From contig CAIVEW010000073.1 in NCBI GenBank assembly GCA_903905065.1, positions 1 through 64,000 on the forward strand: 64,000 bases of DNA, given 5' to 3'. The notes under the pieces are model-generated. The model was not told the origin of the DNA, searched no databases, and was given only the letters and a program-made list of their open reading frames with translations. The translations under genes were made by a program, and so were the position numbers. Origin of the DNA: an uncultured Bacteroidota bacterium. GTDB lineage: Bacteria; Bacteroidota; Bacteroidia; Chitinophagales; Chitinophagaceae. Shown here piece by piece: positions 1 through 64,000 of this stretch (its first letter is position 1; each line of letters begins with the position of its first letter).

Positions 1-1
1 A

Positions 2-142
2 GAGTGGGATTCGCTGATGCACATACAACTGGTAGTAGCCATTGAAAAACAGTATAAAATACGTTTCAGAAGCTCAGAAATAAATAGCTGGACGAATGTT
101 GGTGAGATGTGTGATGCGATCGAGAAGCGCGTTAATGCATAG
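2..142 (+). CDS. acyl carrier protein, C-terminal fragment
   Basis: The window opens inside this gene; the last 46 codons and the TAG stop are present. They read like the second half of an acyl carrier protein: visible residues 3-5 are Asp-Ser-Leu (EWDSLMHIQLV), where the Ser would carry 4'-phosphopantetheine, followed by the amphipathic helix (VAIEKQYKIRF) and the closing helix VGEMCDAIEKR. Acyl carrier proteins hold acyl chains as thioesters for fatty acid, lipid A or polyketide-type enzymes. An LpxD-like N-acyltransferase follows 101 bp downstream behind its own candidate promoter. Acyl carrier protein could supply its acyl donor, but that link is inference. Missing: the start and helix I. 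Confidence 0.8.
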   Translation, partial: EWDSLMHIQLVVAIEKQYKIRFRSSEINSWTNVGEMCDAIEKRVNA

Positions 143-219
143 CAGTGAACTCGATTTTCAAAAATTGATCGATAAAGCTCAATATTCACGCCTTTTTCAA
201 AATCCCCCACTCAAAGTTG

Positions 220-227
220 TATTTTTG
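220..227 (+). promoter_or_regulatory. candidate -7 promoter element
   Basis: TATTTTTG is an exact match to the Bacteroidota -7 consensus TAnnTTTG. It lies 16 nt before the ATG of the LpxD-like gene. No clear -33 TTG was found. Confidence 0.45.
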
Positions 228-243
228 CGCCAAAGGATAATAT

Positions 244-1197
244 ATGAAGTTTGAAAAGCCTGTTCCGGTGCAGTGGATCGCTGAGTTTACTGGGGCTAAG
301 CTCATGGGTAATAAAGACCAGGAAGCTACAGGTATCAATGAGATACATAAAGTAACAGCGGGTGACATTTCTTTTGTTGATTTTGAGAAGTATTATAATG
401 CCTGTCTTACATCGGCAGCTACGGTAATTATCATCAATAAAGAAGTGCCTTGCCCCGATGGCAAGACGCTGCTGGTGACCGATGCGCCCTTTGATGCTTA
501 TGTGAAACTAGTGAAGCATTTCCGCCCGTTTGAGCCTGCCTATAAGATGATCAGCGATACGGCGGTGATTGGAGAGGGTACTCATTTACAACCGGGAGTG
601 TTTGTAGGCAACCACGTACGTATTGGCAAAAACTGCCTCATCCATCCAAATGTGACAATATATGACCACTGTATGATAGGGGATAATGTGATCATTCATG
701 CCGGTTGTGTATTGGGGGCAGACGCATTTTATTACAAGCGCAGGAAGAGCGAAGAAGTTCAGTATAATAAAATGGACAGTTGCGGCAGAGTGATCATAGA
801 AGACGATGTGGAAATTGGTGCAGGCACAACCATAGATAAGGGAGTGAGCGGAGATACCATCATAGGCCGCGGTACCAAGCTGGATAATCACATACATATA
901 GGCCACGGAGCAGTGATTGGTAAGAATTGCCTGTTTGCCGCGCAGGTAGGCATTGGCGGTAAGGCTATAATAGAAGATGAAGTGATACTCTGGGGCCAGG
1001 TTGGTGTGAGCAAAGACCTGACCATAGGCAAGGGTGCGGTGGTGCTGGCGCAAAGCGGCGTACCGGCCAGCCTGGAAGGCGGCAAAACATATTTCGGCTC
1101 TCCGGTGGTGGATGCCAGAACCAAGATGCGTGAACTGGGGTGGATAAAGCGGATACCGGAGATGTGGGATAAGATAAATAACACAAACAAGGACTGA
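244..1197 (+). CDS. LpxD-like UDP-3-O-acylglucosamine N-acyltransferase
   Basis: A 317-residue left-handed beta-helix acyltransferase. Residues 1-95 match the LpxD N-terminal uridine-binding domain. From about 105 to 290 there are hexapeptide repeats (VIGEGT, VRIGKN, MIGDNV, VIGKNC). Residues 212-226 hold the LpxD catalytic loop LDN-x3-IGH-x3-IG, with His221 in the position of the catalytic base. LpxD transfers a 3-hydroxyacyl chain from acyl carrier protein to the 2-amine of UDP-3-O-acylglucosamine in lipid A synthesis, in the cytoplasm. There are no other lpx genes around, and an acyl carrier protein lies just upstream, so this may be a second copy acting on another amino sugar. The family is clear; the exact substrate is not. 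Confidence 0.75.
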   Translation: MKFEKPVPVQWIAEFTGAKLMGNKDQEATGINEIHKVTAGDISFVDFEKYYNACLTSAATVIIINKEVPCPDGKTLLVTDAPFDAYVKLVKHFRPFEPAYKMISDTAVIGEGTHLQPGVFVGNHVRIGKNCLIHPNVTIYDHCMIGDNVIIHAGCVLGADAFYYKRRKSEEVQYNKMDSCGRVIIEDDVEIGAGTTIDKGVSGDTIIGRGTKLDNHIHIGHGAVIGKNCLFAAQVGIGGKAIIEDEVILWGQVGVSKDLTIGKGAVVLAQSGVPASLEGGKTYFGSPVVDARTKMRELGWIKRIPEMWDKINNTNKD

Positions 1198-1213
1198 AAA
1201 TTTCCAGCATAAT

Positions 1214-2365
1214 ATGATGACAGTTGGGGTTATTGGCTCAGGTGCCATGGGTGCCGGTATCGCACAGGTAGCTGCTATGGCGGGGCATAGCGTAATACTA
1301 TATGATAATAATGCTGCTGCGCTCGGTAAGGCCAAGGCGGGACTGACCGCGACTTTGCAAAAGCTACAGGAAAAAGGAAAGCTTCCCAATGCTGAAGAAG
1401 TGCTGCAACGGTTTTCATTTGCAGAGAATATTTCGGCCTTTGCCGACTGTGGGCTGATCCTAGAGGCTATTGTAGAGCGGCTGGAAGTAAAAAAAGCGGT
1501 ATTTGGAGAGGTGGAGAAAGCGGTGAGCGATACCTGTATACTAGCGAGTAACACCTCCTCCTTATCTATTACCTCTATTGCCGCTGCATGTAACAATCCG
1601 GCGCGGGTGATGGGCCTGCACTTTTTTAATCCCGCACCACTTATGGCCCTGGTGGAAATAATACCTGCCATTCAAACAAATCCTGAGCTCGTACCATTTG
1701 CGAAAGACTTGATGCTGAAGTGGGGTAAGACGCCGGTGATAGCGAAAGACACCCCAGGTTTTATCGTGAACCGGGTAGCACGGCCATTTTACAGCGAGGC
1801 TATACGCGTTTATGAAGAGGGTATTGCCGATATGGCAACCATAGACTGGGCGATGACAGAGATAGGTGGCTTCCGCATGGGGCCTTTTACCCTTATGGAC
1901 TATATAGGCCACGACGTCAATTATGTGGTGACCGAAACAGTTTTCCAGTCGTTTTTTTATGATGCACGTTATAAGCCGTCCTTTTCGCAAAAGCGGCTGC
2001 TGGAAGCCGGCTGGTTGGGCCGCAAAAGCGGTAAGGGGTTTTATAATTATGCCGAAGGGGCCGAAATGCCCGCGCCAAACAAAGATAAAGTCCTCGGTAC
2101 GGAGATAGTAGAACGCGTGCTCGCCATGCTGATCAATGAAGCTGTAGATGCGCTATACCTGAAAGTAGCCTCGGCTGCTGACCTGGAGACTGCAATGACC
2201 AAAGGAGTGAATTATCCCAAAGGTCTTTTGCAATGGTGCAATGAATGGGGAACCGATAAATGCCTTGAAAAACTGGATGGCTTATACCACCAATATCATG
2301 AGGACAGGTACCGCGCCAGCATATTATTAAGGAAACAGGCTATTGAAAATAAAAAAATTGTTTAA
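1214..2365 (+). CDS. 3-hydroxyacyl-CoA dehydrogenase
   Basis: A 383-residue NAD-dependent dehydrogenase of the 3-hydroxybutyryl-CoA/PaaH family, oxidising (S)-3-hydroxyacyl-CoA to 3-ketoacyl-CoA. The Rossmann glycine motif GSGAMG is at residues 8-13, and the catalytic His136 lies in MGLHFFNP, followed by the conserved Glu of LVEII. The C-terminal dimerisation domain (about 185-282) is followed by a second 3HCDH-type domain (about 295-380), which makes this longer than the minimal 280-residue enzyme. It starts 16 nt after the LpxD-like gene, so the two are probably co-transcribed. Either of two adjacent ATG codons could be the start. A role in fatty acid or phenylacetate-type degradation is known for the family; the pathway here is not shown. 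Confidence 0.9.
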   Translation: MMTVGVIGSGAMGAGIAQVAAMAGHSVILYDNNAAALGKAKAGLTATLQKLQEKGKLPNAEEVLQRFSFAENISAFADCGLILEAIVERLEVKKAVFGEVEKAVSDTCILASNTSSLSITSIAAACNNPARVMGLHFFNPAPLMALVEIIPAIQTNPELVPFAKDLMLKWGKTPVIAKDTPGFIVNRVARPFYSEAIRVYEEGIADMATIDWAMTEIGGFRMGPFTLMDYIGHDVNYVVTETVFQSFFYDARYKPSFSQKRLLEAGWLGRKSGKGFYNYAEGAEMPAPNKDKVLGTEIVERVLAMLINEAVDALYLKVASAADLETAMTKGVNYPKGLLQWCNEWGTDKCLEKLDGLYHQYHEDRYRASILLRKQAIENKKIV

Positions 2366-2374
2366 TTTTCGGAA

Positions 2375-3145
2375 ATGAAACGAATATTACTAGCTGCGTT
2401 CTTGTGTTTTATTGCTGTTGATGGCTTTTCCCAAAAGAAAGTATTCCCGGGCGATATAGACTATATATACATGCCTACTTTCATTGGTTTGTATGGAGGT
2501 GCGGGCCTTGCGACATCAAACAATTATGACGTGGCGCCGTCCTTGGGTCTGTTTTTCGAGAAGAGCTCGAAGACAAGGAGTCGTGTTGGCGCACAATTAT
2601 TCTACCAGCAATTTTCACTGTATTCCGACAACGAAATGAATTCGGAAAAGCATATGCAGGGGGAAGCCGGCGAAATATTCCGCCACCTGAGCAGCTATAT
2701 ATTTATAGCGCCAAACTATAGCTACATGGCTGTAAACAAGCTCAATTTTATCATGGATATTTCTGTTAATGCAGGGGCAGGCTTTAAGATAAGCGGGTTT
2801 GATTCTGTGAAAAAATGGGACCACGGCTATTATCTTAATGGCTATTATACTGCTTATAACAGCGGTATCGGGCAATACGACAGTGTGATCGACGCATCGA
2901 AAAATATCAACTCCCTGCTAATCAGGGTTGGCCTTACCGTTTCACAATACATGCACCTTGGCGGCGGCAACTGGTGGTTTTGTTTGAAAGAAGATTTTGG
3001 TTTCCTGGCTAATACATTGACAAAAACCGGCGATGTTAACGTGGAAAGCCCCGCGAGAACACCCTACACGCCAACGAATCTGAAGCCTGGTTATATTTCT
3101 TTACAAGTAGGCATTACGCATATCAAGTCAAAGAAAGGCTATTAA
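2375..3145 (+). CDS. exported protein of unknown function, paralogue 1
   Basis: A 256-residue protein with a signal peptide (MKRILLAAFLCFIAVDGFSQ). The rest alternates polar and aromatic residues with glycine-rich turns and ends in LQVGITHIKSK, which suggests an outer membrane beta-barrel. No family was recognised. It begins 9 nt after the dehydrogenase and is followed 20 nt later by a related protein with the same plan. Both pair an early GxGxG-type stretch with the ending PGYIS-x-QVGI or similar. The two are probably diverged tandem duplicates. Confidence 0.7.
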   Translation: MKRILLAAFLCFIAVDGFSQKKVFPGDIDYIYMPTFIGLYGGAGLATSNNYDVAPSLGLFFEKSSKTRSRVGAQLFYQQFSLYSDNEMNSEKHMQGEAGEIFRHLSSYIFIAPNYSYMAVNKLNFIMDISVNAGAGFKISGFDSVKKWDHGYYLNGYYTAYNSGIGQYDSVIDASKNINSLLIRVGLTVSQYMHLGGGNWWFCLKEDFGFLANTLTKTGDVNVESPARTPYTPTNLKPGYISLQVGITHIKSKKGY

Positions 3146-3165
3146 AAAAAGAGGAAACATAAAGG

Positions 3166-3834
3166 ATGAAAAAAATTAGCCTCGTTATCATTCTTTCCTT
3201 GTTTACCGGCTTTGTATCATTTTCGCAAGGCATGTTTGGAGCACAAGCTGGAATAGGCGACGGCACAGCATATAAGCCGAAGTTGACGCCGGCGGTAGAG
3301 GCTTACTATTTGCAGCAGATCTTTCCGCGCATTTACATAGGGGGCACCTTTTTTTTTCAGCGCTATTCGTTTACCAACACGCTGATAAAAGACACGAGCA
3401 ACCTAAACTATGGAGATGTCATCAGCATCCGGCAGAAAAGCGCTTATCTTTTCTTTTGTCCAAAAATAGATTTCGGTTTCGGATTTCATAAATACATTCA
3501 CGCCAGCCTGTCTTTTGGCCCGGGCCTGTACATGGGCGGCAACCAATACACTTACCAGTTCCAGCCGTTCTGGACAAACACATCGGGCGCCAGCTACGGC
3601 AAGGACACTGTTTCTACCAACACGTCCTACAACATTCCAAAGGTTATCTATCGTGTTGCAGCAGGCATCTCTGAGCGTATACCGACGCACAGGTACTGGA
3701 ACATTATATGCTCACAGGAGTTTACCTTTCTGCCCGGCTATATCAGCCACGGTACCCCAAATATGAGTACCGGTTATTTTTGCTTCCAGGTGGGGATAAT
3801 GCATAAGTATCCCATGAAGTTTGTAGAGTATTGA
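3166..3834 (+). CDS. exported protein of unknown function, paralogue 2
   Basis: A 222-residue protein with a signal peptide ending near FVSFSQ. It shares the preceding protein's layout: an early segment on size and shape of a barrel strand (YIGGTFFFQRYSF), a central aromatic region, and the closing motif LPGYISH...GYFCFQVGIMHKY, resembling PGYISLQVGITH of its neighbour. An outer membrane beta-barrel is likely from the strand pattern. Function unknown. It is the last gene of this plus-strand run; the convergent redoxin gene ends 30 nt further on. Confidence 0.7.
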   Translation: MKKISLVIILSLFTGFVSFSQGMFGAQAGIGDGTAYKPKLTPAVEAYYLQQIFPRIYIGGTFFFQRYSFTNTLIKDTSNLNYGDVISIRQKSAYLFFCPKIDFGFGFHKYIHASLSFGPGLYMGGNQYTYQFQPFWTNTSGASYGKDTVSTNTSYNIPKVIYRVAAGISERIPTHRYWNIICSQEFTFLPGYISHGTPNMSTGYFCFQVGIMHKYPMKFVEY

Positions 3835-3864
3835 TCGCGGATCAGGAGATTTTGGGTTTAATAA

Positions 3865-4467
3865 TTACTTCCTGAAATTTATCTGACAGCCAATAGATCT
3901 GGTTTCTTTTGTGGCGACTTCCTTACCACTGAGTAAAGCATCTACCGCATCAGCGACATATTTGTTCTTTACCAGTTCGGGATGAAGGGCGTTATCATCA
4001 ATAGCACCATTGTATTTTACTACCCATTTCCCGGCTTCCTTCCAGATTACAAAGGCGTGCGGCGTTTTTTTAGCGGCGAAATATTTTGCTACTTTTTGTT
4101 CGGCGTCGAATAGATATGGGAAGTTGAAGTGTTCCTTCTTTGCTTTCTCTGCCATTTTTATAAAGCTGTCGTCCTCATAGTTAACAGTATCGGCAGAACT
4201 TATGGCGATGAGTGGCACACCGAGGGGTTTGTATTTTTTATTGAGTTCGTTTAGCCGTGTAGGGTACTGCTTGGCATAAGGGCAATGATTGCAGGTAAAT
4301 ACAATGATGAAGCCTTTTGCCTTTGGGTAGTCCTTCAGGGAGAAGAGTTTACCATCAACGTTTTTTAACGAAAAATCATCGATCGTTTTATCGTTAGCCG
4401 GGCTGAAGCTCAGTAGTAACAACAAGGGAAACAACAAAACCGATAGATATCCAAGACTGCGACCCAT
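3865..4467 (-). CDS. thioredoxin-like redoxin, exported
   Basis: A 200-residue redoxin of the AhpC/TSA-thioredoxin fold. After an N-terminal hydrophobic signal segment (LSVLLFPLLLLLSFS) comes KTIDDFSLKNVDGK, typical of these proteins, then a strand ending in FTCNHCPYAKQYPTR. This holds a CxxC pair (Cys-Asn-His-Cys) in the position of the thioredoxin active site. The KTPHAFVI segment supplies the cis-Pro region. The start was set at the ATG at 4467 because longer in-frame starts run back through the multicopper oxidase gene. Its ATG lies 1 nt after the oxidase stop, so translation is probably coupled. It likely acts in the periplasm as a thiol-disulfide protein, possibly serving the copper enzyme; that link is inference. 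Confidence 0.82.
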   Translation of the reverse strand: MGRSLGYLSVLLFPLLLLLSFSPANDKTIDDFSLKNVDGKLFSLKDYPKAKGFIIVFTCNHCPYAKQYPTRLNELNKKYKPLGVPLIAISSADTVNYEDDSFIKMAEKAKKEHFNFPYLFDAEQKVAKYFAAKKTPHAFVIWKEAGKWVVKYNGAIDDNALHPELVKNKYVADAVDALLSGKEVATKETRSIGCQINFRK

Positions 4468-4468
4468 A

Positions 4469-6160
4469 CTATGCTTTAATAAATTTCTTTGTGATCGTCT
4501 TTTTCGATTGTTCGTCAATAAGCTGGACGAAATAAACACCAGGAGCAAAGCCGCTAACGTCAATACCATTGGCCAGTTGCGGGCGTGGCAACATAAGCAT
4601 GGTTCTTCCCGCGGTATTGGTGATAGTAATATAGTAAACCTGCATGGAAGGGTCGGTGAAAGAAAAGTATACTCTGCCTGTTGCGGGACTAGGGTACACC
4701 GAATAGTCGCCCACATTGGCAGGCGTCTTAACTCCTGTTTCATCGACAACTACAAACTGTCCCATCATGCCGCCATCTTCGTGCGGGGCTATGTGGCAAT
4801 GGTACATGAATGGATGGGTGGCATCGGCATAATCTGTGAACTTCGCCACAAAGGTTACAGATTCATTAACCGGTAAGTAGTATGTGTCCTTCCAGCCGCT
4901 TTCGTAGGCGGCTACCGTGCCGGAGCTACGCGAAACGATCTTGAACTGTACATCGTGAATGTGGAAACTGTGGCCGAACACATTATTATTAGTGACGGTC
5001 CACTGCTCGATGTTATTAAGCGGAACTGTTTTGTTGATGGTTCCATAGTCAAAAAGCGTATGATCGAAATTGAACGGTATTGAGCCGGGACCCGGGTTGC
5101 CGTCGGTTACGGTCAGTGATCGGGTGAGTACTGCGTCTGCCGCGGTCCAATAAGTATTGCTTACCAGGCTCGCGGGAAGGGTGGTAATGGCACCGGTGGT
5201 CGCAGCAGCCACATTGATATGCAATACCGGGAAATTTACATTGTTTAAGAGGCTACCAAAAGTACCTGTGCTGGATGGTTCTGAACCGGGAAATCCAAAC
5301 GGCATACCGGCATTGAACGCCTCAAGATCAAAGCTCGAACCAACAACATCACTACCCAGGTTTACCATGATCTCCACGCGCTCGCCTATAAGCAGTGGTA
5401 CCCGCGTTACCGGAACAGGTGCATCTAATAACCCACCGTCGGTACCGATAACATAAAAAGTACGGTTGTCGCTAAACCCAAGGTTGTATCCCCGCTCCAT
5501 TTCCGCATTCAGGATCCTCAGGCGCACATATTGTTTCGGCAGGCTCACTTCTGCACTCATTACCCCGTTGGTGAGCATATAGTCACCATAGCTGCAGCTA
5601 TCATTAAATGCATTGAGCGCATCGAAACGGCGGCTGGTGAGTGCCAGGGGAATATCATCTACACCATAAGTTCTGGGTAGTGCGAGTGTGGCCTCTGTTG
5701 AATCACGGATAATGATGAAGCCACCCAGCCCCGCAGTCGTTTGTGCTTGCGTCATGCGGTGCAGGTGCGGGTGATACCAGAATGTTGCTGCATTATTGGT
5801 CACCAGCCAGTAGGGTTGCCAAAGTGTACCCGGCGGTATCACCTGGTGCGGCCCGCCATCCATTACAGCAGGCAGGTGCATGCCATGCCAGTGCAACGTG
5901 GTAGAGTCATTGAGGTTATTTTGCACATTCATGTGCACCGTGTCTCCCTTATGAAAAATAAGCGTTGGCCCCCAGAACGCACCATTTATACCCGCCGTTA
6001 CCGTTTGGTTGCCCGTGAGGTACTGTACAAAGGTATCCTTCATATTGAGGTTAAAAGTGGTACCTGATATGGTATCCGGAATCACAAGCGGATTATACTG
6101 TCCGTAACCGTTGAAAAGGGTAAGTACAAAGACAGCAGTCAACAGAGTTCTTAGATTCAT
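4469..6160 (-). CDS. multicopper oxidase with T9SS sorting domain
   Basis: A 563-residue secreted multicopper oxidase of the CueO/CotA/bilirubin oxidase type. Signal peptide 1-20. The four copper-binding blocks are visible: HWHG (90-93), HPHLH (130-134), HSFHIHDVQF, and HPFMYHCHIAPHEDGGMM with the type 1 Cys-His-axial Met set. About 80 C-terminal residues (from NVGDYSVYPSPATGRV to KKFIKA) form a type IX secretion type A sorting domain, so the enzyme should be moved across the outer membrane to the surface or medium. Substrates could be Cu(I), Mn(II) or phenolics; the sequence does not decide. It is the first gene of a two-gene unit with the redoxin. Confidence 0.92.
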   Translation of the reverse strand: MNLRTLLTAVFVLTLFNGYGQYNPLVIPDTISGTTFNLNMKDTFVQYLTGNQTVTAGINGAFWGPTLIFHKGDTVHMNVQNNLNDSTTLHWHGMHLPAVMDGGPHQVIPPGTLWQPYWLVTNNAATFWYHPHLHRMTQAQTTAGLGGFIIIRDSTEATLALPRTYGVDDIPLALTSRRFDALNAFNDSCSYGDYMLTNGVMSAEVSLPKQYVRLRILNAEMERGYNLGFSDNRTFYVIGTDGGLLDAPVPVTRVPLLIGERVEIMVNLGSDVVGSSFDLEAFNAGMPFGFPGSEPSSTGTFGSLLNNVNFPVLHINVAAATTGAITTLPASLVSNTYWTAADAVLTRSLTVTDGNPGPGSIPFNFDHTLFDYGTINKTVPLNNIEQWTVTNNNVFGHSFHIHDVQFKIVSRSSGTVAAYESGWKDTYYLPVNESVTFVAKFTDYADATHPFMYHCHIAPHEDGGMMGQFVVVDETGVKTPANVGDYSVYPSPATGRVYFSFTDPSMQVYYITITNTAGRTMLMLPRPQLANGIDVSGFAPGVYFVQLIDEQSKKTITKKFIKA

Positions 6161-6274
6161 AAAATATTAATTGTCTCTGTTAGACGTACGCTTCGGGCAA
6201 TTCCTTCGGAGGGCAGACAATTGTTCCTGGAATCAGCCGTTCATCAGCACGATTTCATGCTGTTTGGTTTTAAT

Positions 6275-6282
6275 TAACTTGC
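6275..6282 (+). promoter_or_regulatory. candidate variant -7 element before priA
   Basis: TAACTTGC sits 4 nt before the priA ATG, inside the 11-mer TTAACTTGCAC, which recurs exactly in front of the T9SS gene at 58170. It is an imperfect match to TAnnTTTG. Confidence 0.3.
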
Positions 6283-6286
6283 ACTC

Positions 6287-8728
6287 ATGTTTGCCGATGT
6301 TATCCTGCCACTTAATCTTCCACAAATACTTACCTACGGCGTTCCGCATGAAATGCAGGAACTGCTACAGCCGGGTATGCGGGTAGAGGTGGCGCTAGGT
6401 AAGAACAAACAGTACGCCGGCATCGTGGAGCGCCTGCACAATGAGCGGCCGGAGGCCTACCAGGTGAAGCCAATAAGGGGCATTATAGATGAGGAGCCGG
6501 TGGTGAATGAAAGACAGTTGCAGTTCTGGCGCTGGATAACACAGTATTATGTGGCCGCTCCGGGCGAGGTAATGCAGGCCGCTCTGCCGGCGCACCTGAA
6601 GCTGATGGGTGAAACACGGCTGGAATGGGTGGGGGATGAAAGTATAGTATACGACTGGAGCAATGAAGCGTGGCTGGCGGTAGATGCGCTGGTGATGCGC
6701 AAAGAGCTTACCATCAGCGAGCTCAGGAATACCATAGGCACGCGACATTTTGCAACAGTATTGAATGAGCTGCTGGAGAAAGAAGCGATACAGATCAATG
6801 AAACACTGGAGACGGTGTATCGGCCACGGCGTGAAAAAGTGGTGACACTGGCCGCAGAGCACAGACCAGAAAAGGCATTGATGGCTTTATTCGATAAACT
6901 GTCGAAGGCGCCGAAGCAACTGGAGTTGCTGATGGCGTATACCGAGATATCGATGAAGCTCGGCGTAGTGCGGCAAAACGACCTGCTGGAGCGCACATCG
7001 GCGTCCCCCGCACAGGTAAAGGCGCTGGCCGACAAGGGCATCTTTGTGATCGAAGAGAAAAATGTAGATCGTCTGCTATATGCATCTATAAAAGAGGCGA
7101 AAGAAATAGTTTTTACGGAGGCCCAACAAACGGCGTATGATGAGCTGAATGCCGGGCTGCAGGAAAAGAATGTAGCACTGCTCCATGGCGTTACGGGTAG
7201 CGGCAAGACCCTGCTCTACATTCATAAAATAAAAGAATGCCTTGCGGCGGGCAAGCAGGCCATATTACTGCTGCCCGAGATAGGGCTCACCACACAACTC
7301 GTAAGCCGCTTGCATGCTTACTTTGGGGATATCCTCGGTGTTTATCACTCGCACTTCAGTAATAACGAACGCGTGGAGATATGGGAGAAAGTACGCAAAG
7401 GCACCTACCAGGTTGTGGCCGGACCGCGGTCGGCATTATGGCTGCCCTATAATGATATCGGGGTTATTATTGTGGACGAAGAGCACGATGGTTCTTACAA
7501 ACAAAAGGACCCTGCTCCCCGCTTTCATGCGCGCGATGCCGCTATTTATCTAGGCTCCCTTTTTGGGGCCAAGGTGATACTAGGATCCGCGACGCCCTCG
7601 GTGGAGAGCCTGTTCAATGTGCAACACAGCAAGTATGCGTATATACCACTCAAAGAGCGGTACCAGGGCGTGGAGATGCCGCTGATAGAAGTGATCAATG
7701 CAAAATCGCTGGAAACGGTGAGGCAGCAGGGCATCAAACTAATAACCCCCGAGTTGAGGCAGGCGATGCTGGAAGCGTTACAGCATCGGAAGCAGGTGAT
7801 ACTTTTTCAAAATCGACGGGGCTACGCCCCGTTCCAACTGTGCATGGTATGTGGATGGACACCACAGTGCAAAAATTGCTCCGTGTCACTCACCTACCAC
7901 AAAAGCACGGATAAGATGCACTGCCACTACTGCGGCCTGAAGGCGGCGGTAACGCATGCATGCCCGCAATGCGGCAGCAACAGGCTGATCAGCAAAACCT
8001 TTGGCACCGAAAAAATAGAAGAAGAAGTACAGCAAATATTTCCGGAGGCTCGCGTGGCAAGAATGGATGTGGACAGCATGCGCGGCAAACACAGCATGAC
8101 CGAACTGCTAGACCTACTGGAAAAGCGGAAAGTAGACATACTCGTAGGCACGCAGATGGTAGTAAAGGGGCTCGATTTTGCTTCGGTGGGGCTGGTCGGC
8201 ATACTGAGCGCCGATAGCCTGCTGAGCTATCCTGACTTCCGGGTAAATGAGCGTGCCTTCCAGCTTATGGAGCAGGTGAGTGGCCGTGCAGGGCGTGTGG
8301 ATGGCAAGGGGCGCGTATTGATACAGGCCTATAATATGCAGCACCCGGTATTGCAGTGGGTGAAGGACCATGATGTGCATGCATTCTACAAACAGGAGAT
8401 ACGGTACCGGGAACATTTTGGATATCCGCCCTATAGCCGCCTGATAAAAATAAGTTTCAAACACCAGGACGAGCCAAAGGCAATAGCCGTAGCCACACAA
8501 ATGGCCGATGCATTGCTAACCATGGAAGGCATAATAGTGCAGGGCCCCGGACCCGCGATTGTACCACGGGTGCGCAACCAGTTCATTCATGAAATATGGA
8601 TAAAGTGCCCGCGCGACAATAAATTACTGGACTCAGTAAAAAGCTACATAAAAGCGCAGCGGTCACTGATCCTTAGCAAAAGAGGGAATACAAATGTGCA
8701 AGTGGCATTTGACGTGGACCCGTATTAA
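6287..8728 (+). CDS. priA: primosomal replication restart helicase PriA
   Basis: An 813-residue superfamily 2 helicase that recognises stalled forks and reloads the replicative helicase. The N-terminal 3'-DNA-binding domain (about 1-100) is followed by a winged-helix region. The Walker A motif is LLHGVTGSGKT (about residues 300-310) and the DEEH box is in IIVDEEHDGSYKQ. The zinc module has eight cysteines in CxxC pairs (CMVCGW..CKNC..CHYC..CPQC), and helicase motifs V-VI end in QVSGRAGR. Length is normal for the family. It diverges from the multicopper oxidase. An A-rich repeat follows the stop. Confidence 0.97.
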   Translation: MFADVILPLNLPQILTYGVPHEMQELLQPGMRVEVALGKNKQYAGIVERLHNERPEAYQVKPIRGIIDEEPVVNERQLQFWRWITQYYVAAPGEVMQAALPAHLKLMGETRLEWVGDESIVYDWSNEAWLAVDALVMRKELTISELRNTIGTRHFATVLNELLEKEAIQINETLETVYRPRREKVVTLAAEHRPEKALMALFDKLSKAPKQLELLMAYTEISMKLGVVRQNDLLERTSASPAQVKALADKGIFVIEEKNVDRLLYASIKEAKEIVFTEAQQTAYDELNAGLQEKNVALLHGVTGSGKTLLYIHKIKECLAAGKQAILLLPEIGLTTQLVSRLHAYFGDILGVYHSHFSNNERVEIWEKVRKGTYQVVAGPRSALWLPYNDIGVIIVDEEHDGSYKQKDPAPRFHARDAAIYLGSLFGAKVILGSATPSVESLFNVQHSKYAYIPLKERYQGVEMPLIEVINAKSLETVRQQGIKLITPELRQAMLEALQHRKQVILFQNRRGYAPFQLCMVCGWTPQCKNCSVSLTYHKSTDKMHCHYCGLKAAVTHACPQCGSNRLISKTFGTEKIEEEVQQIFPEARVARMDVDSMRGKHSMTELLDLLEKRKVDILVGTQMVVKGLDFASVGLVGILSADSLLSYPDFRVNERAFQLMEQVSGRAGRVDGKGRVLIQAYNMQHPVLQWVKDHDVHAFYKQEIRYREHFGYPPYSRLIKISFKHQDEPKAIAVATQMADALLTMEGIIVQGPGPAIVPRVRNQFIHEIWIKCPRDNKLLDSVKSYIKAQRSLILSKRGNTNVQVAFDVDPY

Positions 8729-8732
8729 AATC

Positions 8733-8758
8733 AAAATTCAAAAGTAAAAATTCAAAAG
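8733..8758. repeat. A-rich tandem 12-mer AAAATTCAAAAG
   Basis: Two direct copies of AAAATTCAAAAG, 14 bp apart, fill the gap after priA. The same 12-mer recurs, once exact and once with one change, at 53586-53618 upstream of cysS. Confidence 0.6.
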
Positions 8759-8762
8759 ACGA

Positions 8763-9428
8763 TCATTCCCCGTCTTCATTATACTCTGAAGCCATGCCTG
8801 TGAGGTCATAGATCTCCTGTATTTCCTTAAGTATACCTTTGAAATTTATATTCAAGTCTATCAGGATTCCCGTATGCAGATCGAACACCCAGCCATGCAC
8901 AATGGGATAGCCATTTTTTTGATAGCTTTTTTGCACATTGGCCGTCTTTATCACGTTAGTGGCCTGTTCCCTTACGTTCAGCTCTACCAGTCGGTTGTAG
9001 CGAAGTCTCGTATCCTTTATTGTATCCAGTTCGCGGTGGTGCAGGCGATATACATCACGTATAGTGCGCAGCCAGGGGTTAAGCAGTCCCATGTCCTTGG
9101 GTATCATGGCGGCCTTCACACCGCCACAGTCATAATGTCCGCAAACAATGATGTGCTTTACGTTAAGGTGCTTTACCGCAAAGTTGATGGCTGACATTAC
9201 ATTGAGGTCTGTATTATTGACGAGGTTGGCCACATTGCGATGCACAAATACATCTCCCGGCTCCAGCCCCATGATCTCGTTGGCAGGTACGCGGCTGTCT
9301 GAGCAGCCAATGTAGAAATAATCGGGGGTCTGGTCGCCGGCCAGTTTTTCAAAAAAATTGGCGTCACGGGCTTTCATTGCAGCCACCCACTTCTTATTAT
9401 TTTCAAAAATCTCTTCGTAAGTAACCAT
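8763..9428 (-). CDS. beta-class carbonic anhydrase
   Basis: A 221-residue zinc enzyme interconverting CO2 and bicarbonate. All active-site residues are present: Cys42-x-Asp44-x-Arg46 (CSDSR), His98 and Cys101 in HYDCGG. The start was placed at MVTYEEIF (9428) rather than at an in-frame ATG 14 codons upstream, because a perfect TAnnTTTG promoter element (9437-9444) lies between the two and transcription would begin after the longer start. The gene is a single unit between priA (convergent) and the FAH-family gene (divergent). It supplies bicarbonate for carboxylases and pH balance. Confidence 0.95.
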   Translation of the reverse strand: MVTYEEIFENNKKWVAAMKARDANFFEKLAGDQTPDYFYIGCSDSRVPANEIMGLEPGDVFVHRNVANLVNNTDLNVMSAINFAVKHLNVKHIIVCGHYDCGGVKAAMIPKDMGLLNPWLRTIRDVYRLHHRELDTIKDTRLRYNRLVELNVREQATNVIKTANVQKSYQKNGYPIVHGWVFDLHTGILIDLNINFKGILKEIQEIYDLTGMASEYNEDGE

Positions 9429-9436
9429 TTCAACAT

Positions 9437-9444
9437 CAAAAGTA
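9437..9444 (-). promoter_or_regulatory. -7 promoter element of carbonic anhydrase
   Basis: On the minus strand this reads TACTTTTG, an exact TAnnTTTG match, 8 nt before the chosen ATG. It fixes the start of the carbonic anhydrase gene. Confidence 0.5.
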
Positions 9445-9540
9445 AAAAAATCAAAGGGCAAAAACAGCAATTAATACAAAAAATCAAATCTTACCATTTG
9501 AACAACTATTCAATTAAATTTACCATCAAAATCGTTTTTA

Positions 9541-10551
9541 ATGAAACTGGTAACCTATTTAAGCGACGGCGCCGAACAACTGGCTTTTTATATCAATGAC
9601 AAACTGTATGATGTGCATGATGCGAATGTGCTGTTGCCGGATAGCATGGAAGAACTGCTGGAATTCTGGGAAGAAAGCATAGAAGATATGCGAAAGACAG
9701 AAGCAGAGATAAAAGCGGGTAAGAATAAAGTGGAAGGCTTTTCATTCAAAAAGGCAAATATCATAGCGCCTGTACCGCACCCTACATCATGCAGGGATGG
9801 TTATGCATTCCGTCAGCACGTGGCAGCGGCCCGCCGCAACCGTAAAGTGGATATGATACCCGAATTTGACCAGTACCCTATATTCTACTTCACTAATCAT
9901 AATGCTATACAGGGCCCCGGCCCCATACCCTGCATGCCCGATCATTTTAAGAAGCTGGATTTTGAGCTGGAAGCAGCAGTGGTGATCTGTAAAAATGGCA
10001 GAAACATTAAGGCAGAAGAGGCAGACGAATACATAGGTGGCTACATGATCATGAACGATATGAGCGCCCGCACTTTGCAGATGGAAGAAATGCTGCTGAA
10101 CCTGGGTCCGGCCAAAGGGAAGGATTTCAGCACAGTGATAGGGCCTATGCTCGTGACTCCGGACGAACTCGAGGGCTATAAAATAGCGGCAAAGCCCGGC
10201 CATACTGGCAATGCTTACAACCTGAAAATGACCTGCAAAGTAAACGGGGTGCAGGTGAGCGAAGGCAATATGGGCGATATGGACTGGACCTTTGCAGAGA
10301 TCATAGAACGCTGCGCCTATGGTGTGGATATATTGCCGGGTGATGTAATAGGCAGCGGTACGGTAGGTACTGGCTGTTTCCTGGAACTGAATGGCACCGG
10401 TAAGCTGACCAACCCCGACTATAAAGAGCAGTGGTTACAAGATGGCGATGTGGTGGAAATGGAAATAGATGGGCTGGGACACTTATCAAATACCATAGTA
10501 GCGGAGAAAACAGACTGGAGCATATTGGCGCTTAAAAAACAAGTAAAATAA
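9541..10551 (+). CDS. fumarylacetoacetate hydrolase family protein
   Basis: A 336-residue FAH-fold hydrolase. The metal ligands of the family are visible: Glu142 and Glu144 in DFELEAAV, and Asp173 in MNDMSAR. The N-terminal SH3-like part (1-75) precedes the catalytic domain, and the GSGTVGTGC loop near residue 275 is conserved. Fumarylacetoacetase cleaves a C-C bond at the end of tyrosine breakdown; relatives act on acylpyruvates and on ring-cleavage products. The length and the two-domain form favour the fumarylacetoacetase-like branch, but no other tyrosine-degradation gene is nearby. A GNAT gene follows after 10 nt, so they are likely co-transcribed. Confidence 0.88.
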   Translation: MKLVTYLSDGAEQLAFYINDKLYDVHDANVLLPDSMEELLEFWEESIEDMRKTEAEIKAGKNKVEGFSFKKANIIAPVPHPTSCRDGYAFRQHVAAARRNRKVDMIPEFDQYPIFYFTNHNAIQGPGPIPCMPDHFKKLDFELEAAVVICKNGRNIKAEEADEYIGGYMIMNDMSARTLQMEEMLLNLGPAKGKDFSTVIGPMLVTPDELEGYKIAAKPGHTGNAYNLKMTCKVNGVQVSEGNMGDMDWTFAEIIERCAYGVDILPGDVIGSGTVGTGCFLELNGTGKLTNPDYKEQWLQDGDVVEMEIDGLGHLSNTIVAEKTDWSILALKKQVK

Positions 10552-10561
10552 CCGTAAGCCT

Positions 10562-11098
10562 TTGGTATCGATCAACATAGACGACAACTTATTGCTGCGC
10601 TCCTACGAAGTAGGTGATGCACAGGAGTTGTTTGACGTGGTGAACGACTCGCGTAAACACCTGCATCCCTGGCTGGAATGGGTGGTAAAAACAACCAAGC
10701 CGGAACATTCGCTTCAATTCATACAGCAGTCGCAGCACAAAACATATGAACAGGAGGCGCTGGACTTAGCTATTGTTTATGATAACAAGATAATAGGCGG
10801 CCTGGGAATGCACCATTGGGAGCAGGACACTAAACGCGCGCAGATAGGTTACTGGATCAGCGCTGCGCACGAGGGTAAAGGGGTGATGAAAAAATGCTTG
10901 TCTGGCTTTGTTGGGTTTCTTTTTGATAAAATAGCGCTGAATAAAATAGAGATACATTTTGTGCGAACCAATGAGCGCAGCGCAAAGATCGCAGAGCGGC
11001 TGGGCTTTAAAATAGAAGGTATCATCCGGCAAAGCATTATGAGGAACGGAATGCCGGAAGACGTAGTCGTAGCCGGGCTGCTGAAGAGTGAGCGATAG
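10562..11098 (+). CDS. GNAT acetyltransferase, RimJ/RimL type
   Basis: A 178-residue N-acetyltransferase resembling the ribosomal-protein acetyltransferases RimL/RimJ. The LLLRSYEVGDAQELF opening, the acetyl-CoA loop YWISAAHEGKGVMKK and the closing NERSAKIAERLGFKIEGIIRQ are standard for this group. No ATG is available near the N-terminus; TTG at 10562 gives the right length and lies 10 nt after the hydrolase stop, so a TTG start is proposed. The target could be a ribosomal protein N-terminus or a small amine; not determined by sequence. Confidence 0.85.
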   Translation: MVSINIDDNLLLRSYEVGDAQELFDVVNDSRKHLHPWLEWVVKTTKPEHSLQFIQQSQHKTYEQEALDLAIVYDNKIIGGLGMHHWEQDTKRAQIGYWISAAHEGKGVMKKCLSGFVGFLFDKIALNKIEIHFVRTNERSAKIAERLGFKIEGIIRQSIMRNGMPEDVVVAGLLKSER

Positions 11099-11140
11099 CA
11101 AAGACAAAACAATTAAAAAAGTAAATCAATTTTGTCTTGC
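11098..11140. terminator. possible bidirectional terminator between convergent genes
   Basis: GACAAAA at 11103-11109 pairs with TTTTGTC at 11130-11136, extended outwards by GCAA/TTGC with one bulged A. It spans the meeting point of the GNAT and HNH genes and overlaps the end of the HNH gene. The stem is AT-rich and the loop long, so support is modest. Confidence 0.3.
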
Positions 11141-12198
11141 CAATAATTGCCATCTTTCCATTCCAATCTTAATTTTATTGGTATTTTATTGTTGACTATT
11201 TCCGTGCTTGGTATTTCAACATCAATAATCCTATTGATAAAATTGAGTGCGGGCGCGCAGGATCGTCGAATTTTATTTTTGAAGGGAATATTAATAAGTC
11301 TAGCTAAATCAAGTTTAACCAAACGTTCAAGCAAACGCTTATCACTTTTATGATCGTTGAAATATTTATGAATGAATGACACGGGATAGCCGCTATCAAC
11401 CGAGTTATAATTAACAGCAATTATAGTTTGTATTCTTTGTTTTGCAAGTTCCGCACCAGAAATAAGCGAAAAGTCGCCATTGGTAATATCTAAGTCTAAG
11501 TCGTCATCAAGTTTAATGTCTGCTCCAAGATCGTTAAGAAATATCCTGTTTTCTTTATTTTCAAGAGTGACTGTTATGGTGTAAAACCCTGTGTTTGTAT
11601 CAAGATTCCAATCTATGCTATTTTTTATTAGCCTACCGTCCCCTTGCGATTCGATGCAAATAAAATAATCAACATCTCGATGGCCAAAAACCTCTGTAGA
11701 AAGTTCGCGTAACATTTTAATATTGCCATAAATGAAACGAATAACGCTAAACACCCAGGTATTATTTTCTTTAGCATCAATCCAAAACCCTTCAAAAATA
11801 AGGTTATTTGATAAAGAGACCAGAGTGGTACAATCAGCCAAATCTTTTTCGCCATTCTTTATCGCTTTCAAAGCACTAGCTTCTGCTTTATTTTTCCATA
11901 GTCTAAGTGTTGCTGCAGAAAAAGCGTCTGGATCAACATCTATAAGACGGGCGTGATTGCGACACATCCATATGCCATTTTTTACAGAACTTAATTCGTC
12001 TTTTGAGATTTGGGGATTGGCTCGAGGTCCATGTATTGATGCTGCATAGATATGAGCTGCCTCACCGAGGTTAGTAATGCCCTCTTCATTAATTCCACTT
12101 GGGCCAATAGTTGGGTTTAAACAACCCGGGAAGGAACATTTATAATTTACCCTACCGGCAAGTATCTGTTTAGTCTTCGCTGTAAAATTTTCTCTCAA
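11113..12198 (-). CDS. HNH nuclease-like protein with baseplate-like C-terminus
   Basis: A 361-residue protein in two parts. Residues 1-110 form an HNH/zinc-finger nuclease-like domain: Cys-x4-Cys (CSFPGC), the GEAAHIYAA box with its His, and NGIWMCRNHARLID with Cys and His. This domain is common in putative defence and mobile-element proteins. The C-terminal 230 residues are not a standard partner. Positions near 235-275 (LDLDITNGDFSLISGAELAK, then QRIQTIIAVN) recall the gpW/Gp25/gp46 baseplate family. The start is TTG at 12198: a stop lies four codons upstream and no ATG precedes the domain. Base composition is clearly more AT-rich than its neighbours, suggesting transfer. Function unknown; phage defence is possible. 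Confidence 0.7.
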   Translation of the reverse strand: MRENFTAKTKQILAGRVNYKCSFPGCLNPTIGPSGINEEGITNLGEAAHIYAASIHGPRANPQISKDELSSVKNGIWMCRNHARLIDVDPDAFSAATLRLWKNKAEASALKAIKNGEKDLADCTTLVSLSNNLIFEGFWIDAKENNTWVFSVIRFIYGNIKMLRELSTEVFGHRDVDYFICIESQGDGRLIKNSIDWNLDTNTGFYTITVTLENKENRIFLNDLGADIKLDDDLDLDITNGDFSLISGAELAKQRIQTIIAVNYNSVDSGYPVSFIHKYFNDHKSDKRLLERLVKLDLARLINIPFKNKIRRSCAPALNFINRIIDVEIPSTEIVNNKIPIKLRLEWKDGNYWQDKIDLLF

Positions 12199-12281
12199 AG
12201 AAATAGTTTATGTTAAAAATAAGAAATAACCTATATCCTTTATAGGCTTTTAACAATAATCGAAACGCACCAATCATTAAT

Positions 12282-14093
12282 CTACATCAGCGCATTTATC
12301 TCCGTTTGCTTTTGCTTCAGCAACACATTCAGGTCCTTCCATGTTTTCACTTGCTTGGCTACTTTGGTGAGTGTGCCCAGGGAGGTGATGTGCTCATCTA
12401 TTATCGCAATGAGTGGCGTGAGCACCTGTGGTGAAAAATAGGAGACCGCGGCTCTCTTGCGCTCCTCCAGCCGTTCATCATCCAGTGCCGCAACGAGGAC
12501 ATTTATTTGTTTATGAAAACCTTGCGCATGGCCCTGAGCTTGCTTCAGCGTCGTAACTATTTTTCCGTGAAGTTCTATGTTCTTTTCCTTGGGGCCGGTT
12601 TTGCGCTTGAGTATTTCAGGTAGTAGCTGTTCGGTGTGGGCGATTAGCTCCATAAATGAAAAGATCCTGCCCAGGTGCGACGCCAGTGCTTTGCGTTTGC
12701 TTTGCACCAGCAATTCTTCCAGCTCATCTTCTTCGTGCTCTGATTCCGCGAAGTCAACCACACGGCGGTCTGTGATCACATTTTCTAAGCTCAGCTTACT
12801 ACGCAGCACAAGGCCGTCAATACTGGTGCACCGGCTCAGTGCTACATACACCTGCCCCGGCGCAAAGGATTGGTTCAGGTCTACCACGGCCTTCTGCAGA
12901 GTGAGCCCCTGGCTCTTATGCACTGTTATGGCCCATGCCAGCCTAATTGGGTACTGAGTGAAGCTGCCAGATTCCTCTTCTTCTATCTCGCCCTTCTGCG
13001 GGTTCAGCGTATAGCGCATATTCTTCCACGTCTCCAGCTCCAGCAACAATGGCTCACTTTCTTCTTCTCCCGGGAAGGTCACCCATATTCCTGCGGAGTC
13101 AATGCTTTTTATCTTGGCGATCTTGCCATTGTAGTATCGGCGCGGTGTTTGCAGGTCATTCTTTACAAACATCACCTGTGCGCCTTCCTTTAGTTGCAGC
13201 ACTTCTTCGGTAGGCAGGTTCTTAGGGTTGAACTCATTTTTTATCGTTCCCGTGAAGTTATGTACCGGCGTAGGCAATTGCTCCAGCGATTGCTGGTTCA
13301 CCGTGTCTGCAATGCGGTTATGGGTCGAGAGTATGATGTAGCCCGCATCTTTTTGTGGCAGCGGGTCGTAGCGGTCATTCAGTATCTCAATGTCGTGTGG
13401 GTTCACATTGCCGTTACGAATGCGGTTAAGTATATCAATAAAAGCCTGCTCCTTCTGCCGGTATATCTTCTTCAGCTCTATATACAGTGTAGGGTGCTGT
13501 TGCAGCACTTTAGAATCAAAAAAGTAAGGGCTGGCGTAAAACTGTCTCAGTATTTCCCAGTCCTCTTCTGGCGCCACCGGCGGCAACTGGAACAGATCGC
13601 CAATGAACACCAACTGCACCCCGCCAAACGGTGCGCTCCAGTTTTTGCGTACGTGGCGTAGCACCAGGTCCATACTATCCAGCAGGTCGCAGCGCACCAT
13701 GCTCACCTCGTCTATGATCATTAGGTCCAGTTTACGCAGCAGCTTTATTTTGGTTTCCCGCAGGCGCAGGTTGGCCAGCAGGGAATGCTTGTCCTGTGTA
13801 CCCTCGCTCTGTCGCCCGAAGCCCCCGGCGCTGCCTGGCACAAATGGCCCGAATGGCAATTGCAGGAAAGAATGTATGGTTTCGCCGCCCGCATTAATGG
13901 CCGCAACGCCGGTGGGCGCCACTATCGCACATTGCTTGCTGGTCTGTGTTTTTATGTATTTAAGAAAGGTAGTTTTACCCGTACCTGCCTTGCCCGTGAG
14001 AAATAAATTTTCTTCCGTATCTCTTACAAAGGCAACAGCTTTTTGGAAAATGGAATTCGACGTATCTAATGTATCAGTGACAGTTTCGGGCAT
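12282..14093 (-). CDS. Pif1/RecD-like DNA helicase
   Basis: A 603-residue superfamily 1B helicase. Walker A FLTGKAGTGKTTFLKYI is near residue 35, then APTGVAAINAGG (motif Ia), IIDEVSMV (Walker B), FIGDLFQLPPV (motif III), and the late motif AWAITVHKSQGLTLQKAVVDL with YVALSRCTS (motifs V-VI). This set is typical of bacterial Pif1-like enzymes, which unwind DNA 5' to 3' and resolve difficult structures such as G-quadruplexes. The last 130 residues are helical and Lys/Glu-rich without a recognised domain. The gene seems to be transcribed alone: a TATTTTTA element ends 4 nt before the ATG. Confidence 0.92.
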   Translation of the reverse strand: MPETVTDTLDTSNSIFQKAVAFVRDTEENLFLTGKAGTGKTTFLKYIKTQTSKQCAIVAPTGVAAINAGGETIHSFLQLPFGPFVPGSAGGFGRQSEGTQDKHSLLANLRLRETKIKLLRKLDLMIIDEVSMVRCDLLDSMDLVLRHVRKNWSAPFGGVQLVFIGDLFQLPPVAPEEDWEILRQFYASPYFFDSKVLQQHPTLYIELKKIYRQKEQAFIDILNRIRNGNVNPHDIEILNDRYDPLPQKDAGYIILSTHNRIADTVNQQSLEQLPTPVHNFTGTIKNEFNPKNLPTEEVLQLKEGAQVMFVKNDLQTPRRYYNGKIAKIKSIDSAGIWVTFPGEEESEPLLLELETWKNMRYTLNPQKGEIEEEESGSFTQYPIRLAWAITVHKSQGLTLQKAVVDLNQSFAPGQVYVALSRCTSIDGLVLRSKLSLENVITDRRVVDFAESEHEEDELEELLVQSKRKALASHLGRIFSFMELIAHTEQLLPEILKRKTGPKEKNIELHGKIVTTLKQAQGHAQGFHKQINVLVAALDDERLEERKRAAVSYFSPQVLTPLIAIIDEHITSLGTLTKVAKQVKTWKDLNVLLKQKQTEINALM

Positions 14094-14097
14094 CGCT

Positions 14098-14105
14098 TAA
14101 AAATA
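14098..14105 (-). promoter_or_regulatory. candidate -7 element, leaderless pif1-like mRNA
   Basis: Minus-strand TATTTTTA (one mismatch to TAnnTTTG) followed by AGCG and then the ATG of the Pif1-like gene. The 4-nt spacing predicts transcription starting at or next to the start codon. Confidence 0.35.
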
Positions 14106-14227
14106 CGGAGAATATGCGAATGTTATCTCGCGGAAAAATTTCTCGCTAAGCCGCAAAGCTCGCAATTCTTTCATTGCGTTTTTAAGATCGCATCGTGGGA
14201 TTGAAGTGTTGACTGGAGATGTTTCGT

Positions 14228-14251
14228 AGAGACGCCATGCACGGCGTCTCT
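14228..14251. repeat. hairpin repeat AGAGACGCC, copy 1
   Basis: AGAGACGCC and its complement GGCGTCTCT flank a 6-nt loop. A related hairpin (same TAGAGACG edge, different inner bases) lies at 20646-20673. It sits between the Pif1-like and peptide-binding genes, with no T-run. The rest of the 14094-14273 gap shows nothing else. Confidence 0.65.
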
Positions 14252-14273
14252 GCTTGCGGATATTCGTTAAAAA

Positions 14274-15938
14274 TTACATCTTCCTCACCCTCCTGATATC
14301 TATAATGTTCATCGGATTGCTGCGGAAGCCGGTGATGTTATTAGGCGTGAAATGATAGAGTCGTTCGTAGTATAGCGGCAGAACCGGTGCATAGCTCATA
14401 GCCAGGCTATCCATTTTGCGGTACAGCGCCCAGCGGGCAGTATCAGACAGGTTCAGGCTCTCATCATACCATTTATCAAAAACAGGGTCACTGAATCGTG
14501 TGTAATTAGGAGGCGCGGGAAAATGGCTATTGAAGAAAACTAAGTAGGTCTCGGCATCTGGGTAGTCGGCCAGCCACTGCGCGCGGAAAAGTACTGCTTT
14601 CGACCTGCTCATTTGCTGCTTCAGTATATTGGGTTGCATCAGATCTATCGTTGCAGTTATCCCCACTTCCTGTAGCTCACTGGCTATAAAGTTCACAATA
14701 TCCTCAAAGTTGTTCGGGCAAACTATTTTTATCGGCTTCATACCCTTACCGTTCGGGTAGCCGGCGGCGGCCAGTAGTTGCAGGGCTTTCGCCGGATCAT
14801 AGTGGTATCCGTAGTTCGCGCCTGAATCATAACCGGGCATACCCGCCGGGATGAACCCTTGTGTAGCGGGTTTCTCCATACCGTTCTTAAAATAGGTGAC
14901 GATCTTTCGCCGGTCTATAGCGTAGTTGATGGCCTGCCGCACCAGTTTGTTTCGCGTAGGTTCATCTTTCATCACTTCGTTGGTAGTATCGGTGAGAAAA
15001 CCAATGTACTCGGTGTTGAGATAAGTGCTTTTATCAAGATGGAACTTGCCCTCAAACTCTTTTTTAAGGTTCCCATCTTTAGATAACAGCAGGTCTTTGA
15101 ACGAGCCATCTACGCCATTTACAAAATCCACCTTACCCTGCTGGAACAACAAAAATTCCGTTGCCTTGCTATCCACGAAGGTTGCCTGCACCGCATCCAG
15201 GTATGGCAGTTTTTGCCCGGTGCTGTCCGCTTCCCAATAGTGCGGGTTTCGTAGCAGGTTTAGCGCATTTCCCTCGTCCCAGTAGCTGAATGTGAACGGC
15301 CCGGTGCCGCATGGATGGTTTCTAAAATCCTTGCCCCAATGCGCTGTCACCTCATGCGGCACTATGCTGCAATAAGACATGCTCAGTAGCTCGGGCAGCG
15401 GCCTGAACGGCGAACGAAGATTTATTTGAAAGGTAGTATCATCAATGGCAACGAATGGATTCGCGGCGGCTACTTTACCATTAAATATCCACGCACCCGG
15501 CGATGCTATTTTGGGATCCATGATACGTGTAAAACTATATACTACATCTTGCGCGGTCATTTTCCGCCCCTTGCCACCATCAAACAAAACATTATCCTGG
15601 AAATAAACATCACCCCTCAGGTGAAAGGTATAAGTCAGCCCGCTTTCATTTACCGCCCAGCTTTTGGCCAGCGAGGGAACGGTGTGCAAATGCTCATCGG
15701 TTTCCACCAGCGTATTGTACAGCATATGGTCCACCCACATCATATTCAGGTCTTTGGCAAACGCCGGGTCCAGCGATTCCAGGTAGCCGGATGAAATGTT
15801 GAGATGAAAAACGTTTTTAGAAACGGTTGGTGATGGGTGATGACAAGCGGAAATAAAAAAGCAGACAGATAAAAGGAATGAGCAATGCCTGTTGCCGATT
15901 CTAAAAAACCAACCGAAATCATTGGAACGATATTTCAA
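14274..15938 (-). CDS. oligopeptide-type ABC substrate-binding lipoprotein
   Basis: A 554-residue family 5 solute-binding protein (OppA/DppA/NikA fold). The signal ends in a lipobox (FFISAC), with Cys near residue 32, so the protein should be a lipoprotein. The family signature runs from ESLDPAFAKD through LAKSWAVNESGLTYTFHLR to DVVYSFTRIMDP, with the typical RNPHYW and AINYAIDRRKIV blocks downstream. It binds peptides, nickel or other solutes for an ABC importer. No permease or ATPase gene is nearby, so the partner must be elsewhere. Its 5' end overlaps the MNT gene by 20 nt in the same direction, so it may be read through from the toxin-antitoxin genes. Confidence 0.88.
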   Translation of the reverse strand: MKYRSNDFGWFFRIGNRHCSFLLSVCFFISACHHPSPTVSKNVFHLNISSGYLESLDPAFAKDLNMMWVDHMLYNTLVETDEHLHTVPSLAKSWAVNESGLTYTFHLRGDVYFQDNVLFDGGKGRKMTAQDVVYSFTRIMDPKIASPGAWIFNGKVAAANPFVAIDDTTFQINLRSPFRPLPELLSMSYCSIVPHEVTAHWGKDFRNHPCGTGPFTFSYWDEGNALNLLRNPHYWEADSTGQKLPYLDAVQATFVDSKATEFLLFQQGKVDFVNGVDGSFKDLLLSKDGNLKKEFEGKFHLDKSTYLNTEYIGFLTDTTNEVMKDEPTRNKLVRQAINYAIDRRKIVTYFKNGMEKPATQGFIPAGMPGYDSGANYGYHYDPAKALQLLAAAGYPNGKGMKPIKIVCPNNFEDIVNFIASELQEVGITATIDLMQPNILKQQMSRSKAVLFRAQWLADYPDAETYLVFFNSHFPAPPNYTRFSDPVFDKWYDESLNLSDTARWALYRKMDSLAMSYAPVLPLYYERLYHFTPNNITGFRSNPMNIIDIRRVRKM

Positions 15939-16242
15939 TACCTTCTTTTTTTACCTGGTCAACCAATGCAGAATCGTTATCTGAAAAAAATCGTTTTGAT
16001 CCAATGGTAAAAGGCTCGATGCGCAGATCAACTTTACGTGTCAGTTGCCAGGCTTTTGCTTTAATCTTAATGTCGTCAGCATCAAAGCTGTCCGACACCA
16101 GCATTACATCTATGTCGCTGTCTTCACTGGCTTGGTTGCGCGCAAAACTGCCATATAAAAATGCCTTTTGTATCCTTAACCCGGCTTCGTTAAGGATACG
16201 CACGTATAATTGAAGAAGTTTTATAACATCGCTTTGAGCCAT
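15919..16242 (-). CDS. MNT nucleotidyltransferase, antitoxin-like
   Basis: A 107-residue minimal nucleotidyltransferase. The family motif GSF (31-33) is followed by Asp43-x-Asp45 (SDIDVMLVS), giving the Gly-Ser-x10-Asp-x-Asp pattern; a third acidic residue lies in VDLRIEPF. In HEPN-MNT pairs such proteins neutralise the HEPN RNase, in characterised cases by AMPylating it. It overlaps the end of the HEPN frame by 22 nt and is therefore probably translated by coupling. The protein itself looks intact. Confidence 0.85.
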   Translation of the reverse strand: MAQSDVIKLLQLYVRILNEAGLRIQKAFLYGSFARNQASEDSDIDVMLVSDSFDADDIKIKAKAWQLTRKVDLRIEPFTIGSKRFFSDNDSALVDQVKKEGIEISFQ

Positions 16243-16600
16243 TTGTGCAATGTAATGGTTTTTTCAAAATAAGTCTGCGTTTCGAGCTGGTTTGGTTCCG
16301 GTGGAAAATGCTCCGGGTATCGCCCTTCCAAATGGTATGCTTGTATTTCCGAAATGACTCTTCCTGGAATTCATCTAACACAACGCCGGCCGTGTCCGCA
16401 AGGGAGGATAAAATATGTGTCCTTGGTGGATGCTGTTCGGTTTTTTTAACCACTAACGCTTTTAATATTTTCTCAAGGCATAAGTGACAGAAAAACAAGC
16501 TAGTCAGGAAGCGGTTATTTTCCACCATGATCCTGCCATTGAGCAATTCCTCTTCAGCGCCGGTTTCCCAGTATAGAATTTGTTTTTTAACGTTGATCAT
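16221..16600 (-). pseudogene. HEPN-domain gene with a frameshift
   Basis: From ATG 16600 the frame reads like a HEPN protein of HEPN-MNT modules (ILYWETGAEEELLNGR, FFCHLCLEKILKALVVKK, PPRTHILSSLA). Near 16340-16345 similarity stops. The frame reached by restoring one base there continues with the usual HEPN ending, including AYHLEGRYPEHFPPEP and TYFEKTITLHKWLKAML, and stops at 16221, overlapping the MNT start. Without correction the protein ends in an unrelated Lys/Arg-rich tail at 16190. HEPN proteins of this type are RNases or tRNA-targeting toxins. Inactivation by mutation or a sequencing error are both possible. No slippery heptamer for programmed shifting is present. Confidence 0.75.
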
Positions 16601-16690
16601 AGATTGCAACGAATTTGACTATTACCTAAGAGGAAAATCTTTTTCAAATTTAGTAAAGTGTCATCATCTACGTTTAGTTTATTATTTAAA

Positions 16691-16698
16691 TACCTTTG
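16691..16698 (+). promoter_or_regulatory. -7 promoter element of pdxJ
   Basis: TACCTTTG, an exact TAnnTTTG match, 7 nt before the pdxJ ATG. The implied 5' leader is only a few bases. Confidence 0.5.
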
Positions 16699-16705
16699 AA
16701 TCATC

Positions 16706-17428
16706 ATGCCCACCAAGCTTTCCGTAAACATAAACAAGATAGCCACCCTCCGTAACAGCAGGGGCGGCGATAACCCAGATGTAATAAAGGCCGCCATCGA
16801 CTGTCAGCAATTTGGCGCAGATGGCATAACTGTTCATCCACGCCCTGATGAGCGGCACATCAGGTATAGTGATGTTAGGGAGATCAGCAAAATAATCACT
16901 ACGGAATTCAATATTGAAGGCAACCCTACCGAAGACAAGTTTGTAGACCTTGTGCTGGAGGTAAAACCTGCGCAGGTAACATTAGTTCCAGATAGCCCGG
17001 GGCAGCTTACTTCCAACCATGGCTGGGATACAATAAAAGAAAAAGGGTATCTGCAACAGATCATTGGTGTTTTCAAAAACGCGGGTATACGTGTTTCCAT
17101 ATTTGTTGATCCTATAGAGCGAATTGCCGCCGCTGCCGCAGCTACCGGCGCCGACCGGGTAGAGCTATATACCGAAGACTACGCCAAAAACTACCGGAAA
17201 GACAAGGATGCTGCAATAGCTGCATACGTAAAAGCCGCAGACATTGCCACCAAAAATGGCCTCGGCCTAAATGCCGGCCACGACCTGGACCGGGAAAATC
17301 TCCGCTTTTTTAAGCAATCCATTCCCAACCTCCTGGAGGTTTCCATAGGCCATGCATTAATAGCAGATGCACTTTATTATGGGCTGGAAAATGTGATACA
17401 GCTGTATAAAAGGGCGCTGATTGGTTAA
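16706..17428 (+). CDS. pdxJ: pyridoxine 5'-phosphate synthase
   Basis: A 240-residue TIM-barrel enzyme that condenses 1-deoxyxylulose 5-phosphate with 3-amino-1-hydroxyacetone phosphate to make pyridoxine 5'-phosphate, the last ring-forming step of the DXP-dependent vitamin B6 route. Family blocks are complete: LSVNINKIATLRNSRGG at the N-terminus, GITVHPRPDERHI (binding His and Arg residues), QVTLVPD, LGLNAGHDLD and the closing EVSIGHALI. Length is typical. It stands alone behind its own promoter; a DUF5723 gene follows after 47 nt. Confidence 0.97.
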   Translation: MPTKLSVNINKIATLRNSRGGDNPDVIKAAIDCQQFGADGITVHPRPDERHIRYSDVREISKIITTEFNIEGNPTEDKFVDLVLEVKPAQVTLVPDSPGQLTSNHGWDTIKEKGYLQQIIGVFKNAGIRVSIFVDPIERIAAAAAATGADRVELYTEDYAKNYRKDKDAAIAAYVKAADIATKNGLGLNAGHDLDRENLRFFKQSIPNLLEVSIGHALIADALYYGLENVIQLYKRALIG

Positions 17429-17475
17429 ATATGTGAAAGGGAAGTATTATTTTGTGTAAAACAAAATGGTATAAT

Positions 17476-18924
17476 ATGAATAAAAAGCTACTTTCTTTTT
17501 TATTTTTCACCCTTTTTGTTACCAACATCCGCGCCCAGCGCAGCCTTGGTGTATCCACCGGCGATTTCAGCAGGATCAACAGCATGTACTTGAATCCGGC
17601 TAACCTTGCGGACAGCAGCGAGCTGCTCAGCGTCAACCTTTTTTCTATCAATATCCGGGTTGAAAATAATCTGGGTACATCGGGGATAAACAGTATTTCC
17701 AAATCGCTTAATAACAAAAACAACGATTCTGGTTCTACATCGCCCAGCATATTTACGAATTCCGGCAGAAACAAATTCAGTATGATCTTGCCTGAGCTAA
17801 ATATACATGGCCCCAGTATTGCATTCAGTATCAACAAAAAATATAGTGTGGCCATTACCACCGGAGTTAGGGTCATCAACCAGTTCAGCAATTTCGATCA
17901 GTCGTTATACAACACGATCACGAATACCGCGAGTATTTCGAGCCAGAATTATTCGTTCAACACTCAAAAATTTAACTGGACCGCTCATATGTGGAACGAG
18001 ATCGGGCTTTCGTTCGGCGATGTATTTATCGACGATGGAAAAAATCAGTTGAAGGCGGGCATTACTATCCGTCGCCTCGGTGGCATTGGTTACGTCAGCC
18101 TCAAGGGAAATAACCTGGATCTTAACTACTATTCCGGACCCGATTCCTTTTATGCGACTCATTCCGACCTTGAATTCGCGAGCAATGTGGTTAACGACAG
18201 CTCAGTGGTTTTCAATGGTATCAATGCTTCGAATTTGTTTAGCAGGTTCTTCGGTGCAACAGCCGGCCTGGGTATAGGCGGAGATATCGGTGTGGTTTAT
18301 AAACGCCGGCTGGGACAGGATATCACCGACGACGACGCTCCGCACGACCTGGTTTTTTCTGTATCGGTAACCGATATAGGTGCAATCAAGTACAAAAGGA
18401 ATACAAGCGCTATTATTAACATATCGGGTAACGGCTCCATCACGGGCAATGGATTGTCAAATGCGAATAATGCCACTGCTTTTCAAAACTACATGAAGCA
18501 GCAAGGCTTTACCATAGACACATCCTCGGCAGCCGCTAAAGTCCATCTGCCCACAGCCCTTATTTTAAGCGCTGACTACCAGATCTATCAGCGATTTTAT
18601 GTTAATGTTCTCTTCCTTGCAAATCTCGCTAACAGGCAGAATTTCGGTAATTCGTATTACGACCAGCTTACGATTACTCCTCGGTATGATTTTCGCCTGC
18701 TGAGCGTGGCGCTGCCCATCACTTATAGTGCACTTGCGCACGATATGAAAGTCGGATTTGGCTTCCGGTTCAGTGGTTTTTTCTTCGGCAGCGATGATGT
18801 GATGGCCGCATTCACCAATCACCAGTATGGGGCCGGTTTTTATGTAGGGGCCTATGTGCCCATAAAAGCGCGCAAAAAGGGGAGACTCGAAGATTATGAT
18901 CACTGGGAACGAACCGTGCCATAG
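17476..18924 (+). CDS. DUF5723-type outer membrane protein 1
   Basis: A 482-residue exported protein from ATG 17476 (an upstream TTG in frame gives no sensible signal peptide). The signal peptide ends near NIRAQ. The mature part starts with the 'Ser/Asn-x-Met-x-Leu-Asn-Pro-Ala' pattern (NSMYLNPANLAD) and continues in beta-strands and glycine turns to the end (GAGFYVGAYVPIK), which fits a beta-barrel of the DUF5723 kind. The next gene is a clear paralogue with the same blocks in the same order (VINQFSNFDQSLYNTITN, IRRLGGIGYVSLKG). Function unknown; in this phylum such proteins accompany envelope and secretion genes. Confidence 0.75.
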   Translation: MNKKLLSFLFFTLFVTNIRAQRSLGVSTGDFSRINSMYLNPANLADSSELLSVNLFSINIRVENNLGTSGINSISKSLNNKNNDSGSTSPSIFTNSGRNKFSMILPELNIHGPSIAFSINKKYSVAITTGVRVINQFSNFDQSLYNTITNTASISSQNYSFNTQKFNWTAHMWNEIGLSFGDVFIDDGKNQLKAGITIRRLGGIGYVSLKGNNLDLNYYSGPDSFYATHSDLEFASNVVNDSSVVFNGINASNLFSRFFGATAGLGIGGDIGVVYKRRLGQDITDDDAPHDLVFSVSVTDIGAIKYKRNTSAIINISGNGSITGNGLSNANNATAFQNYMKQQGFTIDTSSAAAKVHLPTALILSADYQIYQRFYVNVLFLANLANRQNFGNSYYDQLTITPRYDFRLLSVALPITYSALAHDMKVGFGFRFSGFFFGSDDVMAAFTNHQYGAGFYVGAYVPIKARKKGRLEDYDHWERTVP

Positions 18925-19030
18925 CGCCTATATAAGATTATGTCTGAACCGACTATTTTTCGCGAATTATAACATTTTTACAACTTTATTGTTACTTTAG
19001 TGCCGCACATTATTTAAACATGTTATATAC

Positions 19031-20623
19031 ATGAGGAACTTTTATTATAAATTGCCCTTAGTTGCAGGCTTATTAAGTTTACTTTCCGTCAAGGCGTTTG
19101 CGCAATTTAACTTTGCGACAGCCAACAGTAACTGGAGTGGTACGGAAGGCCTGTACCTCAATCCTGCGGTCATAGCCGATAGCCGCGAACGCTTTACGAT
19201 CGATATCATTGGTATTAACGCCGGGGTAGATAACAACCTGGGCAGCCTTAAGAGTGGGATCATTAACACGATAAACAATAGCGGAAATACCAACAACATA
19301 TTTGACTACACGGGCAATAGCTCATTCAGCGTATTGGCTCCATATGCAAAGGTCAACGGCCCCGGCTGTATGATCAGCATCAACCACAAGCATAGTATAG
19401 CGCTTACAACTGCCGTAAGGGGCATGAACCAGTTCAGCAACTTTGATCAGTCGCTGTACCAAACAATAACTAACCCGGCTTATTTGCCTGCAACAAGCAC
19501 AAACTATACGTCCAGGAATTACAATTATACCGCGCAGATATGGAGCGAAGTGGGTGTTTCTTATGGCGGCGTAGTACTTGATAAGCCTCATCACGAAGTG
19601 CGCATAGGTGCTACAATTCGTTATCTCGGTGGCATCGGCTATGTAGGCCTGAAGGGCCAAAACCTGAATGTGCAATACAAAGCCAACAACGATACGGTTT
19701 ATGCGTACAACTCAGATGTAGAGTATGCAAGTAACCTCTTTGGTGCGAAAAGTGCGTTGCTGAATGGGTTTGGCAATAACAATATATTCAGCCAGATATT
19801 TGGCCAGAAAGACGGCGGCGGAGTTGGTGCTGATTTTGGCGTCATGTATGACTATATCTCCGACGAAAGGCGCGAGGTATATGAAATGGACGGCGAGCCA
19901 AACCGCGTGGACCGCTCTAAGAACCTCTATAAACTGCGCATCTCTGCTTCGGTATTGGACCTCGGCGCAATTACTTACAAAGCGAATAACAACGCCAATC
20001 TGGAAGCTACCGGCAACGGCTACCTTACCGGTTCTGGCCTGTCGAACAGCGCAGGCAATTATACCGATTTCCGGAACTATCTGCAGGCGCACGGTTTCAA
20101 CGGCGACACCACAAGCAAGAATACCAGGGTGGGCATGCCTACCCGTTTATTGTTCAGCGCAGACTACAGCATATGGAAACAGTTCTATGTGAATGCGGCC
20201 TATGTGGTAAACATTGCTAACCGCAATAATTTCGGCAACTCATTCTACAATCAGATAACAGTAACGCCACGCTATGATACAAGGCTTATCAGCGTTGGCC
20301 TTCCTATCACCTACAGCATGCTCAGCAACAGCATGAAGATGGGCCTAGGCTTCCGTATCTCTGGTTTCTTTGCCGGTAGCGACGACCTGCTGGGCCTGGT
20401 TGCAGGCCATCAGTATGGGGCTAATGTTTATGTCGGCGGATCTATTCCTTTTTACAAGCTCAGGCTGCATGATCGTGATGGCGACCATATCTCAGACCGC
20501 AGGGACCGTTGCCCCGATGAACCGGGCGACTGGGAAAATCACGGCTGCCCCTTCAAAAGCAAGGATGGCATGAAGGATAAGGATGAGAAAGAAAAGTCGA
20601 ACGACGATAAAACTGAAAATTAA
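19031..20623 (+). CDS. DUF5723-type outer membrane protein 2 with calcium-repeat tail
   Basis: A 530-residue paralogue of the preceding gene: signal peptide ending near VKAFAQ, the block EGLYLNPAVIADSRERF, GMNQFSNFDQSLYQTI, and RYLGGIGYVGLKGQN. Unlike its neighbour it carries an added C-terminal tail. HDRDGDHISDRRDRCPDEPG has the Asp spacing and Cys of a thrombospondin type 3/OmpA-linked calcium-binding repeat, followed by about 30 mostly charged Lys/Asp/Glu residues. The tail should lie in the periplasm and could bind calcium or bridge to another layer; this is inference. It ends 22 nt before a hairpin repeat. Confidence 0.75.
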   Translation: MRNFYYKLPLVAGLLSLLSVKAFAQFNFATANSNWSGTEGLYLNPAVIADSRERFTIDIIGINAGVDNNLGSLKSGIINTINNSGNTNNIFDYTGNSSFSVLAPYAKVNGPGCMISINHKHSIALTTAVRGMNQFSNFDQSLYQTITNPAYLPATSTNYTSRNYNYTAQIWSEVGVSYGGVVLDKPHHEVRIGATIRYLGGIGYVGLKGQNLNVQYKANNDTVYAYNSDVEYASNLFGAKSALLNGFGNNNIFSQIFGQKDGGGVGADFGVMYDYISDERREVYEMDGEPNRVDRSKNLYKLRISASVLDLGAITYKANNNANLEATGNGYLTGSGLSNSAGNYTDFRNYLQAHGFNGDTTSKNTRVGMPTRLLFSADYSIWKQFYVNAAYVVNIANRNNFGNSFYNQITVTPRYDTRLISVGLPITYSMLSNSMKMGLGFRISGFFAGSDDLLGLVAGHQYGANVYVGGSIPFYKLRLHDRDGDHISDRRDRCPDEPGDWENHGCPFKSKDGMKDKDEKEKSNDDKTEN

Positions 20624-20645
20624 TTTAGTTGGAAGGTAATATTAT

Positions 20646-20673
20646 GTAGAGACGGCATGTATGCCGTCTCTAC
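20646..20673. repeat. hairpin repeat GTAGAGACGGCAT, copy 2
   Basis: A perfect 13-bp inverted repeat, GTAGAGACGGCAT, with a 2-nt centre, between the convergent DUF5723 and TonB receptor genes. It shares the TAGAGACG edge with the hairpin at 14228-14251. It could serve as a terminator-like barrier, but there is no T-run. Confidence 0.7.
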
Positions 20674-20686
20674 TCATTTCGCTATT

Positions 20687-22846
20687 CTAAAACTGTGCTC
20701 CAAGACCTACATAGATACTCCTGCCCGTAGCCGGTATTATGCCCGGCCCGGGATATTCTGAAGTACGCAGCGTGAAATATTTTTCATCTGTAAGATTGTT
20801 CACGCCGCAACTGATTTTGTACTTGTGCCATTTGTAAGCAGCCGAAATATCAAGTAACCAATAGGAGGGTAATAGGCCAATTTCGGCGGAAGGATCAGAG
20901 ATAGCATTGGTTGCATCACCAAATGATTTGCTTTCGTAGGAATATTGAGCGTTGAAGTCAAATCCTTTTATCCAGTAGCTGAGTCCCACCCTGTCTATAT
21001 TGTGCGGCGCATATTCTACCTGGTTGCCTTTATAGGCGCCGGCCGTATAAACAGCGTTTACATAAGCGAAGGAATTATAAACACTCAGCCTTCCGGCATG
21101 TGCCATCGGGAACAACAGATCGCTGATATTCAACTCTGCATAAGTTTCCAGGCCGGTATGAGTGCTCGCACCGGTATTCGTCACTAAGAAGCCGCTGCCA
21201 CTGGCAACAGTGCCTACCCCATTATAATTGTTAAGATAGAATGCGCTCACATCAAAATTGAGTGTGTTTTTGATAGCTCCGCGTATGCCAAGATCTGCGT
21301 TGTTAGCTTTCGAATCTTTTAAGTTAGGATCAACCCTGGCTGTAGATCCAAACGGTGTGAGGTCGGAATAGGTAACGGGTTTGTACGATTGGCTGAAGTT
21401 TCCGTAAGCATTTATTTTCTTTGAAAAAGCGTATTGCAGCCCGATCCCGCCAAGGGCAAATGTGCGCGTATTTTTTTGATTGTTGATATCCAGGGTTGGC
21501 ATAGTTCCGTTTGTGTCAGCGCCATTTTCGGCATATCCGTAAGCTGTATTCGAAAGATATTCAAGGCGGAAACCCGGTGTAACACTGAGATTTTTGCTAA
21601 TGTGAAAAATGTTCTCCGCAAACAGCGAAAAGTTGTTCGTCCTGAAGTTCATGGCAGTTTCATACGCCCCGTATTGGTGGAGATCAAAGTCACTGCCTGT
21701 AGAGCCAACACCGCCCTCATATCGACGCATCAGTGAAAACGACTGGCGCATCCCAAACGAAAGTGTTTGCTCGCTGCCGCCTATTTGGTAATTGGTGAGT
21801 ATACGCAGTTCATTCGTTACATTGTTGAAGAACTCTTTTTCCAGCTCCCGGCTGCGACCTATGCTGTCCGGCAGAAAATTTGGGTACCAGCTGTCTTCAT
21901 TTTGCCAAATAAGGTCTCTTTGGCTGAATTGGTACGAAGAAATAAACCCGAGCGAAGTTTTGTCCGATATTTTATACTGAATGTTCGCAGTAACTATATT
22001 CCACGGGCTCTGCAGCCAATTGCGTGCTCGCAACGAAAGCTGTGGGTTCTGTTGAAATTCTGAATCGTTAAGGCCGCCGGGCATATGTATCCGGTTTCGA
22101 AGCAAAGTATAATCCAACGATATTTTCAGGTTAGGAGATGCGTTATAGGTTGCTTTTCCGTAGCCGGAAACCTGCTGCTGATCTGAGTTTGCACGCCATC
22201 CATCCATTGTGCGGTATTGTGCGAATGCGAAGTACTGCCATTTCCCCACTGTACCTCCTGCGGAGGTATATACATTATACAGTCCAAAACTGCCGGCTGT
22301 TTGCGAAACGTTCAGTTGGATGGGCTTTTCCGGTGCGTCCTTCAAAATATAATTCACCAGCCCACCTAGTTGGGGCCCAAACTGCAGCCCTGCTGCGCCC
22401 CGCAAAAACTGTATGCTGCTCACCGCTTCCATCGGTGGCAGGTAATAAGCTTCGTTGTAACCAAAGATGTCTGCAGAAATGTTGTAGCCGTTCTGGCGGG
22501 TATTCATTTCAATCGACTGGTAAGGATTTACGCCCCTGAACCCGATGCCGTTGGCTGTAAAACCACCGGCTTCAGTTTCAATAATATTTACACCCGGTAT
22601 CCGGCCTATGATCTGGCGGGTATTATTAATCGCCTTATTAGCCGAAAGGCTGTCCACCGTTAAAACTTCATTTTTCTTACCCGAAAAAATGACCTGCCCC
22701 GAGTAGTTATTGATATGGCCAATGCCATTCATGGTTTTGAAGCCATTTACCTGTATCCCTCCCAGGGATATGGTGTCACTTTTTTGAGCGCGGGAAATAA
22801 TGCTTGCGGATAAACAAAAAAACACTAGGAATATAAATCGGATCAT
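20687..22846 (-). CDS. TonB-dependent outer membrane receptor
   Basis: A 719-residue receptor from ATG 22846, which begins a clean signal peptide (MIRFIFLVFFCLSASIISRAQ); an upstream ATG adds 15 residues that spoil it. The plug domain (about 45-170) includes IIGRIPGVNIIETEAGGF, GIGFRGVNPYQSIEMN and FLRGAAGLQFGPQLGGLVNY. The barrel follows and ends in ISCGVNNLTDEKYFTLR..GRSIYVGLGAQF, with a terminal aromatic residue. The plug is closest in style to FecA-like ferric-siderophore or citrate receptors. No FecR/sigma pair or carboxypeptidase-like domain is present, so it is not a SusC protein. Substrate, probably an iron chelate, is inferred. Confidence 0.9.
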   Translation of the reverse strand: MIRFIFLVFFCLSASIISRAQKSDTISLGGIQVNGFKTMNGIGHINNYSGQVIFSGKKNEVLTVDSLSANKAINNTRQIIGRIPGVNIIETEAGGFTANGIGFRGVNPYQSIEMNTRQNGYNISADIFGYNEAYYLPPMEAVSSIQFLRGAAGLQFGPQLGGLVNYILKDAPEKPIQLNVSQTAGSFGLYNVYTSAGGTVGKWQYFAFAQYRTMDGWRANSDQQQVSGYGKATYNASPNLKISLDYTLLRNRIHMPGGLNDSEFQQNPQLSLRARNWLQSPWNIVTANIQYKISDKTSLGFISSYQFSQRDLIWQNEDSWYPNFLPDSIGRSRELEKEFFNNVTNELRILTNYQIGGSEQTLSFGMRQSFSLMRRYEGGVGSTGSDFDLHQYGAYETAMNFRTNNFSLFAENIFHISKNLSVTPGFRLEYLSNTAYGYAENGADTNGTMPTLDINNQKNTRTFALGGIGLQYAFSKKINAYGNFSQSYKPVTYSDLTPFGSTARVDPNLKDSKANNADLGIRGAIKNTLNFDVSAFYLNNYNGVGTVASGSGFLVTNTGASTHTGLETYAELNISDLLFPMAHAGRLSVYNSFAYVNAVYTAGAYKGNQVEYAPHNIDRVGLSYWIKGFDFNAQYSYESKSFGDATNAISDPSAEIGLLPSYWLLDISAAYKWHKYKISCGVNNLTDEKYFTLRTSEYPGPGIIPATGRSIYVGLGAQF

Positions 22847-22980
22847 GGTCGCAGTTTTTAGGTGCAAAGAAATGCACAACTCGTCCGGCATGATTTCAGA
22901 AAATGGAATAGTTGTTTATGAAAACGGGAAGAATAAAATACTGGATATATAAAAGAGATAACAGGCAAACAAAACTGTGC

Positions 22981-23097
22981 TTAAAAGAACACGATCTTTA
23001 CAGATCCCAGCAAAATAGTAACAAGTATAACCCCCACTAATATGTAAGTGGTTGTATCTTCGTTGCTCATTATTTTATGAATAACCCTGGTAATCAT
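22981..23097 (-). CDS. small single-pass membrane protein candidate
   Basis: A 38-codon frame in the otherwise empty 22847-23223 gap. It encodes a short polar N-terminus, then a hydrophobic helix (YILVGVILVTILLG) and ends SVKIVFF. An internal ATG at 23070 would give 29 residues. A TATTTTCG element (23102-23109, minus) lies 4 nt before the longer start. No family was recognised. Its reality rests on the clean membrane segment, the promoter-like element and the lack of any other gene here. Confidence 0.4.
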   Translation of the reverse strand: MITRVIHKIMSNEDTTTYILVGVILVTILLGSVKIVFF

Positions 23098-23223
23098 AAA
23101 ACGAAAATAAAAACGTTTTCTCAATTATCCAAGATAATAGCTGATAATTAATCAATTACGCTGCAATATTATGTTGCATGCAAAGGATGTAGGTACACCC
23201 ATTCGACCTATTAGGCGAACCAA

Positions 23224-26200
23224 TTACACATCATCAATTTCTACATCTACATCATCTCTGATGAGTTCATACCGCTTGGCAAAGTTGCACCAGTGGCATG
23301 TTTCCTTACCACAGCCCCGGTCAAATTCGTGGTTCATGATCCTGCTATAGGTGTCTTTTATTTGACCGCGTACTATTTCTTCGTCTTGCGGGAACACCGG
23401 CACCACGATCTGTTTATACTCGCCGTTTTTATTCTTCTGCACAAAATCGAACATACCAATGTTCACCTTCCAGCTTTTCTCCTCATAGTTTTCCAGCAGC
23501 AGTTTATAGAACACCATCTGCCGCCAATAGTCTCCGCCAAGTGGTTCTTTCTCATTTGGTGGCGCTGTCATTGGCGTGGCCGATTTGTCCGGGTCGCCCG
23601 TTTTATAATCCACCACTTTGCAACTATTTCCGCTTATTTCTATCTTATCTATTTTCCCGGTCACCGGCACGCCATCCAGTATGTACCGGGGCACTTTGAA
23701 CTCTATCTCCACGTCCCTGGAGAAGGTATTTACGTAATGATCATAGTATTCAGACAGCAACGTATGCCCCTGTTCCTTTCGCCGGTCAAACTGAACGGTG
23801 GTAAATGAAGAAGCTTCGGCAAACATGGCAGAATTGAAAGCCCCCAGCAAATGATCTTTGTCGGGGAATTCGCCGTTCTTTTCTTTCATATCGCGGAACA
23901 AACGCTCCAGGGCGTAGTGAACTGCGCTCCCGAAAGCCAGCGCATCATTTTTTTGAAAGGGAACTTTCAGTATGGTTTCATAATAAAAGGCCAGCGGGCA
24001 ATGCAGGAATTTAGAAAGAGCCGTATAGCTCATAATGAACTGCTGCAGCACACGCTCTATCCATGCCGCATTAGCCATTTTTATGCGCACTTCTGGCACG
24101 GGTTGCAGCGCCCATCCTATGTGGCTCACCACTTCTCCGGTAGTCACCGCCTGCTGTTCTCGCTCTTCAACACTGCTTATCTCGTCTATGAATGCCGATG
24201 TTTCCAGTGCTTTACCCGCATTGTCATTTAGCGCGTACGAAATCTGCAGGTGCTTTTTGGCCCGGGTAAGCGCCACATAAAACAAGCGCCTTGCCACTTC
24301 CACTTTATAGCTTTTCTCCGCATCCTCATCGGTGGCCGTTATGTTGTCCGGCATTCGGTATTCATTGCCCCCGCCCCGCTTGCCTTCCCAGAAATTTTTG
24401 GTACAGCCTATCAGGAATACATACTCAAATTCATTTCCCTTCGCGCTATGTGTGGTATAAAAATGAACGCCGTTCTCATTCTGCGTGACCCGCTGGAAGG
24501 GGACGGAAATATGCTCATCATTCATCCGTTCCACCATCTTCAGCAGCTCGGCAGGTTTTATTTTTTGGTTTCGTGCGTAGGTCTCTTTAATGAATTCGAA
24601 GAAGGTATACAGCGCCTGTATATGCCGCACATGGTCTGTGGTTCTTACCAGGTGGGCTACTATGCCGCTCTCGTGCACTATTTTTTCAATTAGTAGTGGT
24701 AAAGGCAGACTCAGCTGCTGCCGCTCCCAGTTGTCCAGGTTGTGACCCAGCCGTTGCAATGCCTTGGCCGACCGTAGTTCCAGCGACTCCAGCAGCAGGG
24801 GGTTTGATAACAGCAGCCGCCACTTTATTGGTCCCTTTTCTTTTCTGCTGCCGCTTATGTGCAGAGAAAGCAAGGCTATATCGGTCGGCTCAATGCCATA
24901 ATAAGGGGCGTGCATTATCTCAAACAGTATCGCTTCGCCCTCAAATGATTTTTTGCGCTCTTCATCCAGGTAGCGGAGCACATTGAGTATTTGCTCCGTG
25001 AGTGGCAGTTCCAGCACATTCTCCGGCCTTTTTATGTTGTAGGGTATGCCTTTGCGCTCCATAAGCGCTATGATGTTCTCCGCCTGTTTGTGCTGTGCAT
25101 AAAGTATAGCCACTTCACTAAGGGGCTTACCTTCCTTTTGCATTTGTTCTATCTGCAGCACCAGCGCTGCTTCCTCCTGCAGCACATTATTATACACCTT
25201 CACTACCGGGTGCACGCTTTCCTTGCCCTCCGCAAAGCGTGGTGCCGAAGAGACAATGTTCTTATCCAGTACCAGTTCGGTGAGCTGGTTCACGAGCCGC
25301 TTCTTGTTATTCTGTATCGCCGCCATTGCCTTATCCAGTATGGGCTGCGACGAGCGGTAATTGTGTGGCAGCACTACAATTTTTATATGCTCTTTATAGC
25401 GCTCATAAAACTCTACAATGTTGCGTATCCGTGCCCCCTGGAACTCGTAGATGCTCTGGTCGTCGTCACCCACCACAAAAATGTTCGGGTCGTCCCAGTA
25501 AGAGCAGAGATAATTGATGAGCTCATTCTGCGCACCGTTGGTGTCCTGGAATTCATCTGCCAGTATGAATTGGTAGCGCTCCTGGTAGCTTTGGAGCAAT
25601 GCCGGATTGTTCTTAAATGCGTCCAGCACCCATATGATCATGTCATTGAAATCATAACGTCCGGCCTCCTTCATCATTCCCTGGTAGGTATCAAACAAAA
25701 GCGCTGCTGCCCGCGTGGCTTCCATTTTTCGGATCTCTTCTTCCAGCAGTTTATCTTTCAGGTCGCCCTTTTTATAGCCTTTTCCATTTCGCTGGTATAT
25801 ATATTCTTCCCTCGCCGGCAGACTTTCAATGTACTCATCGATCGAGGCAGATACAAACTCAGGTGCCAGGTGCTCACGCTTCATTACTTCAAACAACCGG
25901 TTCAGTTTTCCCGCGTCGAAGTATATGTTGCCGCTCAGTTTCCGCAGCGAATGCCCCTGTGGCAGTTCTTCCAGCATTTTATAAAGCAGCTCTGTCCGCT
26001 CCAGGTCACTGATGGGCTGCAGTGTCCGCTGGCTGAAATATTCACTGTTGTTCTGGATGATATTATTGCAAAAAGCGTGAAACGTGTAGATATTCACCTT
26101 GTGTGCTGCCGGCCCGGTTATCTGCACCAGCCTGCGCCGCATTGCATTTGTAGCTTCATCGGTATAGGTGAGGCAGAGTATTTCGTGTGGCTGCACTTGC

Positions 26201-26367
26201 GCCTCGCTCAATAATAAGTTGGCAATGCGCATAGACAGCACTTCGGTTTTCCCGGTGCCTGGCCCTGCTATTACCATCACCGCGCCAAAGATCGTGTCTA
26301 CAGCTTCTTTTTGCTTGTCATTTAACGTATTATACCGTTCTTTAAAAAGGTCTTCGTTGATGTCCAT
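23224..26367 (-). CDS. UvrD-type helicase fused to RecB-like Fe-S nuclease
   Basis: A 1047-residue protein. Residues 1-700 are a superfamily 1A helicase: Walker A VIAGPGTGKTEVLSMRI, LTYTDEATNAMRRR, LADEFQDTN, VGDDDQSIYEFQGA, HSAKGNEFEYVF and VALTRAKK. The last 250 residues are a PD-(D/E)xK exonuclease with KIDKIE and VVDYKTGD as catalytic acidic and Lys residues. A Cys in FLHCPLAFYYE plus three near the end (GCGKETCHWC) match the four-Cys iron-sulfur staple of AddB/RecB-type nucleases. It should process DNA ends or damaged DNA, similar to AddAB but as one polypeptide. No second subunit gene is next to it. Confidence 0.9.
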   Translation of the reverse strand: MDINEDLFKERYNTLNDKQKEAVDTIFGAVMVIAGPGTGKTEVLSMRIANLLLSEAQVQPHEILCLTYTDEATNAMRRRLVQITGPAAHKVNIYTFHAFCNNIIQNNSEYFSQRTLQPISDLERTELLYKMLEELPQGHSLRKLSGNIYFDAGKLNRLFEVMKREHLAPEFVSASIDEYIESLPAREEYIYQRNGKGYKKGDLKDKLLEEEIRKMEATRAAALLFDTYQGMMKEAGRYDFNDMIIWVLDAFKNNPALLQSYQERYQFILADEFQDTNGAQNELINYLCSYWDDPNIFVVGDDDQSIYEFQGARIRNIVEFYERYKEHIKIVVLPHNYRSSQPILDKAMAAIQNNKKRLVNQLTELVLDKNIVSSAPRFAEGKESVHPVVKVYNNVLQEEAALVLQIEQMQKEGKPLSEVAILYAQHKQAENIIALMERKGIPYNIKRPENVLELPLTEQILNVLRYLDEERKKSFEGEAILFEIMHAPYYGIEPTDIALLSLHISGSRKEKGPIKWRLLLSNPLLLESLELRSAKALQRLGHNLDNWERQQLSLPLPLLIEKIVHESGIVAHLVRTTDHVRHIQALYTFFEFIKETYARNQKIKPAELLKMVERMNDEHISVPFQRVTQNENGVHFYTTHSAKGNEFEYVFLIGCTKNFWEGKRGGGNEYRMPDNITATDEDAEKSYKVEVARRLFYVALTRAKKHLQISYALNDNAGKALETSAFIDEISSVEEREQQAVTTGEVVSHIGWALQPVPEVRIKMANAAWIERVLQQFIMSYTALSKFLHCPLAFYYETILKVPFQKNDALAFGSAVHYALERLFRDMKEKNGEFPDKDHLLGAFNSAMFAEASSFTTVQFDRRKEQGHTLLSEYYDHYVNTFSRDVEIEFKVPRYILDGVPVTGKIDKIEISGNSCKVVDYKTGDPDKSATPMTAPPNEKEPLGGDYWRQMVFYKLLLENYEEKSWKVNIGMFDFVQKNKNGEYKQIVVPVFPQDEEIVRGQIKDTYSRIMNHEFDRGCGKETCHWCNFAKRYELIRDDVDVEIDDV

Positions 26368-26451
26368 TATCCGGTTTTGTGATTAATGAAGTTACGCAAT
26401 GAAGACGATTTTAACCCGGTGCCGTTTTCGATCATTAAAAAACCGTAAACA

Positions 26452-26835
26452 TTAAACCGACTGCAAAAGGTAGGTGACCAATGCTATGCTTATTAATAGT
26501 ATCAGCACAGTCAGTGTAGTAATGAGCATCGAAGTCGATTTGTAGCTATTGTCGTCAAGTTGCTTTTTGATACGCAGATACCTGGAATAAGATAGTGCCG
26601 TTGTAACAGCCCCTACGCCAACAAGCAGAATACCAATAAATGAAGAATAACCATGTTGATGAATAACTACATCCTTGCCCAGCAATAGTGCAATTTGTTT
26701 TATAAACAACGTAAATTTTACAACCACAAACCCGAAGGCCATGATCCCTATGCTGGTTCTTATCCAAGCCAGGAAAGTACGTTCATTCGCGAGATGGTCG
26801 CTGACCTTCCCGTTCTCCGGCTTATCTGAGTCCAT
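26452..26835 (-). CDS. DUF202 membrane protein
   Basis: A 127-residue inner-membrane protein of the DUF202/YidH family. The family motif LANERTFLAWIRTS is at residues 14-27, followed by three membrane helices (about 30-50, 66-84 and 103-124). The biochemical role of the family is unknown. It lies 84 nt downstream of the rhodanese-thioredoxin gene on the same strand and could be a last, loosely attached member of the sulfur-handling operon. Confidence 0.85.
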   Translation of the reverse strand: MDSDKPENGKVSDHLANERTFLAWIRTSIGIMAFGFVVVKFTLFIKQIALLLGKDVVIHQHGYSSFIGILLVGVGAVTTALSYSRYLRIKKQLDDNSYKSTSMLITTLTVLILLISIALVTYLLQSV

Positions 26836-26919
26836 ACCGTGATTTTATTTAGCGATATTGATGCTGCGAGGCATAATTGAATAAAGCAATAAAATTTATG
26901 CCGCCGCAAAATGTCGCCG

Positions 26920-27642
26920 CTAAAACCCGGTTTCCTTCACCAGCTGCTCCTCTTCAATAGCGCCATCATGTTTCCATATGAGCTTACCATCCTGGTATAG
27001 CTCCAGGTAAGGTATGGCCGATATGCCTTTCTGTTTCATTAGTTCCTTATTGTCATCGGCATCCACTTTCACCAGCGCTAGCTTGTCTTTCCTTTTTCCG
27101 GCAAATGCCTCAAGCACCGGCATCATCTTTTTGCACGGCTCACACCATTTAGCATTATAGTCTATAAGCACATATTTCGCGCTGGCGATCATTCTGTCTA
27201 GGTCAGCGGCCGTCATTCCTCCTGCTTTCGGACCAGGTGTACCGTCCGTCAGTGGCTTCCCGGCGCCGGTCCATTTCATAATTCCGCCTTCCATATTATA
27301 TACTTCCGCAAATCCCATCTCCTCCATTTTGCTGGCAGCCTTCAAACTGCGCCCTCCGGATAAACAGTAAACCAACGCCGGTTTACTTTTATCCAGCTTG
27401 GCGATCTGTGCGTCAAAGTCATCCGAATTGTAATTGACATTCACAGCATTTTTCAAATGACCATGTACGTATTCCTCCGGGGTGCGAACATCTACTAACT
27501 GCACGCCGCTGACAGATAGTTTAGCGTCGAAATCATTTACAGAGATCGTCTGTTTTATACCTCCATGGGAGTTTCCGGCGTTCTGGCAGGAAGACAAGTT
27601 GACCAGTGAAGCCAGGAAAATAAGGAGCATCATCTTTTTCAT
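26920..27642 (-). CDS. rhodanese-thioredoxin fusion lipoprotein
   Basis: A 240-residue two-domain protein. The signal ends in a lipobox (LSSC, Cys19). A rhodanese domain (about 32-130) has the active Cys93 in YCLSGGRS. A thioredoxin domain (about 143-240) has WCEPC (Cys167/Cys170) and cis-Pro in AIPYLELY. The rhodanese can carry a sulfane sulfur as a persulfide and the thioredoxin can release it, so the fusion suggests persulfide transfer or repair in the periplasm. Its ATG overlaps the stop of the CoA-disulfide reductase gene by 4 nt. It has no close single-domain equivalent in the window. Confidence 0.92.
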   Translation of the reverse strand: MKKMMLLIFLASLVNLSSCQNAGNSHGGIKQTISVNDFDAKLSVSGVQLVDVRTPEEYVHGHLKNAVNVNYNSDDFDAQIAKLDKSKPALVYCLSGGRSLKAASKMEEMGFAEVYNMEGGIMKWTGAGKPLTDGTPGPKAGGMTAADLDRMIASAKYVLIDYNAKWCEPCKKMMPVLEAFAGKRKDKLALVKVDADDNKELMKQKGISAIPYLELYQDGKLIWKHDGAIEEEQLVKETGF

Positions 27643-29327
27643 ATAGTTGCTGTTTGTAAATTTTTGGTTTGAATCAACTGTTGTTCAGCGTCGCAGTTTT
27701 TCCACAGGTTGTATCCTCCTGACAAATTCCGGACATGGCTGTACCCACTTTGTTGCAATATCCGTTGAGCAAGATATCCTCTAAGTCCGGCTTCACAGTA
27801 GATATAGATATTCTTCTCTTTCGGTAATTCATCAAGCTTGCCTCTTATTTCATCTACCGGGATATTTACCGCATCCCTTATTTTACCGTCCCGGTATTCT
27901 TCTTTGCTCCGCACATCGATCAGCAGGTCATTCGGCCCAATTTCGGCTAGTTCGTTCCAATAGAAAACATTCAGCCTTTTGTGCAGAATATTCTCCGCGA
28001 CGAAGCCGGCCATGTTTACGGGGTCTTTTGCCGATGAGTAGGGAGGCGCATAAGCGTGTTCAAACTCAGCGAGCTCGTAAATATTGCCATTCCTTTTTAC
28101 CACCGAGGCCAGTATATCCAGCCGTTTGTCCGCCCCGTCGTAGCCAGCCACCTGCGCGCCCAGTAGCCGCCCTTCCGGGGAAAATGTGATCTGTATCGTC
28201 ATCTGTTGTGCATCCGGATAATAACCGGCATGCGATCCGCTGCGGGTCGTTGACACTATATGTTTGATCCCGGCGGTATCCAGGTGTTTTGCAGCTACAC
28301 CGGTAGCGCCCACTGTCATGTCGAAAACTTTTACAATAGCCGTATTAATAGAGCCGCCATATTTTTGCAAATTTCCCAGTACCAGGTTGTTGGCGCAGAT
28401 ACGTCCTTGTTTGTTTGCTGGCCCTGCAAGGTAGGTCACCATCTGTTGGTGGATTATCGGATTCTCGAATTCAATAGCATCACCCACAGCATAAATGTCC
28501 GGATCAGATGTCTGTAGATACTCATTTACGTGGATGCCTCGGGCACTACCTGTTCTGAGGCCAGCCGATGCAGCCAGTCTTGTATCAGGCCTTACGCCTA
28601 TTGACAATATTACAATGTCTGCTTCTATCTGTTCGTCCGTTTTCAACGATACGTTTAATCCACGTTCTGATGATGTAAAGCCGGTAACCGCAGTATTCAA
28701 AAGGAGCTTTACACCCTTCGACCTGATGTGCTGCTGCACCATCGCTGCGATCGGGTAGTCGACCGGCGCTAATATTTGTGCCCCCATTTCAATGATCGTC
28801 ACTTCCAGGCCCACGCGGTGCAGGTTCTCGGCCATTTCAAGCCCTATAAAACCGCCGCCTATCACCACCGCTTTTCCGCTCCCTTTTTTTTCTACATACG
28901 CTTTGATCCGATCCGTATCGGTAACATTTCTTAGCGTAAAAATCCCTTCAAGCGCTATGCCTGGCAATGGAGGCCGCAATGGCTCGGCGCCCGGCGATAA
29001 GACCAGCTTGTCGTAATGTTCTTCATAGACCTCGCCGGTCACGAGGTTTTTTGCAGTGACCGTTTTATTTGCGGTGTTTATCCCGGTCACTTCGGTCATT
29101 ACCCGCACATCAATATGGAACCTTTTATTGAAAGACGCAGCCGTTTGCACAAACAGTTTGTACCGCTCCTTGATCACATCACCGATGTAATAAGGTAATC
29201 CGCAATTTGCATAAGAAATGTATTCGCCCTTTTCAAAAATTATGATCTTTGCCTGTTCATCCAGTCTCCTTAGCCGGGCTGCCGTGCTTGCACCTCCCGC
29301 TACCGCTCCCACAATTATATATTTCAT
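27639..29327 (-). CDS. CoA-disulfide reductase with C-terminal rhodanese domain
   Basis: A 562-residue flavoprotein. The FAD motif IIVGAVAGGASTAARLRR opens the protein, and the single redox Cys42 in YANCGLPYY is the mark of CoA-disulfide and polysulfide reductases. The NAD(P)H motif VVIGGGFIGLEMAENL is central, and VNMAGFVAENIL lies in the dimerisation domain. A rhodanese domain follows (about 455-550), with Cys511 in YCEAGLRG. Enzymes of this fused type (CoADR-Rhd) reduce CoA-disulfide, CoA-persulfide or polysulfide. It is central to a seven-gene operon of thiol and persulfide proteins. Confidence 0.93.
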   Translation of the reverse strand: MKYIIVGAVAGGASTAARLRRLDEQAKIIIFEKGEYISYANCGLPYYIGDVIKERYKLFVQTAASFNKRFHIDVRVMTEVTGINTANKTVTAKNLVTGEVYEEHYDKLVLSPGAEPLRPPLPGIALEGIFTLRNVTDTDRIKAYVEKKGSGKAVVIGGGFIGLEMAENLHRVGLEVTIIEMGAQILAPVDYPIAAMVQQHIRSKGVKLLLNTAVTGFTSSERGLNVSLKTDEQIEADIVILSIGVRPDTRLAASAGLRTGSARGIHVNEYLQTSDPDIYAVGDAIEFENPIIHQQMVTYLAGPANKQGRICANNLVLGNLQKYGGSINTAIVKVFDMTVGATGVAAKHLDTAGIKHIVSTTRSGSHAGYYPDAQQMTIQITFSPEGRLLGAQVAGYDGADKRLDILASVVKRNGNIYELAEFEHAYAPPYSSAKDPVNMAGFVAENILHKRLNVFYWNELAEIGPNDLLIDVRSKEEYRDGKIRDAVNIPVDEIRGKLDELPKEKNIYIYCEAGLRGYLAQRILQQSGYSHVRNLSGGYNLWKNCDAEQQLIQTKNLQTATI

Positions 29328-29364
29328 TTGCTTAGCTTTCTATTTTTCTGAAGTGTAGTATTGC

Positions 29365-29622
29365 TTACTTGATCTCTTCATATTGTGTTAGTTCCTCATC
29401 GCGGTGGCTGTTGGTTCTGTTCGTCTTAGGAGGAACGTAGCAACCCTGGCTACCGCAGCAGCCAGTGTCCGTGACAGCCTGGTAAAGGAAGAAAATACTG
29501 ACCAGGCCCATGGCCCAGTCCCGGGCCTGGTAGCCCATAATAATAAACATAATGCCGATACCCAGCCTCATGATTCTCATCAGGTGCCAGTTGCTGAGTA
29601 TTCGTTCTTTTAGTGTGCTCAT
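29365..29622 (-). CDS. small membrane protein with Cys-rich turn
   Basis: An 85-residue protein with two predicted membrane segments (about 20-30 and 37-52) and the motif GCCGSQGCYVPP at the end of the second, three Cys in eight residues. The overall form resembles the small DUF2892-like proteins found beside rhodaneses in this phylum. A role in moving or sensing reduced sulfur at the membrane is inferred from context only. Its start overlaps the upstream rhodanese stop by 4 nt. Confidence 0.75.
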   Translation of the reverse strand: MSTLKERILSNWHLMRIMRLGIGIMFIIMGYQARDWAMGLVSIFFLYQAVTDTGCCGSQGCYVPPKTNRTNSHRDEELTQYEEIK

Positions 29623-29933
29623 CTTTCAAATTTTTTCAGGTTATACCAGCTACCGGCATTATAAACTTCTGTAAACCCGTTCGCCTGCAACATCGATTTT
29701 GCGGAGCTGCTGCGCATACCTGATGCGCAGCAAGTGATCACCGGTTTGTCTTTTTTTAGTCTGGCCATCTGGCCTGCAAGAGCTGCCAGCGGTATATTTA
29801 CCGACCCGTTAATGTGGCCTCCGGCATACTCGCCCGTTGTGCGAACATCCACAATTACAGCACCTCTTGCAATCACTTCGCCCAGGTTCGCTTTTGGGCC
29901 TATGCCCAGCATTTTTTTGATCTTTTCTATCAT
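29619..29933 (-). CDS. single-domain rhodanese 2
   Basis: A 104-residue rhodanese-like sulfurtransferase with VIVDVRTTGEYAGGHINGS and the active Cys in TCCASGMRSSSA. The loop CCASG-x-RS is shared with the neighbouring rhodanese, so the two are probably duplicates. The start at MIEKIKKMLG (29933) was chosen because it follows the upstream stop by 1 nt; longer starts run back through that gene. Cytoplasmic; moves sulfane sulfur between thiols. Confidence 0.9.
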   Translation of the reverse strand: MIEKIKKMLGIGPKANLGEVIARGAVIVDVRTTGEYAGGHINGSVNIPLAALAGQMARLKKDKPVITCCASGMRSSSAKSMLQANGFTEVYNAGSWYNLKKFER

Positions 29934-29934
29934 T

Positions 29935-30213
29935 TTAGTTGTTTTTATAGTAGTTAACATTTGTCCATGCGCCACCATTGATGCAGGTAATGCCTTGCTG
30001 GTGCAGGAATATTGTCGCCTGGTGGCTTCTGCCGCCTGATGCACAGCATAAAACGATCTGCCCCATTTTTTTAAGTTCATCCAGGTGTTCCTGGATTTCG
30101 CCCAGTGGTATGTTGATACTTTCCGCTACATGCCCACCCATGAATTCAACCGGCGTCCGAACATCAACAACCACCGTTTTTTCCGATTTCAGTATTTCTG
30201 ATAATTCTGCCAT
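29935..30213 (-). CDS. single-domain rhodanese 1
   Basis: A 92-residue rhodanese with VVVDVRTPVEFMGGHVAES, active-site CCASGGRS and the final GGAWTNV block. Closely packed between the DUF6132 gene (9 nt upstream) and the second rhodanese (1 nt downstream). The double Cys in the loop is typical of this Bacteroidota group. Cytoplasmic sulfurtransferase of the operon. Confidence 0.9.
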   Translation of the reverse strand: MAELSEILKSEKTVVVDVRTPVEFMGGHVAESINIPLGEIQEHLDELKKMGQIVLCCASGGRSHQATIFLHQQGITCINGGAWTNVNYYKNN

Positions 30214-30222
30214 GACATTAGT

Positions 30223-30423
30223 TTATTTTTTCGTTTCTTTTTTGAACAGACTGAAGAGTAGTATCCCCATAAGTGATCCATATAAAGTGCTGTTGATTGG
30301 TTTGGATGTAATGAGGCATGTGCCGCTTGCACACCCCACAAAACGCCAGTAACACCACCCCGCTGCTGCACCGGTAATCAGGCCCGCCAGTTCCAGCCTG
30401 TATCTCGATAGCAACCTGATCAT
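30223..30423 (-). CDS. DUF6132 small membrane protein
   Basis: A 66-residue membrane protein starting at MIRLLSRYRLE (30423), the ATG that overlaps the preceding stop by 4 nt. The family pattern GCASGTCLITSKPINSTLYGS, with its two Cys, identifies DUF6132. Two membrane helices flank that loop. The family often travels with rhodanese and YgaP-type genes; function unknown, but the conserved Cys pair could take part in sulfur transfer. Confidence 0.8.
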   Translation of the reverse strand: MIRLLSRYRLELAGLITGAAAGWCYWRFVGCASGTCLITSKPINSTLYGSLMGILLFSLFKKETKK

Positions 30424-30620
30424 TTTTTGGTTGTTTTGATACCAAATAGAAGGTACAGAGGACATACACCAATAAAACTGGTAAGGATAAAAATAGCGGA
30501 GACTCCGAGTAATATAATAGCTAACGCTCCACCAATAATATTGCCGAAATACAAGGTGATAATTACCACGGCGAGTAATATGCGGATCACGCGGTCGGCT
30601 GTACCTATGTTCTTTTTCAT
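30420..30620 (-). CDS. DUF2892 (YgaP-type) membrane protein
   Basis: A 66-residue inner-membrane protein of the DUF2892/YgaP transmembrane family: MKKNIGTADRVIRILLA, then two helices joined near GNIIGG, ending FIGVCPLYLLFGI with the family Cys. In E. coli YgaP this membrane hairpin is fused to a rhodanese. Here it is a separate first gene of an operon with two rhodaneses. A -7-like element lies 24 nt upstream. Confidence 0.88.
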   Translation of the reverse strand: MKKNIGTADRVIRILLAVVIITLYFGNIIGGALAIILLGVSAIFILTSFIGVCPLYLLFGIKTTKK

Positions 30621-30644
30621 AAACGGTTGTTTCTATTTACAACA

Positions 30645-30652
30645 CAAAGGTC
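30645..30652 (-). promoter_or_regulatory. candidate -7 element of the rhodanese operon
   Basis: Minus-strand GACCTTTG, seven of eight bases of TAnnTTTG, 24 nt before the first gene of the operon. The palindrome at 30674-30689 lies just upstream of it. Confidence 0.35.
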
Positions 30653-30673
30653 GTAACCCGTTTACGAGTGGTT

Positions 30674-30689
30674 GGGAACAAATGTTCCC
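30674..30689. promoter_or_regulatory. palindromic operator candidate GGGAACA-N2-TGTTCCC
   Basis: A perfect inverted repeat with 7-bp arms and a 2-bp centre, just after the Crp/Fnr stop codon and about 21 bp upstream of the -7-like element of the rhodanese operon. That placement suits an activator of the CRP/FNR class. Binding by the adjacent regulator is inferred; a weak terminator for the regulator gene is the alternative. Confidence 0.45.
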
Positions 30690-31297
30690 TAAGCGAGAAG
30701 TTCTATAGTATTTCTGCCCAGGCGCAGCATGTTCTTATGTTCCATAGTACGCAGTAGTCTGCTTATTGCTTCCCGGTGAGTATGTAATTCATCGGCTATT
30801 TGTTGATGGGTAATGTTCAGTTCCTTGTTACCCACAGCCCGTGCACGTTCCTGGAGGTAATGCAGCACCTGCTTATCCATGTTATGGAACGCAATGAGAT
30901 CAATGACTTCTATAAGTTCCGCAAACCTGCTGCCATATGTGCTGTTAATAAAGTTTTTCCATTCGGGATATTTAAACCAGTCGTCGACTAACTTGACGGG
31001 AACTTGCAGAATTTCGCTGTCTTCCTCTGCTATCGCCTTTATCATGCTCTTCTTATTTGCCTGGCAGCAGTTTATGGCCATTGCGCATGTCTGGCCCGGA
31101 TACAGATGATACAGAAATACCTCGTTTCCGTCTTCATTTTGGCGGATGATCCTCAAGACACCTTTTTGAACTATCGGTACGAATATTACGTTTTCGCCGG
31201 GTTCCATTAAAACAGAGTCTCTTTTAATGGATTTAAGCCGCGTATAGTTTTTGATATCGTTCAGTAGTTGTTTGTCAGAAAATAGCGAGCTGATCAT
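30689..31297 (-). CDS. Crp/Fnr-family transcription regulator
   Basis: A 202-residue regulator: cyclic-nucleotide-binding beta-roll (about 15-115, VPIVQKGVLRIIRQNEDGNEVFLYHLYPGQTCAM) and a C-terminal winged helix (about 145-200) with ITHQQIADELHTHREAISRLLRTME. The N-terminus lacks the Cys cluster of FNR. Two adjacent Cys in INCCQANKK lie where other members sense redox or persulfide states; sensing here is speculation. It is on the same strand as the rhodanese operon, 68 nt upstream, and is the obvious candidate regulator of it. Confidence 0.88.
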   Translation of the reverse strand: MISSLFSDKQLLNDIKNYTRLKSIKRDSVLMEPGENVIFVPIVQKGVLRIIRQNEDGNEVFLYHLYPGQTCAMAINCCQANKKSMIKAIAEEDSEILQVPVKLVDDWFKYPEWKNFINSTYGSRFAELIEVIDLIAFHNMDKQVLHYLQERARAVGNKELNITHQQIADELHTHREAISRLLRTMEHKNMLRLGRNTIELLA

Positions 31298-31480
31298 TTT
31301 GAGATGTTATTATCAATAAACGTTCGGAAAATTTGCATTTATCCTCGGCATGCTCGGCAAATATGGCATTTTTGATTGAATATAAATTCTGATTAACCCC
31401 ATTCGTTAGGAACTATATTAAGGCAAAATAGGCATATATATTTTTTAAATCACAAAAACATCAAGTAATGTTACCATGTA

Positions 31481-31520
31481 TGGTAATATTAAATTAATAT
31501 TGTGGTAACATAGGCGTAAC
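31481..31520 (+). promoter_or_regulatory. Pho-box-like array of 11-bp-period heptamers
   Basis: Heptamers at an exact 11-bp period: TGGTAAT (31481), AATTAAT (31492), TGGTAAC (31503) and GCGTAAC (31514). The last ends 10 bp before a -7-like TTTCTTTG (31531-31538). An inverted TTACCAT precedes them at 31471. This geometry is that of the enterobacterial Pho box (7-bp repeats, 11-bp period, 10 bp before -10). It stands in front of the porin-pst operon, so PhoB-type control is inferred. Confidence 0.55.
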
Positions 31521-31561
31521 GTGCCTGTATTTTCTTTGCACACAAATTAAAAACACGCTCA

Positions 31562-32911
31562 ATGAAAAAATCAATTACCAAGCTTAGCATTTATTGCTCA
31601 TTATTCCTTTCATTAGCAGGCACCGCACAGGCGCAATCAGCCGATACGGTAGCCGAATTTAAACCAAGTGGCAAATTATGGGGCTATGCCTTCGGCGATT
31701 TCGCTGAAAAAGGAAGCACCGATAACATCGGTACTGCTGCTGCTCCTGTCTATCGTGGTGGTGCAAACCAATATTCCGGTATGCCTGCAAACGCAAGCCT
31801 GTTCCAGTTCCGTCGTGTTTATCTTGGTTACAATTACGATATAAGCCCACGCTTTTCTGCCGAATTCCTTTTAGCTGCTGAAGATAATTTTAATGGTGGT
31901 TTAATCAACCAGGGTGCAGGTGATATCACTGTAAATGGCAAATTCGCTCCTTACGTAAAGCTCGCAAACATACGCTGGAAGAACTTATGGCATAACACAG
32001 ACCTCGTTATCGGTTCACAGGCTACACCTTCATTCGCCAAGACTGGCCGTAACGACCAGACAGCGGAAGAAGTTTGGTCTTACCGTTCAATAGAAAGGAC
32101 GATCACTGATATCCGTCGCACGCCATCATTCGACATGGGTGCAAGCCTCCAGGGCTGGTTCGACAATAAAGGTTGTTTCGGCTACATGGTTATGGCTGCA
32201 AACGGCTCAAGCGCTAAGCCTGAAACAGATATCTTCAAATGGTTTTCCGGCGATGTGTACGCAAAATTCCTTGACAAGAGATTACTTGTTGACGTTTACC
32301 AGGATTACCAGAGAATGGCGTGGGGTGTTTACGTTGCAGGTCACAACGGCCCGCAATACCGCGATCGCAACATGACCAAATTATTTTTGGCTTGGAATAG
32401 CAAGATGCTGACTGTCGGAACAGAAATTTACCAGAATACATTATTAGGGGATACAAAAGTTGCAGGCAAGGATGGCAACACATACTACCGTACCACTAAG
32501 GCAATGGGTATGGAATTCTTCGTACGCGGCCGCATCCTTTCTAACCCACAGGGTAACGCGGTGTTAGGCTACTTCGCACGCTACGATAATTATGATCCTA
32601 GCGGCAACCTGAGCAACGTGGTTGGTGAAGCAAATACAAAAAGCTATTCTGCTATGACTTCTAACTACGAGCCATCTACAAAAGAGCAGTTCGTAACATT
32701 CGGTCTGGACTTTACACCATTTAAGAATGTACACTTCATGCCAAACGTTTGGATGAATACATACAACTCGGCACTTGCTTATGATGGGAAAAACTCTGCA
32801 GGTACTGCGTATGCAGGTATGGGAACAGGTAGTTCTGCTGGTTTAGTTAATGGCATAAAAGGTACAGATGCGGTTTACCGTTTGACCTTCTACTACGTTT
32901 ACGGCAAGTAA
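31562..32911 (+). CDS. outer membrane porin of the phosphate operon
   Basis: A 449-residue porin. Signal peptide 1-24 (LAGTAQAQ). The mature protein begins KPSGKLWGYAFGDFAEKG, followed by many amphipathic strands (FQFRRVYLGYNYDISPRF, YVKLANIRWKN, MGMEFFVRGR) and a C-terminal YRLTFYYVYGK with a terminal aromatic strand. This is like the OprP/OprO-style and other Bacteroidota porins. It directly precedes pstS with a 47-nt gap and no terminator, so it should be induced with the phosphate transporter and let phosphate cross the outer membrane. Specificity for phosphate is inferred from position. Confidence 0.85.
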   Translation: MKKSITKLSIYCSLFLSLAGTAQAQSADTVAEFKPSGKLWGYAFGDFAEKGSTDNIGTAAAPVYRGGANQYSGMPANASLFQFRRVYLGYNYDISPRFSAEFLLAAEDNFNGGLINQGAGDITVNGKFAPYVKLANIRWKNLWHNTDLVIGSQATPSFAKTGRNDQTAEEVWSYRSIERTITDIRRTPSFDMGASLQGWFDNKGCFGYMVMAANGSSAKPETDIFKWFSGDVYAKFLDKRLLVDVYQDYQRMAWGVYVAGHNGPQYRDRNMTKLFLAWNSKMLTVGTEIYQNTLLGDTKVAGKDGNTYYRTTKAMGMEFFVRGRILSNPQGNAVLGYFARYDNYDPSGNLSNVVGEANTKSYSAMTSNYEPSTKEQFVTFGLDFTPFKNVHFMPNVWMNTYNSALAYDGKNSAGTAYAGMGTGSSAGLVNGIKGTDAVYRLTFYYVYGK

Positions 32912-32958
32912 TTAGTAACAGGTTTCTTAATATAGCGTCACCAATTAATTGAAATAAT

Positions 32959-34056
32959 ATGAAAATTTTAAAGAGCATAGCGCTCTCTGGGCTTGCCTTT
33001 GCCATAGCCGGGAGCATGTTTCTGACTAGTTGCGGTGGTTCGGGTAACGGATCAAAAGCCGACAGTTCAGCTAACAATGATAATAACAGCCTGATGGGCG
33101 CGGGTAGCTCCTTCGACAATCCGCTGTTCTCTAAGATGTTCTCCGAATACGACAAAGCTAATGGCGTAAAGGTGAACTATCAATCGATTGGTTCTGGTGG
33201 TGGTATCAAAGGCCTTACGGATAAAACCGTTGACTTTGGTGCATCAGATGCTCCGCTTACGGATGACCAGGCAAAAGCTATGAGCGGGCCGGCCATACAT
33301 ATACCGGTAACGGCCGGAGCAGTTGTGCTTAGCTACAACGTTCCTGAGTTGAAGGACACGCTCATGCTTACTCCAGAGGTTATCGCTAAAATATTCCTTG
33401 GCGATATCAAGAAATGGAATGATCCCGCTATTCAGTCGATCAATAAGGGAGCTAAACTTCCTGCTACTGATATCGTTGTGGCTCATCGCGCTGATGCGAG
33501 CGGCACTTCAAATATATTCACTACTTACCTCACCAAGGTAAATAAGGATTGGGAAACAAAGGTGGGTAAGGGCTCATCAGTAAGCTGGCCGGCTGGTATT
33601 GGTGGTAAAGGCAACGAAGGCGTCGCTGGTACCATCAAGCAGACTCCAGGTGCTATTGGTTACATAGAGCTGGCTTACGCAATACAGAACACTATGGCAT
33701 ATGCAAAAGTGCAGAACAAAGCGGGCAAATTTATCACACCAAGCATCGCAAGCGTTACCGCTGCTGCTGATATCGATATCCCTGCTGATGGCAAAGTATC
33801 GCTTACCAACACAGATGCGCCGGAAGGTTATCCTATTTCAGGCCTTTCATGGGTACTGATATACCAGGAGCAGAAATATAACAACCGCGCAGCCGACAAA
33901 GCTACTAAAATGGTGAAGCTGATACAGTGGATGATACATGACGGCCAACAATATTCTGGTGCCCTCAATTATGCACCACTTTCTGCTAAAGCAGTGGCTG
34001 TTGGTGATGCATTGCTCAAGACAGCAACTTACGACGGGAAGCCTATATTGCAATAA
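32959..34056 (+). CDS. pstS: phosphate-binding lipoprotein PstS
   Basis: A 365-residue high-affinity phosphate-binding protein. The lipobox is LTSC (Cys near residue 25), so it is lipid-anchored, facing the periplasm. Family blocks: MGAGSSFDNPLFSKMF, YQSIGSGGGIKGL, VDFGASDAPLT, HRADASGTSNIFTTYL and GAIGYIELAYA; Ser and Asp residues in these contact phosphate. It feeds PstC/PstA/PstB encoded immediately downstream. Confidence 0.97.
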   Translation: MKILKSIALSGLAFAIAGSMFLTSCGGSGNGSKADSSANNDNNSLMGAGSSFDNPLFSKMFSEYDKANGVKVNYQSIGSGGGIKGLTDKTVDFGASDAPLTDDQAKAMSGPAIHIPVTAGAVVLSYNVPELKDTLMLTPEVIAKIFLGDIKKWNDPAIQSINKGAKLPATDIVVAHRADASGTSNIFTTYLTKVNKDWETKVGKGSSVSWPAGIGGKGNEGVAGTIKQTPGAIGYIELAYAIQNTMAYAKVQNKAGKFITPSIASVTAAADIDIPADGKVSLTNTDAPEGYPISGLSWVLIYQEQKYNNRAADKATKMVKLIQWMIHDGQQYSGALNYAPLSAKAVAVGDALLKTATYDGKPILQ

Positions 34057-34074
34057 GCATAGCAAAGTAACATT

Positions 34075-35067
34075 ATGGCTACCTCGGTTAATAACGAATT
34101 ACTTACCCGTCCCGATACTACTTCGGGGCGGGTAATTAGTTCTTCAAAACTCCCAGATGAAGTGAAAGGCACAACAAGAGTGAGAAGATCTCACCGCCAG
34201 ATACGTACCGAAAACGTTTTTAGGCGCACACTGACAATAGTAGGGCTGGTGATGGTGGTGCTGGTGCTGGGCATAATGATCACACTTGTAGTTCAGTCTA
34301 TGCCATCTATCAGGTCGCTTGGAGCGGCCTACCTCTGGGGCAAAACCTGGGACCCGGTGAAAGACGTATATGGAGCGCTTCCGTTTCTTATCGGTACCAT
34401 TCTTACGTCATTCCTCGCTCTTGCCATTTCCATACCGTTTTCTTTTTCCGTAGCCATTTTTCTTGGCGAATATTATCCCAAAGGATGGTTCTCCGACCTG
34501 CTGAAAAATACTGTCGAGCTTATCGCTGCAGTGCCATCAGTCATTTACGGTTTCTGGGGGCTGGCCGTACTGGTACCTATTGTCAGGAGTTTCGAGTCTT
34601 CCATCGGCGCAAATTCTATTGGTTACGGTATTTTTTCTTCCTCGCTTATCCTGGCCGTAATGATCATTCCTTACGCAGCATCGTTGGGGCGTTCTATGAT
34701 CCAGATGGTACCGGCTAATCTCAAAGAAGGCGCATATGCACTCGGTGCTACCCGCTGGGAAGTTATACGCAGTGTTATTTTACCCTACACCAAATCTGGC
34801 TTATTTGCGGGTGTGCTGTTGTCGCTGGGCCGCGCGCTCGGCGAAACTATGGCCGTTACCATGGTCATCGGCAACACGTCAATTATGCCCACAAGTATTT
34901 TTTCTACCGGCAATACCATGGCCAGCGTTATTGCCAATGAGCTGCCTGAAGCGGATAAGACTATTTATAACTCAGCGCTTATAGAGCTCGGACTCGTGCT
35001 GTTTCTGGTTACCGTGGCGATAAATATGATCGGCAAAAGGGTGATCAGCAGGTTTACAAACGAATAA
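34075..35067 (+). CDS. pstC: phosphate ABC transporter permease PstC
   Basis: A 330-residue integral permease, one half of the Pst membrane channel. It has a charged N-terminal extension of about 50 residues, then six helices. The ABC permease contact loop is EGAYALGATRWEVIRSVILPY, and the GRALGETMAVTMVIG segment is conserved in PstC. It begins 18 nt after pstS and ends 3 nt before pstA. Confidence 0.96.
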   Translation: MATSVNNELLTRPDTTSGRVISSSKLPDEVKGTTRVRRSHRQIRTENVFRRTLTIVGLVMVVLVLGIMITLVVQSMPSIRSLGAAYLWGKTWDPVKDVYGALPFLIGTILTSFLALAISIPFSFSVAIFLGEYYPKGWFSDLLKNTVELIAAVPSVIYGFWGLAVLVPIVRSFESSIGANSIGYGIFSSSLILAVMIIPYAASLGRSMIQMVPANLKEGAYALGATRWEVIRSVILPYTKSGLFAGVLLSLGRALGETMAVTMVIGNTSIMPTSIFSTGNTMASVIANELPEADKTIYNSALIELGLVLFLVTVAINMIGKRVISRFTNE

Positions 35068-35070
35068 ACA

Positions 35071-35919
35071 ATGGAAGGAAAAATAAAATACAGGATCGGT
35101 AAAAGCAGCAGTTTTCAACTGCTCACTATTATACTGGCTTGTTCATGTGTTATGCCCCTGGTCGCGATACTTGTGTATATTATCCGGGCCGGTATCACCA
35201 AGATCAACTGGAGTTTTCTTACAAATGTAGAAAAGCCTGTAGGCGAGTTGGGCGGCGGGGTAATACATGCGCTTGTGGGCAGCATGCTCGTTATCTTCTT
35301 TGCTTCGATCATCGCCATACCCATCGGCATTCTTTGCGGTATATTCCTTAGTGAAAATAAGAAAAGCAAATTGGCTTACTGGTGCCGCCTTTCTGTTGAT
35401 ATTCTCCAGGGTGTCCCATCAATAGTTATTGGTATCGTGGCCTATATCTGGATGGTAAAGCCGCTGGGCCTGGGCTATTCCGCATTTTCCGGCAGTGCTG
35501 CTCTTGCCATTATGATGCTGCCTATCATCATTCGTTCTACCGAGGAAACGCTGAAGATGCTTCCGGACTCCCTTCGTGAGGCCGCATATGCACTTGGCAT
35601 GCCGTTTCACAGGGTAGTGCTAAAGGTGATAGTACCATGCGGTGTCAGTGGTATTCTGTCAGGCGTCATGCTTTCGGTGGCAAGAATAGCCGGTGAAACT
35701 GCTCCTTTGCTCTTCACCGCTTTTGGCTACCAGTATCTGAATACTAATATGACAAAGCCCATGGAGACCCTTCCGCACCTCATATTCAAGTACGCGATCA
35801 CACCCTATAAAGACTGGCAGGACCTTGCCTGGGGCGCATCTTGCATCCTGCTCATTTTCGTGCTATTATTAAATATTCTTACAAAGTTCATAACCAGAAA
35901 ATGGAAAGTACAATTGTAA
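35071..35919 (+). CDS. pstA: phosphate ABC transporter permease PstA
   Basis: A 282-residue permease, partner of PstC. The blocks GVIHALVGSMLVIFF, GVPSIVIGIVAYIW, the EAA-type loop LREAAYALGMPFHRVVLKVI and ARIAGETAPLLFTAFG identify PstA. Six membrane helices. Its last 19 nt overlap the start of pstB, which supports coupled translation. Confidence 0.96.
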   Translation: MEGKIKYRIGKSSSFQLLTIILACSCVMPLVAILVYIIRAGITKINWSFLTNVEKPVGELGGGVIHALVGSMLVIFFASIIAIPIGILCGIFLSENKKSKLAYWCRLSVDILQGVPSIVIGIVAYIWMVKPLGLGYSAFSGSAALAIMMLPIIIRSTEETLKMLPDSLREAAYALGMPFHRVVLKVIVPCGVSGILSGVMLSVARIAGETAPLLFTAFGYQYLNTNMTKPMETLPHLIFKYAITPYKDWQDLAWGASCILLIFVLLLNILTKFITRKWKVQL

Positions 35920-36659
35920 AATCCGTAAACTACAATGCTTATTTCGGGGAGAATCACGTTGTAAAAGATGTGAACATTGAGATCCCACGGAATAATGTCA
36001 TTGCCGTTATGGGCCCTTCCGGCTGTGGAAAAACCACTTTCCTGCGCGGCATCAACCGCATGCATGAACTAATACCGGGTGCCACAGCTAAAGGCAAGAT
36101 ATTGCTGAACGGTGAGGATGTAATGGAGATGCACCCCATTTTCGTTCGCCTCAAAATAGGCATGGTATTTCAGCGTCCAAATCCGTTTCCAAACCTCAGC
36201 ATTTACGACAACGTAATAGCAGGTTATAAGCTCAACGGCATAAAACTGCCGAAAGCGGAGAAAGATAAGATCGTGGAGCACTCCCTTTCGCGTGTGGCCC
36301 TTTGGAAAGAAGTAAAAGACTCGCTCACAAAAAAAGGTTCATTTCTTTCAGGCGGCCAGCAGCAGCGCCTTTGTATAGCGCGCGCGGTAGCCATGGAGCC
36401 GGAAGTGCTTTTGTTCGACGAACCTACATCAGCGCTCGATCCTATCTCCACATCTACCGTTGAAGAACTGTTTCACGAGCTGAAGAAGAACTATACACTG
36501 ATCATCGTAACCCACAATATGCAGCAGGCTGCACGCGTTAGTGATAGGACCGCTTTTTTCTATATGGGTGAGCTGGTAGAGTATGATGTGACAAAACAAA
36601 TGTTTACAAATCCAAAAGATACACGAACACAAAATTATATTACCGGCAGATTTAGCTGA
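35901..36659 (+). CDS. pstB: phosphate ABC transporter ATPase PstB
   Basis: A 252-residue ATPase. Walker A GPSGCGKTT (38-46), Q-loop in MVFQRPNPFP, ABC signature LSGGQQQRLCIARAVA, Walker B VLLFDEPTSALDP and the switch His in VTHNM. The start at ATG 35901 (MESTIVKSVN) fits the family; an upstream in-frame TTG at 35841 would add 20 residues that lie wholly inside pstA. The protein energises phosphate import through PstCA. Confidence 0.96.
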   Translation: MESTIVKSVNYNAYFGENHVVKDVNIEIPRNNVIAVMGPSGCGKTTFLRGINRMHELIPGATAKGKILLNGEDVMEMHPIFVRLKIGMVFQRPNPFPNLSIYDNVIAGYKLNGIKLPKAEKDKIVEHSLSRVALWKEVKDSLTKKGSFLSGGQQQRLCIARAVAMEPEVLLFDEPTSALDPISTSTVEELFHELKKNYTLIIVTHNMQQAARVSDRTAFFYMGELVEYDVTKQMFTNPKDTRTQNYITGRFS

Positions 36660-36681
36660 TCTGTAAAAGAAAGAACTAACG

Positions 36682-37347
36682 ATGACACAGTTGGAAAATG
36701 AGATCAAAGACGTTAAGTCGGAAGTGCTGAGCATGTGGTACCTCGTGGAGTCCCAGATGAAGAAAGCAAGGACCGCCATGCTGCATTTCGACAGGGACCT
36801 CGCAAGAGAGGTCGTGCTGAAGGAAAAACGCGTTAATGCTTTTGAGCTGAAACTCGACAGGGATTGCGAAAATATATTCGCGCTCTACTGCCCTGTTGCC
36901 GTTGACCTCAGGTTTTTGCTTGCTGTGCTCAAGATCAATAACAATCTCGAGCGCATAGGAGATATCGCCGAAGGCATTGCCAAGTATATTATCGATTCGC
37001 TCAGCGACTTTAATCACGCATCATTCTTAGAGACCGAGCTGATCCGGATGTTTGATGATTCTATCAGCATACTTGCCGATACGCGTATAGCATTCGAGAA
37101 AGAAGACACCATACTTGCCCGCAGCATTTTCAAAAGAGACGAGGTGCTGGACCGTATCAATGCCAGCGCCATAAGTAGGATAACTGAGTGCATCAAAACA
37201 GATATGAACCTCATAAACGATGCATTATATGTTTTGTCCATCATTCGTAAGCTGGAGCGCGTAGGCGACCAGTCTAAAAATATTGCAGAAGAGATTATTT
37301 TCTATGTGGAAGCCAAAGTGCTGAAGCATAACGAGGAGGCCAATTAA
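36682..37347 (+). CDS. phoU: phosphate signalling regulator PhoU
   Basis: A 221-residue protein of two three-helix PhoU domains. Each carries the metal-binding motif: ERIGDIAEGIAKY (about 93-105) and ERVGDQSKNIAEE (about 191-203). PhoU links the Pst transporter to the PhoR/PhoB-type sensor and represses the regulon when phosphate is ample. It is the last gene of the operon, 22 nt after pstB, and is followed by a strong terminator. Confidence 0.96.
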   Translation: MTQLENEIKDVKSEVLSMWYLVESQMKKARTAMLHFDRDLAREVVLKEKRVNAFELKLDRDCENIFALYCPVAVDLRFLLAVLKINNNLERIGDIAEGIAKYIIDSLSDFNHASFLETELIRMFDDSISILADTRIAFEKEDTILARSIFKRDEVLDRINASAISRITECIKTDMNLINDALYVLSIIRKLERVGDQSKNIAEEIIFYVEAKVLKHNEEAN

Positions 37348-37400
37348 GCCCAAACTTTTTAGCGGACAAGCATTGAGTGTGTAATATCCGCTATATTTAG

Positions 37401-37425
37401 ACTCCGGTTTTCCGGAGTTTTTTTT
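37401..37425 (+). terminator. intrinsic terminator of the pst-phoU operon
   Basis: ACTCCGG and CCGGAGT form a 7-bp stem with a TTTT loop, followed directly by eight Ts. It lies 53 nt after the phoU stop. Confidence 0.85.
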
Positions 37426-37489
37426 GTCCATAGCTACAAACCAATTCCGGTATAAAGAAAAGCAATGGCCGAAAATGAGTGTATATACA

Positions 37490-37497
37490 TACATTTG
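37490..37497 (+). promoter_or_regulatory. -7 promoter element of a candidate small RNA
   Basis: TACATTTG, an exact TAnnTTTG match, between the phoU terminator and a second strong terminator, with no reading frame between them. Confidence 0.45.
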
Positions 37498-37501
37498 CAC
37501 A

Positions 37502-37627
37502 GCAGACAAAGCACCGGTAGGGGAGAAAAAGATATTGCGGAAGCGGTTTTGCATAATTGATAGCAGATTGGCATAGGGCGGATAGACTGGAAACAACGGC
37601 CACGGCGAAACACCGTGGCCTTTTTTT
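37502..37627 (+). ncRNA. candidate small RNA of about 125 nt
   Basis: The stretch between the TACATTTG element and the hairpin plus T-run ending at 37627 has its own promoter-like and terminator signals and no convincing coding frame. The RNA would end in a GGCCACGG/CCGTGGCC stem. It does not match SRP RNA, 6S RNA, tmRNA or a riboswitch as far as can be judged by eye. The start is approximate. Confidence 0.4.
37598..37627 (+). terminator. strong intrinsic terminator
   Basis: GGCCACGG (37598-37605) pairs with CCGTGGCC (37613-37620) around a 7-nt loop, CGAAACA, and is followed by seven Ts. It ends the candidate small RNA; no gene end lies nearby. Confidence 0.85.
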
Positions 37628-37677
37628 GCACTGATGTGGAACACCATCACGGGCTGCCACATCTATATTGGTATACA

Positions 37678-37685
37678 TACCTTTG
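37678..37685 (+). promoter_or_regulatory. -7 element implying a leaderless mRNA
   Basis: TACCTTTG, exact TAnnTTTG match, then CTCT, then the ATG of the small GNAT gene. With the usual distance from -7 to the start site, transcription would begin at the start codon. Confidence 0.5.
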
Positions 37686-37689
37686 CTCT

Positions 37690-37977
37690 ATGGAAATAAT
37701 AAACAACAAGAAAAACTTCCGCTTCGAAGCGCCTCTGCCGGACGGCGAAGTCGCGACACTCGAATACCGCTGGCTAAAAGGCAGCATGGTGCTTATGCAC
37801 ACCTTGGTGCCGGCATCAGCAAGGGGTAAGGGCGTTGCCGCAGAGCTTGTAAAATATGTGCTGGACTACATAAGGGCCAACGGCCTGAAGATGATCGTAT
37901 ACTGCCCGTACGTAACCAAATACCTGGAAAAACACCCGGAATACAATGACCTTATAGACGACTCAAAAAGAAGCTAG
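37690..37977 (+). CDS. small GNAT-like N-acetyltransferase (YjdJ/NATD1 type)
   Basis: A 95-residue minimal acetyltransferase-fold protein. EATLEYR-like strands (VATLEYRWLKGSMVLMHTLV), then the acetyl-CoA loop ARGKGVAAELVKYVLDYI and MIVYCPYVTKYLEKHPEY are the marks of the YjdJ/NATD1 group. The length is normal for this compact family. Substrate unknown. The start at 37690 is fixed by the promoter element ending 4 nt before it; an in-frame upstream start would run through the terminator of the candidate small RNA. Confidence 0.88.
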   Translation: MEIINNKKNFRFEAPLPDGEVATLEYRWLKGSMVLMHTLVPASARGKGVAAELVKYVLDYIRANGLKMIVYCPYVTKYLEKHPEYNDLIDDSKRS

Positions 37978-38001
37978 TGTCATCTAGCTAATTATTGCTA
38001 A

Positions 38002-38042
38002 TTGGCCCGACCTTCACTTGGCATTGCCTTTTTCGGGCCCAA
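38002..38042. terminator. possible terminator after the small GNAT gene
   Basis: TTGGCCCGA (38002-38010) pairs with TCGGGCCCAA (38033-38042) with one bulged base; the loop is 22 nt and ends in Ts. It lies 25 nt after the gene. The stem is good but no T-run follows it on the plus strand. Confidence 0.3.
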
Positions 38043-38093
38043 TTACGCAACATCTCCCGCTCCCATGGAGATGGTCGGGGCGAGGCCCGGTTG

Positions 38094-38113
38094 CCCCGAC
38101 CTTCAGGTCGGGG
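38094..38113. repeat. hairpin CCCCGACC/GGTCGGGG
   Basis: An 8-bp perfect stem with the loop TTCA in the 37978-38270 gap. It belongs to the G/C-rich 'CCCC-TTNA-GGGG' type of hairpin seen several times in this window (40594, 41435, 47865). No gene is seen in this gap. Confidence 0.55.
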
Positions 38114-38217
38114 TAGAAAGCAACACTGTGGGCGGCTTTAGCCGAAATAAGATAAGGAGGGTATGACAAATTGCACTTGACACGACACTAGTGTGCGTGT
38201 TCCTTCGCACGACTTTT

Positions 38218-38255
38218 AGGTTTTGACTCTGCCTACCGGCAGGCAGGTTTTGACT
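38218..38255. repeat. hairpin CTGCCT-N6-AGGCAG between 11-bp direct repeats
   Basis: CTGCCT and AGGCAG flank ACCGGC (38229-38246). The direct repeat AGGTTTTGACT lies immediately before (38218-38228) and across its end (38245-38255), as if the hairpin had been inserted with target duplication. The hairpin recurs in reverse orientation at 47763-47780. Confidence 0.6.
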
Positions 38256-38270
38256 GCTCACTTAGCGTAC

Positions 38271-38513
38271 CTATTCCCACGGTTTTCTTTTCTCCTCCCG
38301 CTTGGCAAGAAAGTACAGCAGGAACAAAATGATACGCAGCACAACAAACAGGATAAGCACGATCGACAAATACATCTCCCCGGACTCCTCGCTGATAATA
38401 TCTGTATGCTGCACATAAGTCACCCGCCACAAGATCACAGCACCTATCACTGCAGCAAATATCGCGCAGTTGGCAAGTATTCGCCCGTTGATAAGTTCTT
38501 TGAGGTGAGACAT
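38271..38513 (-). CDS. small two-helix membrane protein
   Basis: An 80-residue protein with two hydrophobic helices: about 15-31 (CAIFAAVIGAVILWRV) and 48-69 (LSIVLILFVVLRIILFLLYFLA), closing with a Lys/Arg/Glu-rich tail. No family was recognised. It lies just outside the Mu-like region, on the same strand as the repressor. Coding potential is supported by the clean membrane pattern and tail charge; its function is unknown. Confidence 0.6.
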   Translation of the reverse strand: MSHLKELINGRILANCAIFAAVIGAVILWRVTYVQHTDIISEESGEMYLSIVLILFVVLRIILFLLYFLAKREEKRKPWE

Positions 38514-38584
38514 AAGCGACTGTTTAACTGAGACAGCAAGTAAAAATAATCACTTTATATTATCAGTATTAACTTTTTAACCTT

Positions 38585-39397
38585 CTACCCCTTACCCCCC
38601 ATCATTCGCTTCATCTCCAGCACGTCCATTTCCAGGTCAGCAAGGCGGTGGTATACTTCAGCCGGCTCGCTGAAGTCGCTGCTTATTTTCATGCGGCCAT
38701 ACCATACTTCTTTTATGTCCTCGGGGTCTATCTCCAATGTAGGGAACTCATGCCGGTGGGCTATGGTATCAGATTTCAGGTACAGCTTGCCGCGCTCCTT
38801 CAGCCGGTTCACTACGCGCTTCACAGCAACTCCGCCCGTATGTACTACCACATACACCCGGTTGTCGCGTATTTTATCCAGTTCGTCTATCCATTCTCCT
38901 ATTATGCGGTCGCCATGCAGCACATTGGGCGCCATAGATGGCCCATCTACTTCAAACATACGGTAGGTGGCATTGTTCAGCCCTGGCAGCCTAAAGGTCG
39001 GCAGCGTTTCCATAAACTCCGCGTCGCCATACCCCGATAAATAGCCCGCCCGTGCTTTTACAGGCACATATACTATGTTGTCATTCCCGCTGTTGTCTAC
39101 AGTTATTATCTTAGGAATGCTGTTGTATGCCAGTAGCGGCTTTTGTTCAAACGCTCCTCGCAGCATAATATCCTTTTCTGCCGACCGGATGCTGTCCTCC
39201 ATATTTTTTGACAAAAGATCGTCCAGAGGTATTCCAAAATACTTGGAAAATGTGAGTAGCGTATCCACATTTGGCTCACTGATTCCGGCCTCATAATTGG
39301 CTATGGTGGTGCGACCGATATTTACCTCCGTGCTAAGCGCATCCTGCGTTTTGCCCGATTTTTTCCGAAGAAATTTAAGATTAGCTGCTAAGTACAT
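38585..39397 (-). CDS. phage-type repressor: HTH plus S24 peptidase-like domain
   Basis: A 270-residue protein. The N-terminal XRE helix-turn-helix (about 5-62; KTQDALSTEVNIGRTTIANY) is joined to a LexA/CI-like S24 domain (about 125-235) with the catalytic Ser in DGPSMAPNVLHGD and the catalytic Lys in GGVAVKRVV. Such repressors hold prophages silent and are inactivated by self-cleavage after DNA damage. An Ala-Gly pair (ARAGYLSG) upstream of the peptidase could be the cleavage site. It is divergent from the MuB-like gene, as the c repressor is from the early genes in Mu-like phages. The promoter element lies 4 nt before the ATG. Confidence 0.85.
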   Translation of the reverse strand: MYLAANLKFLRKKSGKTQDALSTEVNIGRTTIANYEAGISEPNVDTLLTFSKYFGIPLDDLLSKNMEDSIRSAEKDIMLRGAFEQKPLLAYNSIPKIITVDNSGNDNIVYVPVKARAGYLSGYGDAEFMETLPTFRLPGLNNATYRMFEVDGPSMAPNVLHGDRIIGEWIDELDKIRDNRVYVVVHTGGVAVKRVVNRLKERGKLYLKSDTIAHRHEFPTLEIDPEDIKEVWYGRMKISSDFSEPAEVYHRLADLEMDVLEMKRMMGGKG

Positions 39398-39401
39398 AAC
39401 A

Positions 39402-39409
39402 CAAAGGTA
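39402..39409 (-). promoter_or_regulatory. -7 element of the repressor, leaderless
   Basis: Minus-strand TACCTTTG (exact TAnnTTTG), then TGTT and the repressor ATG. The 4-nt spacing matches the pattern before the genes at 37690 and 55566. Confidence 0.5.
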
Positions 39410-39601
39410 GGATTATTTTTCCACAAAATTTGGATTTGTCAAAATATTTGGAATATCTTTGTACCGGAATTAACGCTTTAGGACTTAAAAATACAAACTA
39501 ATACCATCTATGCCAAAAAAATTGTAAAAACAGCCCCTGTGGAGTTAAAGGGCTAAAAATTAACAAGGTAACGAGTTATCAAAATTACCGGACGAATACG
39601 A

Positions 39602-39691
39602 TTAACCCTTTAACCCCGCAACCCTATCATCACGCTAACCTATTAACCATTTGCCCTTTTAACTCTTTAACCTAACAACTATCACTTAACC
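39602..39691. repeat. five TTAACC copies between repressor and MuB-like gene
   Basis: TTAACC starts at 39602, 39610, 39643, 39667 and 39686. The 39398-39707 gap holds no gene; in Mu-like phages this interval contains operators and the transposition enhancer. However, similar TTAACC-rich spacers occur at 45134-45175 and 60488-60520 (reverse strand), so it may be generic spacer sequence rather than an operator array. Confidence 0.4.
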
Positions 39692-39707
39692 TAAAAAAGA
39701 GAGTACT

Positions 39708-40556
39708 ATGACGAACGAACAAAAAGCACAAGTAAGAGACGCATTAGTGCGTTATGTAAATGGCTTCGCCAGCCAGACGTTAGCGGCAGAGAGCCTGCAG
39801 GGTATCAGCGCAACCACCATCTCGCAGGTGAAGAACAACAACTGGGAGCTGCTCAGCGATCGCCTTTGGCACACCATCGCCCGGCAGGTGGGTTTTTACT
39901 GTGGCGAGTGGCAGCCTGCCGATACCGGTGCATATCTCCTGCTCCGCATTCTTTTCAGCGATGCACAGCATTATGCTATGGCATATGGTATAGCCATCAG
40001 CAAGGGGCTGGGCAAAACATTTACCGCCGGCCACTATACCCGCGAGAACGACAACACGTTTTACATCGCCTGCAATGAAATGTGCAACCGCAAGGCTTTT
40101 ATGAGTGCACTGATGAAGTGCGCGGGCCTGGATGCTAAAGGTACCGTACCACAAATGATGGAACAGTTTGCGGGCCACATCACATCTCTGGAAGAGCCCC
40201 TGCTGATACTGGATGATGCCCACAAGCTAAAAGACCGCGTGCTGCACCTGGTAATACTGCTGGCAAATCTAATGTTCGGGAAAGTGGGAATCGTAGTAAT
40301 GGGCGGCAACGAACTGCGCATGCGGATAGTAGAAGGCGTTCGGCTGAAAAAAGTGGGTTATGACGAGATATACAAAAGCATAGGCCGCCGGTTTATCACG
40401 CTGGGCTCCCTGGGCCCAAAAGACGTGGAACTGGTATGCCGTGCAAACGGAGTATACGACGAAGCACTCATCAGCCACATAAGCGAAACGTGCGACAACA
40501 ATTTACACAATGCGGTAGAAATGATCCACCAATCGCAGATAAGCATAGCAGCATAG
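39708..40556 (+). CDS. MuB-like transposition ATPase
   Basis: A 282-residue AAA+ ATPase like phage MuB. An N-terminal helix-turn-helix (about 15-65; SLQGISATTISQVKNNNWELL) binds DNA. The ATPase core has a P-loop-like ISKGLGKTFTA (about 103-113), Walker B EEPLLILDDAH and a sensor segment VVMGGNELRMR. A C-terminal helical lid follows (SLGPKDVELVCRANGVYDE). MuB picks target DNA and activates the MuA transposase. No transposase gene precedes it here, although the order repressor-A-B is usual, so it may be stranded. Confidence 0.82.
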   Translation: MTNEQKAQVRDALVRYVNGFASQTLAAESLQGISATTISQVKNNNWELLSDRLWHTIARQVGFYCGEWQPADTGAYLLLRILFSDAQHYAMAYGIAISKGLGKTFTAGHYTRENDNTFYIACNEMCNRKAFMSALMKCAGLDAKGTVPQMMEQFAGHITSLEEPLLILDDAHKLKDRVLHLVILLANLMFGKVGIVVMGGNELRMRIVEGVRLKKVGYDEIYKSIGRRFITLGSLGPKDVELVCRANGVYDEALISHISETCDNNLHNAVEMIHQSQISIAA

Positions 40557-40593
40557 AAACAAAAAATTATTAACAATGCCCCGGTAGACAGCT

Positions 40594-40607
40594 CCCCCTT
40601 CAGGGGG
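40594..40607. repeat. hairpin CCCCC-TTCA-GGGGG
   Basis: A 5-bp G/C stem with the loop TTCA followed by CCGGGGGG, in the 73-bp gap between the MuB-like and DnaA-like genes. One of a set of similar hairpins in the window. It could slow transcription between the two phage genes. Confidence 0.55.
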
Positions 40608-40629
40608 CCGGGGGGTAAAACTAAACAAT

Positions 40630-41064
40630 ATGTATTACGCAGCATCACAACAGATCAGCGCGGCCCGCCACATAGCCAGGTCTGCGCAGCAGAAAATAAA
40701 AGAAAAGACCGGCATGAGGGTCAACATGGTACTTTACTCACCCGAGGCCGGTTCCCAGACCCCCGAGGAAATGCTTCACATCATTGCTATAGCGCTGGGC
40801 ATGAGCCCCGGCTGCTATACCCTGAAGACAAGGGCCCGGCATATTGTAGAGCTACGGTTTATAGCTGCGCTCTTACTGCGCCGCAATTTCCCCACATTGA
40901 CCCTTCACCAGATCGCCACACTTTTTGGCGGTCAGGACCACACATCAATTATGAATGGAGTGGCCCGGGCAAACGATCTTATTTACATCGGCGATCCACG
41001 TTTCGTAAAGAAATACAATACCGCCTTACAATCTGTAAACCTATGGCTAAAAAACGCGGCATAA
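40630..41064 (+). CDS. DnaA domain IV-like DNA-binding protein
   Basis: A 144-residue protein whose second half matches the origin-binding domain IV of DnaA: LRRNFPTLTLHQIATLFGGQ followed by DHTSIMNGVARANDL, the DnaA signature (helix-turn-helix then the DHT motif that contacts DnaA boxes). The first half has no AAA+ ATPase; it contains RHIARSAQQKIKEKTGMRV and is helical. So it is a free-standing DnaA-type binding domain in a phage early region. It could bind host oriC-like sites, or recruit or block host replication. Function is not established. Confidence 0.75.
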   Translation: MYYAASQQISAARHIARSAQQKIKEKTGMRVNMVLYSPEAGSQTPEEMLHIIAIALGMSPGCYTLKTRARHIVELRFIAALLLRRNFPTLTLHQIATLFGGQDHTSIMNGVARANDLIYIGDPRFVKKYNTALQSVNLWLKNAA

Positions 41065-41228
41065 GAATACGCATCAGCCACCAGCGCGTGGCTGCCCTGC
41101 AGGAGATCTGCGAGGAAATGCTGGAGGATTTTAAACCCGGCAACGAGCACCAGCAATTGCTCAGGGAATATATGCAGGAGCTGCATGTGAAGCTGAAAGA
41201 AATGCTGAAGCGCAACCAGGAAATGTAA
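41043..41228 (+). CDS. small phage-region protein
   Basis: A 61-residue basic helical protein (MAKKRGIRIRISHQRVAALQ, then EICEEMLEDFKPGNEH and a Lys/Glu-rich helix) overlapping the DnaA-like gene by 22 nt. No family recognised. The same frame continues past its TAA for another 43 sense codons (41229-41357) with protein-like composition, including YQLWKMLDISRDKYALLIVD, ending at 41360. That could be a second small gene or the other half of a gene split by the stop. Confidence 0.5.
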   Translation: MAKKRGIRIRISHQRVAALQEICEEMLEDFKPGNEHQQLLREYMQELHVKLKEMLKRNQEM

Positions 41229-41434
41229 ACGCTCACGCTTGTAGGCACAGAAGCCACAGCCTTTTACCAGTTGTGGAAAATGCTGGACATCAGCCGCGAT
41301 AAATACGCACTACTGATCGTGGACAATCTACTGGAGAAAATGAGCAGCCTGGCTGCGTAAAAGCATATTGTGCATTTGGAAGAATCCCGAACGGATGAAA
41401 TTATTGTAGAAACCAAAGTGGTGAATGAGTGGTA

Positions 41435-41447
41435 ACCCCGAAGGGGT
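41435..41447. repeat. hairpin ACCCC-GAA-GGGGT
   Basis: A 5-bp stem with a 3-nt loop in the 41361-41568 gap before the Gam-like gene. Otherwise no feature was found in this gap. Confidence 0.4.
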
Positions 41448-41568
41448 GGCATAACAAGCAACAAACTTTTTGATTAACAACCCAATGGCATGAAATTATT
41501 CCGGAGGTTATCATCAGGAAATTAACAAAGCGGTTTTTCAGTTTCTGGGATGGCCTTATGTAAATTCC

Positions 41569-42105
41569 ATGCAGTGGCAAAAAAATGAAAGTATGATCAC
41601 AAGAAACGCAAAACGAATAAAAGTGGGTATTACCGCAACTCGGTTTGAGGAGGCGATGGCACGGTATGCCGCAGCTGAACACCGCGAAACACAGATAAAC
41701 AAAAGTATTGAACTGGAAGTTAATGAACTGCTTGAAAAATATAATGATGAGCTCATGTGCCTCTCGCAAGCCAAAACTACGGCTTTCGAAATAGTGCAGT
41801 CTTATTGCCTGGAGAACAAGGAAGTACTGTTTGACAAACGTCGTACCATAGGTACACTTCACGCCATTGCAGGATTTAGGCTAGGTACCCCAAGACTAAA
41901 AACAGCCAAAGGCCGCGATTGGAAAAAAGTATTGGAAGCACTGAAGGAGCAACTGCCTGGTTACGTGCGTATTACGGAAGAACCTGCGAAAGACCTCTTG
42001 CTCGCAGACCGCCACAAGGAAACTGTGGCACCTTTTTTGATGCAGATAGGGGTGCAGGTTGTGCAGGACGAATTATTTTATATCGAATCAAAAAAAGCTG
42101 CCTAA
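41569..42105 (+). CDS. Mu Gam-like host-nuclease inhibitor
   Basis: A 178-residue protein of the phage Mu Gam family, the viral Ku-like protein that coats double-stranded DNA ends and blocks host exonucleases. A long coiled helix (about 25-90; ELEVNELLEKYNDELMCLSQ) is followed by RRTIGTLHAIAGFRLGTPRL, KVLEALKEQLPGYVRI, and the end VQVVQDELFYIESKKAA. The start may be ATG 41569 or ATG 41593 (MITRNAKRIK). It confirms the Mu-like origin of the region. Confidence 0.85.
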   Translation: MQWQKNESMITRNAKRIKVGITATRFEEAMARYAAAEHRETQINKSIELEVNELLEKYNDELMCLSQAKTTAFEIVQSYCLENKEVLFDKRRTIGTLHAIAGFRLGTPRLKTAKGRDWKKVLEALKEQLPGYVRITEEPAKDLLLADRHKETVAPFLMQIGVQVVQDELFYIESKKAA

Positions 42106-42133
42106 AAAATCATAACTTTAGAAAGGAGGTTTT

Positions 42134-42268
42134 ATGAAAACGAGAAGACAACAAAAGCACGAAATGCTGATCGCCTTTATGGCCAACATGAACGCGGACA
42201 AACAGAAACGCCGCCCAGCCCCCGCAAAGCCAAAACTCCTGCGCACCCTCCTTTCTTTCTTTATATAA
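42134..42268 (+). CDS. small basic protein with a strong Shine-Dalgarno site
   Basis: A 44-codon frame starting MKTRRQQKHEMLIAFMANMN, with a Lys/Arg/Pro-rich centre and the hydrophobic end LLRTLLSFFI. AAAGGAGG lies 5-12 nt before the ATG, a rare perfect ribosome binding site for a Bacteroidota genome and unlike any neighbour. It starts 28 nt after the Gam-like stop. No family recognised. Confidence 0.5.
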   Translation: MKTRRQQKHEMLIAFMANMNADKQKRRPAPAKPKLLRTLLSFFI

Positions 42269-42512
42269 CAAAGAACTTCAGAAAACCGAATGCGAAGGGG
42301 CAACTGCGGGCGACGTTGCGCTGGTACTCAGTTGGTCGCTATTCGAACGAAAAAATGTCAGCAAGGAACACCTCCCTCCTGTTTTTAGGGGGACATGCTG
42401 GAAAGCAGTGTTCCAGCGGGGTGGTTGACTCGCGCTCGATCAACTTACAGCTTGGCACGGTTTTTAATTGTTCGTAACAGGATACATTTCTTAAACAGGT
42501 AAAAAGCTTTTT

Positions 42513-42803
42513 ATGAACAGGACAGCATATATAGCCGGTAAGATCACAGGACTTCCTAAAGGTATTGTAAAAGACAAATTCAACATTATGGCAAGGCAGT
42601 TGTCGGGAATGGGTTACCATGTGGTAAAACCCGAAGCCGTAACTGACGACACAAAATCATGGGACGATGCTGTGCGGGAAGATATAAAGCATATGCTGGA
42701 ATGTGACGAAGTGCATCTGCTCCCCGATTGGCAAGATAGCCGTGGCGCCCAGTTGGAGCGCGACATAGCCATACGCCTCGGCATGCAGGTAGTATATCAT
42801 TGA
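42513..42803 (+). CDS. DUF4406 phage protein (nucleoside deoxyribosyltransferase-like)
   Basis: A 96-residue protein opening with TAYIAGKITGLPKG, the DUF4406 signature, and containing SWDDAVREDIKHMLECDEVHLLPDW and GAQLERDIAIRLGM. The fold is related to nucleoside 2-deoxyribosyltransferases, with the nucleotide loop in AGKITG and the helix in REDIKHM. It is common in phages and may act on nucleotides. It is the last recognisable phage gene; a terminator follows. Confidence 0.82.
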   Translation: MNRTAYIAGKITGLPKGIVKDKFNIMARQLSGMGYHVVKPEAVTDDTKSWDDAVREDIKHMLECDEVHLLPDWQDSRGAQLERDIAIRLGMQVVYH

Positions 42804-42825
42804 TCACTGTGAATTTATAGTTAAT

Positions 42826-42866
42826 GGTATGGCACACTTTCAAAATGTGCCATACCTATTTGCTTT
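42826..42866 (+). terminator. intrinsic terminator at the end of the phage relic
   Basis: GGTATGGCACA (42826-42836) pairs perfectly with TGTGCCATACC (42846-42856) around a 9-nt loop and is followed by TATTTGCTTTT. It lies 22 nt after the DUF4406 stop. Confidence 0.7.
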
Positions 42867-42966
42867 TACCTGAAACAGTTATTTCCTAAAAATCTACAGA
42901 TTCGGCGCACAAACAGCGTAATATAATCGCACGATTTCGTATATTTAAAGGAAACAATCCCTTTTT

Positions 42967-44994
42967 ATGTTGATCATCTCAGGTAAGCTATTTAATAGCA
43001 ATAGTATCACAGTGGGATTTTTCAGGGTTATCATTGTTATTTTTCTCTGCCCGTCAATCAATTCGATTGCCCGCTCAAATAACTACCTGCCATTATTAAA
43101 CAAAATTGATAGTTGTTGTAAAGATGATCTGCGCTTGTACCCGCAACTATATCATGTAGCATTTCATAAAAACGTCAATAAATATAACTATGTATATTTC
43201 TCTGGCTGGCTGGAACAAGAAACAAATCAATATTATCAGTTTCTTGAAGTAACAGGTCAGCGAACTCGCTTGCAAAAATCAGTGGTTGACAACGTTGTGC
43301 CGTATGCAGATGATCGGGAAATACTGGATAGTATCGCAACGTACGGCGATATCTTCGGGAGATTGGGGCAAAGATTCGGGAAAATATATTGCGGAAGAAG
43401 TGAGGTTCCGAGTTATTTTGTAGCACTATGGGCATACAAGCACAAAAATGAACAACTTGCCTTCCAGGTTCTTTCAAAACTCCATGAAAACGAGTCGGAT
43501 ACACGATATGCCATGAATGGACTTGGCTATATGTACTTCAATGAGATGCTTTATGCCTATTGCAACGAACGGAATTATTTGAAAGCTGCTTCCTTTGGTG
43601 ATCACCTGACTGGTTCTACATTTATAGGATTTGAGTACAGGGAAACAGCCAGAGAGCTCACCAGGCAACTGCAGAGAAAACCAGATGATTATGTGAGTGT
43701 GAACTTACCTGACTCGGCCAACTGGCAGAGGATAAAAGTGGGAATGAATAGGACAGAACAATTAAATTATCTGTTAGACAGGATTCACCTGTTAAATTGT
43801 ATTCAGTATGATCAGCCTGGGGGCATATCGTATGCTGACGGGCAGAAGTCTATTACATCCGATAGCCTGCTCAAATTGCCCGGCAATTTTTGGGACAATG
43901 ATAAAAAATACCAGCTTATCAATCCATATCAGGAGATTTTGTCAATGAAGCTTTCTTTGGACGAAACTGGATCGCTGGTTCCAAGGCTTACAGATAGCGA
44001 ATTTATCCCTGCTTATAGCTATTTTCGCGATTTCATGTGCCAACGGACCCTTCACAAATATAGCTGGGTGATAGAGGACCTTATTTTTCAGATCACAAAC
44101 AAACATTTTGTTGACATTTCTTCCTTTGACAGCCTTGATCTAAAAACCAAAAGGCAAAAAATTGATAGCATTGTTCTATGGTGCAGTGCAAATTCAGGTA
44201 TTAGCGAGCAGGAGCGGCAACGTAATATATTATCAGAAACAAAAAGTTGGATTGAATTTAAGAAATTGCTGCAAAAATCAGTAGACAGTAAAGATTCTTC
44301 TATTACCGATATACTTGCGAAGAGATTTGGCGATTTCCAGGACGCTACTTATTCATGGCAAGGCCCGGACGGTTTCATAGCCGAGGCAATGTTTGAATTA
44401 AGTTCAGGATCAGAACATGACATACGATTTGTGCTCGAGTGGCAAAAGAAAAACAATGACGATTGGGTTCAGCTCTGGGCGTCGCTTTTCCTTCTCAAAT
44501 TCGATAAAGGGAATTACTGCCAGCACCTTGCATCGCTTGAAAACGTGTTGGTGAAATGTGACGGTCTAACCTATTATCCACATGCGGTAAAGCTGTTGCT
44601 CCAACAGAATGAGCCGAAAGCAAAGCAATTGGCCGAAGGTATTCTTAAGAAAGATGGTTTTACGCGGATGTTTGGTTATGGGAACGACCAAGAAATACTA
44701 AAACTACTGCTGGCTGACAAAAGCGACAGTACACTGGTTTGTTTAACCAAAGGTTTGAATAATTTCAATGGTGATGGAGGTTGGTATGGTACAGGGAGTA
44801 AATCGGTTTCTTTAACATGCGATCGATTTGTAAGGGCTGTAGCCGGATGGAGAGACAACAAGAATGAATATAAAATTGAATGGTCACTCGAGAAAAGACA
44901 GGATTATTGCCGTACGCTTTCCGCGTGGCTTACTGAACAGTATGGATTATTAAAAGAGGGAAAAAGAAGCGCGATTAAACCAGAGAAAGATTAG
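42967..44994 (+). CDS. large exported or anchored protein of unknown function
   Basis: A 675-residue protein. A hydrophobic segment (about 14-30; VGFFRVIIVIFLCPSINSIA) looks like a signal peptide or anchor. The rest is soluble, helical and rich in Asp/Lys/Leu, with repeated aromatic-helix pairs (LAFQVLSKLHENESDTRYAM; HLASLENVLVKCDGLTYYPH; LAEGILKKDGFTRMFGYGN) that could be TPR- or HEAT-like repeats. No catalytic motif was recognised. Base composition is more AT-rich than the flanking housekeeping genes, and it directly follows the phage relic, so it may be accessory DNA. Confidence 0.6.
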   Translation: MLIISGKLFNSNSITVGFFRVIIVIFLCPSINSIARSNNYLPLLNKIDSCCKDDLRLYPQLYHVAFHKNVNKYNYVYFSGWLEQETNQYYQFLEVTGQRTRLQKSVVDNVVPYADDREILDSIATYGDIFGRLGQRFGKIYCGRSEVPSYFVALWAYKHKNEQLAFQVLSKLHENESDTRYAMNGLGYMYFNEMLYAYCNERNYLKAASFGDHLTGSTFIGFEYRETARELTRQLQRKPDDYVSVNLPDSANWQRIKVGMNRTEQLNYLLDRIHLLNCIQYDQPGGISYADGQKSITSDSLLKLPGNFWDNDKKYQLINPYQEILSMKLSLDETGSLVPRLTDSEFIPAYSYFRDFMCQRTLHKYSWVIEDLIFQITNKHFVDISSFDSLDLKTKRQKIDSIVLWCSANSGISEQERQRNILSETKSWIEFKKLLQKSVDSKDSSITDILAKRFGDFQDATYSWQGPDGFIAEAMFELSSGSEHDIRFVLEWQKKNNDDWVQLWASLFLLKFDKGNYCQHLASLENVLVKCDGLTYYPHAVKLLLQQNEPKAKQLAEGILKKDGFTRMFGYGNDQEILKLLLADKSDSTLVCLTKGLNNFNGDGGWYGTGSKSVSLTCDRFVRAVAGWRDNKNEYKIEWSLEKRQDYCRTLSAWLTEQYGLLKEGKRSAIKPEKD

Positions 44995-45133
44995 CGCAAA
45001 AATTGGGCAAAACTGAGCAACTTTTGAGCAACAATATGTGGATAGCTTTTTTCTAATTCGCTGGCTGTCAACCAAGTAATCCTTAAATCCAGTGAACAAT
45101 TTTTTTTCTCTGTAGGTGAGCAATTTCTGCACT

Positions 45134-45175
45134 ACCTGTTAACCTATCAACATGTTAACCTCAACTTATCACCTA
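45134..45175. repeat. TTAACC-rich spacer
   Basis: Two GTTAACC copies 16 bp apart and near copies (ACCTATCAAC, CTCAACTTATCACC). It resembles the spacers at 39602-39691 and 60488-60520. The 44995-45172 gap holds no gene. Confidence 0.4.
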
Positions 45176-45730
45176 CTCCCCCCATCTATATCCTGCCGCA
45201 TTCAGCCCGGCCAGTTGCAGCACCCGGTGAATGACCGTATAGGCAACATCGTCCAGCGTTGTTGGGCCGCTGTAAAAGGAGGGCGTAGCCGGGCAGATGA
45301 TGCCGCCGGCTTCGGTAACTGTGGTCATGTTGCGGAGATGAATGAGGCTGTAAGGTGTTTCGCGCACTACACAGATCAGTTTACGGCGTTCTTTCAGCAT
45401 TACATCCGCCGCGCGGGTCACCAGGTCGTTGCTCAAGCCGCCGGCTATGCGGCCCAGTGTGCCCATGCTGCATGGGCAAATGATAAGTGCGCCGTAGGAA
45501 GAACTTCCAGAAGCAAAGGGGGCCATGAAATCGGTCTTCTCCCACACTTTAAAAGGAAATTGCGTAAAGTCTTTATTGCCAAGTTCATGCTGCCAGACGG
45601 TATAGGCATTATCGCTCCACACAACCGACACCTCTGCCACCTGCTCCTTCAGTCGTAGCAACTGCTCCAGCAGCACCTTTGCATAAATCGACCCGCTTGC
45701 CCCTGTTACCGCTACTGCTATTTTTATCAT
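45173..45730 (-). CDS. ubiX: flavin prenyltransferase UbiX
   Basis: A 185-residue enzyme that prenylates FMN to make the cofactor of UbiD-type decarboxylases. It opens with IKIAVAVTGASGSIYAKVLLEQL, has the FMN-binding ALIICPCSMGTLGRIAGGLSNDLVTRAADVMLKERRKL block and the closing ETPYSLIHLRNM..AGGIICPATPSFY. The start at ATG 45730 is right for the family; a longer in-frame start would cross its promoter element at 45751-45758. No ubiD is nearby, though prFMN may be used elsewhere in the genome. Confidence 0.95.
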   Translation of the reverse strand: MIKIAVAVTGASGSIYAKVLLEQLLRLKEQVAEVSVVWSDNAYTVWQHELGNKDFTQFPFKVWEKTDFMAPFASGSSSYGALIICPCSMGTLGRIAGGLSNDLVTRAADVMLKERRKLICVVRETPYSLIHLRNMTTVTEAGGIICPATPSFYSGPTTLDDVAYTVIHRVLQLAGLNAAGYRWGE

Positions 45731-45750
45731 AAAATTCTTTGGCGAAACAA

Positions 45751-45758
45751 CAAAACTA
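45751..45758 (-). promoter_or_regulatory. -7 promoter element of ubiX
   Basis: Minus-strand TAGTTTTG, exact TAnnTTTG match, 20 nt before the ubiX ATG. Confidence 0.45.
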
Positions 45759-45800
45759 CATGGTTTATTTGTAAATTCGTCTTTCAAAAATTGCCTAAAA

Positions 45801-46397
45801 ATGAAACGTGTATTGCTTTTTGCCATTCCTGTTGTAATGCTGAGCGTAGCATTGCTTGCCTGGAAAAAAACACCGCCGCCTGCTGCTCCTGCCGAAGGAA
45901 TTCACTGGATCACATCTATAGATGAATTGCAGGCCAAAATGCAGGCCAACCCCAAGAAAGTGTATATGGACGTTTATACCGACTGGTGCGGCTGGTGTAA
46001 AAAAATGGACGCTACTACCTTCCAGAACCCGGACCTGATTAAGTACATGAACAATAACTTTTACGCCGTGCGCTTCAATGCAGAAACTAAGGATGTTATT
46101 CATTTCAAAGGCAAAGAATATACGTTTAATCCCCAATTCAAGGCAAATACATTTGCGGTAGAGTTGATGAAAGGTCAGATGTCTTTTCCTACGGCCATAA
46201 TTATGATGGAAAATTTCCAGGATGGCGGCACACAGGTTATTCCCGGCTATATGGAAGTAAAACAGATAGAGCCGCTGCTTACTTACTTTGGTGATAACGT
46301 CAACAAGCACCAACCCTGGGACGCATATCTGAATTCATATAAACCTAAATGGGACCATGGTGTTGCCACCGATATGACACCGCCGGCAGGACACTAA
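45801..46397 (+). CDS. thioredoxin-like exported protein, paralogue A
   Basis: A 198-residue thioredoxin-fold protein (DUF255/DsbD-gamma-like). A signal or anchor segment (RVLLFAIPVVMLSVALLAW) is followed by ITSIDELQAKMQANPKKVYM, then DVYTDWCGWCKKMDATTFQN with the CxxC pair Cys-Gly-Trp-Cys. Next come YMNNNFYAVRFNAETKDVIH and the cis-Pro in SFPTAIIM. It should act as a periplasmic thiol reductant. The following gene encodes a near copy, so the pair comes from a recent duplication. Confidence 0.88.
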   Translation: MKRVLLFAIPVVMLSVALLAWKKTPPPAAPAEGIHWITSIDELQAKMQANPKKVYMDVYTDWCGWCKKMDATTFQNPDLIKYMNNNFYAVRFNAETKDVIHFKGKEYTFNPQFKANTFAVELMKGQMSFPTAIIMMENFQDGGTQVIPGYMEVKQIEPLLTYFGDNVNKHQPWDAYLNSYKPKWDHGVATDMTPPAGH

Positions 46398-46463
46398 ACT
46401 CAGATCTCTTGAAGATCATTAGTCAGCGCACGTATAATGAAAGTCAAGCAAAGAAATAATCAT

Positions 46464-47051
46464 ATGAAATTAGCATCAGTTTTACTGGCAGTACTTTTAC
46501 CTTTTTCAGCTTTCTGCCAGGGCAATGCCAACGACAACCAGATACATTGGATAACTTCTATTGATGAACTGCAGGCCAAAATGCAGCAAAGCCCCAAAAA
46601 AGTGTATATAGATATGTACACCGACTGGTGTGGGTGGTGCAAGAAGATGGACGCCACTACCTTCCAGAATCCGGACCTGGTAAAGTACATGAACAACAAT
46701 TTTTACGCGGTGCGTTTTAACGCGGAGACCAAAGATGTTATTCACTTCCAGGGCAAAGATTATAAGTTTGATTCTGCGCACAGGGCCAATATGTTCGCCG
46801 TGGAGATGATGAAAGGACAGCTGACCTACCCTACTGCAATTTTTTTGATGGAAAATTTTCAAAACCCGAATCCAATACCCGGTTATCGCAGCGTGTCAGA
46901 ACTGGAAGTAATGATCACTTACTTTGGCGACAACGCATTCAGGCACAAATCATGGGATGCATATCAAAAAGAATACCAACCAAGATGGGAGCACGGTACG
47001 CCGGCTGAGGTGACAGCGCCGCCGCACGTTTCGCCTGAGTCTCCCCACTAA
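46464..47051 (+). CDS. thioredoxin-like exported protein, paralogue B
   Basis: A 195-residue protein from ATG 46464, which begins a clean signal peptide (MKLASVLLAVLLPFSAFCQ); an ATG 27 nt upstream would add a charged extension. The mature part nearly repeats its neighbour: ITSIDELQAKMQQSPKKVYI, TDWCGWCKKMDATTFQNPDL, YMNNNFYAVRFNAETKDVIH. The signal differs (cleavable here, anchor-like there), so the two copies may work in different places or states. It is convergent with nth. Confidence 0.88.
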   Translation: MKLASVLLAVLLPFSAFCQGNANDNQIHWITSIDELQAKMQQSPKKVYIDMYTDWCGWCKKMDATTFQNPDLVKYMNNNFYAVRFNAETKDVIHFQGKDYKFDSAHRANMFAVEMMKGQLTYPTAIFLMENFQNPNPIPGYRSVSELEVMITYFGDNAFRHKSWDAYQKEYQPRWEHGTPAEVTAPPHVSPESPH

Positions 47052-47069
47052 AGATTATTGTACGGAAAG

Positions 47070-47741
47070 TTATTCTTCTTCCAGATTAGCCGCTGCAATG
47101 TATCGCATATCTGAATGATAAAATTTGCACGCTGGCCTCAGTCCGCATTCTTCGCACTTGGGCCGTCGGGCTGCACAGATGTATCGGCCATGCAGTATCA
47201 GCCAGTGGTGAGCTATCGCTAACAGATCTTTGGGAATATTAGCTACAAGTTGTTGTTCGGTTTGCAGTGGCGTCTTTGCATTCGTGGTGAGGCCTATCCT
47301 CGCCGCCACCCGGAAAACATGAGTATCCACAGCCATACCCGGTTGATGAAATACCACTGATACGATCACATTTGCCGTCTTGCGCCCTACGCCCGGCAAT
47401 TTTACAAGGTCTTCCATGTTGTCGGGTACCTCACCATGAAATTGCTCCATCAGCATTTTGGCCATGCCTATCAGGTGCCGGGTTTTGTTGTTGGCGAACG
47501 TAACACTCCGTATCAACGGCTCTACGTCTTCAAACTTTGCTGTGGCAAGGCTTTCGGGACTTGGGAATTTCTGGAACAAGGTCGGAGTAACCATGTTCAC
47601 CCGCTTATCGGTACATTGAGCGGAGAGGATCACAGCTACCAACAATTCATAAGGATCGGTATAGTGCAGCTCGGTTTCAGCATCAGGCATATTTTTCTGA
47701 AACCAGTCTATTACGAATGTGTAGCGTTCTTTTTTGGTCAT
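47070..47741 (-). CDS. nth: endonuclease III
   Basis: A 223-residue DNA glycosylase/AP lyase that removes oxidised pyrimidines. The helix-hairpin-helix LPGVGRKTANVI includes catalytic Lys121, with Asp139 in AVDTHVFRVAARIG. The [4Fe-4S] cluster ligands are Cys189, 196, 199 and 205 (C-x6-C-x2-C-x5-C). The start MTKKERYTF (47741) fits the family; a longer start would read through a repeat hairpin. Complete and normal in length. Confidence 0.97.
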   Translation of the reverse strand: MTKKERYTFVIDWFQKNMPDAETELHYTDPYELLVAVILSAQCTDKRVNMVTPTLFQKFPSPESLATAKFEDVEPLIRSVTFANNKTRHLIGMAKMLMEQFHGEVPDNMEDLVKLPGVGRKTANVIVSVVFHQPGMAVDTHVFRVAARIGLTTNAKTPLQTEQQLVANIPKDLLAIAHHWLILHGRYICAARRPKCEECGLRPACKFYHSDMRYIAAANLEEE

Positions 47742-47762
47742 TAACCCCTCCTTCCCCCTAAC

Positions 47763-47780
47763 CTGCCTGCTGGTAGGCAA
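47763..47780. repeat. hairpin CTGCCTGCTGGTAGGCAA family, copy 2
   Basis: TGCCT/AGGCA stem around GCTGGT (47764-47779). Compared with the copy at 38229-38246 it is in reverse orientation, with 16 of 18 positions identical. It lies upstream of nth. Confidence 0.6.
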
Positions 47781-47864
47781 GAAGGGGAGTTTGCTTGTGA
47801 ATATATATCTTCAACTTCAGTGTCATTCCTCTTCAAAAATAATATTTTAAATAAGAAGGGGGAG

Positions 47865-47876
47865 CCCCTTTAGGGG
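47865..47876. repeat. hairpin CCCC-TTTA-GGGG
   Basis: A short G/C stem inside GGGGGAGCCCC-TTTA-GGGGTTTGGGG, 7 nt after the msrB stop on its transcribed side. Same type as the hairpins at 38094, 40594 and 41435. Confidence 0.5.
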
Positions 47877-47883
47877 TTTGGGG

Positions 47884-48399
47884 TTACTTTTCTTCAAAAT
47901 GCAGGGCATAGCCATTCATGCAGTAACGTAAGCCAGTTGGCCGGGGACCATCATCAAAAACATGGCCAAGATGGCCACCGCAGCGCGCGCAAACTACTTC
48001 ATCTCGTTCCATACCAAGGGAATTATCTTTAGCCTGAAGTACGCTGTTGCTGTTATAGGGTTGATAAAAACTTGGCCAGCCGGTGCCGCTGTCGAATTTT
48101 GTGTCGGAGCTAAAGAGGATATGCCCGCAGGCCGCACAATGGTAAATACCCTTTTTAGGATTATGAACATACGGGCCTGTATTAGCTATCTCGGTGCCTT
48201 TTTCGCGCATGATGTCGTACACTTTCGGCGCCAGTATCTTTTTCCACTCGGCATTGCTAACGTTTAGTTTGCTATTGTCGGAGGGTTTGTAATAAGGGTT
48301 TTTGCTTTCATCCTGCGGTTGCTGGGCTGCGCAGGAAATGATACCGGTAAAGCCAATGGCTAATAAAAAAAGGACAGCGGTCTTTTTCATGTTTCTCAT
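47884..48399 (-). CDS. msrB: peptide-methionine (R)-S-oxide reductase, lipoprotein
   Basis: A 171-residue MsrB that repairs oxidised methionine. Unlike cytoplasmic MsrB it has a signal ending in a lipobox (GIISC, Cys23), so it should be lipid-anchored in the cell envelope. Zinc ligands are Cys88/Cys91 (CAAC) and Cys137/Cys140 (CARC). The SGTGWPSF substrate loop is present, and the catalytic Cys160 is in RYCMNGYALHF. The start is ATG 48399 or the ATG 9 nt later; both give a signal peptide. Confidence 0.95.
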   Translation of the reverse strand: MRNMKKTAVLFLLAIGFTGIISCAAQQPQDESKNPYYKPSDNSKLNVSNAEWKKILAPKVYDIMREKGTEIANTGPYVHNPKKGIYHCAACGHILFSSDTKFDSGTGWPSFYQPYNSNSVLQAKDNSLGMERDEVVCARCGGHLGHVFDDGPRPTGLRYCMNGYALHFEEK

Positions 48400-48573
48400 A
48401 ATTTTTTCTTTTGTGAACAGATATAAACGCAAAAAAAAGACAGGTGGATTTCCCTGAAATGTTAAAAGCAAATATTCACATTAAAAAAAGCACTAACCAA
48501 AAATAATGAAAAGAAAATAAGCAACTATACTAACACGATATTAAATAATAAAGTATTTTGCGAGTGAATTCAT

Positions 48574-48759
48574 ATGAAAAACAAATTAGCCGGTTTAATA
48601 GCGCTGTTAGTGATGCTTATCTTCGCAAGCAGTTGTGGCCGTACCATTTATAGCGCAAGGTATGCCAATAAGAAAAAGTATACGCACTATAAAGCGCACA
48701 ACTATTTCTGGCACCGTCACCATTATCGCCCACGGGCGCACTATGGCGGCTACTGGTAA
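48574..48759 (+). CDS. small His/Tyr-rich lipoprotein
   Basis: A 61-residue protein with a lipoprotein signal (LLVMLIFASSC, Cys21). The mature part is only about 40 residues and strongly enriched in His, Tyr and Arg/Lys (KKYTHYKAHNYFWHRHHYRP). No family recognised; metal binding through the His cluster is possible. It diverges from msrB. Confidence 0.65.
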   Translation: MKNKLAGLIALLVMLIFASSCGRTIYSARYANKKKYTHYKAHNYFWHRHHYRPRAHYGGYW

Positions 48760-48785
48760 ACGATCTTCTTTTCCGTAATTGGCTA

Positions 48786-48992
48786 ATGGCGACTATGAAC
48801 AACAAAAAAGCGGTGGCAATAATAAGAATTATCGGAGGGCTTACTGCCGTTTCAGGCCTTGTTTATGGTAGTTATGTGGGTAAGGCTGGTTATTTATTCG
48901 CGTCTATTGGCTTTTGCATGATCGTTGTCTCCTCGATTCTTAACAGCCGTGCGGCGGTGTCAGCAAAGAATAATCACCAGGCCAATTTTTAA
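48786..48992 (+). CDS. small two-helix membrane protein
   Basis: A 68-residue protein with two hydrophobic helices (about 12-29 and 34-52; VAIIRIIGGLTAVSGLVYGS and YLFASIGFCMIVVSSIL) and a polar tail. No family recognised. ATG 48795 is an alternative start. It starts 26 nt after the lipoprotein gene; its last 4 nt overlap the end of convergent galE. Confidence 0.6.
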   Translation: MATMNNKKAVAIIRIIGGLTAVSGLVYGSYVGKAGYLFASIGFCMIVVSSILNSRAAVSAKNNHQANF

Positions 48993-50026
48993 CCTGCCAC
49001 AGGTTTTTTAGAGGCGGCAACAGCCTGCTCCCAGCGCCACGCAGTATCCATCATTGCATCAAGGTCATACTTAGTTTCCCAGCCCAGTAATTTGCGGGCT
49101 TTGTTGTTGTTGGCATACACCTCGATCACATCTCCTGCGCGGCGTGGCCCCAGTTTATAATTCAGTTTTTGTCCCGACACTTTTTCAAAGGCCGCTATTA
49201 GTTCCAGCACGGTTACGCCATTACCCGTACCCAGGTTAAACACTTCGCAGTTCGATTTGTTTCGGTCTTCAATGATGTATTGTAATGCTTTTGTGTGGGC
49301 ATGGGCTATATCGCTCACATGAATGTAATCGCGGACGCACGAGCCATCACGGGTATCATAATCGGTGCCGAAAACATTCATTTCTTTCCGGGCGCCGATA
49401 GCTGTTTTTGTGATCACAGGCACTACGCTTTCAGAGAGGTCCTGAAACTCGCCGATAAGCGCCGAAGGGTGGGCGCCAACCGGGTTGAAATAACGGAGCA
49501 ATATCGTGTTGAAGTCTTTATGAAGATTTGTGAAGTCGCGGCAAATGGCTTCGCCCATTTGTTTGGTACGTGCATATGGTGACTCTGGCTCTGCCAGCGG
49601 TGCTTCCTCTGATACCGGCAACTGGCTGGTGTTGCCATATACCGAACACGATGAGGAGAACACAAAATTATCCACATCAAAGTCTTCTGCGCACTGCAGT
49701 ATATTGATCAGTGAGTTGAGGTTGTTCTTAAAATACATCAGCGGCTGCTCCACCGATTCCGGTACAGATTTGAAAGCGGCAAAGTGAATAACGCCTTCGA
49801 GGTCCGGGTTTTCGATGAAGATCGCTTCGGTATCATCCAGGTCGCAAAGATCTACCTTGTAGTTCTTTATCGGCCGGCCCACGATCTTCTCAATGCCATG
49901 CAGCATCTTCATAGATCCCCTCGATAGGTCATCAACGGAAATAACGTCAAAACCATTCTGAATGAGGTCCACTATTGTATGGCCGCCAATGTAGCCGCAA
50001 CCCCCGGTAACAAGTATCTTGCTCAT
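48989..50026 (-). CDS. galE: UDP-glucose 4-epimerase
   Basis: A 345-residue short-chain dehydrogenase-type epimerase interconverting UDP-glucose and UDP-galactose. The NAD motif GGCGYIGGHT is at residues 8-17, the catalytic Ser/Tyr/Lys lies in SSSCSVYGN and YARTKQMGE, and RYFNPVGAHPSA and RDYIHVSDIAHAH are family blocks. It supplies sugar for surface polysaccharides. It stands between two other minus-strand genes with a 213-nt A/T-rich gap upstream, in which no further gene is seen. Confidence 0.96.
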   Translation of the reverse strand: MSKILVTGGCGYIGGHTIVDLIQNGFDVISVDDLSRGSMKMLHGIEKIVGRPIKNYKVDLCDLDDTEAIFIENPDLEGVIHFAAFKSVPESVEQPLMYFKNNLNSLINILQCAEDFDVDNFVFSSSCSVYGNTSQLPVSEEAPLAEPESPYARTKQMGEAICRDFTNLHKDFNTILLRYFNPVGAHPSALIGEFQDLSESVVPVITKTAIGARKEMNVFGTDYDTRDGSCVRDYIHVSDIAHAHTKALQYIIEDRNKSNCEVFNLGTGNGVTVLELIAAFEKVSGQKLNYKLGPRRAGDVIEVYANNNKARKLLGWETKYDLDAMMDTAWRWEQAVAASKKPVAG

Positions 50027-50239
50027 AAATCAAAAGTTAAAAAGCCTACCCGAAATGTCTACGAATGAATCCTGACACAATGGGTGTATTGCAAATATAT
50101 GGGGTAGGTAACTTCAGATAAATTTTTTTTATTCGGATTTTATGGCTATTCTTTTTGATCAAAAAAATGTACAAATTCCTTCGAAAAATTAAACACAGAC
50201 GATTGGGTTTTGGAATTTCAGTTTTCACATTTCACCTTC

Positions 50240-52075
50240 TTACTTTACCTGCTGCATTTCTACCAGGCGCTTGTAGATACCGTCTTTGCTCAGCAGTCCG
50301 CTATGTGTGCCGCGCTCCGCTATCCTGCCGCGTTCCAGCACTATTATTTCGTCGGCATGCTGCACGGTAGACAGGCGGTGGGCAATGACGATGCAGGTAC
50401 GGTTCTTCATTAGATTGTTGATGGCGTCTTGTACCAGGCGTTCGCTTTCCGTATCGAGTGAAGAGGTAGCCTCATCAAGAATAAGTATAGGAGGATTTTT
50501 TAGTACAGCTCGCGCAATAGTTACGCGCTGGCGTTCGCCACCGCTGAGCCTTGCGCCGCGATCGCCGGCAACTGTTTGGTATCCATCGGCCTTCTGCCTG
50601 ATGAAATTATCGGCATTGGCAATGCGTGCGGCTTCTTCCACACGCTCCTGCGTGGCGCCACCAGTACCAAGACTGATGTTGTTATAAATAGTGTCGTTAA
50701 AGAGTATCGGGTCCTGGCTCACCACACCCATCAGGCGGCGTAAGTCGTCCAGTTTGCAATCTTTAATGTTAATACCGTCAATGATTATCTCGCCCCCTGA
50801 AACATCATGGAACCGGGGAATAAGATCGACCAATGTAGATTTACCGGCTCCCGAAGCACCCACCAGTGCGACGGTCTTGCCTTTTTCTATTTCCAGGTCT
50901 ATGCCCTCGAGTATTTGTTTTTCTCCGTAGGCAAAGCTCACATTTTGGAATACTATACTTTTTGAAAAAGCAGCGATCGGCCGGGCATCCGGGCGTTCCG
51001 TTATGGTGTTTTCAGCACCAAGCAGATGTTCGATGCGATCGAGTGCCGATGTGCCCTTCTGCACATTGTAAAAAGCCGAAGAAAGATTTTTGAAGGGGGT
51101 AATGATCTGGCTGAAAAGGCCAATGTATGCGATAAACGTGGCTGCGCTGAAACCATTATTCGCAAACACCATTTTACCGCCTATCCATAAGATAATGCTT
51201 ACTACTACTATTCCCATTGTTTCAGACATAGGTGAAGCCAGTTCACGGCGGGCAGCGATGCGGTTTCGCGTTCTGAATAATAGATTGTTCAACTTCATGA
51301 AACGTAGATGCTGGTGGTTCTCCGCATTAAACGCTTTCAGTACCCGCATACCAACCAAAGTCTCGTCTATAACCCCTAGCATGCCGCCCAATTGTTCCTG
51401 CGCCATATTTGATGATTTGCGCAGCGATTTACTGATGCGGCCTATTATTAGGCCGGCAACCGGTAGCCCTACCAACAGTACTAATGTTAGCTGGTAGCTC
51501 ATCACGATCATAGTGCCCAGGAAGATAATGATGGTAAGCGGCTCCCGGATAAAAACCTCAAGGACCGCCATAATAGAGAGCTCCACTTCATTGATATCAT
51601 TGGTCATGCGCGATATCAGGTCCCCTTTTCTTTCCTCTGTGAAAAACCCAATAGGTAATGACAACGTCTTTGTAAAAAGGTCGTCTCTCAGCCTTCTGAG
51701 CACGGCATTGCGCAGCGGGTTGAGCACATATAAAGCAAGATAAAGAAATAGATTTTTAAGTACTGTGAAAATGACCACTATAAAGCATATATAAGCCAAT
51801 GTGGTGAGCTTATCGTGATTCAGCAACAAGCTATTAAAATATTCCTTAGCATGGTCGATCTGCTGAGCAAAGAAGCCGGTAGGTAAACCCTTATTAACAG
51901 GCGCTGATGAGCTTGAGGAACTTATAGGGTTATTAAAGAGTACATTGAGTACCGGGATGATCAGTGTAAACGAGAACAGGCCAAATAAAATGCTCAACAG
52001 GTTAAAAAGAAAGTAGAGCCCTATCTTCCCTTTATAATCAGCGAGGTAATTTAACAGCCTTGATATTTTCTTCAT
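50240..52075 (-). CDS. ABC exporter, MsbA/lipid-type fusion
   Basis: A 611-residue half-transporter with six N-terminal helices (about 1-330) and an ATPase domain (about 360-605). Walker A LVGASGAGKSTLVDLIPRF, Q-loop VVSQDPILFNDT, signature RLSGGERQRVTIARAVL, Walker B ILILDEATSSLD and switch His in VIAHRLSTV are intact. The closest group is MsbA-like lipid and drug exporters. It begins 8 nt after cysS, so the two share an mRNA behind the poly-Cys leader. Export of a cysteine-related compound would fit that context but the sequence does not show it. Confidence 0.92.
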   Translation of the reverse strand: MKKISRLLNYLADYKGKIGLYFLFNLLSILFGLFSFTLIIPVLNVLFNNPISSSSSSAPVNKGLPTGFFAQQIDHAKEYFNSLLLNHDKLTTLAYICFIVVIFTVLKNLFLYLALYVLNPLRNAVLRRLRDDLFTKTLSLPIGFFTEERKGDLISRMTNDINEVELSIMAVLEVFIREPLTIIIFLGTMIVMSYQLTLVLLVGLPVAGLIIGRISKSLRKSSNMAQEQLGGMLGVIDETLVGMRVLKAFNAENHQHLRFMKLNNLLFRTRNRIAARRELASPMSETMGIVVVSIILWIGGKMVFANNGFSAATFIAYIGLFSQIITPFKNLSSAFYNVQKGTSALDRIEHLLGAENTITERPDARPIAAFSKSIVFQNVSFAYGEKQILEGIDLEIEKGKTVALVGASGAGKSTLVDLIPRFHDVSGGEIIIDGINIKDCKLDDLRRLMGVVSQDPILFNDTIYNNISLGTGGATQERVEEAARIANADNFIRQKADGYQTVAGDRGARLSGGERQRVTIARAVLKNPPILILDEATSSLDTESERLVQDAINNLMKNRTCIVIAHRLSTVQHADEIIVLERGRIAERGTHSGLLSKDGIYKRLVEMQQVK

Positions 52076-52083
52076 GATTTTTT

Positions 52084-53577
52084 TTATTCCATTGTGTAAC
52101 TCACGCTTCCATCCTTCTCATCCTTCAGTATAACGCCTGCTGACAGCAGTTTATTTCTTATCTCATCAGATGTCGCGAAATCTTTTCTCTTTTTCGCGTC
52201 TTTCCTGATATCGATGAGTACCGACAAGATACCGTCCAGCTTGTTGCTTTGTTCCGCCTGCAGCGGTTGCAGGCCAAGAATATCCTCAATGTAAACTTTG
52301 AAAGAATCCTTTAACAAGGCAAAAGTCGCGGCTGAAAGCGCACCGGCAGCTACCTGCCCACCCTTCATGCCGTTGATCACCGGTGCCAGCTCAAACATAT
52401 TAGCAATAACCTTTGCGGTATTGAAGTCATCATTCATGAAGTCTGCAAATTCATTGCACCAGTCTGTTACTTGTTTATCCAGTGCCGCATCTTTTGCTTC
52501 CGCATTTCCGGGATGGCTAAGTTTTTGCAACACCTCATAAGCTTCCCATAACCGGCGCAGTGCCCGCTCAGAGCCCTGCAGGGCCTCATTGCCAAAATCA
52601 AGTGTGCTGCGGTAATGCGTCTGCAGGATATAAAAGCGCACCACCATGGGGTGATAAGCTTGCTCCAATAACGGATGGTTGCCGCTGAACAGTTCAGATA
52701 GCTTGATCACGTTGTTATAGCTCTTACCCATCTTCTTGCCGTTGATGGTGATCATATTGTTGTGCATCCAGTAGCGCACCGGCGGGTGGCCGTGAGCTAT
52801 GGTGCTTTGAGCGATCTCGCTCTCGTGGTGCGGAAACTGGAGATCCATACCGCCGCCATGTATATCAAAAGTTTCGCCGAGGTACTTGCTGCTCATCGCA
52901 GAGCACTCTATATGCCAGCCGGGAAAACCTTCGCCCCATGGGCTTATCCATCGCTGTATATGCTCAGGCGGCGCACTCTTCCATAGTGCGAAATCCACCT
53001 TGTTGCGTTTTTCATCCTGTCCATCCAGCTCTCGGGTGGTTTCCAGTTGGTCTTCCAGTATCCTGCCAGATAGTTTTCCATAAGGGTAGTGCTCCGCGTA
53101 TTTTTTTACATCAAAATAAACTGAGCCATTCACTTCATAAGCATAGCCTTTTGCGATGATGGCCTCTATCATGGTGATCTGCTCTATGATGTGGCCTGTG
53201 GCAGTAGGCTCAATGGCGGGTTCATCGCAATTGAACAGGCGCATGGCGTGGTGAAAGAGGGAAGTGTATTTATGCACCATCTCCATCGGCTCCAGCTTTT
53301 CCAGTTTCGCCTTTTCGCCAACTTTATCTATTGCTTCGCGCCCTTCTTCTTCAAAATGGCCGGCGTCAGTAATGTTTCGAACATAGCGCACTTTATATCC
53401 CAGGTGTTTCAGGTAGCGCTGCACTATGTCGAACGTAACATAAGGACGTGCATGCCCCAGGTGCGACTCACCCGAAACTGTTGGACCGCACACATAGAGG
53501 CCGGCATAGCCGGGGGTAATAGATTCAAACTTTTCTTTCTGCCTCGTATATGAGTTATAAAAATGGAGTTCAGACAT
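52084..53577 (-). CDS. cysS: cysteinyl-tRNA synthetase
   Basis: A 497-residue class I synthetase that charges tRNA-Cys. Zinc and substrate ligands are Cys30 (LYVCGPTV), the Cys in WHIECSAMS and His residues in FPHHE. The HIGH motif is HLGH (39-42) and the KMSKS loop is KKMGKSYNN. The family's C-terminal anticodon-binding part is complete. Upstream lies a 26-codon leader with five Cys codons; downstream the ABC exporter follows after 8 nt. Confidence 0.97.
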
Positions 53578-53585
53578 AAGTATTT

Positions 53586-53618
53586 AAAATTCAAAAGTTA
53601 AAAGTAAAAATTCAAAAA
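53586..53618. repeat. A-rich 12-mer AAAATTCAAAAG, second site
   Basis: AAAATTCAAAAG at 53586 and AAAATTCAAAAA at 53607, the same sequence as the tandem repeat after priA (8733-8758). It fills the space between the poly-Cys leader and cysS. Confidence 0.55.
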
Positions 53619-53655
53619 GAAGTACCAACAAAAAAAGAAGAAACAGGAGCAGGCA

Positions 53656-53736
53656 TTAACGGCAACAACAGCAGCAACGGCTTCCATATCCGGCTGCAAG
53701 TGTGAGGAAATTCGGTGTTATTGCTGTGTTGGTCAT
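53656..53736 (-). CDS. candidate poly-cysteine leader peptide of cysS
   Basis: A 26-codon frame starting MTNTAITPNF and ending Gly-Ser-Arg-Cys-Cys-Cys-Cys-Cys-Arg. The Cys codons are TGC TGC TGT TGT TGC. It begins 15 nt after a perfect TAnnTTTG element and ends 78 nt before cysS, with no gene between. Poly-Cys leaders are known in mycobacteria to sense cysteine supply. Translating five Cys codons would stall when Cys-tRNA is scarce. GCAGC at 53693-53697 can pair with GCTGC at 53671-53675 inside the Cys codons, so stalling could change folding. No intrinsic terminator was found after it, so control would more likely be by translation coupling. Confidence 0.6.
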   Translation of the reverse strand: MTNTAITPNFLTLAAGYGSRCCCCCR

Positions 53737-53751
53737 ATACTATTGTTACAA

Positions 53752-53759
53752 CAAATGTA
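53752..53759 (-). promoter_or_regulatory. -7 promoter element of the leader-cysS operon
   Basis: Minus-strand TACATTTG, exact TAnnTTTG match, 15 nt before the leader ATG. It makes the leader the first frame on the cysS mRNA. Confidence 0.55.
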
Positions 53760-53791
53760 AGGAATTATCCGAAAATGGATAATAATAAACA

Positions 53792-54703
53792 TTACTCTTT
53801 CCCGGCCCGCATCAAGGTATCTTTCTCTTCCGCAGACAATGAGTTGTAGCCTTTCTGGTTTATTTTGTCAAGAATATCGTCTATGCGTTTTTGCGAGATA
53901 CCGTGTTTTGGCTCGTACATTTTGTCGAGAATCTGGCTACGGTTTTTGTTGTGCCTTTTCCAGGCGGCGTTTTCATCAGGTGTTACCAGGCCTTCTATTT
54001 TACCGGTGAGCTGGTACATCCATTCGCCCGGCCTGTAGCCCGCTTTCAATAATTTAACGTAGCCAAAACCCATAAGCCCGCCGCCGATCAGCATGAAGAT
54101 AACGGGAAGGTAAAAACCGGATCCGATGATCATGAGCACGGCGAACACGCCTGCCACAACGAGTATCGGAATGCTGAATGTTTCAGTGAGGTAGAAGCGA
54201 TATTGAGGGGTAAGTGTCACTGCGGCAGCGGCCAACCCAATGAGCCCGGCACGTGGTCCTAACAAGCCTATCGTATGCGGCGTTTTGCCCAGCTCGCCCG
54301 GTAGTACCTGGGAAAGCAGGTAAAATATACCGCCTACGAGCAGGCAATAGAGATATAGCGGTATTACCTGTTTTGATCCTACCAGCATTTGAACAACCGA
54401 GCCAAACCAGTACAGCCAGAACATATTGCTCACCAGTTCCCAGAAGCCGGGCAGGTTATAAAACCAGCCATAGGTAAGTAAGGTCCACCAGTGACTCTTA
54501 ATGCCAGACAATGTGGGCAGCGCGAGATTAGGCAGAAAATACTGCTCATATATCGGCATCCCCTGGTATACCAGCATGATCACTGCCCAGGTAAGTGCCA
54601 GGATGACATACAAGACCGCCGAAAAAATGATCAGTTTTAATACTGCGTTATTTGTCAACCCCGGTATATAAGATAGTGCCGATCTTTTGCGCCCTGTGCT
54701 CAT
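53792..54703 (-). CDS. rhomboid-like pseudoprotease
   Basis: A 303-residue membrane protein with about six helices, related to the rhomboid next door by its ELVSNMFWLYWFGSVVQMLVG block. The active-site GxSG is replaced by GPRAG (LLGPRAGLIGL), so the nucleophilic Ser is missing and the protein should be proteolytically dead. The C-terminal cytoplasmic part (about 225-303) contains ISQKRIDDILDKINQKGYNS and LSAEEKDTLMRAG, a domain common after Bacteroidota rhomboids (DUF6576-like). It starts 14 nt after the active rhomboid, suggesting joint action, for example as a regulatory partner. Confidence 0.82.
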   Translation of the reverse strand: MSTGRKRSALSYIPGLTNNAVLKLIIFSAVLYVILALTWAVIMLVYQGMPIYEQYFLPNLALPTLSGIKSHWWTLLTYGWFYNLPGFWELVSNMFWLYWFGSVVQMLVGSKQVIPLYLYCLLVGGIFYLLSQVLPGELGKTPHTIGLLGPRAGLIGLAAAAVTLTPQYRFYLTETFSIPILVVAGVFAVLMIIGSGFYLPVIFMLIGGGLMGFGYVKLLKAGYRPGEWMYQLTGKIEGLVTPDENAAWKRHNKNRSQILDKMYEPKHGISQKRIDDILDKINQKGYNSLSAEEKDTLMRAGKE

Positions 54704-54717
54704 CTCAATAAAGATAT

Positions 54718-55566
54718 TTAATAAAAATTGTTCCTCACCCTGCTCTTCCAGATCCTTAACAATATGAACGCAAAGAGCGCACCGCCGAGGTGGGCAAAAT
54801 GGGCAATATTATCGCCGGCGGAATTAGCCAGCCCTTCCGTCAACTCAATTAAAATATAACCGCCAACCACCCATTTGGCCTTAATCGGTATCGGGATAAA
54901 GTAAATGTACAATTCGGTATTGGGGAATAAGTATCCAAAAGCGAACAAGAGCCCAAATACAGCGCCGGATGCACCAAGGGTGGCCTCGTTCATGTGTGTT
55001 TTCAAAAGGGCTATGGATTCACTCGCAAATTTTACGGAATCCGGTTGCATTTGCCACTGGTCAAGGAATAAACCTGCACCAGCGCGGCTTATATCAATGG
55101 GGTAGATATTTGCTATTCGAATAAAATCATTAATATTCGGATGCTGCTGGTATTGAATAAGCGCCTGATGGAATGGCGCGAACTCATAAGTGAGCACTCC
55201 AAGGTGACAAAACGCAGCGCCAATACCGCAGACAAAGTAAAAGATAATGAACCGTTGCGGCCCCCAGAAATTTTCCAGTATACGGCCGAACATCCAGAGC
55301 GCGAACATATTGAAAAATATATGGGACACGCTGCCATGCATGAACATATGTGTAACTATCTGCCACCACCGGAATTTAGGAGATTCCCAGTAATGGAGCG
55401 CAAATACGTCTTCAAAAGAAATTCCGTTGCCCTGTAAGTCCTGGCCAAGCATCAGGCCCCTTGACTGGAACAACATCTGTACGAGGAAAACAAGAACATT
55501 AATGATAAGCAGGTTTCTTACCACTATCGGTAATTGCTGAAATCCGCCGGTCCGAAAATTTGACAT
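54718..55566 (-). CDS. rhomboid intramembrane serine protease
   Basis: A 282-residue rhomboid with the catalytic Ser200 in GASGAVFG and His in NIAHFAHLGGA (256/259); THMFMHGSVSHIFFNMFALW is the conserved His/Asn helix. An insertion of about 80 residues (110-190) lies between the early helices and the Ser helix. It cleaves membrane-anchored proteins within the bilayer. It is followed by a catalytically dead paralogue. The TAnnTTTG element ends 4 nt before its ATG. Confidence 0.92.
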   Translation of the reverse strand: MSNFRTGGFQQLPIVVRNLLIINVLVFLVQMLFQSRGLMLGQDLQGNGISFEDVFALHYWESPKFRWWQIVTHMFMHGSVSHIFFNMFALWMFGRILENFWGPQRFIIFYFVCGIGAAFCHLGVLTYEFAPFHQALIQYQQHPNINDFIRIANIYPIDISRAGAGLFLDQWQMQPDSVKFASESIALLKTHMNEATLGASGAVFGLLFAFGYLFPNTELYIYFIPIPIKAKWVVGGYILIELTEGLANSAGDNIAHFAHLGGALFAFILLRIWKSRVRNNFY

Positions 55567-55570
55567 GATG

Positions 55571-55578
55571 CAAAAATA
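55571..55578 (-). promoter_or_regulatory. -7 element of the rhomboid operon, leaderless
   Basis: Minus-strand TATTTTTG (exact TAnnTTTG), then CATC and the rhomboid ATG. The 4-nt spacing predicts a leaderless transcript. Confidence 0.5.
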
Positions 55579-55830
55579 AAGGATTGCCGACGGATAATAA
55601 TGCCAGGTTATTTATATCGCCATTGCAGTTAACTATAAATGAACCTTATTATGTAAAAAATGCTATTTCTATACGAATTAGCAATAAAATGTGGTTAGAG
55701 ATCGTTTAAATTGTGGTGTTTCTTATAAAAACATTAATAAAAAGTGAAAAAAAAGTTACGGAAATTAATAAATACACTAATTTCGACAGTGTAAAAACAT
55801 TTATAACCATTTTATACTAAACAAAAAACG

Positions 55831-57810
55831 ATGAAAAAGATTTTACTCACATTTGCCGCACTTGCTGTGATAGGATATACAGCAAACGCGCAAGGCACAG
55901 CGACCCGTATGTCGTTGATCGAAGAATATACAGGTGAAAACTGCGGCCCATGTGCGGCATATAACCCTGATTTCTGGGCTTTGGTAACGGGATCAACCAA
56001 CCCCTCAAAGTGTATCCAGATCACTTACATGGAGCCAATACCTTCCACTGGGTGGTTTTATCAGCAGAATACCCCGGTAAACGATGCACGCATACAGTAC
56101 TATCAAACTTATTTCAATTCGGCAACAGGAGTTTCCGGTGAGGAGTTTACACCTTCGGATGTACGTGACGGTCTGTATACGGATGCCGGATCAGGAGCAA
56201 TGAATATCAGTTCTTTTACGCAGGCAGATATTGACAGTATGTATGGAGTAAATTCTCCATTTTCAATTACTGTTACCAGCGCATGGGACGCCACCTACTC
56301 CAATGTAAACACTACCGTAACGGTGACTAATGCAACTACTACTACTTATGCCCCAACGGGTGCAAATTTTTACCTTCGTTTAGCATTGGTGCAAACGTTA
56401 GATTTTGCAACTCCTCCCGGCAACAATGGAGAAAGCCATTTCCACAATGTGGTTCGCCAGATGTACCCAAATGCTACCGGCACAGCAATGGCTGCATCAT
56501 GGGCGCCAGGAGCCACGCAAACTTATACTTTTACTTGTGCGGTACCATCATATGTTGATAAAGCACAATCCCCATTTATGGTAGCTTGGGTTCAGAATGA
56601 TAATGACCTTACCGTTCAGCAAGCTGCACAAAGCGCTACATTACCTGCACCCGCTGATGATGCGCGCCTCTGGACTACTTCAGGTCCTTCTGGCCTTGTT
56701 TGCGCAACTGGTACTTACTCTGTAACTCACAGCACTTTACTTGTTAACAATGGCAGCAACACGCTTACATCTGCGATAATTTACTATTCTGCTGATGGCG
56801 GTGCACTGTCTTCATATGCATGGTCTGGTTCACTCACTGCTTCCAGTTCAATATCAGTTACGATGCCGGCTATACCAGTTACTGTTGGTGCGGATGTATA
56901 CCATACCATTTATGACTCAGTAGCTATGCCTAATGGTTCACCAAGCCTTAACCCTGCTGTCGCAGTGGCCGGTGGCAGTTTCTTTGTAGAAAATTCTGCG
57001 GGGCAGACACTTCCTTACGGCACAAGCTTCGAAGCTAACGATACTAACTATTTCGCTACCGATCTTTCTGCTGATGGCAATGGATGGGGTGTTTACTATA
57101 GCGGATCATCCACATCACTTGGTCATTCAGGTACGTATGCTGCAGGTGATCTCCTAGGCTACAACAATGCTGGTGAGCAAAACATCCTGATTATGCCTGA
57201 AGTAAACATCACTACTCCTGCTACGACCAATCTTACTTTTTATGAAGCTTATTCTGAGTTGGCCGCAGGTTCTACCACGAAACTGGAAGTTGTGTACTCT
57301 ACGGATTGCGGAACTACGTGGACTTCCGTGTGGAATATGTCTGGCAGCTCAATGGCTACTTTGCCTGCAAACTCCAGCACTATTGAAGTTCCCACAAGCT
57401 CATCACAATACGCTCTGCGCACTGCAAGTCTTAGTGCAATTCCTGCAGGTGTAGTTATGCTTGGTTTCCGTTACACAATGGGTAATGGTAACACGATCTG
57501 GATCGATGACGCTAAGGTAGCTGTATCAACCGGCGTTGCTAATGTTGCTGCAAACGTCGAAACAAAACTTTATCCTAATCCGGCCAAAGACGAAGCCACT
57601 CTTTCTTTTAACCTGAATAATGCGTCAGACGTAACCATACAGATCGTTGATGGTTTGGGACGTGTTGTTAGTGTAGTAGCTAATGAGAAAATGGATGCTG
57701 GTGCACATTCGTTGACTATCAATACTGCTGCTTTGGCTAGCGGTGTTTACAATGTTACGATGCATACAGAAGAAGGTACTTCTAACGAGCGCCTTACAGT
57801 GATAAAATAA
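55831..57810 (+). CDS. Omp28-like secreted protein with T9SS sorting domain
   Basis: A 659-residue secreted protein. Signal peptide 1-20 (GYTANA). Residues 25-60 are thioredoxin-like in the Omp28 manner: MSLIEEYTGENCGPCAAYNP with Cys38-Gly-Pro-Cys41. Long Thr/Ser-rich beta regions follow, including a domain near 390-570 resembling carbohydrate-binding or MAM-like folds (YGTSFEANDTNYFATDL ... GNTIWIDDAKVAV). The last 75 residues (ETKLYPNPAKDEATLSF to ERLTVIK) are a T9SS type A sorting domain. So it is a cell-surface or released protein with a redox-type head; its target is unknown. Confidence 0.88.
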   Translation: MKKILLTFAALAVIGYTANAQGTATRMSLIEEYTGENCGPCAAYNPDFWALVTGSTNPSKCIQITYMEPIPSTGWFYQQNTPVNDARIQYYQTYFNSATGVSGEEFTPSDVRDGLYTDAGSGAMNISSFTQADIDSMYGVNSPFSITVTSAWDATYSNVNTTVTVTNATTTTYAPTGANFYLRLALVQTLDFATPPGNNGESHFHNVVRQMYPNATGTAMAASWAPGATQTYTFTCAVPSYVDKAQSPFMVAWVQNDNDLTVQQAAQSATLPAPADDARLWTTSGPSGLVCATGTYSVTHSTLLVNNGSNTLTSAIIYYSADGGALSSYAWSGSLTASSSISVTMPAIPVTVGADVYHTIYDSVAMPNGSPSLNPAVAVAGGSFFVENSAGQTLPYGTSFEANDTNYFATDLSADGNGWGVYYSGSSTSLGHSGTYAAGDLLGYNNAGEQNILIMPEVNITTPATTNLTFYEAYSELAAGSTTKLEVVYSTDCGTTWTSVWNMSGSSMATLPANSSTIEVPTSSSQYALRTASLSAIPAGVVMLGFRYTMGNGNTIWIDDAKVAVSTGVANVAANVETKLYPNPAKDEATLSFNLNNASDVTIQIVDGLGRVVSVVANEKMDAGAHSLTINTAALASGVYNVTMHTEEGTSNERLTVIK

Positions 57811-57841
57811 GCGTTATTAATCATTATTAATTAGTACGGTG

Positions 57842-57875
57842 CAGGGCTATCCATTTCGGATAGCCCTGTTCTATT
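57842..57875 (+). terminator. intrinsic terminator of the Omp28-like gene
   Basis: CAGGGCTATCC (57842-57852) and GGATAGCCCTG (57858-57868) form an 11-bp perfect stem with the loop ATTTC, then TTCTATT. It lies 32 nt after the stop. The remainder of the gap to 58169 holds a second, imperfect hairpin (57905-57927) and no gene. Confidence 0.75.
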
Positions 57876-58141
57876 ATAACAGCGTAACTTGGCAAAATAC
57901 TCCTGGCAGAGGCCAGGTGCCTCTGTCATTTAGCTTGCACAGTGAGTTGCATGTATAGATACAACTAATTGATTGGCACGGCGCACGTTACTGATAATTA
58001 AATACTTATTCATAGTCCCCGAGCAATCAGAAAAAAATTACTTTTAAATGTATATTGGCTGCCGTTTCTTGAAGCTGGCCTTTATTATTAATAAAAATAA
58101 ATATTTGTAATCATTTTTTTTGCTGAAATGTAAATTATTAT

Positions 58142-58152
58142 TTAACTTGCAC
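58142..58152 (+). promoter_or_regulatory. candidate variant -7 element TTAACTTGCAC
   Basis: The 11-mer TTAACTTGCAC is identical to that before priA (6274-6284). It ends 17 nt before the ATG at 58170. Confidence 0.3.
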
Positions 58153-58169
58153 ATACGAAATTTAATGTG

Positions 58170-58931
58170 ATGAAGAAACTAGTTACACTTATAGCGGGAT
58201 TTTTACTTTTATACGCCACAGGGGTATACGCACAAGCCTCATCGGGAGGATCGTTCACTATACAGCACGACACAGTTAACGCTAGTCCGTCGGTGGCTGT
58301 AAGCACAACGGTACTTGACGCAATTAGCGCTGTAGGCACCGGTACAACCACGGTAACTATTGACTGGAAAGTTATAGCATCTGATTTTCCGTCCGATTGG
58401 GTGCCTGTTTATAGCATTTGTGACAACAGTTTATGCACCCCTGGTTCCGGCTTATGGACGCCATCTGGCGGCACGCTTTCTACAAAAACTTCTAATCCCT
58501 ATGGTGTTGCCGTTGGTCTTACTCCAGGTGGCGATTTTCATATGGTAGTTGATTTTACAAACACAACCAGCACCGGTTGCCATTACATGACAGTGCGGCT
58601 GAACAATCACAGTGTGCTAACTGATACTGCCACTGAAACTTATGTCGTGTGTAATAGTACAACAGGCGTTCCAACTGTTTCTAAAGCTGACGACATTCTT
58701 TTGTATCCAAATCCGGCACATGATGAAGTGAACATTGTTTATGATGCAAATGCAGACATAAAGAACATCGCGGTTTACAGCATCATAGGCAAGGTGGTTG
58801 CAGTTTACAAAGTGACCAATAACAGTAGCGCAAATTTGAATCTGGAAAATATTCCTTCCGGAATTTATTTTGCACGCCTTATGAATTCACAAGGCAACGT
58901 GGTTGGCACAAGGAAGTTTACTAAACAATAG
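58170..58931 (+). CDS. secreted T9SS cargo protein of unknown function
   Basis: A 253-residue secreted protein from ATG 58170 (an in-frame GTG just before adds one residue only). Signal peptide ends at GVYAQ. A beta-rich domain with four Cys (SICDNSLCTPGSGLW, TTSTGCHYMTVRL and YVVCNST) is followed by a T9SS type A sorting domain of about 75 residues (DDILLYPNPAHDEVNIVY to VVGTRKFTKQ). The Cys residues may form disulfides outside the cell. The globular part was not recognised. Confidence 0.82.
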   Translation: MKKLVTLIAGFLLLYATGVYAQASSGGSFTIQHDTVNASPSVAVSTTVLDAISAVGTGTTTVTIDWKVIASDFPSDWVPVYSICDNSLCTPGSGLWTPSGGTLSTKTSNPYGVAVGLTPGGDFHMVVDFTNTTSTGCHYMTVRLNNHSVLTDTATETYVVCNSTTGVPTVSKADDILLYPNPAHDEVNIVYDANADIKNIAVYSIIGKVVAVYKVTNNSSANLNLENIPSGIYFARLMNSQGNVVGTRKFTKQ

Positions 58932-58953
58932 TAACGGGACTATACAAAATATT

Positions 58954-58979
58954 AATGGGGCTATATAGCCCCATTTTTT
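58954..58979. terminator. bidirectional intrinsic terminator
   Basis: A perfect 22-bp palindrome (58954-58975, centred on TATA, arms AATGGGGC/GCCCCATT) followed by Ts on the plus strand. It sits between the T9SS gene and a convergent minus-strand gene and could stop transcription from both. Confidence 0.75.
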
Positions 58980-59320
58980 CAAATAAGTTCAGCACTTTCA
59001 AAATAACGGATCACACATTCTTTCAGCATACGCTCCTGCTCCTGCATCCCGGCTACAGGTACCTGCTCTGTTTCTCTGAAATGCGGCCACCCATCATCAT
59101 CCCTGCCCATATTTTGGTAGTAACCAAGCTGGCTCAATAACGTACATACGGCCACATGCATCAGGTCTTGCTTCTGTTCTTTCGAGAATTTTTTCCGGGG
59201 TAGCCGGCCAAGCTCATTTACACCTATCAGGAACAGGATTCCCTCCATATCCGGTACCTTGCCAAAACGTTCGCGCAGCAGGAATTCCGTGTCTATCCAC
59301 TTTTGTTCAAAATTTTCCAT
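58979..59320 (-). CDS. conserved Bacteroidota protein of unknown function
   Basis: A 113-residue soluble protein (MENFEQKWIDTEFLLRERFG, MEGILFLIGVNELGRLPRKK, FSKEQKQDLMHVAVCTLLSQ). Related proteins of the same length seem widespread in the phylum, but no function is known to me. The start was placed at ATG 59320 because a perfect promoter element (59340-59347) overlaps a GTG start at 59338 that would otherwise add 6 residues. Confidence 0.75.
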   Translation of the reverse strand: MENFEQKWIDTEFLLRERFGKVPDMEGILFLIGVNELGRLPRKKFSKEQKQDLMHVAVCTLLSQLGYYQNMGRDDDGWPHFRETEQVPVAGMQEQERMLKECVIRYFESAELI

Positions 59321-59339
59321 TGTTTCTCTCTTGCTCACA

Positions 59340-59347
59340 CAAAAGTA
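59340..59347 (-). promoter_or_regulatory. -7 promoter element
   Basis: Minus-strand TACTTTTG, exact TAnnTTTG match, 19 nt before the ATG at 59320. It helps to choose that start. Confidence 0.45.
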
Positions 59348-59429
59348 GAACGTCGAAAGCTACCAACCTATAAAAGGTTGTATATTACAGGTGTATTTTA
59401 AAAAAAGTTAAAAAAGGGGATCGTGTGAA

Positions 59430-59458
59430 TTGTTTTTCCTTTTCCCTTTTTACATTTG
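59430..59458 (+). promoter_or_regulatory. full Bacteroidota promoter of the moxR gene
   Basis: TTG (59430-59432), 18 nt, then TACATTTG (59451-59458): both parts of the Bacteroidota -33/-7 promoter at a normal spacing. It lies 26 nt before the ATG and is the clearest promoter in the window. Confidence 0.6.
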
Positions 59459-59484
59459 GTCTAAATTAATCATTTCGATATCAT

Positions 59485-60489
59485 ATGGACATTTCTTCAT
59501 CTGTTGACATTCGCGAACTGAATGAACGCATACACAAAAACAGCGCTGTCATAGAGCTGCTGAATATGGAGCTGAACAAGGCGGTGGTGGGCCAGAAACA
59601 TATGGTGGAGCGCCTGCTGATCGGCCTGCTTGCCAGTGGCCACGTGCTGCTGGAAGGTGTACCGGGACTGGCGAAAACACTGGCTATTAAATCACTCGCA
59701 TCGGCGATAGACGCGCGCTTCGCCCGTATACAATTTACTCCCGACCTGTTACCTGCCGATGTGCTGGGTACGATGGTTTATAATCCGCAGAAACATGAGT
59801 TTGCGGTACGCAAGGGGCCGATTTTTGCCAACTTCATTCTTGCAGACGAAATAAACCGCGCCCCCGCAAAAGTGCAGAGCGCACTGCTGGAAGCCATGCA
59901 GGAACGCCAGGTAACGATTGGGGATAATACTTATAAACTCGAAGAACCGTTCCTGGTGCTTGCTACGCAGAACCCGATAGAACAGGAAGGTACTTATGAG
60001 TTACCAGAAGCCCAGGTAGATCGCTTTATGCTGAAGATAGTGATCACTTATCCCAAGAAAGAGGAAGAGCGCGGTATCATACGTTCTAACCTTAATCCGG
60101 GCGGAATGGCAAGGATAAACCCGGTTGTAAAGGTAGAAGACATCATGAATGCCCGCCAACTGGTGCGCGAGGTGTATATGGATGAAAAAATAGAGCAGTA
60201 TATTCTGGATATCGTTTTCGCAACCCGTTTCCCTGACGAATATAAGCTAGGCAAGCTGAAGCCGTTCATCAGTTATGGCGGCTCACCACGTGCCAGCATC
60301 AACCTGGCGCTTGCTGCCAAGGCATACGCTTTTATTAAACGCAGGGGCTATGTGATACCGGAAGATATTCGCGCGGTTTGCCACGACGTTATGCGCCACC
60401 GTATAGGCCTCAGCTACGAAGCAGAAGCGGAGAACGTGACCAGCGAGCAGATAATTAATGAGATACTGAATGTGGTAGAAGTACCTTAA
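59485..60489 (+). CDS. MoxR-family AAA+ ATPase
   Basis: A 334-residue AAA+ ATPase of the MoxR type. Walker A LLEGVPGLAKTLAIKSLA (about residues 54-71), the Walker B ILADEINRAPAKVQSALLEAM, sensor 1 LATQNPIEQEGTYELPEAQVDRF and sensor 2 GGSPRASINLA are intact. MoxR proteins act as chaperones, often with a following DUF58 and von Willebrand factor gene that insert metals or assemble complexes. Those partners are not next to it here; a terminator follows directly, so it is a single-gene unit. Confidence 0.95.
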   Translation: MDISSSVDIRELNERIHKNSAVIELLNMELNKAVVGQKHMVERLLIGLLASGHVLLEGVPGLAKTLAIKSLASAIDARFARIQFTPDLLPADVLGTMVYNPQKHEFAVRKGPIFANFILADEINRAPAKVQSALLEAMQERQVTIGDNTYKLEEPFLVLATQNPIEQEGTYELPEAQVDRFMLKIVITYPKKEEERGIIRSNLNPGGMARINPVVKVEDIMNARQLVREVYMDEKIEQYILDIVFATRFPDEYKLGKLKPFISYGGSPRASINLALAAKAYAFIKRRGYVIPEDIRAVCHDVMRHRIGLSYEAEAENVTSEQIINEILNVVEVP

Positions 60490-60520
60490 TAGGTTGATAA
60501 GTTAATAGGTTAAGAAGTTA
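60488..60520. repeat. GGTTAA-rich spacer
   Basis: AATAGGTTGATAAGTTAATA and AGGTTAAGAAGTTATA lie between the moxR stop and its terminator. The reverse strand resembles the TTAACC spacers at 39602-39691 and 45134-45175. Confidence 0.35.
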
Positions 60521-60521
60521 T

Positions 60522-60547
60522 AGGGTGTCCGTTTGGATGCCCTTTTT
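60522..60547 (+). terminator. intrinsic terminator of moxR
   Basis: AGGGTGTCC (60522-60530) pairs with GGATGCCCT (60535-60543), two G-T pairs included, around GTTT and runs into five Ts. Confidence 0.7.
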
Positions 60548-60573
60548 ATTTCTTTTTATTTGAAAGATATACT

Positions 60574-60581
60574 TATCTTTG
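60574..60581 (+). promoter_or_regulatory. -7 promoter element of higBA
   Basis: TATCTTTG, exact TAnnTTTG match, 24 nt before higB. Confidence 0.5.
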
Positions 60582-60588
60582 ACGTAAG

Positions 60589-60603
60589 TAACGCAACACG
60601 TTA
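60589..60603. promoter_or_regulatory. possible HigA operator
   Basis: TAACG and CGTTA, 5-bp inverted arms with a 5-nt centre, between the -7 element and the higB ATG, the usual place for autoregulation by the antitoxin. Short, so weak support. Confidence 0.35.
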
Positions 60604-60605
60604 GT

Positions 60606-60887
60606 ATGATAATATCATTCGCCTCAAAAGAAACAGAAAAAATATGGAAGGGCGAACGATCTAATAAGTTGCCGAACGAAATACAAGATGTTGCAAGACG
60701 AAAATTGAGAATGCTTAATAACTCGCAGAATATTGCAGACTTGAAAATACCTCCGTCAAACAGGTTGGAAAAGTTGGCAGGAAATTATAAAGACTATTAT
60801 TCGATAAGAATAAATGATCAATGGCGGATCATCTTTAATTGGAACAACGGGAACGCATTGGCAGTAGAAATTATTGACTATCATTAA
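60606..60887 (+). CDS. higB: HigB/RelE-family mRNA interferase toxin
   Basis: A 93-residue toxin. The family pattern is complete: IISFASKETEKIWKGE, RKLRMLNNSQNIADLKIPPS, NRLEKLAGNYKDYYSIRIND and QWRIIFNW followed by VEIIDYH. HigB cuts mRNA in the ribosome; the C-terminal His and the Arg in QWRIIF belong to the catalytic surface. It precedes the antitoxin gene by 11 nt, the usual order for higBA. The pair looks intact. Confidence 0.92.
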   Translation: MIISFASKETEKIWKGERSNKLPNEIQDVARRKLRMLNNSQNIADLKIPPSNRLEKLAGNYKDYYSIRINDQWRIIFNWNNGNALAVEIIDYH

Positions 60888-60898
60888 ATATCAAGCTC

Positions 60899-61198
60899 AT
60901 GAACAAGCTCAAGAATATCCATCCCGGTGAAATACTCAAAGAAGAGTTTTTAGAAGAATTGAGTATCTCTGCGTACCGGCTTGCAAAAGATACCGGCATA
61001 CCGCAAACACGTGTCTCCCAAATACTCAAAAACAACCGCAGAATAACAGCGGATACTGCTTTACGTTTGTCGAAATATTTTGGTAACACACCTAAGTTCT
61101 GGCTTGGCCTTCAGGATGATTACGACCTGGAAGAGGAAAGAATAAATAAAGAGAAGGAACTAGGACAGATAAAACATTATACAGCAACCGCTGCTTAA
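60899..61198 (+). CDS. higA: HigA-family antitoxin, XRE helix-turn-helix
   Basis: A 99-residue antitoxin opening NIHPGEILKEEFLEELSISA, with the helix-turn-helix RLAKDTGIPQTRVSQILKN and the closing ADTALRLSKYFGNTPKFWLG. HigA binds HigB and represses the operon. Its last 4 nt overlap the convergent histidine kinase gene. Confidence 0.93.
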   Translation: MNKLKNIHPGEILKEEFLEELSISAYRLAKDTGIPQTRVSQILKNNRRITADTALRLSKYFGNTPKFWLGLQDDYDLEEERINKEKELGQIKHYTATAA

Positions 61199-62160
61199 AC
61201 CGGCAGCCATATCTCAAACACAGTCCCGCTGGGTTTATTATCTTTTACAATGATGCGGCCTTTGTGCTGCTGTACTATCCTGTTGGTGAGGTACAGGCCA
61301 AGGCCGGTTCCTTTGGCTTTACGGCTCTCTTCATTTCCCACGCGGTAGAACTTGCTGAATATCTTTTTCTTCTCCGCATCAGGTATGCCTGCGCCCTCAT
61401 CGGCTACGGAGAGGACGGCCATGCGATTCGCAATGTTTAGCGTGATTTTTACCGGCTTGTCTTCAGGGGTGTATTTTACCGCATTCTCCAGCAGGTTATT
61501 GATAGCCAGGTGCAGCATTACTTTGTCGCCTTTCACATCACAGTTCGCTGCTATATTCTTTTCAAATCTTCTTGAATAGCGGTTGGCGTAGTCGTTCACG
61601 GCCGCTCCCACCAATGCCGAAAGATCGAAAGTATCGATCGTTGGCCTGTACTGCCGGCCCTCCATCTGAGACGCAAACAGCATGTTATTACACAGATCAT
61701 TCAGCCGGTCACTTTCCTTGATACAACGGTCTATCAGTAGTTTTCTTTTGGATTCGTCAAGCTGATGTTTTTCCAGGGTCTGCAGGTTCAACTTCACTGC
61801 AGCCAGTGGCGATTTCAGCTCATGTGTCACCGACAGCATAAAATTATTTTGCTGCCGCGACAGCATGATGCGCCGGTGAAAAGAAGTGTACACTACAGCA
61901 GCGCCGATAAGTATTACAATAAGAAACGTAGCACCCTCACCAGTATACTGCGCGGTGCGCAGCGAAAGGCTGTGTTCCAGTTCAGCCAGTTCATGATTGT
62001 AAGTGTATGAGTCCTTTGTGCTGTCCACGCGGCTCTTCAGCGTCATTACCTCCTGTGCATAGATGCGCCCACTCTGTTTCTGCAGGCTCATTTCCCAAAA
62101 CACTATAGCAGCTATAATGTAAGCGAGTAAAAGCAGGTGTACAGATGTGAAGAAACGCAT
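61195..62160 (-). CDS. membrane sensor histidine kinase
   Basis: A 321-residue kinase from ATG 62160 (MRFFTSVHLLLLAYIIAAIV); an upstream in-frame start at 62253 would overlap gldH. Two membrane helices (about 3-21 and 79-97) enclose a 55-residue periplasmic sensor. The phospho-acceptor His is in SVTHELKSPLAAVKLNLQ, the N-box is INNLLENAVKYTP, and the G boxes are VADEGAGIPD and GTGLGLYLT. No response regulator gene lies next to it; it is thus an orphan kinase in this window. Its signal is unknown. Confidence 0.92.
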   Translation of the reverse strand: MRFFTSVHLLLLAYIIAAIVFWEMSLQKQSGRIYAQEVMTLKSRVDSTKDSYTYNHELAELEHSLSLRTAQYTGEGATFLIVILIGAAVVYTSFHRRIMLSRQQNNFMLSVTHELKSPLAAVKLNLQTLEKHQLDESKRKLLIDRCIKESDRLNDLCNNMLFASQMEGRQYRPTIDTFDLSALVGAAVNDYANRYSRRFEKNIAANCDVKGDKVMLHLAINNLLENAVKYTPEDKPVKITLNIANRMAVLSVADEGAGIPDAEKKKIFSKFYRVGNEESRKAKGTGLGLYLTNRIVQQHKGRIIVKDNKPSGTVFEIWLPV

Positions 62161-62236
62161 GTTTTCAATTTGAAAATTTGAAGATGTGCTCCCGGTAGCT
62201 ATCGGGATGAAAATGCCCGCATTTTGATGGTTTGTG

Positions 62237-62725
62237 CTACTGCCTTCTGCCACCCTTCACCAGCCTCAGCCCTACATGTAGTATCTCCGGCAATGGGTTG
62301 ATGCGCATATTTTGTTCCAACGTTATTTCGTAGGTGCCTTTGTGATCAAACCGTATGGAATCTCCCAGGTCCACAGGCATCCGCTGCTCCCATATTTCGC
62401 CCATGCCGCGGCCCAGCCATTTGCCGGTAGCTTCCGCCAGCGGCACGTTTACCCGCACTTTTTTTGCAATAGTTTCCCCGGGGCCTTTTACATACATCCA
62501 TATCCACAGGTTATTGTAAGGATATGCCTGGGAATGCTGAATAAGGAAAAAAGGATGATAATTAACGGTGGTGTCTGTAATATCCACAGAGAATTTAGGA
62601 CGGAAATTATAGTTCCACGCGTTTTGAGGCACGGCTTCTTCTTTCTGGTAATACGGCGCCGGCAGGCAACCCGCTAAGTAAAAAGTAAAGAGTAAAAAGT
62701 AAAAAAAGCGCTGTTTACAATTCAT
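62237..62725 (-). CDS. gldH: gliding motility lipoprotein GldH
   Basis: A 162-residue lipoprotein from ATG 62725. The lipobox is YLAGC. The GldH pattern is clear: NAWNYNFRPKFSVDITDTTV, HSQAYPYNNLWIWMYVKGPG, PLAEATGKWLGRGMGEIWEQ, then YEITLEQNMRINPLPEILHVGLR. GldH is needed for gliding in Flavobacterium and is linked to the T9SS, consistent with the T9SS cargo proteins in this window. A perfect TAnnTTTG element (62755-62762) lies upstream, and yicC ends 40 nt beyond that. Confidence 0.93.
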   Translation of the reverse strand: MNCKQRFFYFLLFTFYLAGCLPAPYYQKEEAVPQNAWNYNFRPKFSVDITDTTVNYHPFFLIQHSQAYPYNNLWIWMYVKGPGETIAKKVRVNVPLAEATGKWLGRGMGEIWEQRMPVDLGDSIRFDHKGTYEITLEQNMRINPLPEILHVGLRLVKGGRRQ

Positions 62726-62754
62726 ATTGCGAAGCAGTGATAACCTGTTAACGA

Positions 62755-62762
62755 CAAAACTA
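62755..62762 (-). promoter_or_regulatory. -7 promoter element of gldH
   Basis: Minus-strand TAGTTTTG, exact TAnnTTTG match, 29 nt before the gldH ATG. Confidence 0.45.
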
Positions 62763-62809
62763 CACCACATAACTCACTTTTTGGTATTGACTTTTAACTT
62801 CTTACTCAA

Positions 62810-63685
62810 CTACAGTATATTCAGTATCTGCTCTTTGGCTTTTTCCAGCTCATCCTTCATGTTGATCACGATCTGCTGTATCTCGGCATGGTTGGCTTTT
62901 GAACCGAGGGTATTGATCTCTCTCCCGATCTCCTGTAATATAAAATTCAGTTTACGTCCTATGGCCATGTCGTTTTCATTCACAGTAGCACTAAAGTATT
63001 CGCAATGCTGCCTCAACCTGATCTTTTCTTCCGAAAAATCCATTCGCTCCAGGTAATAGATCATCTCCTGCTCAAAGCGGTTTGGGTCTATTTTTTCTTT
63101 GCCGGCCATATCCGCCAGCCATTGTGTGAGGCGGGCCCGCACCCGCTCTACTCGTTCGGCCTCCAGTGGCAGTATCTTTTCATGCAGTTGCTCTATGTTG
63201 TTTATGCGCAGCATTATATCTTTCAGCATAGCCGATCCTTCGTGAAGGCGGTGCTGCATCAGATCTTTGGCTGCTTGCTCTATTACTTTTTTTACTTCTT
63301 CCCAGTCCTTTTCGGGGAGCACATCTGTATCCGGGGCCACAACCTCAGGCATACGCATGAGTGTAGAGATGATGTTTTCCTGTGGCAGGCCGGTTTGCTC
63401 GGCTATTTGCTTCATGCCCTGGTAGTAGAACAAAGCAAGGTCGGTATTCACTACCATCGGTTTTGAGGCCCCTTCCTGCCTCACGCTCACCGTGAGGTCT
63501 ATGGTGCCGCGCTGCAGCATGTTGTTCATCAGGTTGCGTATATCCAGCTCATAGGAGCGCAGTATGGGCGGCAGCTTGGTGTTAATGTCAAACTGTTTGC
63601 CATTGAGCGCTTTTACTTCCACTACTACCTGGCGGCCATTTACCAAGGCCTCTGCCCGCCCGAAACCCGTCATTGAATACAGCAT
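62810..63685 (-). CDS. yicC: YicC-family endoribonuclease
   Basis: A 291-residue protein of the YicC family, the stress-linked endoribonuclease of E. coli. It opens MLYSMTGFGRAEALVNGRQV and has VVEVKALNGKQFDINTKLPP. The C-terminal domain (about 208-291) includes KIDPNRFEQEMIYYLERMDF and GRKLNFILQEIGREINTLGS, all family blocks. Complete. It is upstream of gldH on the same strand; gldH seems to have its own promoter. Confidence 0.95.
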   Translation of the reverse strand: MLYSMTGFGRAEALVNGRQVVVEVKALNGKQFDINTKLPPILRSYELDIRNLMNNMLQRGTIDLTVSVRQEGASKPMVVNTDLALFYYQGMKQIAEQTGLPQENIISTLMRMPEVVAPDTDVLPEKDWEEVKKVIEQAAKDLMQHRLHEGSAMLKDIMLRINNIEQLHEKILPLEAERVERVRARLTQWLADMAGKEKIDPNRFEQEMIYYLERMDFSEEKIRLRQHCEYFSATVNENDMAIGRKLNFILQEIGREINTLGSKANHAEIQQIVINMKDELEKAKEQILNIL

Positions 63686-63814
63686 ATCTTTTCCTTTGCT
63701 GCAAAAGAAAACAAACGTTTGGCAATAAAAAAACTTATCGCTCGTTTTTGTGCAAAATCAGTATAAAATCGTCTTAAAACTGCAACAACTGCGTAAATCA
63801 GCGTTTTTATTAGC

Positions 63815-63822
63815 TATTTTTG
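63815..63822 (+). promoter_or_regulatory. -7 promoter element of the last gene
   Basis: TATTTTTG, exact TAnnTTTG match, 17 nt before the ATG at 63840. Confidence 0.5.
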
Positions 63823-63839
63823 TTTTACTCTAACTGCCC

Positions 63840-64000
63840 ATGCGTGTAACCGCTTTCCTTTTATGTCTCCTTTTATCAGTAACGGCAATTGCCCAGAAGC
63901 AACTGCCGGTGCAGTACACCATGACCAAGGAGCAGTATGAGGCAGAGCGCCAGAAGATACTGGATGCGATCAATGAGACCCAGCAGCAGCTTGATGCTAT
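63840..64000 (+). CDS. EnvC/M23-type murein hydrolase activator, N-terminal fragment
   Basis: The window ends 53 codons into this gene. A signal peptide (VTAFLLCLLLSVTAIAQ) is followed by the start of a coiled coil, YTMTKEQYEAERQKILDAIN and ETQQQLDA. That N-terminus is typical of EnvC-like proteins that carry a long coiled coil and a C-terminal LytM/M23 domain to activate peptidoglycan amidases at division. The identification rests on the coiled-coil part only; other exported coiled-coil proteins are possible. Confidence 0.55.
   Translation, partial: MRVTAFLLCLLLSVTAIAQKQLPVQYTMTKEQYEAERQKILDAINETQQQLDA

Follow-up and report, generated by a model that had tools for sequence, protein, structure and literature searches.

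The window analysed here, a stretch of 64,000 nucleotides, contains on its minus strand a frame of 26 codons plus TAA (53736-53656; MTNTAITPNFLTLAAGYGSRCCCCCR*), which lies ahead of cysS and carries a run of five Cys codons, three TGC and two TGT (Table 1). The identity of cysS is supported by the NCBIfam model TIGR00435 (437.7 bits against a cut-off of 340). The ABC exporter downstream of it scores 506.9 bits with the MsbA model, under the cut-off of 602, and likewise stays under the cut-offs of the other MsbA models. Bacteroidota use a promoter type of their own. Its -7 element spans positions -12 to -5 according to the accessible text of PMC9723704 and PMC6847099, and the copy ahead of the frame, termed P1, predicts from its motif a transcription start at about 53747, some 11 nt ahead of the leader ATG. 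The frame, its five Cys codons, the exact TAnnTTTG and the distances of 15 nt (element to ATG), 78 nt (leader stop to the cysS ATG) and 8 nt (cysS to exporter) had been listed in an earlier note, and all were confirmed in the sequence. The same note had counted the exporter as part of the operon: it does follow cysS closely, but it is codirectional with cysS at the same locus in only 17 of 30 genus loci, several of which stop early at contig ends, and we therefore take it as a passenger, probably cotranscribed with cysS yet outside the sensor. Two neighbouring rhomboid-family genes lie directly upstream of the leader; of 30 genus loci, which are of limited length, 13 keep the first of them in the same direction.

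Table 1. Features of the cysS leader region (positions in the window)
Feature	Position	Strand	Remarks
Leader ORF, MTNTAITPNFLTLAAGYGSRCCCCCR*	53656..53736	-	26 codons; position and Cys run kept among relatives
Five Cys codons in tandem, TGC TGC TGT TGT TGC	53662..53676	-	proposed control codons
P1, TACATTTG, exact TAnnTTTG (-7 element)	53752..53759	-	15 nt ahead of leader ATG
Spacer from leader stop to cysS	53578..53655	-	pyrimidine-rich, G-poor; no terminator-like site found
Stem 5' arm, GCAGC	53693..53697	-	pairs with GCTGC at 53671..53675
Stem 3' arm, GCTGC	53671..53675	-	pairs with GCAGC at 53697-53693
Possible degenerate P2 remnant, GAATTTTTAC	53604..53613	-	by eye; P2 of relatives is TTATTTTT[G/A]C
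cysS, cysteine--tRNA ligase	52084..53577	-	497 aa; ATG at 53577
MsbA-like ABC exporter	50240..52075	-	starts 8 nt past cysS end
First rhomboid-like gene	53792..54703	-	upstream of leader; DUF6576 tail
Second rhomboid-family gene	54718..55566	-	

The claim that this frame is an amino-acid-sensing leader of cysS had been made together with the proposal to compare the same region in related genomes, and the comparison supports it at the level of sequence: in Chitinophagaceae relatives this place is likewise taken by short ORFs that hold a Cys run, with TGT and TGC exchanged synonymously within otherwise diverged peptides. Of 60 relatives, 57 yielded a cysS gene. Our genus sample comprised 35 genomes, 32 of them with a readable region upstream of cysS (G005, G023 and G025, with an incomplete cysS start, were dropped), and the strict definition of a leader was a sense ORF no longer than 45 codons whose last eight codons include at least three Cys. 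Such a leader precedes cysS in 17 of the 32 genomes on the sense strand and in none of the 32 on the antisense strand, and 200 dinucleotide-shuffled genus sets averaged 0.175 and never exceeded two. Because the window genome (G000) and G001 are nearly identical, 16 of 31 is the fairer count; some tallies omit a near-duplicate (L003) and a locus on a split contig (L005, in place of which L100 was used). The earlier note had regarded relatives without any Cys-rich frame as evidence against its claim; as a caveat, 15 of the 32 genomes lack the strict form. Shorter endings, R-C-C and R-C-C-H, are present in two further genus loci (L015, L016). In a cysS tree of 30 rows, with low support on 14 of 27 inner branches (drawn open), leader bearers make up 14 of the 20 rows of one half, and the other half of ten holds two bearers, three short forms and five rows without a leader.

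Within the genus the peptide drifts while the Cys run stays, as seen in MTNTAITPNFLTLAAGYGSRCCCCCR, MTRTAIAPKFFTPAAGYRIRYCCCCR and MHSSIHISTGLNRQTFTESIIQHNGCCCCCCY, and part of the genus additionally keeps the residues FAE..IQHxG. A leader-profile search of the 35 genus genomes (E up to 1) returned 13 matches with E <1e-7, all of them upstream of cysS. Of the weaker matches, four were considered as second copies: G016:C29 marks where cysS begins in a split gene, G001:C184 sits where a contig ends, and two others, L101 and L102, were dismissed on inspection. The contig end in G001 (L112) holds a second, diverged leader-like frame, MRQTANTPNFFTSVAGYQARYCCC*, in a genome with 6% contamination, and this frame perhaps belongs to another strain instead of marking a duplication.

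The arrangement extends beyond the genus. Among 123 further Chitinophagaceae genomes from 66 surveyed genera (rows L318, L319 and L339, in which the cysS start was not found, were dropped), the strict leader occurs in 30 on the sense strand and in one on the antisense strand, and about three quarters of this family sample are without the strict form. We accepted 29 of the 30 (L252 was excluded), which are spread over 19 of the 66 genera, and 28 (L252 and L260 omitted) make up the detailed family set. These 28 leaders are 11-19 codons long with the start chosen, and across genera their peptides look unrelated save for the Cys run (MKNLVHTCCCFCCC, MIVFNTYCCCCCC, MARYSIYTCCCCCC, MNTAIYHTCCCCC). 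The genus peptide sequence itself does not reach other genera, but the position, the Cys run and the promoter do; a genus-peptide profile run against 244 family genomes gave ten matches outside the genus (E 5e-4 to 0.01), which were rejected as lying in other frames or away from cysS starts.

Two counts that do not use the strict definition gave a similar picture. Runs of at least four TGY codons, taken without any ORF definition, number 26 on the sense strand and none on the antisense strand of 154 regions (31 genus and 123 family); a stop follows within three codons in 24 of the 26 (p 2.8e-19), and every one of the 26 has an ATG in the same frame. Selecting ORFs solely by a TAnnTTYG before the ATG yielded 37 in the family, 28 of which have at least three Cys, with none on the antisense strand, and 11 in the genus, eight with at least three Cys, against a single, Cys-free ORF in antisense. 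This promoter-based search adds forms with a short tail after the Cys codons that the strict count misses (L284, L293, L305, L313). At 79 cysS loci of named genomes we obtained seven sense matches against one antisense match; of the former, L157 is the same locus as L021, and L204 and L217 resemble background. The Chitinophagaceae-like loci with a Cys run before cysS among the named genomes are L161, L162 (Segetibacter aerophilus), L165 and L212; the frame at L162, from the cultured strain NBRC 106135, has six Cys but no clear promoter element. In 22 genomes of the order outside the family, no run of at least four TGY lies within 450 nt of cysS, and one run of three reads into cysS; Cys-rich stop-to-stop tails at three order-level loci (L067, L070, L076) were rejected, as the other marks of a leader are missing there. 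All conservation and promoter statistics given here ignore phylogeny, and the carriers are therefore not independent.

The choice of codons and of the gene is specific as well. Over 18 genus leaders, TGT outnumbers TGC by 60 to 19, whereas window ORFs of at least 200 aa have 62 TGT and 127 TGC (p 1e-10), and the preference for TGT also holds against the other T/C-ending codons of the same leaders (55 to 50; p 0.001). The window copy goes against this preference, as TGC leads in its run. In carrier genomes, a Cys leader was found at none of the 30 cysteine-synthase-type genes examined (of 40 matched), at none of 20 hisS and at none of 20 pheS genes.

The promoter element keeps its place, too. 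The 60-nt stretches ahead of 46 leader ATGs together contain 41 matches to TAnnTTYG, 38 of which lie at -26 to -11 (24 of 27 for exact TTTG). At this distance the element is present in 14 of 18 genus leaders (13 exact) and in 24 of 28 family leaders (11 exact), a family count that includes the TTCG variant, admitted after inspection, and some leaders for which the ATG nearest P1 was taken instead of the first ATG. The narrower placement at -15 to -12 is found in 22 of 28 family leaders (11 exact) and in 4 of 18 genus leaders (3 exact); it corresponds to a motif-predicted 5' UTR of about 0-3 nt, compared with about 11 nt for the window leader, and most family leaders are thus predicted to be leaderless or nearly so. 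In Flavobacterium psychrophilum, leaderless mRNAs are a minority of 5.5%, as stated in the accessible part of PMC9723704.

Computation directly shows the ORF, where it lies, that it is conserved beyond background, which promoter element precedes it and that the other tested genes lack it. Position, promoter and gene specificity, together with the identity of the codons and their proximity to the stop, lead us to the reading that this frame is probably a cis-acting leader peptide gene, which couples cysS to the available Cys-tRNA(Cys) by ribosome-mediated attenuation. The transcript would begin at P1, just ahead of the leader ATG, and the ribosome would read a series of variable codons (5-14 in family leaders, roughly 17-30 in the genus) before it enters the Cys run at or near the stop. 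With ample Cys-tRNA, it would reach the stop and depart, and most P1 transcripts would give no CysRS. With charged tRNA(Cys) scarce, the ribosome would wait on the Cys codons, the RNA around and after the run would fold or be exposed differently, and more cysS would be made. The output could be transcription termination, intrinsic or Rho-dependent, or cysS translation. That cysS should rise when Cys-tRNA is low is suggested by the logic of the arrangement and by known analogues; one hairpin subtype, described below, would fit the opposite sign.

Cys-containing upstream ORFs of copper genes are associated with metal or redox sensing, and the leader might similarly be translated into a Cys-rich nascent peptide that itself is the signal, in place of tRNA charging. 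The location of the Cys residues at or near the C-terminal end and the additional FAE..IQHxG residues kept in part of the genus would suit such a sensor. We nevertheless consider it unlikely: the peptides outside the genus look unrelated across genera save for the Cys run, the length and the interruptions of this run vary, the rarer Cys codon is favoured, the controlled gene encodes the very enzyme that charges tRNA(Cys), and the cysteine-synthase-type genes examined in carriers are without a leader.

In many relatives, carriers included, a second promoter-like element (P2) sits between the leader and cysS, so that not all cysS mRNA need include the leader. The leader could then be a separate short transcript or a small-protein gene that ends before P2, with cysS driven by P2 alone and no functional link between the two. 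In line with this idea, 13 of 18 genus carriers have TATTTTTA (9 of 18) or TATTTTTG (4 of 18) no more than 80 nt from cysS, and 15 of 28 family carriers have an exact TAnnTTTG in the interval from leader to cysS. However, the exact P2 is more often missing in carriers. In the genus it is present in 5 of 18 carriers against 11 of 13 non-carriers (p 0.003), or 10 of 13 if equal stretches of 70 nt are compared (p 0.011); in the family it is present in 15 of 28 against 71 of 89 at unequal lengths (p 0.013), and in 8 of 28 against 58 of 89 at equal 50-nt stretches, with p values of 0.0009, 0.013 and 0.020 at 50, 60 and 70 nt. An exact TAnnTTTG in the spacer ahead of cysS is missing from the window genome (G000), as it is from L002, L011, L307, L315, L320, L323, L326, L328, L341 and L350, and P1 is left as the evident promoter there. 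The leader moreover goes with cysS, whereas none of the other tested genes has one, and independence of the two appears improbable to us. The exact P2 is rarer in carriers as though P1 takes over, and the difference in the P2 box, which in genus non-carriers is TATTTTTG in 8 of 13 and TATTTTTA in 1 of 13, suggests a trade between the two promoters. A structured stretch is present downstream of P2 in the cysS 5' UTR of L020, L012, L009 and other genus loci (mean z -1.32 at stop+70, the lowest among the offsets tested; 11 of 16 below -1); possibly P2 transcripts have here a feature of their own.

For a leader that senses Cys-tRNA, an RNA structure that changes with the position of the ribosome would be expected, and here the window and the family differ. 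The earlier note had drawn a GCAGC/GCTGC stem over the first Cys codons; this stem can be drawn, but it is not unusual, as the window leader RNA folds no better than its shuffles (z 0.11), and stems over the Cys codons have no common register among the genomes viewed by eye. The window spacer contains 0 terminator-like sites, and with the z score of 0.11 attenuation by an intrinsic terminator is unsupported in the window; by eye, neither a regular nor a conserved terminator was seen in relatives. Long-range pairing between the leader and the cysS start appeared inconsistent by eye in a few genomes and was dropped. A hairpin that joins the ORF end to the sequence after the stop was evaluated against shuffles of the downstream part. 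It gave a combined p of 3e-7 in the family (11 of 28 with p <0.1), a weak signal in the genus (combined p 0.008; 5 of 18 with p <0.1) and p 0.49 for the window copy, and shifting the family test by +35 or -45 nt gave p 1.0 and 0.56. By eye, the last Cys codons of family leaders tend to pair just past the stop, with the stop in the loop, as in GCTGC-TAG-GCAGC (L359) and GTTGC-TAAG-GCAAC (L335). In a second subtype the hairpin lies inside the ORF end (L284, TCCCG..CGGGA; L313, TCCTG..CAGGA; L299, TCCTGT..ACAGGA), where one paired change was seen by eye; this subtype predicts the opposite sign of the response, because a ribosome passing the Cys codons would melt the hairpin.

The spacers of family carriers are furthermore C-rich and G-poor, with 463 C to 240 G, whereas non-carriers have 1355 to 1017 over their last 70 nt (p 2e-5; p 3e-5 with carriers fully removed from the control, and 7e-4 for equal last 70 nt), a control in which some stretches overlap upstream genes. 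Rho was matched in 17 of 18 genomes asked. The sole genome without a match at E 1e-60, G137, is 100% complete by table and carries a cysS leader (L285). These observations are compatible with Rho-dependent attenuation, although they are not evidence for it. Rfam models, the T-box included, have no match in the window, and the only match at 20 carrier loci with E up to 1 was mir-241 at 0.91, with no T-box. The stop hairpin thus supports a step of RNA structure in the family and the C-rich spacer allows Rho, while the window copy shows neither clearly.

The leader might also lower or couple cysS translation constitutively, through reinitiation or spacing, with the Cys run as a brake that senses nothing. 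The finding of no conserved terminator would fit this, as would the statement in the accessible text of PMC6847099 that Bacteroidota are without Shine-Dalgarno sequences. Such a generic brake would, however, need no Cys ahead of cysS, and the identity of the codons is kept while the length and the other codons drift, which makes this explanation very unlikely.

According to the earlier note, five Cys codons in a row are improbable by chance. This applies to the run that follows an ATG in its own frame and meets a stop within three codons, a combination that occurs once in the window and once across all 200 dinucleotide shuffles together, but not to the bare run: (TGY)5 occurs a single time in the window, yet it has 19 matches in the window genome (overlaps counted) against 2 for the reversed pattern, and the weight of the evidence therefore lies on position and conservation and not on the run alone. 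TGY runs are frequent in the genus, with 3 to 15 matches to TGYx4-TRR (which admits TGG too) in each of the 35 genomes, but the notion that the leader is a chance or low-complexity (CAR/CAA repeat) artefact is hardly credible, as it is already contradicted by the genus, family, run-based and promoter-based counts, with Cys runs in 26 of 154 sense and 0 of 154 antisense regions, a near-universal stop and in-frame ATG at the runs, and the spacing of the promoter.

If the frame does sense Cys-tRNA, the Chitinophagaceae could possess a family-wide class of cysS attenuators with nearly leaderless mRNA, whose RNA switch has the Cys codons as one of its arms and the stop in its loop. Sensor, timer and switch would then fit into about 60 nt without a dedicated terminator or a Shine-Dalgarno block, the peptide would turn over fast around a fixed Cys run, and a constitutive internal promoter would have been traded for a leader-bearing one. 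We put this wider picture forward tentatively, as a possibility that is rather doubtful in its entirety. A conserved Cys leader that is easy to recognise at a synthetase gene would offer a compact natural reporter of Cys-tRNA for Bacteroidota.

To our knowledge, amino-acid sensing at aminoacyl-tRNA synthetase genes has been little explored in Bacteroidota. In Escherichia coli, the pheST operon encodes an aminoacyl-tRNA synthetase and has a leader in which the cognate amino acid abounds, and the control codons of the trp leader pair with RNA just past the leader stop (1:2 pairing). The cysS leader shares with pheST the combination of a synthetase gene and a cognate-residue leader, although the amino acid differs, and the stop hairpin of the family resembles the 1:2 pairing of trp. 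Unlike both, it has another promoter type, and a regular terminator/antiterminator pair was not found. No terminator hairpin with U-run, the mark of the classical class, was found in the window, and none of regular form was seen by eye in relatives. As the window has 0 terminator sites, we do not file the cysS leader among classical intrinsic-terminator attenuators, but it may work like one.

Within the phylum, PMC9723704 describes strong clues to leader peptides upstream of amino-acid biosynthesis operons and structured 5' UTRs at aminoacyl-tRNA synthetases in Flavobacterium psychrophilum; its accessible text mentions neither cysS nor a Cys run. A Cys leader of cysS as such is already known from Rhodobacterales, where uORFC-8-2, a short ORF with Cys codons upstream of cysS, is read as ribosome-mediated attenuation in the accessible text of PMC8632094. 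For Bacteroidota, our literature search, with most subscription papers outside its reach, recognised no description of a cysS leader. Both systems share the short Cys-codon ORF ahead of cysS. According to the same source, the alphaproteobacterial uORFC-8-2 carries a tandem pair of Cys codons, in most cases codons 14-15, and forms two prominent stems and an intrinsic terminator with a 3' U-run; in the window we found no such set of two stems, Cys codons in the first and a U-run terminator. In the Chitinophagaceae the stop usually coincides with or closely follows 3-6 Cys codons, a regular U-run terminator is missing, an internal promoter element is often present, and most family carriers have a predicted nearly leaderless start.

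For mycobacteria and other Actinobacteria, poly-Cys leaders without terminators were predicted before cys operons (PMC1262725, in its accessible part). Cys-responsive attenuation has been reported in M. smegmatis (Canestrari et al. 2020, as cited in PMC9031893 and PMC13236596), and control of mycobacterial cys operons by translation attenuation is described in the accessible text of PMC13236596. A Cys run near the stop and the lack of a conserved terminator are common to both, and the actinobacterial leaders are leaderless where those of most family carriers are predicted to be nearly so; this is a likeness by description and not by sequence. The mycobacterial leaders belong to another phylum and serve cysteine biosynthesis operons, in contrast to the leader described here, which is found at cysS and at 0 of 30 cysteine-synthase-type genes. 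It would represent a third solution to the sensing of Cys supply, after cysS of the Rhodobacterales and the cys operons of mycobacteria.
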